Part shown: positions 1 through 33,326 of the stretch, in pieces
Layout: each line of letters opens with the position of its first letter
Position numbering within the stretch: the first letter of the stretch is position 1
Origin: Thermoleophilia bacterium
GTDB taxonomy: Bacteria > Actinomycetota > Thermoleophilia > Gaiellales > JAICJC01
DNA length: 33,326 nucleotides
NCBI GenBank assembly: GCA_025927685.1
Contig: JAICKX010000025.1
Coordinates: forward strand, 1-33,326
Direction: 5' to 3'
Program-made: the position numbers and the translations under genes
The notes under the pieces: model-generated
Databases searched by the model: none
What the model was told of the DNA's origin: nothing
What the model saw: only the letters and a program-made list of their open reading frames with translations

Positions 1-171
1 GTGGGCGGCGGGCTGGGCGCCGCGGACGGGTTCGCCGACGGGCTCGCCGCGGCGCTTCGGCCGGCGATCTGGTGCGAGGCCACGCGCGATCTCCCGGTCG
101 TCCCGACCGCGCTGGGCGAGTGGGGCGGGGCGATCGGCGCGGCGCTGGCGGCCGCGGAGGCGCCGGCGTGA
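1..171 (+). CDS. ROK-family sugar kinase, C-terminal fragment (partial)
   Basis: The reading frame is open from the first base to a TGA at 169-171 and gives 56 residues. It begins with a VGGGLG glycine turn, continues with an amphipathic segment and ends in GEWGGAIGAALAA. In ROK kinases (glucokinase, N-acetylglucosamine or N-acetylmannosamine kinase) the C-terminal subdomain carries a GGG motif followed by a small helix ending in a similar Gly/Ala-rich stretch, so this is probably the C-terminus of such a kinase. The catalytic Asp and the zinc site lie outside the window. The stop overlaps the GTG of the next gene (GTGA), so the two are probably translated together. The pairing with a SIS protein suggests amino-sugar metabolism. 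The substrate cannot be told from this fragment. Confidence 0.6.
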   Translation: MGGGLGAADGFADGLAAALRPAIWCEATRDLPVVPTALGEWGGAIGAALAAAEAPA

Positions 172-1190
172 CCTGGCGCGACACCGGCCTCTGGGCCGAC
201 GTGCGCGAGCTGCCCGGGTCGGTGGCGGCCACCCTCGATGCGGCCGACGGGCTCGACGAGACGGCGGCGCTTCTGTCCGGGCCGGACGTGCGCCGGATCG
301 TCGCAAGCGGGAACGGCGCGGCGTACTACGTCGCGCTCGCCGTGTCACTCGTCGCCGGGATGGGCGCCACGGGGCCGGAGGTCGTGGCCGTGCCGAGCGG
401 GCTCCTGGCCGGCGGGTGGTTCCGGTTCCGGCCGGGCGACCGCCTGCTCGCCGTGTCGTCATCGGGCGAGTTCCGCGATCTCGTGGAGGCCGTCGAGGCG
501 GGGTCGGCGCCCAGGCCCTACGCGGCCGTGACGGCGACGGCCGGCTCCACGATCGAGCGCAGCGCCGGCGCGCGGGCGCTCCAGCGCGTCCTGCACCAGC
601 GCGCCGTCACGCACACGCAGGCCCTCGCCGGCGGCCTGGCGTGCGCGCTTGCGGTGTGGGTGCGCATCGTCGGCGACACCGGGCTGGCCGACGCGCTCGC
701 GGCCCTCCCGGACACGCTGGCCGGGGCCGTCCATGAGGCCGAGGAGTGGGCCGCCGGGCTCGGCGACGTGCGTCCACCGCCCGCGGCCGTCGCGTTCTCC
801 GCCGGGCCGGGGTGGGCGGCCGCGCTCGAGGCCGCGCTCCTCCTCAAGGAGGTGGCGGGCGTCCCGGCCGAGGGGGTCGACGCCCGCGAGGGGGCGACGT
901 CGGCGATGTACGCGCTCGGGGAGGCGCACCTGGCGGCCTCGCTTCCGGTCGGCGATCCGGCCGAGGCGGAGGCCGAGCGCGTGTGTGCCGAGGCAGGCGC
1001 GCGGGTCGTGCGCTGCCCCGGCGGCGAGCGGGCAGACGCGCGGTTGGCGCTCGCCACGACGCTTCCGGCGGCGACCGCGCTCTCGGCCGTCATCGCCGAG
1101 CGGGCCGGCCTGGACGCCGACCGGCCCGCATGGATCGACGCCTACTACCGCACCGCCCGGCGCGACCCGGCGTCGGCCGGCGACGGCTGA
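168..1190 (+). CDS. SIS-domain protein (GlmS/AgaS isomerase-domain-like)
   Basis: This 340-residue protein has two sugar-isomerase (SIS) folds. The first has SGNGAAYY around residues 47-54 and SSSGEFRD around 97-104, the phosphate-binding Ser-rich loops of SIS domains. The second has a GPGWAAALEAALLLKE segment near residue 210, the counterpart of the GRGxxxxxAxExALKLKE stretch of GlmS isomerase domains. There is no N-terminal glutaminase domain, so it cannot use glutamine as GlmS does. A deaminase/isomerase or a sugar-phosphate sensor is more likely. The GTG at 168 was chosen because it overlaps the kinase stop (GTGA) and because the residues upstream in this frame do not look like protein. 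The 3' end overlaps the convergent antiporter gene by 46 bp. Confidence 0.8.
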   Translation: MTWRDTGLWADVRELPGSVAATLDAADGLDETAALLSGPDVRRIVASGNGAAYYVALAVSLVAGMGATGPEVVAVPSGLLAGGWFRFRPGDRLLAVSSSGEFRDLVEAVEAGSAPRPYAAVTATAGSTIERSAGARALQRVLHQRAVTHTQALAGGLACALAVWVRIVGDTGLADALAALPDTLAGAVHEAEEWAAGLGDVRPPPAAVAFSAGPGWAAALEAALLLKEVAGVPAEGVDAREGATSAMYALGEAHLAASLPVGDPAEAEAERVCAEAGARVVRCPGGERADARLALATTLPAATALSAVIAERAGLDADRPAWIDAYYRTARRDPASAGDG

Positions 1191-2281
1191 AACACCCGCT
1201 GCGCGATCGCTGTCGGCACCACGGCCGAAAGGATGATGACCGTGAGGAGCAGGGAGAACTGCGTGCGGTCGATGATCCCGGCCTGGAGGCCGTAGAGCGA
1301 CGTGATGGTGCCGAACGTGAGCCCGGTCGACATGAGGAGCGTCGTGAACGCGGCGTCCGGCGCGCAGTGCCGGCGGGCGAGCGGATAGACGCCGGCCAGC
1401 TTCGGCAGCATCTTGGCGACCGCCAGGAGGGCGAGCAGCCCGAGGTTCGCCCACACGGCGTCCAGCGAGAGGTTGAGCCCGCCCTTCAGGAAGAAGAACG
1501 GCGTGAGGAACGCGAACGCCACCACCCGCAGCCGCTCCTGCTCCAGCCGGTGCGAGTCGTAGTGCCCGCTCATGGCGAGCCCGAGGACGAAGACCGGCAG
1601 GACGGCCTGGCTCGAGGCGCGGCCCCCGAGGTACATGAGCACGAACATGACCGCGAAGACCAGCTTGATCTCCGGCTCGATGATGCGGTCGCCGTAGCGG
1701 CCGAAGAACCACGGCGCCATCCGCGGCAGCCCCCAGATCGCAAGCACCGAGAGCGCCGCGAACGGGAGGATCCACACGTTCGGGGTGACGAAGAGGACCG
1801 ACAGCCCGAGGACGGTGAGGATGTCGGTCACGAACGTGGCGGCCATGATGCGCTTGCCGGTCACGGACCGGTTGAGGCCGGTCTCCACCAGCACGGCGTA
1901 GACGACCGCGAGACTGGTGGTGGAGAGCGCGAGCCCGCCGATCTCGGCCTGGTCGCGCGTCCAGCCGGCGGCCCAGTAGGCCGTCGCCATGGCCACCGTG
2001 AACGGCGCGGCGAAGGAGGCCGCCCCGATCGCGAGGCTCGCCCGCCACTCACGCCGGAACTGGGGGACGTCCACCTCCGTCCCGGCCAGGAACGTGAGGA
2101 CGATGCCTGCGAACGAGCCGACGAACGAGAGCCAGTCGGGGACGGCCACGGTGAACGCGTTCCCGACCGCGACGCCCGCCGCGAGCTCGATCAGGGCGAC
2201 GGACAGGCCGAGCTCGACCGAGATCGTGCTCGCCAGGAGAATTGTGGCCGCCAGGACGGCCGCCAGCGCGAGTTCGCTCAC
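1145..2281 (-). CDS. Cation:proton antiporter (CPA2/KefB-like membrane domain)
   Basis: This 378-residue polytopic membrane protein has about eleven or twelve hydrophobic segments over its whole length and no soluble C-terminal TrkA-N/RCK domain, so it is the bare transporter core. FLAGTEVDVPQF near residue 65 matches the FLxGxExD segment of the Na+/H+ exchanger Pfam family, and the segment with STTSLAVVYAVLVETGL follows the usual CPA2 core pattern. It would exchange Na+ or K+ for H+ at the cytoplasmic membrane. The GTG start at 2281 has a strong Shine-Dalgarno sequence, GGAGGT (2288-2293), six bases upstream. The last 46 bp run antisense through the end of the SIS gene. Ion specificity cannot be read from the sequence. 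Confidence 0.85.
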   Translation of the reverse strand: MSELALAAVLAATILLASTISVELGLSVALIELAAGVAVGNAFTVAVPDWLSFVGSFAGIVLTFLAGTEVDVPQFRREWRASLAIGAASFAAPFTVAMATAYWAAGWTRDQAEIGGLALSTTSLAVVYAVLVETGLNRSVTGKRIMAATFVTDILTVLGLSVLFVTPNVWILPFAALSVLAIWGLPRMAPWFFGRYGDRIIEPEIKLVFAVMFVLMYLGGRASSQAVLPVFVLGLAMSGHYDSHRLEQERLRVVAFAFLTPFFFLKGGLNLSLDAVWANLGLLALLAVAKMLPKLAGVYPLARRHCAPDAAFTTLLMSTGLTFGTITSLYGLQAGIIDRTQFSLLLTVIILSAVVPTAIAQRVFQPSPADAGSRRAVR

Positions 2282-2350
2282 CGCTCCACCTCCAGGGTCG
2301 TGACGCTGGGGTAGAGGCCATCAGCCCTGAGGGCGGTTGGACGCGAGCCT

Positions 2351-2385
2351 CATCGCGTTCCGGCGATGGTAGCCGGTCAGCGGCT
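2351..2385 (-). terminator. Two small hairpins after kbl, possible terminator
   Basis: Immediately past the kbl stop, reading leftward, lie AGCCG/CGGCT around a five-base loop (2371-2385) and then CATCGC/GCGATG around a six-base loop (2351-2368). Neither is followed by a T-run, so intrinsic termination is uncertain. They are the only structure seen in the 103-bp gap before the antiporter gene, whose promoter must also lie in it. Confidence 0.25.
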
Positions 2386-3557
2386 CAGACGCCCTCGCGC
2401 ACGGCCTCGAACGCCGCGGCCGCGGCCTCGAGGTCGTCGCGGGTGTGGGCCGCCGACATCTGCGTGCGGATCCGGGCCTTGCCCTTCGGCACGACCGGGT
2501 AGGTGAAGCTGACGGCGTAGACGCCGCGGTCGAGGAGCCCGCGCGCGAACTGCCCGGCGGCGACCGCGTCGCCGAACATGACCGGCACGATCGGGTGCTC
2601 GCCGGGCAGGATCTCGAAGCCCGCATCCGACATCCGCCCGCGGAACCAGGCCGTGTTGTCGGCGAGGCGGGTGCGCAGCTCGTCGGACGTCTCGAGCAGG
2701 TCGAGCGTGGCGAGCGCCGCGCCCACGATCGGCGGGGCCAGGCTGTTCGAGAAGAGGTAGGGCCGCGAGCGCTGGCGCAGGATCTCGACGATCTCGCGCC
2801 TGCCGGACGCATAGCCGCCGGAGGCGCCCCCCATCGCTTTCCCCAGCGTGCCGGTGAGGACGTCCACGCGGTCGGCGACGCCGAAGTGCTCCGGCGTCCC
2901 GCGTCCGCGCGGGCCGACGAAGCCGACCGCGTGGGAGTCGTCGACCATGACGAGCGCGTCGTGCTTCTCGGCCAGGGCGCAGATCCCGGCCAGGTCGGCC
3001 AGGTAGCCGTCCATCGAGAAGACGCCGTCGGTCGCGATCAGGCGGTGGCGCGCGCCGGCCGCCTCGGTCAGGCACCGCTCCAGGTCCTCCATGTCGCCGT
3101 TTCGGAAGCGCAGCCGCCGGGCCTTGCAGAGCCGGATGCCGTCGATCACCGACGCGTGGTTCAGCTCGTCGGAGACGACCGCGTCCTCGGCGGTGAGGAG
3201 CGACTCGAAGAGGCCGGCGTTCGCATCGAAGCAGGAGGAGTAGAGGATCGTGTCCTCGGTTCCGAGGAACTCCGAGATCCGCTTCTCGAGCTCGCGGTGG
3301 ATCGTCTGGGTACCGCAGATGAACCGCACCGACGCCATGCCGAATCCCCACCGGTCGAGCGCCTCGTGGGCGGCGGCCACGACCGACGGGTGGCTCGCGA
3401 GCCCCAGGTAGTTGTTGGCGCACAGGTTGAGGACGTCGCGGCCCTCGACCCGGACGTGGGCGCTCTGCGGCGTCTCGATCTCCCACTCGTCCTTGTAGAG
3501 CCCCGACTCGCGCAACTCGGCCAGCGTCCCGGCCAGCTCCTTCTCCAGCGTGCTCAT
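2385..3557 (-). CDS. kbl: 2-amino-3-ketobutyrate CoA ligase (glycine C-acetyltransferase)
   Basis: This 390-residue PLP enzyme of the alpha-oxoamine synthase family cleaves 2-amino-3-oxobutyrate with CoA to glycine and acetyl-CoA, the second step of threonine breakdown. The length matches the E. coli enzyme (398). Visible motifs are [10 protein letters not shown] (48-57), the [10 protein letters not shown] block (206-215) that contacts PLP, and [15 protein letters not shown] (235-249), in which Lys240 is the Schiff-base lysine. The ATG at 3557 overlaps the tdh stop as ATGA, so translation is coupled to the enzyme that makes its unstable substrate. The partner gene settles the choice against KAS/ALAS/BioF relatives. 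The frame stays open upstream but there it only mirrors tdh. Confidence 0.95.
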
Positions 3558-4585
3558 GCGTCCTCCCAGCTCATGACGATCTTGCCCGAGTCCCCCGAGG
3601 CGGCCGTCGCGAACGCCTCCTCGTGGTCGCGGAACGAGAAGCGGTGGGTGATGACCGGGTCGATGTCGAGCCCCGACTGGAGCAGCACGGTCATCTGGTA
3701 CCAGGTCTCGTACATCTCGCGCCCGTACACGCCGCGCAGCGTCAGCATGTTCGTGATGACGGTGCTCCAGTCGAGCGCGAACTCCTCCGACGGCAGGCCC
3801 AGCACGGCGATCCGGCCGCCGTGCGACATGCTCGCCACCATCGTGTGCAGCGCGTCCGGGCTGCCCGACATCTCCAGGCCGATGTCGAACCCCTCGGTCA
3901 TCCCCAGCTCCCCCTGGACGCCGGCCAGGTCGCGCTCGCGCGGGTCGACGGCGAGCGTGGCGCCCATCCGCCGGGCCAGGTCGAGCCGGTAGGGGTTCAG
4001 GTCGGTGACGACCACGTGGCGCGCGCCGGCGTGGCGCACGACGGCCGCGGCCATGCAGCCGATCGGCCCGGCCCCGGTGATGAGGACGTCCTCGCCCAGC
4101 ACCGGGAACTGGAGGGCGGTGTGGACCGCGTTTCCGAACGGGTCGAAGATCGCCGCGACGTCGGGGTCGATGCCGTCGGCGTGGTGCCAGATGTTCGTCA
4201 TCGGCAGGGCGATCAGCTCGGCGAACGCGCCGGGCCGGTTCACGCCGACGCCGCTCGTGTGCGCGCATAGGTGCCGCCGCCCGGCCATGCAGTTGCGGCA
4301 CCGGCCGCAGACCACGTGGCCTTCACCGGAGACGACGTCGCCGGGGTGGAAGTCGCTCACGTTCGAGCCGACCGCGACGATCTCGCCGACGAACTCGTGG
4401 CCGATCGTCATCGGCACCGGGATCGTCCGCTGGGCCCACGCGTCCCAGCTTCGGATGTGCAGGTCGGTGCCGCAGATGCCCGTGCGCCGGACCCGGATCA
4501 GGACGTCGTTCAGGCCGTGCTCCGGCTCCATGACGTCCTCCAGCCACAGGCCCGGCTCCGCGAGCTTCTTGACCAGCGCCAGCAT
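3554..4585 (-). CDS. tdh: L-threonine 3-dehydrogenase, zinc-dependent
   Basis: This 343-residue medium-chain dehydrogenase oxidises threonine to 2-amino-3-oxobutyrate with NAD+. Catalytic zinc ligands are visible at Cys38 (GICGTD), His63 and Glu64 (GHEF). The structural-zinc cysteines are Cys93, 96, 99 and 107. The Rossmann motif GAGPIG is at 171-176. The length agrees with E. coli Tdh (341), and kbl follows directly with an ATGA overlap. There is no Shine-Dalgarno sequence, and a TACGAT box lies eight bases before the ATG, so the mRNA is probably leaderless. The glycine produced could feed PurD and one-carbon metabolism, both encoded elsewhere in the window. Confidence 0.95.
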
Positions 4586-4593
4586 CGTCCCGC

Positions 4594-4599
4594 ATCGTA
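4594..4599 (-). promoter_or_regulatory. Putative -10 box of tdh, leaderless arrangement
   Basis: TACGAT on the minus strand ends eight bases before the tdh ATG. That spacing puts the transcript start at or just before the start codon. No convincing -35 is visible. Confidence 0.45.
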
Positions 4600-4615
4600 G
4601 GCGCCGGGCCGGGGC

Positions 4616-4644
4616 TTGAGGTCGGCTCTCCGGCTTGATAGAGT
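4616..4644 (+). promoter_or_regulatory. Sigma-70-type promoter for the ABC exporter operon
   Basis: TTGAGG (4616-4621) and TAGAGT (4639-4644) are separated by exactly 17 bp, the best -35/-10 pair in the window. Transcription from about 4651 would give a leader of roughly 120 bases before the GTG at 4770. It is divergent from the tdh promoter. Confidence 0.6.
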
Positions 4645-4769
4645 GGCCTGTTGCGCCGGCCCCGAGAACGTGCCGGCGCCAGCCGCCGCCCGCGCCTCGA
4701 CCGACGTCCTTCCCCGGCCCGCGCCCCCGCGTGCGCCCGCCCGGGGACATCCCTCGGCATGGAGTCATC

Positions 4770-5579
4770 GTGTCCTCCCAGCCTGCTGTCGAAGTCCAGG
4801 ACCTGCGCAAGGAGTTCATCCGCCGCGACGGCGGCGGCGGCGTGCGCCATCGCCGCCGCCGCAAGCGCGTGGCCGCGCTGCACGACGTCACGTTCTCGCT
4901 GACGCGCGGCGAGTGCGTCGCGATCCTCGGCCAGAACGGCTCCGGCAAGTCGACCCTCGTGCGCCTGCTCTCGACGCTGCTCCAGCACGACGGCGGCTCG
5001 GCCCACGTGTTCGGGAACGACGTCTTCCGGCGGCCGCGAGCGGTGCAGCGGCTGGTGAACCGGGTGTCGGTCGAGGCGTCGTTCTTCAAGCGCATGTCGC
5101 CCGCCGAGAACCTGAGCTACTCGGCCCGTTTCTACGGGATGACCCCCCGCCAGTCGCGCGAGGCGATCCCGCGCATCCTCGAGCGGGTGGGCTTCCCGCC
5201 GGAGCGGCGCGGCGAGCCGATGGAGGACCTCTCTCGCGGCATGCAGCAGAAGATCGCCCTGGCCCGTGCCCTCCTGGTCGCGCCGGTCCTGCTCCTGCTG
5301 GACGAGCCGACGACCGGCCTCGACCCGCGCTCCAAGCTCGAGGTGCAGGGATTCATCCGCTCGATCCGCGAGCAGCACGACGCGACGATCCTGCTCTGCA
5401 CGCACGACATGGCCGAGGCGGAGGCCCTGGCCGACCGGATCGGCATCCTGCACGAGGGGGCGCTCATCTGCCTCGACACGGCGGACACGCTCAAGCGGGC
5501 CTACGGCGCCGAGACGGTCGAGGCCGCCTTCCTCGCCGCCACGGGCCGCCAGTTCGAGGACGAGAAGGAGGACGAGTGA
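4770..5579 (+). CDS. ABC transporter ATP-binding protein (ABC-2 exporter type)
   Basis: This 269-residue nucleotide-binding subunit powers the membrane protein encoded next. Walker A is GQNGSGKST (54-62), the signature is LSRGMQQ (154-160), Walker B is LLLLDEP (174-180) and the H-loop histidine is 212. The Q-loop region reads SVEASF, with Glu where Gln is usual. Between strand 1 and Walker A there is an unusual insertion of four glycines followed by a run of Arg/Lys (about 21-33). The GTG at 4770 has GGAG five bases upstream. The frame is open further back, but that stretch lacks start codons and is Pro/Arg-rich. The family resembles the drug, polysaccharide or Nod-factor type exporters (DrrA/NodI-like). 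The substrate is unknown. Confidence 0.88.
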
Positions 5580-6412
5580 TCCGGCTCGACACCGTCGCGC
5601 TGCGCCGCGAGCTGGTGGGCTTCGCCGGCATCGTCGAGCGCAACACGTACCTCATCCGCCGGTTCGTGTGGTGGGAGGTGGCCTGGTTCCTCTACACGGT
5701 CGCGAACACGCTCACGATCGTCTTCATCGCCAAGGGCGCGGAGGCGGCCGGCTACAAGCTCGACGTGAACCGAGAGACGATCGTGCTCCTGATCGGCGCG
5801 GTTGTCTGGTCATACCTCGGCCTGCTCTTCGAGATCGTCACCGAGACGGTGGCGTGGGAGCGCTGGGAGGGGACGATCGAGTACACGTTCATGGCACCGC
5901 TGTCGCGGCCGGCGCATCTGCTCGGCATGGGCGCGTTCGCGGTCGTCTACGGCGTCCTGCGCACGGTGCTGCTCTTCGGGGTCGTGTCGGAGTTCCTCGA
6001 CGTCACGTTCGTGCACGCCGACTTCGGCGCGGCGATGGTCGTCCTGGCGGCGTCGTCGTTCTCGTTCGTCGGCATCGGGATGATGACCGCGGTGCTGCCG
6101 CTGATCTCGCCGGAGAAGGGGACGCAGCTCGGCTTCATCGCGCAGGGCCTCCTGCTCGTGATCTCGGGCGTCTACTACCCGGTGTCGGTGCTGCCGCAGT
6201 GGATGCAGTGGCTCTCGGTCGCCTCGCCGGCCACCTACACGCTCGAGGGCGCGCGCAAGGCCGTCCTCGACGGCACCGGCGTCGCCGGCCTCTGGGGCGA
6301 CATCTGGCCGCTGCTCCTGATCGGCGTGATCGCGATCCCGGCGGGGCTCGCGGTGTTCGCGCAGGGCGAGCGCTATGCCAAGCGCCACGGCCGGCTCAAG
6401 CGGTCGGGCTAG
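5576..6412 (+). CDS. ABC-2 type exporter permease
   Basis: This 278-residue integral membrane protein has a charged N-terminal helix followed by about six transmembrane segments, the topology of ABC-2 permeases. The central region (WERWEGTIEYTFMAPLSRP) matches the conserved cytoplasmic loop of this family, in which a WExGTLE-like motif precedes a PLSRP-like element. The C-terminus is cytoplasmic and basic. The GTG start overlaps the ATPase stop as GTGA, so subunit synthesis is coupled. Two copies of this permease and of the ATPase would form the exporter. The last 17 bp overlap the convergent VOC gene. The substrate is unknown. Confidence 0.85.
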   Translation: MIRLDTVALRRELVGFAGIVERNTYLIRRFVWWEVAWFLYTVANTLTIVFIAKGAEAAGYKLDVNRETIVLLIGAVVWSYLGLLFEIVTETVAWERWEGTIEYTFMAPLSRPAHLLGMGAFAVVYGVLRTVLLFGVVSEFLDVTFVHADFGAAMVVLAASSFSFVGIGMMTAVLPLISPEKGTQLGFIAQGLLLVISGVYYPVSVLPQWMQWLSVASPATYTLEGARKAVLDGTGVAGLWGDIWPLLLIGVIAIPAGLAVFAQGERYAKRHGRLKRSG

Positions 6413-6794
6413 CGCCGGCGCCCTGGAGCGGACGCTCGGCCATGAGCGCGAGCGTGTTCCCTTCGCTGTCCTGGAAGAACGCCATCCGGCCCTCGACCTC
6501 GTCGGTCGTGTAGACCGTGTGCGGCTCATCGTCGAAGACGACGCCGCGATCTCGCAGGGCCCGGTAGCTGTCGTCGACCGAGTCGACCCCGTAGTAGATG
6601 ACCGCCGTCGTGTCCGGGGAATCCTCGGCGGCAGCGGCGAGGTACAGCCGCACCCCGCCGCAGTCGAAGAAGGCGAGGCCCTGGTCGGGCACGTCGAAGA
6701 GGAACGGGATGCCGAGAACGTCGCGGTAGAAGGCGACGGCCCGGCCGACGTCGCGGACGTTGATCCGGATCTGTCCGATGCGGCTGAGCTGCAT
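6396..6794 (-). CDS. VOC (glyoxalase/dioxygenase fold) protein
   Basis: This 132-residue single-module vicinal-oxygen-chelate protein begins with an IGQIRINVRDVGRAVAFYRD strand-helix start and ends with FFQDSEGNTLALMAE, the usual last two strands, where the glutamate is a metal ligand. The first ligand position is not a clear His. Two beta-alpha-beta-beta-beta units fill the length. The substrate is unknown; such proteins include glyoxalase I-like, bleomycin-binding and dioxygenase-like members. The ATG was chosen because a TACCGT box lies six bases upstream and the residues before it are not protein-like. The 3' end overlaps the exporter permease gene tail to tail by 17 bp. Confidence 0.85.
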   Translation of the reverse strand: MQLSRIGQIRINVRDVGRAVAFYRDVLGIPFLFDVPDQGLAFFDCGGVRLYLAAAAEDSPDTTAVIYYGVDSVDDSYRALRDRGVVFDDEPHTVYTTDEVEGRMAFFQDSEGNTLALMAERPLQGAGASPTA

Positions 6795-6800
6795 GTGTCC

Positions 6801-6806
6801 ACGGTA
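6801..6806 (-). promoter_or_regulatory. Putative -10 box of the VOC gene, leaderless arrangement
   Basis: TACCGT on the minus strand ends six bases before the ATG, in the 38-bp gap after the putative anti-sigma gene. No Shine-Dalgarno sequence is present. Confidence 0.4.
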
Positions 6807-6832
6807 GCCGAGGGGGTGTCCGAGGACCAGGG

Positions 6833-8143
6833 TTACAGTGGGCGCACGACGGTCAGCGCCGCAAACGCGGTGTCGTTCCCGGGGGTGGTGACCGCGACCG
6901 TGCCCCCGCGGATCGAGCGCTCGCCGATCAGGAGCCGGCCGCTCCGGGCTGCGTAGAAGCGGGCCACGCCGCCGTTCATGGGGATCGTCTTCAGCGGCAC
7001 GCGCGCGCCCAGGAGCGGCGGCGGCACGACGCGGCCGTACGTCCACACGGTCGTTCGGCCGTAGCGGATCCGCACCGCCGTCCCGCCGGTGTAGCGAACG
7101 ACGGCGACGTCGCCCGCGCGGCTGCCGCGGAACCGCGGCCCGAGCCACCACGGACGCGGCTCGAGCGCGCGCGCCTCGGCGAGGGCCACCCGGCGCACGC
7201 CCAGGAGCTGCACCGGTTGGCCCGGCGCGGTGAGCTGCGTGGTGGCCGTCCCGGGCGGCAGCTTCAGGTCGAGCACGCCGGGGGTCAGCTCGCCGGCGTC
7301 GACGCGCAGGATCGAGCCGACGGCGATGGTCGCGAACGTCCGCGCGTGTCCGCCCGCCTCGAGCTGGCGCCACTCGATGCGAAGCGGCAGGAACGTCGTG
7401 GCGTCGAGCGTCGCCACCTGGAGGATCCGGGTGGAGTCCGCCAGCCGCTCGACGGGCAGCGTGACGCGGTACACGCGGCGGCCGCCCTCGGTGCGGGCGT
7501 GGGTGCGGAGCGGACCGGCCGCTGCGAGCGCCTCGCGGTAGAACGCGATCGGATCCTCGCTCTCGGCGCAGCCACTGGCGAGCGCGGCACATGAGGCGGC
7601 GACGACCGCCGTTCCGGAGGCTGGGTCGTAGCGGGTGACGCGGCCGTGGTCGACCAGCGTCTCGGCCACGACCGTCCCGCCGACGGTCTGCGTCCAGCGC
7701 TGGCGGTCGCCGGCCGGGTCGATCCACCCGGTGCGCTTCGAGACGGGGAACCCCGCGCCCGGCCCGGGGCGCACGACCTCCGACACGCCCAGCACCTGGC
7801 CCCGGCTGCCGAGCGCCGCCAGCGCGCGGGCCTGGACGTCGACATCGACCGGGCCGGACGTGAACGGCAGGACGAGCAGGATCGCGGCAGCGAGCACGGC
7901 CGCGGCGGCGACGAGCGCCCCGGCGACGCGGAGCCGCGCCCTGGAGAGGGGCGGCGCGACACCGGCCGGCCGAGCCCGCTCGAGCGCGTGCTCCACCTCT
8001 GTCTCGGAGAGGTCGAACCGGGCGACGGCCGCAGCGTCGCGCAGGACGCGCACGGTCGCCGCCAGCTCGGCATCGCCCGGCTCGGCGCCGTCCAGCACCG
8101 CCGCAAGCCGGCGAGCGGCCTCGCGCTCGTCAGCCCGAGACAC
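6833..8143 (-). CDS. Membrane-bound putative anti-sigma factor with extracytoplasmic domain
   Basis: This 436-residue protein has about 70 cytoplasmic residues of mostly helical, charged sequence, one transmembrane segment (about 73-94, Ala/Val/Leu-rich), and then about 340 outward-facing residues. The outer part has repeated beta-like segments including DPAGDRQRWTQ and a DATTFLPLRIEW stretch, reminiscent of LolA/RseB-like folds, and two cysteines (in SCAALASGCAES). No HxxxCxxC zinc anti-sigma motif is visible, so the anti-sigma role rests on position and topology. The GTG at 8143 overlaps the end of the sigma-factor gene by 14 bp, a common sigma/anti-sigma arrangement. Specific domains are not recognised with confidence. 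Confidence 0.7.
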   Translation of the reverse strand: MSRADEREAARRLAAVLDGAEPGDAELAATVRVLRDAAAVARFDLSETEVEHALERARPAGVAPPLSRARLRVAGALVAAAAVLAAAILLVLPFTSGPVDVDVQARALAALGSRGQVLGVSEVVRPGPGAGFPVSKRTGWIDPAGDRQRWTQTVGGTVVAETLVDHGRVTRYDPASGTAVVAASCAALASGCAESEDPIAFYREALAAAGPLRTHARTEGGRRVYRVTLPVERLADSTRILQVATLDATTFLPLRIEWRQLEAGGHARTFATIAVGSILRVDAGELTPGVLDLKLPPGTATTQLTAPGQPVQLLGVRRVALAEARALEPRPWWLGPRFRGSRAGDVAVVRYTGGTAVRIRYGRTTVWTYGRVVPPPLLGARVPLKTIPMNGGVARFYAARSGRLLIGERSIRGGTVAVTTPGNDTAFAALTVVRPL

Positions 8144-8660
8144 GGATCCCCTCCTGCTCGAGCGCCTCGCGCAGCTGCCGGCCCGCCCGCAGCACGAGCA
8201 TCTGGCACGCACCGGCGCTGCGCCCCATCAGCCGTCCGACCTCGGCAAACGAGTAGCCCTCGACGAGCCGCAGGTGCACGGCCAGCTGCTGGTCCGCGGG
8301 CAGGCGCGAGAGCGCCCGGCCCAGCGCATCGCGGTCGGCGAGCGACTCGGCGGTGTCGGCGACCGGCGGACCGGTCACGACCTCGACGGGAAGCGGCTGG
8401 CGCATCCGCTCCCTCAGCCGGTCGCTCGCCATGTTCGCCGCCACGCGGTAGAGCCACGCGAGCACCGGGCGGCCCCGGTAGCGCAGGCGGGGGACGCCGC
8501 GCCATGCCGCCACGAACACCTCCGCTGCGACGTCGGCCGCGTCGTCGCGCGAGCCGAGCCGGACGGCCAGGTAGCGCACGATCTCGGCGTAGTGGGCGCG
8601 AAACAGGGCATCGAAGTCAGCTTGGGATCGGCGAAACTCGGCATGGTCGTCCCCCGCCAC
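8130..8660 (-). CDS. ECF-type RNA polymerase sigma factor
   Basis: This 176-residue sigma-70-family protein has only regions 2 and 4. Region 2 spans about 13-80 (DFDALFRAHYAEIVRYLAVR through LAWLYRVAANMASDRLRER). Region 4 spans about 113-165 (LSRLPADQQLAVHLRLVEG, then YSFAEVGRLMGRSAGA as the helix-turn-helix). It would direct polymerase to a small regulon, probably including its own operon. The GTG at 8660 follows the stop of the upstream secreted-protein gene by three bases and has no good Shine-Dalgarno sequence, consistent with translational coupling. The downstream overlapping membrane protein is the likely anti-sigma factor. The signal sensed is unknown. Confidence 0.9.
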   Translation of the reverse strand: MAGDDHAEFRRSQADFDALFRAHYAEIVRYLAVRLGSRDDAADVAAEVFVAAWRGVPRLRYRGRPVLAWLYRVAANMASDRLRERMRQPLPVEVVTGPPVADTAESLADRDALGRALSRLPADQQLAVHLRLVEGYSFAEVGRLMGRSAGACQMLVLRAGRQLREALEQEGIRVSG

Positions 8661-8663
8661 GGA

Positions 8664-9425
8664 TCAGCCGGTCCCCGGCCTCCGCAGCTTCCGTCCGGCC
8701 CCGGCGGCGGCCACGAGCACCACGGCAGCCGCCGCGGCGATCCCCCATCCATGGCCGTCGCCGGCCTTCGCGGCCGCCGTCCGCCCGTAGACGAGCCGGT
8801 CCACGTCCGCGCCGGCCTGGTACCAGCGCCCGCCACGGCTCAGCAGGTGGTAGCGCGGGTAGTAGGCCATCCAGCTCGCACCTCCCAGCGACCACGGGGT
8901 CATTCCGCTGAACTCGATGCTGATCGAGACGTGGCGGCTCCCCCACACGGCGGTCGACGGCGCAGGTGCCGGCCGCTGGTTGTACAGGATCGCGAACGGG
9001 GCGAGATCGGTCCGGCCGCGGTCGCCCACGAGGACGGAGGTGATGTGCGGCGTCAGGCTGTCGACGCTCGCGGCCGCAGCCGACATGGCCGCGACGAGGC
9101 GGTGCGGCACGGCGGTGCATCCCCTGTCCGCGCAGATCACGTTCGCCCCCGGAATGTAGAACGTGTCGCCGTCGGGGAGCTCGCCCCTCGGGAGGAACCT
9201 GACCCGGTAGTACGGCAGCAGGGGCGGTGGCTCCGACTGCACGCCCTCGTCGGAGAGGAAGGTCATGCCGAACCCCCGCAGCGCCGCGGGGGACGCGTCC
9301 GCCGAGCCGCAGCCGGACGGGCCGCAGACGTGGATGCCCCGGATGAACCCCTTGGCAGACGCGCCCGGTGCCGCCGCGAACGCCGTGGCGACGACGAGGC
9401 CTGTGATGATGACGATCCGCTTCAC
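8664..9425 (-). CDS. Secreted, C-terminally anchored hypothetical protein of the sigma operon
   Basis: I do not recognise this 253-residue protein. It has a clear signal peptide (basic start, hydrophobic core, ASA cleavage site near residue 24), an extracellular body with two close cysteine pairs (HVCGPSGCGS and CADRGCTAV) that could form disulphides, and a C-terminal transmembrane helix (about 226-245) followed by a basic tail. It is therefore exported and held by one membrane helix. The GTG at 9425 has AAGGAGGAG (9429-9437) just upstream. It is the first gene of the unit with the ECF sigma factor and the putative anti-sigma factor, so it may be a target or part of the sensing system. The function is unknown. 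Confidence 0.75.
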   Translation of the reverse strand: MKRIVIITGLVVATAFAAAPGASAKGFIRGIHVCGPSGCGSADASPAALRGFGMTFLSDEGVQSEPPPLLPYYRVRFLPRGELPDGDTFYIPGANVICADRGCTAVPHRLVAAMSAAAASVDSLTPHITSVLVGDRGRTDLAPFAILYNQRPAPAPSTAVWGSRHVSISIEFSGMTPWSLGGASWMAYYPRYHLLSRGGRWYQAGADVDRLVYGRTAAAKAGDGHGWGIAAAAAVVLVAAAGAGRKLRRPGTG

Positions 9426-9482
9426 GCGCTCCTCCTTGGTCGCCCGGTCCATCCGCCCGCGAGCCCGAAACGTCACGCGCAA

Positions 9483-9488
9483 TACACT
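9483..9488 (+). promoter_or_regulatory. Putative -10 box of the DUF3052-like gene, leaderless arrangement
   Basis: TACACT ends seven bases before the GTG at 9496. The 70-bp divergent gap to 9425 must also hold the sigma-operon promoter, which I could not identify. Confidence 0.4.
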
Positions 9489-9495
9489 TCTCCGC

Positions 9496-10095
9496 GTGGG
9501 ACAGGAGATCGCCTGCACCGCGTCGAGCGGCGGCCGCCGGGCCGCCGGCCGGGCGCAGCTCGAGACCGACGAGCTGCTCTTCCGCGGCGACGGCCTGCGC
9601 CTGCGGATCCCGTACGCGACCGTGACCGCCGTGCGCGCAGCGGACGGCCTGCTCGAGATCGACCATGCCGGCGAGACCAGCGCGTTCGAGCTCGGCGAGA
9701 GGGCCGCCCGCTGGGCGGACCGGATCGCGAACCCGAAGACGGTGATCGACAAGCTGGGCGTGAAGCCCGGCCAGCGGGTGCTGCTGCGCGGGGTCGAGGC
9801 AGACGGGTTCGCCGCCGATCTCGCCGCCCGCGGCGCGAAGCTGGTCGCCGACGGCGCCGACCACCTCTTCGTCGCGGTCGAGACGCACGAGGATCTCGCC
9901 GCGCTGCCCGGCCTCGTGCCGCTCATCGTCCGCGACGGCGCCGTCTGGACGATCCGCCGCAAGGGCCGCAAGGACCTGACGGAGGCCGACGTCATGGCGG
10001 CCGGCAAGGCGGCCGGCCTCGTCGACGTGAAGGTCGTGCGGTTCTCCGACACCCACACCGCCGAGAAGTTCGTGATCCCCGTCGACGACCGGTGA
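9496..10095 (+). CDS. DUF3052-like protein with extra N-terminal domain
   Basis: In this 199-residue cytoplasmic protein, residues about 75-199 (KLGVKPGQRVLLRG, then alternating strands and helices, a TIRRKGRKDLTEADV stretch and AAGLVDVKVVRFSDTHTAEKF) resemble DUF3052 proteins, a small Rossmann-like family of unknown function common in actinobacteria. Residues about 15-70 (ETDELLFRGDGLRLRIPYATV and onward) form a separate beta-rich module like a short PH-type domain. The GTG at 9496 was chosen from its TACACT box; the frame is open upstream but only mirrors the secreted-protein gene. Its stop overlaps the glycosyltransferase start (GTGA), so the two probably work or are regulated together. 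The biochemical role is unknown. Confidence 0.7.
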   Translation: MGQEIACTASSGGRRAAGRAQLETDELLFRGDGLRLRIPYATVTAVRAADGLLEIDHAGETSAFELGERAARWADRIANPKTVIDKLGVKPGQRVLLRGVEADGFAADLAARGAKLVADGADHLFVAVETHEDLAALPGLVPLIVRDGAVWTIRRKGRKDLTEADVMAAGKAAGLVDVKVVRFSDTHTAEKFVIPVDDR

Positions 10096-11147
10096 GGATC
10101 GCGCTCCTCGCACCGGCCTGGTTCGCCGTGCCGCCCGTGCGCTACGGCGGCATCGAGTGGGTCGTCTCGCACCTGGCCGACGGGCTCGTGGAGCACGGCC
10201 ACGACGTGACGCTGTTCGCCGCCGGTGACTCCCAGACCACGGCCCGGCTCGTCACGAGCTACGACGAGCCGCCCAGCTACCGGATCGGGCTCTCGCTCCC
10301 AGACCTGCACCACGCGATGACGTGCCTGGAGCGCTCCGGCGAGTTCGACGTCGTGAACGACCACTCCGGCCCGCTGGCGTGCGCCCTCGGCCAGGTCGTC
10401 GAGACGCCGTTCTGCCACACGGTGCACGGGCCGCTGCGCGGCGAGCCGGGGCTCGTCTACTCGCAGATCGCCCGCGTCTGCCCGCGGGTGCGGCTGATCT
10501 CGCTCTCCCACGACCAGCGCTCGCCGCTCCCGGACCTGCCGTGGCTCGCCACCTGCCACAACGCCATCGACCTGGACGACTACCCCTTCGACCCCGGGAA
10601 CGACGGCTACCTGCTCTTCCTCGGCCGCATGTCGCCGGACAAGGGGGCGCACAACGCCGTGCGGATCGCCCGCGAGTCCGGCCTGCCGTTGAAGCTCGCG
10701 GGGAAGATGCACGACAAGCTCGAACAGGAGCACTTCGACGCCACCGTGCGGCCGTTCCTCGGTGACGAGATCGAGTACGTCGGCGAGGTGTCGCACGAGG
10801 AGAAGGTGCACCTGCTCCAGCGGGCGCTCCTGACGGTGTTCCCCATCCAGTGGCCGGAGCCGTTCGGGCTCGTCATGGTGGAGTCGATGGCGTGCGGGAC
10901 GCCGGTGCTCGCGACCGGCCTCGGCGCCGTCCCGGAGGTGGTCGAGCAGCGGCGGGGCGGGATCGTCGCTGACACTGTCGACGAGCTGATCCCCCAGGTC
11001 GAGGCGGCCGCCGCGCTCGACCGCCTTCAGGTGCGCGCCGTCGTCGAGGAGAAGTTCTCGGCCGAGCGCATGGTGAGCGAGTACGAGGAGGCCTACGAGC
11101 GCCTCGCCGCCGGCGGTTCTAGTGGAGGAAGTGGCGGCGGCCGGTGA
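10092..11147 (+). CDS. Glycosyltransferase, family 4 type (GT-B fold)
   Basis: This 351-residue GT-B enzyme has an N-terminal acceptor domain beginning RIALLAPAWF and containing VRYGGIEWVVSHLADGL (16-32), the GGxE-type entry typical of GT4. The C-terminal nucleotide-sugar domain has FLGRMSPDKGAHNAV (176-190) and EPFGLVMVESMACGTPV (256-272), which contains the E-x7-E retaining motif. The donor and acceptor are unknown. There is no signal peptide or membrane segment, so it is cytoplasmic. It starts in a GTGA overlap with the DUF3052-like gene. The C-terminus ends in a Gly/Ser-rich tail encoded within a 29-bp tail-to-tail overlap with purH. Confidence 0.88.
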   Translation: MRIALLAPAWFAVPPVRYGGIEWVVSHLADGLVEHGHDVTLFAAGDSQTTARLVTSYDEPPSYRIGLSLPDLHHAMTCLERSGEFDVVNDHSGPLACALGQVVETPFCHTVHGPLRGEPGLVYSQIARVCPRVRLISLSHDQRSPLPDLPWLATCHNAIDLDDYPFDPGNDGYLLFLGRMSPDKGAHNAVRIARESGLPLKLAGKMHDKLEQEHFDATVRPFLGDEIEYVGEVSHEEKVHLLQRALLTVFPIQWPEPFGLVMVESMACGTPVLATGLGAVPEVVEQRRGGIVADTVDELIPQVEAAAALDRLQVRAVVEEKFSAERMVSEYEEAYERLAAGGSSGGSGGGR

Positions 11148-12657
11148 AGACCATCGCCGTGCCGGCCGCGTTCGCCGCGGCGATGACCTCGGCGTCGCGC
11201 ACCGACCCGCCCGGCTGGATCGCAGCCGTCACGCCCGCTGCGAAGGCCGCCTTCGGCCCGTCGTCGAAGGGGAAGAAGGCGTCAGAGGCCAGCACTGCTC
11301 CCCGCGCCCGGTTGCCCGCCTTCTCGATGGCGATCCGGACGGCGTCGACACGGCTCATCTGCCCGGCGCCCACCCCCACGGTCGCCAGGTCCTTGACCAG
11401 GACGATGGCGTTCGAGTGGACGAAGTGGGCGATCCGCCACGCGAAGAGCAGGTCGTCCCACTCGCGCTTCTCGGGCTGCGTCTCCGTCACGACCTGCATG
11501 TCGGCCCGGTCCTCCACCTCCAGGTCGCGGTCCTGGATCAGGACGCCGCCCAGCACGCGGCGGATGTCGCGCTCGCCCGGTGACACCTTGCGCCGTTCGC
11601 GGTCCTCGAGCACGCGGGTCGAGGCCTTCGCCGCGAGTGTCTCGCGGGCGCCGTCGTCGTAGCCCGGGGCGAAGAGCAGGTCGACCTTCGTCTCGAGCAT
11701 CCGCCTGGCGAGCGCTTCGCCGACGGGGCGGTTGACGGCGATCACCGCGCCGAAGGCGGCCTGCGGATCGGTCGCGAGCGCCCGCTCGTAGGCATCCTCG
11801 ATGGTGGCGCCCACGGCCGCGCCGGCGGGGTTGGCGTGCTTCACGACCGCGCAGCACGGCACCTGGAACGCCGATGCGATGGTCCGCGCCGCCTGGAGGT
11901 CGGTCAGGTTGTTGAACGAGAGCGGCTGGCCGCCCAGCTGCTCGATCCGCGAGAGCAGGTGCCGGCGGGCGCCGGCCTCGCGGTAGAACGCCGCGCGCTG
12001 GTGGGGGTTCTCGCCGTACGTGAGGTCGGAGACCTTGATCAGGTCGAGCGCGACCCGTTCCGGGAACGGCTCGGTGTCCGAGAACCAGGCGGCGATCGCG
12101 GCGTCGTAGGACGCCACGTGCGCGAAGGCCTCGGCGGCCAGGTCGCGGCGCGTGTCCAGCGAGAGCTCGCCCTTCGACGTGCGCAGCTCGTCGAGCAGGA
12201 ACCCGTACCGGTCAGGCTCGGTCACGACCGCGACCGAGTGGAAGTTTTTCGCCGCCGCCCGCACCATCGTCGGGCCGCCGATGTCGATGTTGGCGATCAC
12301 CTCGGGCTCGGGCACGCCCCGCCGCATGGCCACCGACCGGAAGGGATAGAGGTTGCAGATCACGAGGTCGACCGGTTCGATCCCGGCCGCCTCCAGCGAC
12401 CGCATGTCGTCGTCGTGGTCGCGCCGGGCCAGGATCGCCGCGTGCAGCGCCGGGTGGAGGGTCTTCACGCGCCCGCCGAGCAGCTCGGGCGCGCCGGTGA
12501 GCTCCTCCACCGTCGTGACCTTCACCCCGGCGTCGCGCAGGAACGAGGCGGTCCCGGAGGTCGAGACGATCTCGACGCCGAGCTCGGCCAGGCCGGTCGC
12601 CCGCGTCGTCAGGCCGTTCTTGTCGCTGACCGAGACGAGGGCCCGCCTGATGCTCAC
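11119..12657 (-). CDS. purH: Bifunctional AICAR transformylase / IMP cyclohydrolase
   Basis: This 512-residue enzyme carries out the last two steps to IMP: formylation of AICAR with 10-formyl-THF, then ring closure. The N-terminal cyclohydrolase (MGS-like fold) shows GRVKTLHP (62-69) and IDIGGPTMVRAAAKN (124-138). The C-terminal transformylase has KHANP (273-277), the catalytic Lys-His pair, followed by Ala where E. coli has Cys. The C-terminus (ASDAFFPFDDGP and onward) is complete. The GTG start overlaps the purN stop as GTGA. It is the last gene of the purL-F-M-N-H unit and meets the glycosyltransferase gene tail to tail without an obvious terminator. Confidence 0.97.
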   Translation of the reverse strand: MSIRRALVSVSDKNGLTTRATGLAELGVEIVSTSGTASFLRDAGVKVTTVEELTGAPELLGGRVKTLHPALHAAILARRDHDDDMRSLEAAGIEPVDLVICNLYPFRSVAMRRGVPEPEVIANIDIGGPTMVRAAAKNFHSVAVVTEPDRYGFLLDELRTSKGELSLDTRRDLAAEAFAHVASYDAAIAAWFSDTEPFPERVALDLIKVSDLTYGENPHQRAAFYREAGARRHLLSRIEQLGGQPLSFNNLTDLQAARTIASAFQVPCCAVVKHANPAGAAVGATIEDAYERALATDPQAAFGAVIAVNRPVGEALARRMLETKVDLLFAPGYDDGARETLAAKASTRVLEDRERRKVSPGERDIRRVLGGVLIQDRDLEVEDRADMQVVTETQPEKREWDDLLFAWRIAHFVHSNAIVLVKDLATVGVGAGQMSRVDAVRIAIEKAGNRARGAVLASDAFFPFDDGPKAAFAAGVTAAIQPGGSVRDAEVIAAANAAGTAMVFTGRRHFLH

Positions 12658-13184
12658 GACGCCGCCAGCTCGCGGACCGCCTGCGGCAGGAGCCGGTGCT
12701 CGACCTCGTGGATGCGGCGTTCGAGCTCCACGGCGTCGCCATCATACGGAACCTCGACGGCCTCCTGCTTGAGGATCGGCCCGCTGTCCACGCGTGGATG
12801 CTCCAGGTCGACGAGATGGACGGTGACGCCCGTGACCTTGACCCCGTGCGCCAGCGCGTCGGCGATCGGCGCGCGCCCCGGGAACGCCGGGAGGAGCGAT
12901 GGGTGGACGTTCACGATGCGGCCGGAGTAGCGGCCGACGAACTCCTCCGACAGGATCCGCATGTAGCCGGCGAGCACCACGAGCTCGACGCCATGCCCCT
13001 CCAGGAACGCGGCCGTCTCGTCCTCGGCGGTCGTCGCGAGCACGGCGATCCCGGCCCGCTGGGCCCGGGCCACGCCGGGCGCCTCGGCCCTGCTCGAGAC
13101 CACGCAGGCCACGTCGATGTCGGGGGCGTCGATCAGCGCTTGGAGGTTGGTGCCCTCGCCGGAGATGAGGACGCCGACCTTCAG
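12654..13184 (-). CDS. purN: Phosphoribosylglycinamide formyltransferase (folate-dependent GART)
   Basis: This 176-residue enzyme transfers the formyl group of 10-formyl-THF to GAR. Catalytic residues fit the family: Asn92 and His94 in NVHPSLLPAFPG (92-103), and Asp133 in DSGPI. The phosphate loop is GEGTN (9-13). Family members begin a few residues before the VLISGxGTN strand. Here that point falls on a CTG at 13182-13184, overlapping the purM stop as CTGA, and no ATG, GTG or TTG lies in frame nearby upstream. I therefore call a CTG start, the same stop/start overlap used by the neighbouring genes. AAGGAG lies about ten bases before it. It is slightly shorter than E. coli PurN (212). Confidence 0.93.
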   Translation of the reverse strand: MKVGVLISGEGTNLQALIDAPDIDVACVVSSRAEAPGVARAQRAGIAVLATTAEDETAAFLEGHGVELVVLAGYMRILSEEFVGRYSGRIVNVHPSLLPAFPGRAPIADALAHGVKVTGVTVHLVDLEHPRVDSGPILKQEAVEVPYDGDAVELERRIHEVEHRLLPQAVRELAAS

Positions 13185-14203
13185 CGCAGGGTCACTCCTT
13201 CGCCCTGGACCACCCGGCCTGCGACGAAGCCCGGCGTGCCGCCCCGGGCGACCGCCTTCAGCGCGACGTCGGTCGACTCCGGCACGACGACGCAGGCGAA
13301 GCCGAGGCCCATGTTGAAGACCCGCCACATCTCGTCGTCCTCGACACCGAGCGAGGCCAGCCAGCCGAACACGGGCCCGCGCTCCCAGGAGACCGTGTCG
13401 ACCTCGGCGCCGAGCCCGGCCGGGAACTGGCGCGCCAGGTTGCCCGGGATGCCGCCGCCGGTGATGTGCGCCATCCCGCGCACGTCCACGGTCCGCGTCA
13501 GCTCGGCGACCGCCCTGGCGTAGATGGCGGTCGGCTCGAGGACGGCGTCGGCGACCGTCGCTCCGCCGAGCTCCGGCGGCGTATCGTCGAGCCCCACGCC
13601 CGCGCGCTCGAGCAGGCGCCGGACGAGCGAGAAGCCGTTCGAGTGCAGTCCGCTCGACGGGAGCCCGATGATGGTGTCGCCGTCCGCGATCCGGCCGCCG
13701 GACACCAGCTCGCGCCGTTCGCAGACGCCGACGCAGAAGCCGGCGATGTCGAAGTCCTCGGGCTCCATCATCCCGGGGTGCTCGGCGGTCTCGCCGCCCA
13801 GGAGGACGCAGCCGGCCCGGCGGCAGCCCTCGGCGACGCCCTCCACCAGCTCGGCCACGATCCCCGGGTCGATGCGGCCGCAGGTGATGTGGTCGAGGAA
13901 GAACGCCGGCCGCCCGCCGCTCGTCACGACGTCGTTCACGCTCATCGCGACCGTGTCGATCCCGAGCCCGGCGTAGCGGCGGGCGGCGTGGCCGAGGAGC
14001 ACCTTCGTCCCCGCGCCGTCGCAGGCCGCCGACAGCAGCGGGTCGCCCACCGACGGCGCGAAGAGGCCCGCGAACCCCCCGTGCCCGCCGACGACCTCGC
14101 GGCCGTGGGTCGAGGTCACCGCCGCCCGGATGCGCTCGACGACAGCATCTGCGGCGTCGAGGCTCACGCCCGCCCCTGCGTAGGTCAGCGGCTCGTCGCT
14201 CAT
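13181..14203 (-). CDS. purM: Phosphoribosylformylglycinamidine cyclo-ligase (AIR synthetase)
   Basis: This 340-residue enzyme closes the imidazole ring of FGAM to AIR using ATP. It starts MSDEPLTYAGAGVSLDAAD, the usual Tyr-xx-AGVxxxxxxx opening of PurM. CDGAGTKVLLG marks the ATP-binding glycine loop, and VLLGGETAEHPGMM and ITGGGIPGNLAR are family blocks. The length equals typical PurM (about 345). The ATG at 14203 overlaps the purF stop as ATGA, and the end overlaps the purN CTG. PurM and PurL share a fold, and both are encoded in this operon. Nothing is unusual in the sequence. Confidence 0.97.
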   Translation of the reverse strand: MSDEPLTYAGAGVSLDAADAVVERIRAAVTSTHGREVVGGHGGFAGLFAPSVGDPLLSAACDGAGTKVLLGHAARRYAGLGIDTVAMSVNDVVTSGGRPAFFLDHITCGRIDPGIVAELVEGVAEGCRRAGCVLLGGETAEHPGMMEPEDFDIAGFCVGVCERRELVSGGRIADGDTIIGLPSSGLHSNGFSLVRRLLERAGVGLDDTPPELGGATVADAVLEPTAIYARAVAELTRTVDVRGMAHITGGGIPGNLARQFPAGLGAEVDTVSWERGPVFGWLASLGVEDDEMWRVFNMGLGFACVVVPESTDVALKAVARGGTPGFVAGRVVQGEGVTLR

Positions 14204-15609
14204 CCGGCCTCGACGGGGTGGGCCTCGAAGCGAAGCTTGGAGAGGCGCAGGTCGGTGGGGATCTCGGTCGGGTACTCGCCGGTCAGGCACGCCCGGCAGA
14301 AGCTCCCGGCCGGCCGGTTCGTCGCGTCGGTCAGCCCCTCCAGCGAGAGATAGGAGAGCGACGTGGCGCCCAGCCGCTGGCGCACCTCCTCGATGGAGCG
14401 GCCGGCGGCGATCAGCTGGCCCTGGTCGGCCATGTCGATCCCGTAGAAGCACGGCGAGACGATCGGCGGCGCGGAGACGCGCAGGTGCACCTCGGTGGCG
14501 CCGGCCTCGAAGAGGAGCTGCACGAGCTGGCGCGTGGTCGATCCGCGCACGATCGTGTCGTCGACGACGACCACCCGCCGGCCCTCGAGCACCGTGCGCA
14601 GGGCGTTGAACTTCAGCTTGACCCCGCGGTCGCGCAGGCCCTGATCCGGCTGGATGAACGTGCGGCCGACGTAGCGGTTCTTGACCAGGCCCTCGCCGTA
14701 GGGGATGCCGCTGCGCCCGGCGTAGCCGACCGCGGCCGGGGTGCCCGAGTCCGGGACGCCGATCACGACGTCGGCCTCGGCCGGCGCCTCCTCGGCCAGG
14801 CGCGCGCCCATCCGGCGGCGGGCGTCGTGAAGGGCCTCCCCCTCCATGGTGGAGTCGGGGCGGGCGAAGTAGATGAACTCGAAGATGCAGAGCGAGCCGC
14901 CGTTGCGGTCGACCGCCTGGCGGAAGCGGGCCCCCTGCTCGTCGATCACGACCAGCTCGCCGGGCCGGAGCTCACGCTCCAGCCGCGCGCCGATGAGGTC
15001 GAGCGCGCAGCTCTCGGAGGCCAGGACCCAGGCGTCGTCGAGCCGGCCGACGACGAGCGGCCGGATCCCGTCCGGGTCGCGGAACCCGGCCAGCGCCCGC
15101 TCCGAGAGGACGACCGCCGCGAACGCGCCCTCGACGTCCGCCATCGTGTCGGCGACGGCGTCGGCCAGGTCGTCGGACGGGTGCTGGGCGATGAGCGCCG
15201 CGATCACCTCGGTGTCGGACGTGGACTCGAGCCGCACCCGCCGCTCGCGCAGCTCGGAGCGAAGCTCGGACGTGTTCGTCAGGTTGCCGTTGTGCCCGAG
15301 AGCGATCGCGCCGTGCTGCGAGTGGCGCACGATCGGCTGCGCGTTCTGCCACACCGTGGAGCCCGTCGTCGAGTACCGGGCGTGCCCGATCGCCATGTGT
15401 CCCGAGAGCCCCGAGAGGCGCGGCTCGTCGAACACCTGGCTCACGAGCCCCATGTCCTTCATCGCCATCACCCGCGTGCCGTCCGAGACGGCGATGCCGG
15501 CGCTCTCCTGGCCGCGGTGCTGGAGCGCGTAGAGGCCGAAGTACGTGAGCCGGGCGACGTCGCGGTCGTGGTCGCCGGGCGGGTCGTAGATGCCGAACAC
15601 GCCGCACAT
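14200..15609 (-). CDS. purF: Amidophosphoribosyltransferase (glutamine PRPP amidotransferase)
   Basis: This 469-residue enzyme makes phosphoribosylamine from PRPP and glutamine, the committed step. It begins MCGVFGIY, so Cys2 becomes the N-terminal nucleophile after Met removal; there is no propeptide of the B. subtilis kind. Glutaminase blocks include HRGQESAGI and GHNGNLTN. The PRPP loop is VVVVDDTIVRGST (346-358). Cysteines at 241, 387, 438 and 441 match the four [4Fe-4S] ligands of the B. subtilis-type enzyme, so an oxygen-sensitive cluster is likely. The ATG shares one base with the purL stop (TGATG). AMP/GMP feedback is expected from the family. Confidence 0.97.
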   Translation of the reverse strand: MCGVFGIYDPPGDHDRDVARLTYFGLYALQHRGQESAGIAVSDGTRVMAMKDMGLVSQVFDEPRLSGLSGHMAIGHARYSTTGSTVWQNAQPIVRHSQHGAIALGHNGNLTNTSELRSELRERRVRLESTSDTEVIAALIAQHPSDDLADAVADTMADVEGAFAAVVLSERALAGFRDPDGIRPLVVGRLDDAWVLASESCALDLIGARLERELRPGELVVIDEQGARFRQAVDRNGGSLCIFEFIYFARPDSTMEGEALHDARRRMGARLAEEAPAEADVVIGVPDSGTPAAVGYAGRSGIPYGEGLVKNRYVGRTFIQPDQGLRDRGVKLKFNALRTVLEGRRVVVVDDTIVRGSTTRQLVQLLFEAGATEVHLRVSAPPIVSPCFYGIDMADQGQLIAAGRSIEEVRQRLGATSLSYLSLEGLTDATNRPAGSFCRACLTGEYPTEIPTDLRLSKLRFEAHPVEAG

Positions 15610-17783
15610 CAGCCGGCATCCTCCCCGAGGGCGTTCGGAATGGCGTTCTCGTAGAGCTCGGTTGCGTCGGCGAGGCCGATCGACGCTCCGGCGGCCGAGA
15701 TCCGGTCGCCGCCCACGGTGCCGACCTGCCGCAGCCGCAGCCCGTTCGCCAGCTGCTCGAGCTCGGCGAGGTCGCCGGGACGCACCGAGACGACGGCCCG
15801 GCCGTCGCCCTCGGCGAAGGGGTCGGTGAGCTCGGGCGCCTCGACGCCGACCGCCCCCAGGATGGCCGACTCGGCGACGGCGACCGCGACGCCGCCGTCG
15901 GACACGTCGTGGGCGCTTCGCAGGAGCCGCCGCTCGGCCGCGGCGGCCAGGAACTCGTGCAGGCGGCGCTCGGCGGCCAGGTCCGGCTCCGGGATCCGGC
16001 CCTCCGTCTTGCCGTCGACGACCCGCTGGTAGGCCGAGCCGTCGAGCGCGGCCGGCCCGTCGCCGGCGACGAGCACGACGTCTTCCTCCTCCCGGAAGGC
16101 GGCGCCGACGGCGAGCGAGGCGTCGTCGAGGACGCCGACGACGCCGACCACCGGCGTGGGGTGGATCGGCCGGCCGTGGTGCTCGTTGTAGAGCGAGACG
16201 TTGCCCGAGACGACGGGCAGCCCCAGCGCCTCGCAGGCCAGCGCCATGCCCTCGATCGCCTCGGCCAGCGCGTAGCCGACGTCGGAGGTCTCGGGGTTGC
16301 CGAAGTTGAGGCAGTTCGTGACGGCGGCCGGGCGGGCGCCGGTGCAGGCCACGTTTCGGGCCGCCTCGCAGACGGCGCTCATCCCGCCGCGGCGGGGATC
16401 GAGCGAGGTGCGCCGCCCGTTCCCGTCGAGCGAGATCGCGACCGCGCGGTCGGAGGGGGTGAGCCGGACGACCGCCGCATCGCCGCCGGGGCGGACGACG
16501 GTGCCGGACCCGACCAGGTGGTCGTACTGGCGGAACACCCACCGCCGGCTCCCGATCTCCACCGACCCCAAGAGCGCCCGCAATGAAAAATTGGGGTCAG
16601 ACCCCGTTTTTTCAGGGAGGGGGTCGTCGCGGAGGCGGGCCGGTCGCGTGCGCTCCACCTCGTAGCGCGGGCAGCCGTCGGTGAGCGCGCTCACCGGGAT
16701 GTCGCCGACCAGCTCGCCCTCGTGGAACGCTCGCAGGTGGCCGGAGGCGGTGATCTCCCCGATCGCCGTCGCGTCGACCTCCCAGCGGCGGCACGTCTCT
16801 TCGACCTCGGCCCAGCGCCGGGGCGCGACCACGGCCGCCATCCGCTCCTGCGACTCCGAGATCATGATCTCGAACGGCTCCATGCCCGGCTCGCGGAGCG
16901 GCACTCGCGAGAGGTCGACGTCGATCCCGACGGCCCCGCTCGATGCCATCTCGGCCGTCGACGACGCGAGCCCCGCGGCGCCGAGATCCTGCAGCGCCTC
17001 CAGGAGGCCGCGGTCGAGCAGCTCGAGCGTGCACTCGACCAGCTTCTTGCCGGTGAACGGGTCGCCGATCTGGACGCTCGGGCGCTTGGCCGCCGAGTCC
17101 TCGCCGAAGCCCTGCGATGCCAGGACGCTCGCGCCCCCGATGCCGTCGCGGCCGGTGCGCGAGCCGTAGAGCACGACCAGGTTGCCCGGTCCGACGGCCC
17201 GGGCCGAGGTCAGCCTGTCGGCCGGGAGCAGTCCCACGCACATCGCATTCACAAGGCAGTTGTGCTCGTAGGCGGGATCGAACTCGACCTCGCCGCCGAC
17301 GGTGGCGACGCCGACGCAGTTGCCGTAATGGCCGATCCCCTCGACGACGCGCGAGAAGAGGTGGCGCTGGTGCTCGGAGCCGAGATCGCCGAAGCGCAGG
17401 GAGTCGAGGATCGCGATCGGCCGCGCCCCCATCGCGAAGATGTCGCGGAGGATGCCGCCGACGCCGGTGGCGGCGCCCTGGAAGGGCTCGACCGCCGAGG
17501 GATGGTTGTGGCTCTCGACCTTGAGCGCGACCGCGAGCCCGTCGCCCACGTCGATCACGCCGGCGTTCTCGCCGGGCCCCTGGAGCACCCGCTCGCCCGA
17601 GGTGGGGAAGCGGCCGAGCAGCGGGCGGGAGTGCTTGTAGCCGCAGTGCTCGCTCCAGAGCAGCGAGAACACCGCGAGCTCGAAGTCGTTCGCCTCGCGC
17701 TCCAGGAGCTCGTGGATGCGCTCGTGCTCCCCGTCGGTGAGACCGAGGGCGCGATGGAGCGGCTGTGGCGTGACGGCGGTCAA
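15609..17783 (-). CDS. purL: Phosphoribosylformylglycinamidine synthase subunit PurL (small form)
   Basis: This 724-residue synthetase subunit converts FGAR to FGAM with ATP and ammonia, working with PurS and PurQ encoded further right. The catalytic region shows SEHCGYKHS (44-52) and ESHNHPS (90-96), and the second half repeats the fold (ARNVACTGARPAAVTNCLNFGNPE). The start is TTG at 17783, giving the usual N-terminus before LHRALGLTDGE; there is no Shine-Dalgarno sequence and no other start codon nearby. Oddly, residues about 390-400 (EKTGSDPNFS) come from a 31-bp AT-armed palindrome lying in frame between conserved blocks. The frame stays open and all motifs remain, so the gene looks functional. 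It is the first gene of purL-F-M-N-H. Confidence 0.96.
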   Translation of the reverse strand: MTAVTPQPLHRALGLTDGEHERIHELLEREANDFELAVFSLLWSEHCGYKHSRPLLGRFPTSGERVLQGPGENAGVIDVGDGLAVALKVESHNHPSAVEPFQGAATGVGGILRDIFAMGARPIAILDSLRFGDLGSEHQRHLFSRVVEGIGHYGNCVGVATVGGEVEFDPAYEHNCLVNAMCVGLLPADRLTSARAVGPGNLVVLYGSRTGRDGIGGASVLASQGFGEDSAAKRPSVQIGDPFTGKKLVECTLELLDRGLLEALQDLGAAGLASSTAEMASSGAVGIDVDLSRVPLREPGMEPFEIMISESQERMAAVVAPRRWAEVEETCRRWEVDATAIGEITASGHLRAFHEGELVGDIPVSALTDGCPRYEVERTRPARLRDDPLPEKTGSDPNFSLRALLGSVEIGSRRWVFRQYDHLVGSGTVVRPGGDAAVVRLTPSDRAVAISLDGNGRRTSLDPRRGGMSAVCEAARNVACTGARPAAVTNCLNFGNPETSDVGYALAEAIEGMALACEALGLPVVSGNVSLYNEHHGRPIHPTPVVGVVGVLDDASLAVGAAFREEEDVVLVAGDGPAALDGSAYQRVVDGKTEGRIPEPDLAAERRLHEFLAAAAERRLLRSAHDVSDGGVAVAVAESAILGAVGVEAPELTDPFAEGDGRAVVSVRPGDLAELEQLANGLRLRQVGTVGGDRISAAGASIGLADATELYENAIPNALGEDAG
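16584..16614. repeat. Palindromic element, copy 1, in frame inside purL
   Basis: This 31-bp near-perfect inverted repeat has arms TGAAAAA and TTTTTCA, a two-base mismatch (TT opposite GT) and the core GGGGTCAGACCCC centred on the A at 16599. Its A/T-rich arms stand out in very GC-rich coding DNA. The same 13-bp core is at 29537-29549 with different but still complementary arms. That pattern, a fixed core with compensating arms, is expected of a dispersed REP-like or MITE-like element. No transposase is nearby. Translated within purL it adds about ten residues to a linker. Confidence 0.8.
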
Positions 17784-17807
17784 ACGAGCTGTGCGCGCGG
17801 GAACCTG

Positions 17808-17813
17808 ATCCTA
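17808..17813 (-). promoter_or_regulatory. Putative -10 box for the purL-F-M-N-H operon
   Basis: TAGGAT on the minus strand ends 24 bases before the purL TTG, giving a short leader of about 17 bases. The -35 position (GCCGTG) is poor. This is the only good TANNNT box seen close upstream of purL. Confidence 0.4.
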
Positions 17814-17859
17814 GCGAACGGCCCCGACTGCACGGCTCGATCAGCGCGCGTTCGCGCCG

Positions 17860-17911
17860 GCGACCGTCAAGCCCCGAGACCGGGAGGAGGGATCCCGGGG
17901 CTAACGGTCGC
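17860..17911. other. Long double-stem inverted repeat between purL and the MFS gene
   Basis: The outer stem is GCGACCGT (17860-17867) with ACGGTCGC (17904-17911), eight perfect pairs. Inside it AGCCCCG (17870-17876) pairs with CGGGGCT (17896-17902), seven perfect pairs, with only a small bulge between the stems. On the plus strand the loop displays GGGAGGAGGG, a Shine-Dalgarno-like run, with no start codon at a usable distance. It lies upstream of the proposed purL -10 box, so it could be an operator-like palindrome or a structure in a plus-strand transcript. It does not match a riboswitch class I know. Confidence 0.55.
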
Positions 17912-17938
17912 TATCGCGTATGTGGAGAGCACGCCGCG

Positions 17939-18103
17939 GTGGGGCGGGTCGCGGTCGCGTTCCCGGCCGTGGTGGCGGCGGGGGCGGCGACGGCGGCCGA
18001 CACGGCCGCGGCGATGGGGGAGGAGAAGCGGGAGATGCCTTCGAACTTCATGCCGGGCATGCTCGCCCGAATCGGGTCGGCTCGCAGTGCGGACGGCTGG
18101 TGA
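17939..18103 (+). CDS. Possible 54-residue small protein upstream of the MFS gene
   Basis: A GTG at 17939 opens a frame to TGA at 18101-18103. Third codon positions are nearly all G or C. The product has a hydrophobic Ala/Val N-terminal half and a Met-rich charged second half (EEKREMPSNFMPGM). Its stop overlaps an in-frame GTG of the MFS frame as GTGA, the arrangement used elsewhere in the window. Against it: the Shine-Dalgarno match is weak (GGAG 11 bases away), and a 49-codon minus-strand frame (18060-17911) in the same place looks equally protein-like. I recognise no family. The remainder of the 364-bp gap holds only the promoter boxes and hairpin listed separately. Confidence 0.25.
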   Translation: MGRVAVAFPAVVAAGAATAADTAAAMGEEKREMPSNFMPGMLARIGSARSADGW

Positions 18104-18134
18104 GTGGAGGTGCGGTTAACCCCACCCCGTCCGG

Positions 18135-18140
18135 TACCGT
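18135..18140 (+). promoter_or_regulatory. Putative -10 box of the MFS gene, leaderless arrangement
   Basis: TACCGT ends seven bases before the ATG at 18148, with no Shine-Dalgarno sequence. This supports that ATG over the in-frame GTG at 18100. Confidence 0.4.
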
Positions 18141-18147
18141 CGCGGCG

Positions 18148-19329
18148 ATGGCGACCGAGGGCCACGCGCTGCCCCAAGCGGTCCGCGCCGACCGGCGCGC
18201 GCTCGTCGCCATCGCCGCCGGGCATCTCTCGAGCGACCTGTGCCAGGGTGCCGTGCCCGCCTTCCTCCCCTACCTGATCTCGCGGCGCGGGCTCTCCTAC
18301 GCCGAGGCGAGCGCGCTCCTGCTGGCGCTGACCGTGAGCTCGTCGGTGATCCAGCCCGCGCTCGGGCACGCCTCCGATCGCATGCAGGGCGCCTGGCTCA
18401 TGCCGGCCGGTGTCCTCGCCGGCGGGGTGGGCATCTCCCTCGCCGGCCTCGCGGGCAGCTACGCGGCGACCCTCGCCGCGGTGGTCGCGGGCGGCGTCGG
18501 CGTCGCCGCCTTCCACCCCGAGGGCGCCCGCTACGTCCCGCTCGTGGCCGGCTCGGGCGCGTCGACCGGAATGGGCATCTACTCCGTCGGGGGGAACGCC
18601 GGCTTCGTCGTCGGGCCGGCAGTGGTCACGGCCGGAGTGGCCGTGTTCGGGCTTCGCGGCACGCTCCTCGTGGCGGTGATCCCGGCGCTTACGGCCGCCC
18701 TGCTCTGGTCGGTGCGCCCCCGGCTCGTCGCGGCAGCGGCCGCGGCCCTGGAAGCCGTGCCGGGCGAGGGGGCGGCGGGTGCCGATCGCTGGGGCGCCTT
18801 CACCGTGCTCTCGGCGATGGTCGTCGCGCGGACCACCGTCGGCTACGGCCTCCTGGCCTTCGTGCCGATCTGGTTTGTGCGCCACCTGGACGCGTCGACC
18901 GGGGCCGGCAACGCCGCGCTCACGCTGCTCCTCGCGACCGGGGCCGCCGGGACGCTCCTCGGCGGCCGGCTCGCCGACCGCTACGGCGCCCGTCCGGTGG
19001 TCGTCGGCGGGATGGCCGCGCTCTGCCCGCTCGTCGCGCTCCTGCCGGTCGCCGGCGAGGCGGCCGGGTTCGTGCTGTGCGCGGCGATCGGGGTCGCGCT
19101 CGACGCCAACTTCGGGATCACCGTGGTCCTCGCCCAGAAGCTCCTGCCGAGCCGCCCCGGGGCCGCGTCCGGCATGGTGCTCGGCTTCGCGTTCGGCCTG
19201 GGCGGGGCGGCCGCGGCCGGCCTCGGCATCGTCGCCGACCGCGCGGGCCTGAGCGCCGTCATGGCCGCGCTCGCCGCGGTCGCGTTCCTGGCCTTCGTGA
19301 TCTCGCTCTTCTGCCGGACCGAGGGGTAG
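18148..19329 (+). CDS. MFS transporter, Fsr (fosmidomycin-resistance)-like
   Basis: This 393-residue protein has about twelve transmembrane segments in two six-helix halves. HLSSDLCQGAVPAFLPYLI in helix 1 and AAFHPEGARYV followed by SVGGNAGFVVGP in helices 4-5 match the Fsr branch of the major facilitator superfamily (HFxxD and FHPEGA-like motifs). LLGGRLADRYGARPVV in the second half is the repeated MFS loop motif. It probably exports a small molecule; a drug-resistance phenotype is not implied. The ATG at 18148 was chosen from the TACCGT box; a GTG at 18100 would add 16 residues. It is the only plus-strand gene between the purL and purQ blocks. Its end lies three bases from the convergent methyltransferase gene. 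Confidence 0.87.
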   Translation: MATEGHALPQAVRADRRALVAIAAGHLSSDLCQGAVPAFLPYLISRRGLSYAEASALLLALTVSSSVIQPALGHASDRMQGAWLMPAGVLAGGVGISLAGLAGSYAATLAAVVAGGVGVAAFHPEGARYVPLVAGSGASTGMGIYSVGGNAGFVVGPAVVTAGVAVFGLRGTLLVAVIPALTAALLWSVRPRLVAAAAAALEAVPGEGAAGADRWGAFTVLSAMVVARTTVGYGLLAFVPIWFVRHLDASTGAGNAALTLLLATGAAGTLLGGRLADRYGARPVVVGGMAALCPLVALLPVAGEAAGFVLCAAIGVALDANFGITVVLAQKLLPSRPGAASGMVLGFAFGLGGAAAAGLGIVADRAGLSAVMAALAAVAFLAFVISLFCRTEG

Positions 19330-19332
19330 GCG

Positions 19333-19983
19333 TCAGCCGGCCGGCGCGCGCTGGAGGATGATGCTCTCCCACAGGAGGCCGCGCTCCCGGTGCTCGGTCC
19401 GGAATCCGAGGGACTGCGCCAGCCCGGCGATCTGCGCGGGCGGGTGCACGTAGCCCGCGAAGGGGATCCGGCGCAGGCGAAGCCACCCGTTCATGGCCGC
19501 GAAGCCCAGCCTGACCCACCACGATCCGCGCGGGATCGTGATCGCGACGCTCCGGCGGGCGTGTGTGCAGGCGGCCTCGGTCAGGCCCAGACCGTCGGGG
19601 TGGCAGCAGATGACCCGGTGCAGGACGACGATGTCGGCCGCCGAGGCGGCGTCGGGACGCTCGGCGAAGTCGGCCACGATGCGGTCGACGCGGCCCTCGA
19701 GCCCGAAGTCGGCGATCAGGTCCCGCGCAGGGCCCTCGTACGTGTCGGTGATCTCCACGTTCGTGGCGCGGGCGGCGCCCGAGCGCAGGAGCTCGACCGT
19801 GAGGCCGCCGACGCCTCCCCCGACCTCGAGCACCGACTGGTCACGCACGCCGTCGGCCGCGAGTCGGCTCGCGAGCCACCGCGCCGTGCCCGGAAGGCCC
19901 TTGCGCCGGTACCGGCTCGCATCCCGCTCCGCCGTCCTCGCCGTGAAGACCGTGCGGTACCCCTCCGGCGTGCAGCAGCCCAT
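19333..19983 (-). CDS. Class I SAM-dependent methyltransferase linked to purQ
   Basis: This 216-residue methyltransferase has motif I VLEVGGGVGGLTVELL (51-66), an acidic residue at the end of strand 2 (VEITDTYEG) and motif IV around ADIVVLHRVICCHPD. It opens with MGCCTPEGY and a RYRRKGL stretch. Together with the later VICCHPD cysteines these recall a family of actinobacterial methyltransferases with paired cysteines, distantly like Mg-protoporphyrin O-methyltransferase; this is from memory. The substrate is unknown. Its ATG directly abuts the purQ TAG, so it is the last gene of purB-C-S-Q. It overlaps no neighbour and ends three bases from the MFS stop. Confidence 0.8.
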   Translation of the reverse strand: MGCCTPEGYRTVFTARTAERDASRYRRKGLPGTARWLASRLAADGVRDQSVLEVGGGVGGLTVELLRSGAARATNVEITDTYEGPARDLIADFGLEGRVDRIVADFAERPDAASAADIVVLHRVICCHPDGLGLTEAACTHARRSVAITIPRGSWWVRLGFAAMNGWLRLRRIPFAGYVHPPAQIAGLAQSLGFRTEHRERGLLWESIILQRAPAG

Positions 19984-20658
19984 CTACGCCGCGACCGGCG
20001 CCCCGGCCAGGTCGAGCAGCCCCTGGAGCAGGACCCGGCCGTCGGCCGAGCCGAGCAGCTCGTCGACGGCGTGCTCCGGGTGCGGCATGAGCCCGGCGAC
20101 GTTCCCGCGCTCGTTCGTCACGCAGGCGATCGAGCCGACCGAGCCGTTGGGGTTCTGCGCGTAGCGCAGGAGCACCTGGCCGCGGCGCTCGAGCTCGGCC
20201 ACCTGCTCGGGCGGAGCGAACCAGCCGCCGTCGTGGTGCTTGATCGGGATCGTGAGCCGGTCGCCGGCGCCCGCCCCGGGCAGCCACGCCGACTCGCGCT
20301 CCACGACGAGCGGAGCGTCGTGGCAGCGGAACCGCAGGCTGGCGTTGGGGCGCAGGATCCCGGGCAGGAGGCCCGCCTCGGTCAGCACCTGGAACCCGTT
20401 GCACACGCCGAGGACGGGGCCGCCCGCCTCCGCATGCGCCCGCACCGCGGCCATCGCCGGCGAGAGCGCGGCCAGCGCGCCGCAGCGCAGGTGGTCCCCG
20501 AACGAGAACCCGCCGGGGACGATCACGGCATCGGCGCCGCCCAGGTCCTCGTCGCGGTGCCAGATCCGCACCGGCTCGGCGCCCATCAGCTCGACCGCCC
20601 GGAGCGCATCGCGGTCGTCGCGCGATCCGGGGAAGACGACCACGCCGGCCCGCATCAT
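19984..20658 (-). CDS. purQ: Phosphoribosylformylglycinamidine synthase, glutaminase subunit PurQ
   Basis: This 224-residue class I glutamine amidotransferase supplies ammonia to PurL. The catalytic triad is Cys86 in GVCNGFQ, with His193 and Glu195 in MPHPEH. The oxyanion region VPGGFSFGDHLRCGALA (47-63) is typical of PurQ. The start ATG at 20658 overlaps the purS stop as ATGA; a second ATG follows immediately. It sits with purS and is separated from purL by the methyltransferase and MFS genes, so the three subunits of one enzyme are made from two transcripts. Confidence 0.97.
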   Translation of the reverse strand: MMRAGVVVFPGSRDDRDALRAVELMGAEPVRIWHRDEDLGGADAVIVPGGFSFGDHLRCGALAALSPAMAAVRAHAEAGGPVLGVCNGFQVLTEAGLLPGILRPNASLRFRCHDAPLVVERESAWLPGAGAGDRLTIPIKHHDGGWFAPPEQVAELERRGQVLLRYAQNPNGSVGSIACVTNERGNVAGLMPHPEHAVDELLGSADGRVLLQGLLDLAGAPVAA

Positions 20659-20888
20659 GCGCCCACCTGGTAGTCCTCGATGAGCGGGTTCGAGAGCACC
20701 CGCTCGGAGATCTCGTCGGCGATACGGCGGGCGTCGGCCTCGTCGGCCGCCTCCAGCTCGAGGTCGAACACCTTGCCGGCCCGGACGTCGGTGACGTCAT
20801 AGCCGAGCCCGGTCAGCGAGCGGCGCAGCGCCTCGCCCTGCGGGTCGAGGATGCCTTCGCGGGGCCGGACGGTGACGGTCACCTTCAC
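20655..20888 (-). CDS. purS: Phosphoribosylformylglycinamidine synthase subunit PurS
   Basis: This 77-residue small subunit bridges PurL and PurQ in the FGAM synthase complex. The sequence follows the family: KVTVTVRPREGILDPQGEAL as the first strand, LGYDVTDVRAGKVFDLEL in the middle and LLSNPLIEDY-like VLSNPLIEDYQV at the end. The GTG start at 20888 overlaps the purC stop as GTGA, and its own stop overlaps purQ as ATGA. Length and position between purC and purQ match many Gram-positive clusters. Confidence 0.96.
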   Translation of the reverse strand: MKVTVTVRPREGILDPQGEALRRSLTGLGYDVTDVRAGKVFDLELEAADEADARRIADEISERVLSNPLIEDYQVGA

Positions 20889-21785
20889 CGGCCCACCCCC
20901 GATGCGTTCATGTAGGCGTCGAACGAGCCGCCGGTCAGGCGCTCGTAGGCCTCGACGTAGCGCGCCCGCGTACCGGCGACGACGGCGTCCGGGATGGCCG
21001 GGCCGGGGGGCGTCTTGTCCCAGTCGAGCGTCTCGAGCCAGTCGCGCACGTACTGCTTGTCGTAGGACGGCGGCGAGCCGCCGGTGGCGTACTCGTCGGC
21101 AGGCCAGAAGCGCGACGAGTCCGGCGTGAGCGCCTCGTCGCCGAGCACGATCCGGCCCGTCTCGTCCTCGCCGAACTCGAACTTCGTGTCGGCGATGATG
21201 ATGCCGCGCTCGAGCGCGTACTCGGCGGCGGTCTCGTAGATCTGGATCGAGAGCTCGGCCAGACGGTCGAAGCGCTCCTCGCCGACGAGCAGGACGCCGG
21301 CGTCGCGATCGATGTTCTGGTCGTGCCCGTCGGTGGCCTTGGTCGACGGCGTGAAGAGCGGCTTCGGCAGCTTCTGGGCCTCGGCCATGCCCCCCGGCAG
21401 GCTGTGGCCGCAGACCGTGCCGGTGCGCTGGTAGTCCTTCCAGCCCGACCCCACCAGGTAGCCGCGGACGACGCACTCGATCGGCAGCATCGTGAGCCGG
21501 TTCACGAGCATCGAGCGGCCGGCCAGGTCGGACGCCCCCTGCGCCTCGGGCGGGTAGGCGGACAGCTCGGTGGTGATCAGGTGGTTGGGGACGATCTCCT
21601 CGGTGCGGCCGAACCAGAACTTCGAGAGCCCGGTGAGCACGCGTCCCTTGTCGGGGATCGGCGTCGGCAGGACGACGTCGAAGGCGGAGATGCGGTCGGA
21701 CGCCACCATGAGCAGGCGGTCGCCGAACCCGTACATCTCGCGGACCTTCCCCGACGCCTCGTGAAGGTCGTGGAGCGTGCTCGTC

Positions 21786-21793
<8 letters not shown>
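20885..21793 (-). CDS. purC: SAICAR synthetase (phosphoribosylaminoimidazole-succinocarboxamide synthase)
   Basis: This 302-residue enzyme joins aspartate to CAIR with ATP. GKVREMY (15-21) is the glycine-rich nucleotide loop. VVRGYLVGSGWKDY in the middle and ADTKFEFG later are family signatures. It belongs to the longer, yeast-like form (about 300 residues) and not the 237-residue E. coli form. The ATG at 21793 lies inside the end of purB, overlapping it by 8 bp, and its stop overlaps purS (GTGA), so the order purB-C-S-Q is translationally linked. Confidence 0.97.
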
Positions 21794-23096
<1,303 letters not shown>

Positions 23097-23105
23097 TCTG
23101 GCCCC

Positions 23106-23111
23106 ACTCTA
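23106..23111 (-). promoter_or_regulatory. Putative -10 box of the purB operon
   Basis: TAGAGT on the minus strand ends nine bases before the purB TTG. A leader of zero to a few bases is likely. No convincing -35 is seen. Confidence 0.4.
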
Positions 23112-23222
23112 GATGATCGACCGGCGGCTCCCCCGCATCGACCACCGGGGCCTGCGGGGGAAGAGAACCGGCCCGGAGCGCGTCTAGTGCACATCTGTTC
23201 GTTCCCGGAGGAGGAGAGCCAG

Positions 23223-23654
23223 ATGTTCCGCATGACCCGTATCGTCCCGACGACCGTCCTGACCATTGCCGCCCTCGCGCTCGCCGCCCCTGGCGCGCAG
23301 GCCAAGCCGATGGCCGCGGGCCTCGGCGGCGGCTCGAACGACGTGAGCCCGATCGTGCAGTCGATCCAGGCCCAGCAGGCCGACAAGCAGGTCAAGAGCG
23401 TCGTCGTGACGACCGCCGACACGCCGCTCGCGAACCCGGTGCAGCTTCCGGAGACCCTGAGCGCCGGTCTCATGCACGCGAGCACCGTGCACCCGCCCAT
23501 CGACACGATCTCGAAGACTCCGGTCACCGCCCCCTCGTCCGGGAACGGCTTCGACTGGACTGCGGCCGCGATCGGCGCCGGCCTCTCCGGCATCCTGATG
23601 CTGATGCTCGCCGCGGGCGTCGGCTTCCGCCGCCGCGGGCAGCTGGCCGCCTGA
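23223..23654 (+). CDS. Small secreted protein with C-terminal membrane anchor
   Basis: This is a 143-residue protein of no named family. It has a signal peptide (basic MFRMTR start, hydrophobic core, AQA cleavage site near residue 27), about 85 polar residues rich in Ser, Thr, Pro and Gln, then GFDWTAAAIGAG leading into one transmembrane helix and an RRR tail. The FDW..AAIGAG join before a final helix is something I associate with numerous small exported proteins of Thermoleophilia; I could not check this. GGAGGAGGAG (23207-23216) lies six bases before the ATG. A second ATG at 23232 is a possible start. It stands alone between purB and purE and is followed by a strong terminator. Confidence 0.75.
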   Translation: MFRMTRIVPTTVLTIAALALAAPGAQAKPMAAGLGGGSNDVSPIVQSIQAQQADKQVKSVVVTTADTPLANPVQLPETLSAGLMHASTVHPPIDTISKTPVTAPSSGNGFDWTAAAIGAGLSGILMLMLAAGVGFRRRGQLAA

Positions 23655-23675
23655 GCCGAGCGGCAGCCACACCTG

Positions 23676-23714
23676 AAGGGGTCCGGCCACACCTCCCACG
23701 GGCCGGGCCCCTTT
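23676..23714. terminator. Strong bidirectional terminator-like hairpin
   Basis: AAGGGG T CCGGCC (23676-23688) pairs with GGCCGG G CCCCTT (23701-23713), thirteen positions with one mismatch, around a 12-base loop. The stem is flanked by A and T bases on both sides. It lies between the convergent ends of the secreted-protein gene and purE and can serve both. Confidence 0.8.
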
Positions 23715-23732
23715 CGGCTGGACCCGCCCGGG

Positions 23733-24218
23733 CTACAGGTCGGAGTCGGGCGGGGGGCCCTGGCCCTGGGCGAGGATCTTGGCAGCGTAGATCGCCGCGT
23801 TCCGGGCCCCGTTGATCGCCATGCACGCCACCGGCACGCCGGAGGGCATCTGCACGATCGAGAGCAGGGAGTCCATCCCGCCGAGGTCGGACGTCTTCAT
23901 CGGCACGCCGATCACCGGGAGCTCCGTGTAGGCGGCGATGACGCCGGGGAGCGCGGCGGCCTTGCCCGCCCCCGCGATGATGACGCGCACGCCCCGCAGC
24001 GCTGCCGTCGAGGCGTACTCGGCGACGCCGCGTGGGTCGCGATGGGCCGAGAGCACCTTCATCTCGAACGTGATAGCCCGCTCGAGCAGCTCGTCGGCGG
24101 CGGCCTGCATGACCTCCTTGTCGGACTCCGAGCCCATCAGGATCCCGACCTGCGGGCCGTCCGTCTCGAGTTCGGCCCAGAGGTGCTTGACCTCGGGGGC
24201 GGGGACGGGCTCAGGCAT
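23733..24218 (-). CDS. purE: N5-carboxyaminoimidazole ribonucleotide mutase / AIR carboxylase
   Basis: This 161-residue PurE catalyses formation of CAIR. MGSESD (28-33) and SAHR (57-60) are the family phosphate and active-site motifs, and DSLLSIVQMPSGVPVA resembles class I enzymes. Two differences stand out. SAHRTP of E. coli is SAHRDP here, and the AGAGGAAHLPG block reads AGAGKAAALPG (82-92), so the class I histidine is Ala89. No purK lies beside it. It may be a diverged class I mutase with PurK elsewhere, or a carboxylase using CO2 directly; the sequence does not decide. The ATG at 24218 overlaps the purD end by 8 bp. Confidence 0.93.
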   Translation of the reverse strand: MPEPVPAPEVKHLWAELETDGPQVGILMGSESDKEVMQAAADELLERAITFEMKVLSAHRDPRGVAEYASTAALRGVRVIIAGAGKAAALPGVIAAYTELPVIGVPMKTSDLGGMDSLLSIVQMPSGVPVACMAINGARNAAIYAAKILAQGQGPPPDSDL

Positions 24219-25497
24219 GCACGTGCTCCATGCGCTCGGCCGCGAGGGCGATGTCGGTGCGGTGCATGCTTCCCTCCAGATCGATCAGGTCGACGGCGGC
24301 GTAGGCCCGCCGGCGCGCCTCGGCGAAGTCGCGGCCGCAGGCGGTCACGTCGAGGACGCGCCCGCCGGAGGCAACCAGGGCGCCGTGGCGCTCGGCCGTG
24401 CCGGCGTGGAACACCATGACGCCCTCCAGCGTCTCCGCCGCTGCGATGCCCGAGATCGCCCCTCCGGCGACGGGCGCCTCCGGGTAGCCGGCGGCGGCCA
24501 CCACGACGCTGACGCAGGCGTCCGCCGTGACCGGGACGGCTGCGCCGGCCAGGGAGCCGCTCGCTGCGCGCTCGAGCAGGTCGAGCAGATCGACGTCGAG
24601 ACGGGGCAGGATGGCCTGGGCCTCCGGGTCGCCGAAGCGGACGTTGAACTCGATCACGCGCGGGCCGGCGGCGGTCAGCATGAGCCCGGCGTAGAGGCAT
24701 CCCCGAAACGGCGTGCCGAGCCCGGCGAGCTCGTCCACGACGGGCCGGTGCACGGTCGCGAGGATCTCCTCGACCAGGTCGGCGTCGACGGCAGGCACCG
24801 GCGAGAACGCGCCCATGCCGCCCGTGTTGGGGCCGGCGTCGCCGTCGTGGGCACGCTTGTGGTCGCGGGCCGGATCGAGCGCGAGCACCCGCTCGCCGTC
24901 GCACAGCGCGAGCAGCGAGAGCTCCTCGCCCTCCAGCCGCTCCTCCACGAGCACGCGCCGGCCGGCGGTGCCGAACTCGCCGTCCACCAGGCAGCCCTCG
25001 GCGGCGTCCTGCGCGTCGGCCGCGGTGTCGCAGACCGTCACGCCCTTCCCGGCGGCGAGGCCGTCGGCCTTGATCACGACCCGGCCGCCCATCTCCGCGA
25101 TCGCCGCCTGGGCGGCCGCGACCGTGTCGCACACGACCGCGGAGGCGGTTGGCACGCCGGCGGCCCGCATCACGCCCTTGGCGAACGCCTTCGAGCTCTC
25201 GAGCCGGGCGGCGGCCGCCGTCGGGCCGAAGCAGCGCAGCCCGGCATCGGCGATGCGGTCGGCGAGCCCTGCCGCGAGCGGCGCCTCGGGCCCAACGACC
25301 ACGAGGTCGACCGCGAGGCGCGACGCCAGCTCGGCCATTCCCTCGAGGTCCGTGAGCTGCACCGGGTGCAGGGTCGCGAACCGTCCGATGCCGGGGTTCC
25401 CGGGCGCGGCATGGAGCTCGCTCAGCCGCGGCGACTGGGCCAGCTTCCACGCGAGCGCATGCTCGCGGCCGCCGGATCCCACCAGGAGCACTCGCAT
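24211..25497 (-). CDS. purD: Phosphoribosylamine--glycine ligase (GAR synthetase)
   Basis: This 428-residue ATP-grasp enzyme joins glycine to phosphoribosylamine. It opens MRVLLVGSGGREHALAWKL, the canonical PurD N-terminus. KADGLAAGKGV is the ATP-binding loop, GPNTGGMGAFSP and VIEFNVRFGDPEAQ are the conserved metal and substrate blocks. I prefer the ATG at 25497 over the GTG two codons upstream because TAGACT ends seven bases before it and the family starts there. It is first in a purD-purE pair. Glycine from Tdh/Kbl is a possible substrate source. Confidence 0.96.
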   Translation of the reverse strand: MRVLLVGSGGREHALAWKLAQSPRLSELHAAPGNPGIGRFATLHPVQLTDLEGMAELASRLAVDLVVVGPEAPLAAGLADRIADAGLRCFGPTAAAARLESSKAFAKGVMRAAGVPTASAVVCDTVAAAQAAIAEMGGRVVIKADGLAAGKGVTVCDTAADAQDAAEGCLVDGEFGTAGRRVLVEERLEGEELSLLALCDGERVLALDPARDHKRAHDGDAGPNTGGMGAFSPVPAVDADLVEEILATVHRPVVDELAGLGTPFRGCLYAGLMLTAAGPRVIEFNVRFGDPEAQAILPRLDVDLLDLLERAASGSLAGAAVPVTADACVSVVVAAAGYPEAPVAGGAISGIAAAETLEGVMVFHAGTAERHGALVASGGRVLDVTACGRDFAEARRRAYAAVDLIDLEGSMHRTDIALAAERMEHVHA

Positions 25498-25504
25498 CGG
25501 CACG

Positions 25505-25510
25505 AGTCTA
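25505..25510 (-). promoter_or_regulatory. Putative -10 box of purD-purE, leaderless arrangement
   Basis: TAGACT on the minus strand ends seven bases before the purD ATG. No Shine-Dalgarno sequence is present. Confidence 0.45.
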
Positions 25511-25539
25511 CATGGCGTGCCCGGGGGCAGCCGGCTCGG

Positions 25540-26019
25540 CTACCCGGCCACCTGCACCAGGTACACCGGCACGTTCGCGCGCCGGCGCACGCGGTACGGC
25601 TCCTGCGACCAGGAGAAGTCGCCGAGCAGGCCGCGCTTCCCGTCGCAGCCCATGACGATCGCGTCGGCGCCGAACGCGCGCGCCTCGCCGACGATCCGCT
25701 TGCCGGCCCGGCGGGTGCCGATCACCCGCGCGCTGGCCTCGAAGCCGGCCTTCTCGATCGCCTCGACGGCCCGGCGCGCGATCAGCCGCTGCTCGTCCCA
25801 CTCCTGCCTCGTGGGGTTGAGCCCGGGGTTCGGGAACCCGAGGCTCGTGCCCCAGACCCTCGCGATCGTGACGACGTGCACCGCCGCCCCCGCCGGCCGG
25901 GCGAGCTCGAAGACCTGCTGGAGGACGGGCCAGGCGATCTCGCGGCCCTCCGAGGCGACCACGACCCGGCCCACCGGGAACGTGCCGGGGGCCGGTGGGG
26001 GCGATGTCTTGCGGAACAT
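25540..26019 (-). CDS. UspA-like universal stress protein
   Basis: This is a 159-residue single-domain UspA-fold protein. The first strand GRVVVASEG is followed by a helix, HVVTIARVWG is strand 2, and GADAIVMGCDGKRGLLGDF carries the G-x2-G-type phosphate-binding turn, ending in NVPVYLVQVAG. This is the usual nucleotide-binding pattern, though the short loop makes ATP binding uncertain. The ATG at 26019 was chosen because a TAGGTT box lies seven bases upstream; a TTG at 26028 is also open. It follows the amino-acid permease gene on the same strand, and similar pairs of APC permease and UspA are common. The function is regulatory or protective, unspecified. Confidence 0.85.
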   Translation of the reverse strand: MFRKTSPPPAPGTFPVGRVVVASEGREIAWPVLQQVFELARPAGAAVHVVTIARVWGTSLGFPNPGLNPTRQEWDEQRLIARRAVEAIEKAGFEASARVIGTRRAGKRIVGEARAFGADAIVMGCDGKRGLLGDFSWSQEPYRVRRRANVPVYLVQVAG

Positions 26020-26026
26020 CGCCCCC

Positions 26027-26032
26027 AACCTA
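26027..26032 (-). promoter_or_regulatory. Putative -10 box of the UspA-like gene, leaderless arrangement
   Basis: TAGGTT on the minus strand ends seven bases before the ATG at 26019. It sits in the 27-bp gap after the permease stop. Confidence 0.4.
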
Positions 26033-26046
26033 TCGAACCCCGTGGG

Positions 26047-27585
26047 TCAGTCGCCTGCCGGGATCGGCGGCGGCTCGGGCGCCTGGGGCTGCCCCTCGTA
26101 CTTCGGATCCTCCACCTTGACGCGGTACCAGTAGAAGAACACGTAGCTCAGGAGGATCGCCCACCCGATGAAGAAGTACACCTTCGTGTCGTTGTTGTCG
26201 AGCAGCGCGTTCGGAAGCGACGCCTCCACCAGCCCGCCGTAGAGCCAGATGATGAAATAGCTCGCGGCGAGGAAGAGGGCGACGTACTTCATGAACTCCG
26301 GCAGCCGCACCGGCCGGCGCATGTCGGGCCGGTACCTGCGGAGCAGGTAGTAGCCGACCAGGACCGGGAGGAACGACGCCGTGTAGCCGACGTTCGAGAG
26401 CGTGTAGATCTCGACCGCGCCGCCGGTGAAGACGAGCAGGATCGAGCACACGACGTTGAAGCCCATCGAGAAGCCGGGCACGCCGTGCTTGTTCACCGTC
26501 GCGAAGATGCGCGGGAACTGGCCGTCGATGGCCATCTGGTAGACGGCGCGCGCCGACCCCATGATGGCGTTCAGGACCGACAGGGCGAGCGCCACCACCA
26601 ACATGATCGAGATCGCCCAGTCGAGCCAGTTCGCCCCCGTTCCGAACACCGCCGAGGCGAAGTTCGAGAAGATCGTCTTCGGGTCGACGTTGGCCGGGTT
26701 CGAGAGCTTCGACGCGCCGAACACGATCACGAAGCTGAGCGGGATCATCGTGTAGATGAAGAGCCCGTACAGCCCCTCGAGGTTCATCGCGATCTTGGCG
26801 TCCTTCTCCGGATCGCGGCACTCGCCGATGTAGCAGGCCGCCGCCTCCATCGCGATCACGTTCCAGGTGAGCAGGAAGGCGAAGGCGATGTAGATGGTGA
26901 GCCAGCCGTGGCCAAGCGAGTTCGTGAAGAAGCCCGACCCGTCGAGCTGATGGAAGCCGCTCAGGTTGCCGAAGTCGCGCGACGACGGCTTGAAGATGGG
27001 CAGCACCGCCAGCAGCGTGAGCGGGACCATCGAGAGCAGCCCGAGCACGGTCGCGAACATCGCGCCGAGCCGGATGCCGTACCAGGCCGGGATGAACACG
27101 AGCAGGATCCCGACGATCGCGATGGCGATCGTCCAGTACGCGATGAACGTGTGGATCGGCGTGATGCCGCTGCTCGTGTCCAGGCTGAACTTGTCGGCGA
27201 TGTAGAACGACGCCAGGATCATGTTGAGCGGCGCCACCGGGAACCAGCCCAGCCAGTAGGCCCAGGCGGTGAACCCGTTCACGTGCTTGGCGAACCGCGG
27301 CCACTTGTCCTTGTAGGCCACGTACGCGTATGACGGTGAGCCGCCGGTGCGCTCCGGCATCATCGCCGAGAGCTCCGCGAGGATCAGGCAGAGCAGGTAG
27401 CCCGTGATGGTGATGAGGACCATGAGAGGGATCGCCGCTGCGCCGAGCGACGTGACCATCACCGGCGCGATGCCCGTCACGAGGATGGTGCCGGCAAGCC
27501 CGATGACGAACGCCCCCCACCAGTTCGTCTCCCGGCTGAGACCACCACCCTCGTAGTCGGCTGCACCCGAATCGACCGATGCCAT
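26047..27585 (-). CDS. APC-family amino-acid/polyamine permease
   Basis: This 512-residue membrane protein has about twelve transmembrane helices and hydrophilic ends. The first helix holds NWWGAFVIGLAGTILVTGIAP, matching the unwound substrate-binding helix 1 of APC transporters, and AELSAMMPERTGGSPSYAYVA in helices 2-3 matches the family E-x-x-x-x-x-P-x-x-G-G-x-Y motif. It imports an amino acid or related amine with protons or by exchange; the substrate is unknown. The ATG at 27585 has a perfect Shine-Dalgarno sequence, AGGAGGT, just upstream. The C-terminal tail is Pro/Glu-rich. The neighbouring cNMP/CBS/DUF294 regulator and UspA protein may tune it. Confidence 0.92.
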   Translation of the reverse strand: MASVDSGAADYEGGGLSRETNWWGAFVIGLAGTILVTGIAPVMVTSLGAAAIPLMVLITITGYLLCLILAELSAMMPERTGGSPSYAYVAYKDKWPRFAKHVNGFTAWAYWLGWFPVAPLNMILASFYIADKFSLDTSSGITPIHTFIAYWTIAIAIVGILLVFIPAWYGIRLGAMFATVLGLLSMVPLTLLAVLPIFKPSSRDFGNLSGFHQLDGSGFFTNSLGHGWLTIYIAFAFLLTWNVIAMEAAACYIGECRDPEKDAKIAMNLEGLYGLFIYTMIPLSFVIVFGASKLSNPANVDPKTIFSNFASAVFGTGANWLDWAISIMLVVALALSVLNAIMGSARAVYQMAIDGQFPRIFATVNKHGVPGFSMGFNVVCSILLVFTGGAVEIYTLSNVGYTASFLPVLVGYYLLRRYRPDMRRPVRLPEFMKYVALFLAASYFIIWLYGGLVEASLPNALLDNNDTKVYFFIGWAILLSYVFFYWYRVKVEDPKYEGQPQAPEPPPIPAGD

Positions 27586-27671
27586 ACGACCTCCTCTCAC
27601 ACGACAGCGAGCTGTACGTGGCAAGTGAACCATGCGGGCCGGTCGGAGCGCAACCCCGATTTCGGCGCAAT

Positions 27672-29507
27672 TCACATCCCCAGTGGCACGAAGCGGCTCA
27701 GGGCGTGCTGGGCCTCCGCCACGGCCTTGAACGCGGTCTTGAGCTGCTCCCGCGTGAGCGGCGGCAGTGCTCCGGGATCGATGCGGTTGTCCGGCTCGGC
27801 GCCGGCCTCGGCCTGGGCGGCCTGGTGCTCGAGCCGAAGGCGGGTCATGAGCGCGAAGGCCTCGAGCAGGGCGGCGACGGTGTCCGGCGCGAGCGTCCCC
27901 GCGTCCTCCGCCGCGTGCAGGCGGCCGACCGTGCTCGAGATCGTGACGCCGGCCTGGAGCGCGTGGAACCGGGCCAGGTTCGCGATGGGAACCACGCCAC
28001 GGCGCTTCAGGTCGATCATGTCGTCGTCGTCGAGGGTGAGCCGGCTTCGGAACCCGAGCGGCGGCGTGAAGTCGGTGGCGGTCCGGGCGAGGCGGCGGAT
28101 GAAGTCCGGGTGCTTCGGCGCCTGCCGCTCGATCTCGACCAGGGGGCGCACGATGTCGAGCCCGCCGACCACCTGGCGGAAGTCGAACGCGACCGCGGCC
28201 CGCACGAGATGGCTGCGGTCCGGGTTCTCGAGGCAGTCGTGGAACACCCGCACCCACTCCGACTCCGTGAGCCGCCACTGGCGGTTCCGGGCCAGCACCT
28301 CCGCGTTGTCGGCGCCGAAGCCGCACCGGGCCAGGGCCGTGTTCACCTCGGCCGCGAGCTCCGCGAAGTACGCGTCGACCTGCTCGCCGCCCGGGTCGGC
28401 GTAGGCGAGCGCGTTGTCCTGGTCGGACGCCAGCGTCGCCTCGCGGCGGGCGGTCGAGCCGAGCGCCAGCCACGACCAGGCCACCGGAGCCGGCCCGCGC
28501 TGGGCGGCGACCAGCTCGATGAGGCGCGTCGTGGCGGTGTCGGACTGGAGCGCGATCACCCGCCCGACGTCGAGCGGCGAGACGCCGGCCCGGATCAGGC
28601 TCACGACCATCTGCGGCAGGTGGCGGGCCGACTCGACGACCTCGTCGACCGTCGCGGCGTGGGCGATCGAGCGCCGCAGCGCGAACGGCGTTCGGCTCTC
28701 GATGTACATCAGGTCGGTCGCGGTGACGACGCCGAGCGGCGTCCCGCCGGAGTCGACGATCGGCAGGTGATGGATGCCGGCGTCGAGCATGTCGATCATC
28801 GCGTCGACTGCCAGGCTCTCCGGCGCGAACGTCTTGGCGGGCGCGACCATGATGTCGCCGACCGGAGTCGTGCCCGGCAGGTCCTCGGCCACGAGCTTGC
28901 GGCGCAGGTCGGAGTCGGTGACGATCCCGAACCCGTCCCGGAGCTGGACGAGGACGCACGAGACGTCGGCCGCGGCCATCAGCCGGGCGGCGTCGACGGC
29001 GGCCGTGTCGGGCGGGCAGACCGCGACCGGCCGGTGCACCAGCGACCCCAGGTGCGCGGTGCGCTGCTCGGCCTGGGCGTGGGCCACGTGCCCGGTGCGC
29101 ACCAGCCGCTCCCGCAGCGAGCTGGCCACGAACTGCACGCCGGCCGTACTCGAGAGCACCCGCTGCGCCGCCTCGGAGCGAAGCAGCAGGCAGACCGTGT
29201 CGTCGCGCGCGACCACATCGAACGCGGGCGCCATGCCCGAGAGCAGCGAGGGGTGCCCGAACGCCTCCCCCGTCTCGAGGGCGTCGATCGTGTCCTCCTC
29301 GTGGCGCAGCTCGACCGTCCCCGACCGGACGACGTAGAGGCCCTCGGACGGGCTGCCGTCCTCGGCCAGGATCGTGGCGCCGGCCGGGTACTCCCGTACC
29401 TCAGCGGCCGCGGCGGCCCGCTCCAGCTCCGGCTCTGGAAGCCCGTTGAACGGGGGGAACCGGCGCAGGAACTCGGCCGAGCGGGCGGCCTGATCGGCCT
29501 CGAGCAT
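27672..29507 (-). CDS. Regulatory protein: cNMP-binding, CBS pair, DUF294 nucleotidyltransferase
   Basis: This 611-residue cytoplasmic protein has four parts. Residues about 15-130 are a cyclic-nucleotide-binding-like beta barrel (PAGATILAEDGSPSEGLYVVRSG). About 155-275 are two CBS motifs (VCPPDTAAVDAARLM, then IHHLPIVDSGGTPLGVVTATDL). About 290-430 form a DUF294 nucleotidyltransferase domain with LALGSTARREATLASDQDNAL, where GS and D-x-D are the catalytic signature. The rest is the DUF294 C-terminal helical domain. This architecture resembles GlnD-like signalling proteins often found beside transporters; here it precedes an APC permease gene. The ligand and target are unknown. TACGAT lies nine bases before the ATG, and a palindromic repeat lies just upstream. 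Confidence 0.9.
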   Translation of the reverse strand: MLEADQAARSAEFLRRFPPFNGLPEPELERAAAAAEVREYPAGATILAEDGSPSEGLYVVRSGTVELRHEEDTIDALETGEAFGHPSLLSGMAPAFDVVARDDTVCLLLRSEAAQRVLSSTAGVQFVASSLRERLVRTGHVAHAQAEQRTAHLGSLVHRPVAVCPPDTAAVDAARLMAAADVSCVLVQLRDGFGIVTDSDLRRKLVAEDLPGTTPVGDIMVAPAKTFAPESLAVDAMIDMLDAGIHHLPIVDSGGTPLGVVTATDLMYIESRTPFALRRSIAHAATVDEVVESARHLPQMVVSLIRAGVSPLDVGRVIALQSDTATTRLIELVAAQRGPAPVAWSWLALGSTARREATLASDQDNALAYADPGGEQVDAYFAELAAEVNTALARCGFGADNAEVLARNRQWRLTESEWVRVFHDCLENPDRSHLVRAAVAFDFRQVVGGLDIVRPLVEIERQAPKHPDFIRRLARTATDFTPPLGFRSRLTLDDDDMIDLKRRGVVPIANLARFHALQAGVTISSTVGRLHAAEDAGTLAPDTVAALLEAFALMTRLRLEHQAAQAEAGAEPDNRIDPGALPPLTREQLKTAFKAVAEAQHALSRFVPLGM

Positions 29508-29516
29508 CGTGCCGGG

Positions 29517-29522
29517 ATCGTA
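29517..29522 (-). promoter_or_regulatory. Putative -10 box of the DUF294 regulator gene
   Basis: TACGAT on the minus strand ends nine bases before the ATG at 29507. Seventeen bases further upstream lies TCTGAC (29540-29545), part of the palindromic repeat core and similar to a -35 element. Confidence 0.4.
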
Positions 29523-29528
29523 CTCCGT

Positions 29529-29557
29529 GCAACAACGGGGTCAGACCCCGGTGTTGC
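29529..29557. repeat. Palindromic element, copy 2
   Basis: This 29-bp inverted repeat has arms GCAACA (29529-29534) and TGTTGC (29552-29557), one A/G mismatch pair, one extra C/G pair and the core GGGGTCAGACCCC (29537-29549). The core is identical to that inside purL, but the arms differ and still pair. It overlaps the end of the 134-residue membrane protein gene and supplies its TGA (29541-29543). It also lies just upstream of the DUF294 gene, where a -35 would be. Confidence 0.8.
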
Positions 29558-29945
29558 GTCCGTCGTCCTCGTCGTAGGCGGGCGGCACGGGCGATCCGGG
29601 CAGCTGCCCCTGCTTGCTCGCCGCCGCCCGGCCCAGGCGCTGGAACCGGCGCTCGCGCACCGGCGCGTCCTGCACCGGCGCATCCTTGGCCGTGCCGAGG
29701 AGCAGGCCGAAGAGGCCCACGGCGATGGCCATCGCGACGGGGAGGCCGAACGCGATGGAGAAGGGGTCGTCCGCGTGCCCGGTGAGCCGTTCGCTGCCGA
29801 TGACGTACTCGATCACGATCCCGGCCACGAACCCGATGAGTGCGCCCGCTGCAAGGCCGGCGAACTGCCGCCTGCGGCGGTTGTGCTCGCGGCGCGGGCT
29901 CTCGGAACGAAGCGCGGAGCCAGACTGCCGATGGCTGGTCTCCAT
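29541..29945 (-). CDS. Small membrane protein, function unknown
   Basis: This 134-residue protein has a basic, Arg-rich N-terminus (about 1-26), two hydrophobic helices (about 27-47 and 64-84) separated by a short acidic loop, and a polar C-terminal tail ending GRNTGV. I recognise no family. The last few codons and the stop are inside the palindromic element, so the original C-terminus may have been different. There is no Shine-Dalgarno sequence before the ATG at 29945, and a GC-rich hairpin lies between it and fchA upstream. GC-rich third positions and the two clean membrane segments argue for a real gene. Confidence 0.55.
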   Translation of the reverse strand: METSHRQSGSALRSESPRREHNRRRRQFAGLAAGALIGFVAGIVIEYVIGSERLTGHADDPFSIAFGLPVAMAIAVGLFGLLLGTAKDAPVQDAPVRERRFQRLGRAAASKQGQLPGSPVPPAYDEDDGRNTGV

Positions 29946-29956
29946 GCCCGAGGAGT

Positions 29957-29993
29957 GCCCGCGGGCGCTCGATCCAAAACGTGGCCCGCGGGC
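29957..29993 (-). other. GC hairpin between fchA and the small membrane protein gene
   Basis: The ten-base palindrome GCCCGCGGGC occurs twice (29957-29966 and 29984-29993), 17 bases apart, so the copies can pair into a ten-base all-GC stem. It begins at the last base of the fchA stop codon. No T-run follows. It could be a terminator without a U-tract, an mRNA end stabiliser or a protein site. Confidence 0.5.
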
Positions 29994-30577
29994 TAGACCC
30001 GCTCGAGGCGGGCGTAGGCGTCGACCGCCCGCTCGCGGGCGCGCGTCGCCTTGGCGAGCTCGGGCCGGACGCGCTCGAGCCCGGCGTCCGACATCGTATG
30101 CCGCGAGAGCAGGCTGACGTTGAGCTGGGCCAGCGTGGCCGCCGACCGGGCCGCGGCCTCGGCCAGGAGCGCTCCCGCGAGCGCGTCGCCCTCGAGGTTC
30201 CGGTTCCCGGTCTCGGCCATGTCGGCCGCCAGGGTCGCCACCTCGGCGGCGATCCGCAGCATCTGCATCGGGCAGGCGATCGCGCCGGCGACGGCCCTGT
30301 CGAGCTCGAGCGTCCGCTCCACGCCTGGCGCCATCCGCAGCGCCTCCAGCACGACCCCGTAGGCGCGGCCGTCGGCGTGCGCGAGCGACGAGACCTCGAG
30401 TCGAAGTTCGTGCGCCCGGTTTCGCACATGCTCGAGCCCCTTCGCCGAGGCGAACGAGGCCGCCATCTCGACCAGACCGGCCGCCATCGCGCAGGTGACG
30501 GACGCCGCCGCCCCGCCCCCCGGCGCAGGGGTGCGGGCTGCGAGGTCGTCGAGGAACGCCGCGACCGTGGCGGTCAT
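29993..30577 (-). CDS. fchA: Formiminotransferase-cyclodeaminase family protein (methenyl-THF cyclohydrolase-like)
   Basis: This 194-residue all-helical protein belongs to the cyclodeaminase family, which includes FchA, interconverting 5,10-methenyl-THF and 10-formyl-THF, and the formimino-THF cyclodeaminase domain. The signature TPAPGGGAAAS near the start is the conserved TPxPGGGS motif, followed by amphipathic helices. Directly downstream of fhs, the cyclohydrolase role is more likely than histidine breakdown. The start is uncertain. ATG 30577 fits the family; the frame stays open to an ATG at 30646 that would overlap fhs by 26 bp, but the extra codons have A/T-rich third positions. Confidence 0.85.
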   Translation of the reverse strand: MTATVAAFLDDLAARTPAPGGGAAASVTCAMAAGLVEMAASFASAKGLEHVRNRAHELRLEVSSLAHADGRAYGVVLEALRMAPGVERTLELDRAVAGAIACPMQMLRIAAEVATLAADMAETGNRNLEGDALAGALLAEAAARSAATLAQLNVSLLSRHTMSDAGLERVRPELAKATRARERAVDAYARLERV

Positions 30578-30620
30578 GTACGGGTCGGGTGTGCCGTTCG
30601 TGCCCGGCACGGCGACCGGG

Positions 30621-32297
30621 TCAGAAGAGCCCGACGGTTCGTCCATCCTCGTCGATGTCGACGTTGAAGCCGGCCGGCGTCTTGCCGAGGCCCGGCATCT
30701 GCATGATGTCCCCGCACAGCGCCGTCAGGAACCCTGCGCCCGTGTACGGCCGGATGTCGCGCACCGGGATGCGGAAGCCGGCCGGCGCGTTGGCGAGCGC
30801 CGGGTCGGCCGAGAGCGAGAGGTGGGTCTTGGCCATGCAGATCGAGAGCCCGGTCAGGCCGTCGCGGGTGAACTGCTCGATCTTCTGGCGTGCCGCGGGG
30901 AGGAAGTCGACGCCGTCGGCCTTGTAGACCCGCGTTGCGATCTTCTCGATCTTGACGTCGATCGGGTCCGAGTCCTCGTACACGAACGTGAACGAGCTCG
31001 GCTGGTCGCAGGCGTCGGCGACGGCCTCGGCCATCTCGGCGGCCCCCTCTCCGCCCTTCGAGAAGCCCTCGTTCAGCACGGCGGCGTGGGCGCCCTGCTC
31101 CATCGCCAGCTTCTGGACGAGCGCCACCTCCTCGTCGGTGTCGCCCGGGAAGCGGTTCGCCGCGACGACGCACGGCACCCCGAAGCCCTTGGCGTTCTCG
31201 ATGTGGCGGGCCAGGTTGGCCGAGCCCTCCTCGATCGCCCTCAGGTTGTCGGACGCCGAGTTGCGCGGATCGTCCTCCAACCCGGCGTGGTGCTTCAGCG
31301 CCTTCGCGGTCGCGACGACCACGACGGCATCGGGTGCGAAGCCGCCCGCCCGGCAGACGATGTCCATGAACTTCTCCATGCCGAGGTCGGAGCCGAAGCC
31401 CGCCTCGGTGATGAGGTACTCGCCGACCTTGCGGCCGACGAGGTCGGCCACGATCGAGCTGTTGCCGTGGGCGATGTTGCCGAACGGGCCGATGTGCATG
31501 AAGCACGGCTGGCCCTCGAGCGTCTGGATCAGGTTCGGCTTGAGCGCGTCCTTCAGCAGGACCGTCATCGCGCCGGCGCAGCCCATCTGCTCGGCGGTCA
31601 CCGGCGCGCCGTCCACGTCGTAGCCGACCGTGATCGCGCCGATCCGCCTGCGCAGGTCCTGGAGCGACGTCGCCATCCCCATGATCGCCATGACCTCCGA
31701 GGCCGCGACGATGTCGAACCCGGTCTCGCGCGGGATGCCGTGGGTGGTGCCACCCAGCCCGCTCACGATGTTGCGCAGGTGGCGGTCGTTCATGTCGAGC
31801 GCCCGCCGCCACGTGACCCGGTGCGGGTCGATCCGGCACTCGTTGCCGTAGAACAGGTGGCGGTCGATGAACGCGGCGAGCATGTTGTTGGCGGCCGCGA
31901 CCGCGTGGAAGTCGCCGGTGAAGTGCAGGTTCAGGTCCTCCATCGGGACGACCTGCGTGAGCCCGCCGCCGGCTGCGCCGCCCTTGATGCCGAAGATCGG
32001 CCCGAGCGACGGCTCGCGCAGGCACAGGATCGGGCGCTTGCCGATATAGCCCAGCCCCTGCGTGAGCGAGACGGACGTGGTCGTCTTGCCCTCGCCGGCC
32101 TTGGTCGGCGTGATGGCCGACACGCACACGATCTTGGCGTCCGGCGCGTCGGCGAGGCGGTCGATCGCCCCCAGGCTGACCTTGGCCTTGTACCTGCCGT
32201 ACAGGTCGACCTCGTCCTCCTCGAGGCCCATGCCGCGGGCGATGTCGATGATCGGCCGGAGCGTGGCTTCCTGGGCGATCTCGAGGCTTGACTTCAC
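30621..32297 (-). CDS. fhs: Formate--tetrahydrofolate ligase
   Basis: This 558-residue enzyme makes 10-formyl-THF from formate, THF and ATP (or releases formate and ATP in reverse). The P-loop-like TPTKAGEGKTT (63-73) and REPSLGPIFGIKGGAAGGG are the two family signatures. The length matches bacterial FTHFS (about 555-560). The GTG start at 32297 is preceded by AAAGGAG (32303-32309). It sits between a sarcosine-oxidase-type gene and fchA, which suggests handling of one-carbon units from methylated amines. Its product is the cofactor of PurN and PurH. Confidence 0.97.
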   Translation of the reverse strand: MKSSLEIAQEATLRPIIDIARGMGLEEDEVDLYGRYKAKVSLGAIDRLADAPDAKIVCVSAITPTKAGEGKTTTSVSLTQGLGYIGKRPILCLREPSLGPIFGIKGGAAGGGLTQVVPMEDLNLHFTGDFHAVAAANNMLAAFIDRHLFYGNECRIDPHRVTWRRALDMNDRHLRNIVSGLGGTTHGIPRETGFDIVAASEVMAIMGMATSLQDLRRRIGAITVGYDVDGAPVTAEQMGCAGAMTVLLKDALKPNLIQTLEGQPCFMHIGPFGNIAHGNSSIVADLVGRKVGEYLITEAGFGSDLGMEKFMDIVCRAGGFAPDAVVVVATAKALKHHAGLEDDPRNSASDNLRAIEEGSANLARHIENAKGFGVPCVVAANRFPGDTDEEVALVQKLAMEQGAHAAVLNEGFSKGGEGAAEMAEAVADACDQPSSFTFVYEDSDPIDVKIEKIATRVYKADGVDFLPAARQKIEQFTRDGLTGLSICMAKTHLSLSADPALANAPAGFRIPVRDIRPYTGAGFLTALCGDIMQMPGLGKTPAGFNVDIDEDGRTVGLF

Positions 32298-32313
32298 AGG
32301 GGCTCCTTTGCGT

Positions 32314-33326
32314 TCAATGGGAGACGGCGGCGGCGCCGCGCTCGGAGACGAGCTGGTTCTCGTAGAAGCGGCCCAGCCGGAAGGGTTCGATCAGGCCGGG
32401 CGTGCGCCCGGTGGCGGCGAGCTCCGCCATCGTCTTGCCGACGATCGGGGAGGCCTTGAAGCCGTACGTCCCCCAGCCGGCGTCGATCAGGAAGCCGTCG
32501 GCCTCCGTGAGGCCCATGATGGGGGCGTAGTCGGGCGAGACGTCGCACAGGCCGGTCCACTGCCGCAGGATCCTCGCATGCCCGAGCATCGGCAGGAGCT
32601 CGACCATGTGCATCGCCAGGTCCTCGATGAAGCGGAAGGTGCCCTTGTTCGAGTAACCGGAGTACGGCTCGATCTCGGAGCCCATCACGAACTCGCCCCG
32701 GTCGGACTGTGAGATGTAGATGTGGAGCGTCCCCGAGACGATGATCTTCGAGAGGAGCGGCTTCACGGGCTCGGTGACGCAGGCCTGGAGGATGTGGGTG
32801 GTGATCGGCACCTCGATCCCGGCCATCCGGCCGACGAGCGTCGACCAGCCGGACGTGCACGAGATCACCGTGCCCGCCGAGATGGAGCCGCGGTTCGTCT
32901 CGATCCCGGTGACGCGCCCGTTCTGGCGCGTGATGCCCTCGACGCGCGTGTACGGGTGGATCTCGACCCCCAGGCGGTCGGCCTCCTTGGCGTAGCCCCA
33001 CACCACCGCGTCGTGGCGGATGATGCCGCCGGGCGGGTGGTACAGGGCGGCCAGGATCGGGAAGGTCGGGTGGTCGGAGACGTCGAGCATCGGCTCGAGC
33101 TCCTTGATCTCGTCCGGGTAGATCACCCGCGAGTCGACGCCCAGCAGGCGGTTCACCTCGGCCCGCTCCATCATGGTGTTGACCGACCGGTCGGAGTGCG
33201 CGAGCGTCAGGTGCCCGTGCTGGGAGAACAGCATGTTGAAGTTCAGGTCCTGCGAGAGCGTCTTGTAGAGCTGGACGCTGGCCTCGTAGAGGCGGGTGCC
33301 CTCGGGCGTCAGGTAGTTCGAGCGGA
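32314..33326 (-). CDS. soxB: Sarcosine oxidase beta-subunit-like flavoprotein (5' end outside window)
   Basis: The C-terminal 336 residues of a DAO-family FAD enzyme are visible. The visible part starts RSNYLTPEGTRLYEASV, and LSQDLNFNMLFSQHGHLTLAHS matches heterotetrameric sarcosine oxidase beta subunits. GGIIRHDAVVWGYA contains the Arg-His pair whose His carries covalent FMN in SoxB. The end GGWGTGGFKA-like DAGWGTYGFKASPIVGK closes the FAD site. It would oxidise sarcosine or a related N-methyl amine, passing the one-carbon unit to THF when alpha, gamma and delta subunits are present. Those genes do not follow it: fhs comes next after 16 bp. The N-terminal FAD-binding GxGxxG is beyond the window. 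Confidence 0.85.
   Translation of the reverse strand, partial: RSNYLTPEGTRLYEASVQLYKTLSQDLNFNMLFSQHGHLTLAHSDRSVNTMMERAEVNRLLGVDSRVIYPDEIKELEPMLDVSDHPTFPILAALYHPPGGIIRHDAVVWGYAKEADRLGVEIHPYTRVEGITRQNGRVTGIETNRGSISAGTVISCTSGWSTLVGRMAGIEVPITTHILQACVTEPVKPLLSKIIVSGTLHIYISQSDRGEFVMGSEIEPYSGYSNKGTFRFIEDLAMHMVELLPMLGHARILRQWTGLCDVSPDYAPIMGLTEADGFLIDAGWGTYGFKASPIVGKTMAELAATGRTPGLIEPFRLGRFYENQLVSERGAAAVSH

Follow-up and report, generated by a model that had tools for sequence, protein, structure and literature searches.

The question raised by this locus is what a 31-nt imperfect palindrome is doing at the junction of two neighbouring genes, and whether it has altered either of them. In the window (the whole 33,326-nt stretch of the Thermoleophilia contig that was analysed), the palindrome occupies positions 29528-29558 on the minus strand, at the junction between an ORF for a 134-residue protein (29541-29945, minus strand; without a Pfam match, and with stretches that look hydrophobic by eye), referred to here as the membrane protein, and the gene for a cNMP-binding/CBS/DUF294/DUF294_C protein (27672-29507, minus strand), whose start codon is 29 nt from the core of the palindrome. 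Read on the minus strand, it consists of CGCAACA cc GGGGTCTGACCCC gt TGTTGCA, with the 13-bp core GGGGTCTGACCCC at 29537-29549 (plus-strand letters GGGGTCAGACCCC) and complementary arms, GCAACA and TGTTGC; folded as RNA, it forms a hairpin of -19.6 kcal/mol (z -3.1 relative to shuffles). A sequence-only reading of this DNA had noticed that the same core recurs with different arms that still pair, and this observation holds: the core GGGGTCWGACCCC is common to the copies at 29537-29549 and 16593-16605, and a search of the window allowing up to two mismatches found no core beyond these two. The second copy (16584-16614, minus strand) lies inside purL (15609-17783, minus strand; AIRS/AIRS_C domains), in a variable linker that it crosses in frame as EKTGSDPNFS, and the length of this linker is equal to that in the relatives G003 and G004, indicating no net insertion. 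In the relatives compared, no clean empty site was found at the DUF294 gene, the membrane-protein gene or purL.

What had the appearance of a one-off regulatory curiosity belongs to a large family of repeats. In the 3.34-Mb assembly that contains the window, the core is present 82 times, where 0.68 occurrences are expected from the base composition of the window and a reversed-pattern control gave none, so that the idea of a chance palindrome has a practically negligible probability. Sorting all 82 copies by their arms gave 25 of a TGAAAAA family, to which the purL copy belongs, 32 of a CGCAACA family, which includes the copy at 29528-29558, 24 with other arms and one cut by a contig end. Averaged over the copies, 6.6 of the 7 arm positions are paired in the TGAAAAA family, 5.8 in the CGCAACA family and 1.6 among the other-arm copies, the high pairing in the two main families being partly built in because the sorting used arm likeness. 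The 24 copies with other arms, of which some form inverted pairs about 50 bp apart, seem to represent an older or a distinct sub-type.

The claim of the sequence-only reading that the stem is kept while the letters of the arms change was supported by an alignment of 15 elements of our choosing, some of which share an arm family and six of which were taken from the window or from loci where no RAYT was in sight. Across the alignment, the core differs at a single base in a single row. In the arms, 87.5% of the cells are paired, compared with 63.3% in shuffles, and 68 cells are doubly changed, compared with 23.4 ± 3.9 in shuffles and 15-24 in slid controls; the number of pairs with change on both sides, 12, is not above that in shuffles (10.2; 51 of 500).

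The family extends to relatives in a patchy manner. The core is present in 28 of 61 genomes (the organism itself and its relatives) and in 84 of 299 genomes of a class-wide draw, for which the reversed control gave 0 or 1 per genome. Two congeners, G001 and G002, carry 225 and 261 exact cores, two genomes from a different genus of the family carry none, and counts thus span 0 to 261 inside one taxonomic family. Despite their many cores, G001 and G002 gave no match to TGAAAAA- or CGCAACA-type arms beside the core, and have GCACCA, CCGCCA and other arms instead; arm repertoires are species-specific. G000, G001 and G002 contain 12, 238 and 28 copies of a sister core, GGGGACWGTCCCC, and the two other family members 0 and 1. 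Many of the GGGGACWGTCCCC sites listed for G001 are pairs about 20 bp apart.

The repeats are linked to RAYT transposase genes. Five Y1_Tnp (PF01797) matches are present in the organism's own assembly, which is 81.5% complete. An inverted pair of TGAAAAA copies encloses one of these RAYTs (on C99), at distances from the domain of 130 nt in front and 346 nt behind; a second (C41) is accompanied by an exact core to one side; and a third (C124) lies between inverted repeats carrying a one-base variant of the sister core. For three of the five, no exact core lies in the vicinity, and a RAYT flanked by CGCAACA arms was not found. Across genomes, we examined 34 of the 91 listed Y1_Tnp matches, 27 in core-bearing and seven in core-free genomes. 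An exact core lies within 500 bp of 11 of the 27 loci in core-bearing genomes, where 0.75 are expected, a count that includes some loci picked after the adjacency had been noticed (G026:C166, G022:C9), and near none of the seven in core-free genomes. Free of this selection is the set of all nine loci at E 0.001 or better in three members of the genus; five of these loci lie 500 bp or less from an exact core. Ten of 12 core-linked loci are flanked by cores on both sides, some of them one base off, and the arms at the bracketed RAYTs are specific to each RAYT (GCACCA, CCGCCA, GGCCACGT, CTTTGCTTT, GATGTTCC, GATGTCAC and GATGCGAC, among others). On a tree of the RAYTs the core label changes 7 times, compared with 11.3 times in shuffles (3 of 500 as low), and the core-associated RAYTs do not form one clade.

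The palindrome at 29528-29558 is very probably a solo member, itself non-coding, of a RAYT-linked repeat family of the TIRYT type, with a Y1/HUH transposase as its likely mover. In RAYT/TnpA-REP systems, the Y1 transposase recognises the repeat as a folded single strand. By extension, a 31-nt hairpin with a near-invariant 13-bp core and sub-family-specific arms would here be read as a folded single strand by a Y1/HUH tyrosine transposase, with the core common to all and the arms supplying the specificity. Here, as in relatives, an intact unit is a transposase gene between two inverted copies. The copy under study sits at a typical site, the 3' end of the membrane-protein gene, with the TGA of its core now that gene's stop. 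The DUF294 promoter, leaderless in appearance, lies shortly downstream of the copy, which shows no sign of belonging to it. We infer that this copy is neutral.

The sequence-only reading had proposed that one element may have reshaped both the C-terminus of the membrane protein and, by way of a -35 element, the promoter of the DUF294 gene, and it was right that the TGA within the core (29541-29543, minus strand) ends the 134-residue protein, the last residues of which, NTGV, are encoded by the element. Such stops are not peculiar to this gene: 5 of the 32 CGCAACA copies supply a stop through the core TGA and 12 of the 25 TGAAAAA copies through a terminal TGA, the RAYT proteins L115, L116 and L161 end likewise in GV-stop, and REP termini are described as often furnishing stop codons in the accessible text of PMC3733652. 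The reshaping of the C-terminus is, however, trivial in extent. The congeneric orthologues, which have no core at the 3' end, terminate in DDLGR (131 residues) and DDVGSER (133 residues), and any shift of the stop caused by the element therefore amounts to no more than a few codons; with a difference of no more than three residues, the core-less congeners come close to what the sequence-only reading had named as evidence against itself, namely orthologues ending at the same residue without the element. The G004 orthologue has 139 residues, and in G002 a core lies upstream of the membrane-protein gene instead. In G001 the stop is followed by GGGGTCAGG, possibly what is left of half a core, or else a coincidence. 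The two genes adjoin in the window, where the element marks their junction; in G001 (L130, G001:C101) they are about 4.3 kb apart, and by eye the intervening DNA includes a sensor kinase-like gene and a secreted-protein-like gene; a rearrangement at the repeat between them is possible.

On the promoter side, the distance of 17 nt on the minus strand from TCTGAC in the core to the -10-like hexamer TACGAT (29517-29522, minus strand) was as claimed, and a TGAC-bearing hexamer 16-17 nt from TACGAT is what speaks for a -35 element. TCTGAC, however, agrees with TTGACA at 1 of 6 positions in the 17-nt register; CTGACC, one base along, agrees at 4 of 6 with a 16-nt spacer, and a consensus promoter scan of 27500-30700 gave no promoter-like pair. 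The DUF294 ATG is preceded by TACGAT at 9 nt, and in the congeners by the counterpart TACCAT at 8 nt (G001) and 6 nt (G002); since TANNNT peaks 12-13 nt before the start across 181 called genes, the DUF294 promoter looks leaderless. Cores precede DUF294 in both congeners as well, where they form an inverted pair belonging to another sub-type and adjoin a different upstream gene, but the distance from core to -10-like hexamer is 14, 9 and 16 nt in the three genomes. The same variability was seen at large: 60 core-TANNNT-RTG matches (free gap 10-40 nt) in three genomes are spread broadly, with 43 at 10-24 nt and a tail to 40 (15, 16, 12, 6, 6 and 5 at gaps of 10-14, 15-19, 20-24, 25-29, 30-34 and 35-40 nt), and show no sharp peak and none at 16-18 nt, and hence no fixed -35 geometry. 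Copies do adjoin such promoters. In 9 of the 15 cases with a core 15-45 nt ahead of a called start, TANNNT falls in the interval (our own count, from a list of 79 copies), and TANNNT starts 12-15 nt before the start in 39 of 181 called genes; on these small numbers, and against an unmatched control, such promoters are more frequent beside copies than before genes in general. Taken with the orthologue lengths, this leaves a joint remodelling of protein and promoter improbable.

A further reading, that the palindrome is a selected regulatory or chromosome-organising site (the site of a dimeric protein, a terminator or an mRNA-stabilising hairpin), would account for the almost invariant 13-bp palindrome, the strong hairpin and the bias of copies to gene 3' ends, and in the TGAAAAA family runs of A and T adjoin the G+C-rich stem. 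Of 79 copies, 30 lie between convergent, 28 between co-directional and seven between divergent genes, and the remaining 14 are within called genes or at contig ends (convergent versus divergent, p = 0.0002), and several of the within-gene copies are near the gene end. These orientation counts, like the list of upstream copies, rest on 79 of the 82 copies and on gene calls from a home-made, non-standard codon-usage caller; arm types and stop counts cover all 82. A selected site is nevertheless hard to reconcile with a copy number that runs from none to 261 within one family, with copies that flank transposase genes and bear transposase-specific arms, and with copies inside purL and inside a RAYT gene, and the copy at 29528-29558 has no T run, a terminator scan of the region having given none. 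We consider this reading unlikely, marginally more so than the remodelling just discussed; single copies may have a secondary role.

Among known systems, the mobile repeat preferred here fits the terminal inverted repeats (TIRs) of TIRtrons, its nearest counterpart in the literature, which are described in the accessible text of Di Nocera et al. 2013 (PMC3733652) as Y1 tyrosine transposase genes between inverted repeats, many with GGGGWSAS, the TIRs being in some cases self-complementary and dispersed as singles, dimers or groups. The GGGGTCAG in the core fits GGGGWSAS, Y1 genes are bracketed, as the C99 RAYT is by its two inverted TGAAAAA copies, and solo copies are dispersed (82 here). Differences from that text are that published TIRs are 'moderately abundant', whereas genomes of this one genus hold 82-261 exact cores, and that here a full 13-bp palindromic core is combined with exchangeable arms, a comparison made with the text of that paper. 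The short dispersed palindrome, the two inverted copies around a RAYT gene and the inverted pairs elsewhere also recall REP/REPIN elements (PMC2817692, as far as its accessible text goes), but these have a constant GT[AG]G foot, and here the centre and not the foot is conserved: by eye, no constant GTAG or GTGG stands outside the arms in 79 copies or at the RAYT flanks. In-frame copies in genes and repeat-supplied stop codons are shared with intragenic palindromes (RPE, intragenic REPs; accessible text of PMC3733652), but a constant CGTC tag is lacking; by eye, CGTC abuts the arm in the copy at 29528-29558 and some others, not in most of the 79. The repeat thus falls outside both the GTAG and the CGTC definitions.

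The transposases look like members of a subclass for which, in the accessible text of PMC6006769, no REP-like sequence is reported nearby: subclass 2.1 (TnpAY1, equal to RAYT group 1), which has a C-terminal helix-turn-helix (HTH) after the Y1 domain and includes 20 of 26 TIRYTs. HTH matches were found on 4 of the 6 RAYTs scanned (best E per protein at most 0.0012; one just over the curated cut-off, the rest under it), so that membership of this subclass is presumptive; in contrast to that survey, the repeat here does accompany RAYTs, without a GTAG foot. PMC3733652 and PMC6006769 were the only relevant papers found for GGGGWSAS, TIRYT and TIRtron in the open-access library searched, where no paper joining Thermoleophilia with a REP term was found, nor either core string in the searched text.

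As a mobile repeat the family is ordinary; the interesting part is an invariant core with transposase-specific arms, in several phyla. A scan of named genomes with a 31-nt pattern gave 36 stretches; 31 belong to a single Prevotellaceae MAG, and Massilia, Porphyromonadaceae, Pseudomonadota, Patescibacteria and Amnibacterium records contributed one each. A RAYT was found in two of the 36, between core clusters in the Prevotellaceae MAG and between cores in the Patescibacteria MAG. One could speculate, with rather less than even confidence, that GGGGTCWGACCCC and its sister GGGGACWGTCCCC constitute a cross-phylum recognition centre of a broad RAYT/TIRYT group, in which the arms would act as a private address covarying with each transposase, several non-cross-reacting populations could share a genome, and the in-frame TGA, which also ends some transposase genes, would make landings at gene ends harmless. 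The division into core and arms yields a rule, open to direct test, by which Y1 transposases would distinguish their own repeats from those of others. In the Prevotellaceae MAG (RUG378, L173), arrays of cores with TGAAAC-type arms recur about every 44 bp on both flanks of the RAYT, and the Patescibacteria RAYT gene (L161, 2266-3018) contains an internal in-frame core (VGSDPTF) and takes its GV-stop from a downstream core.
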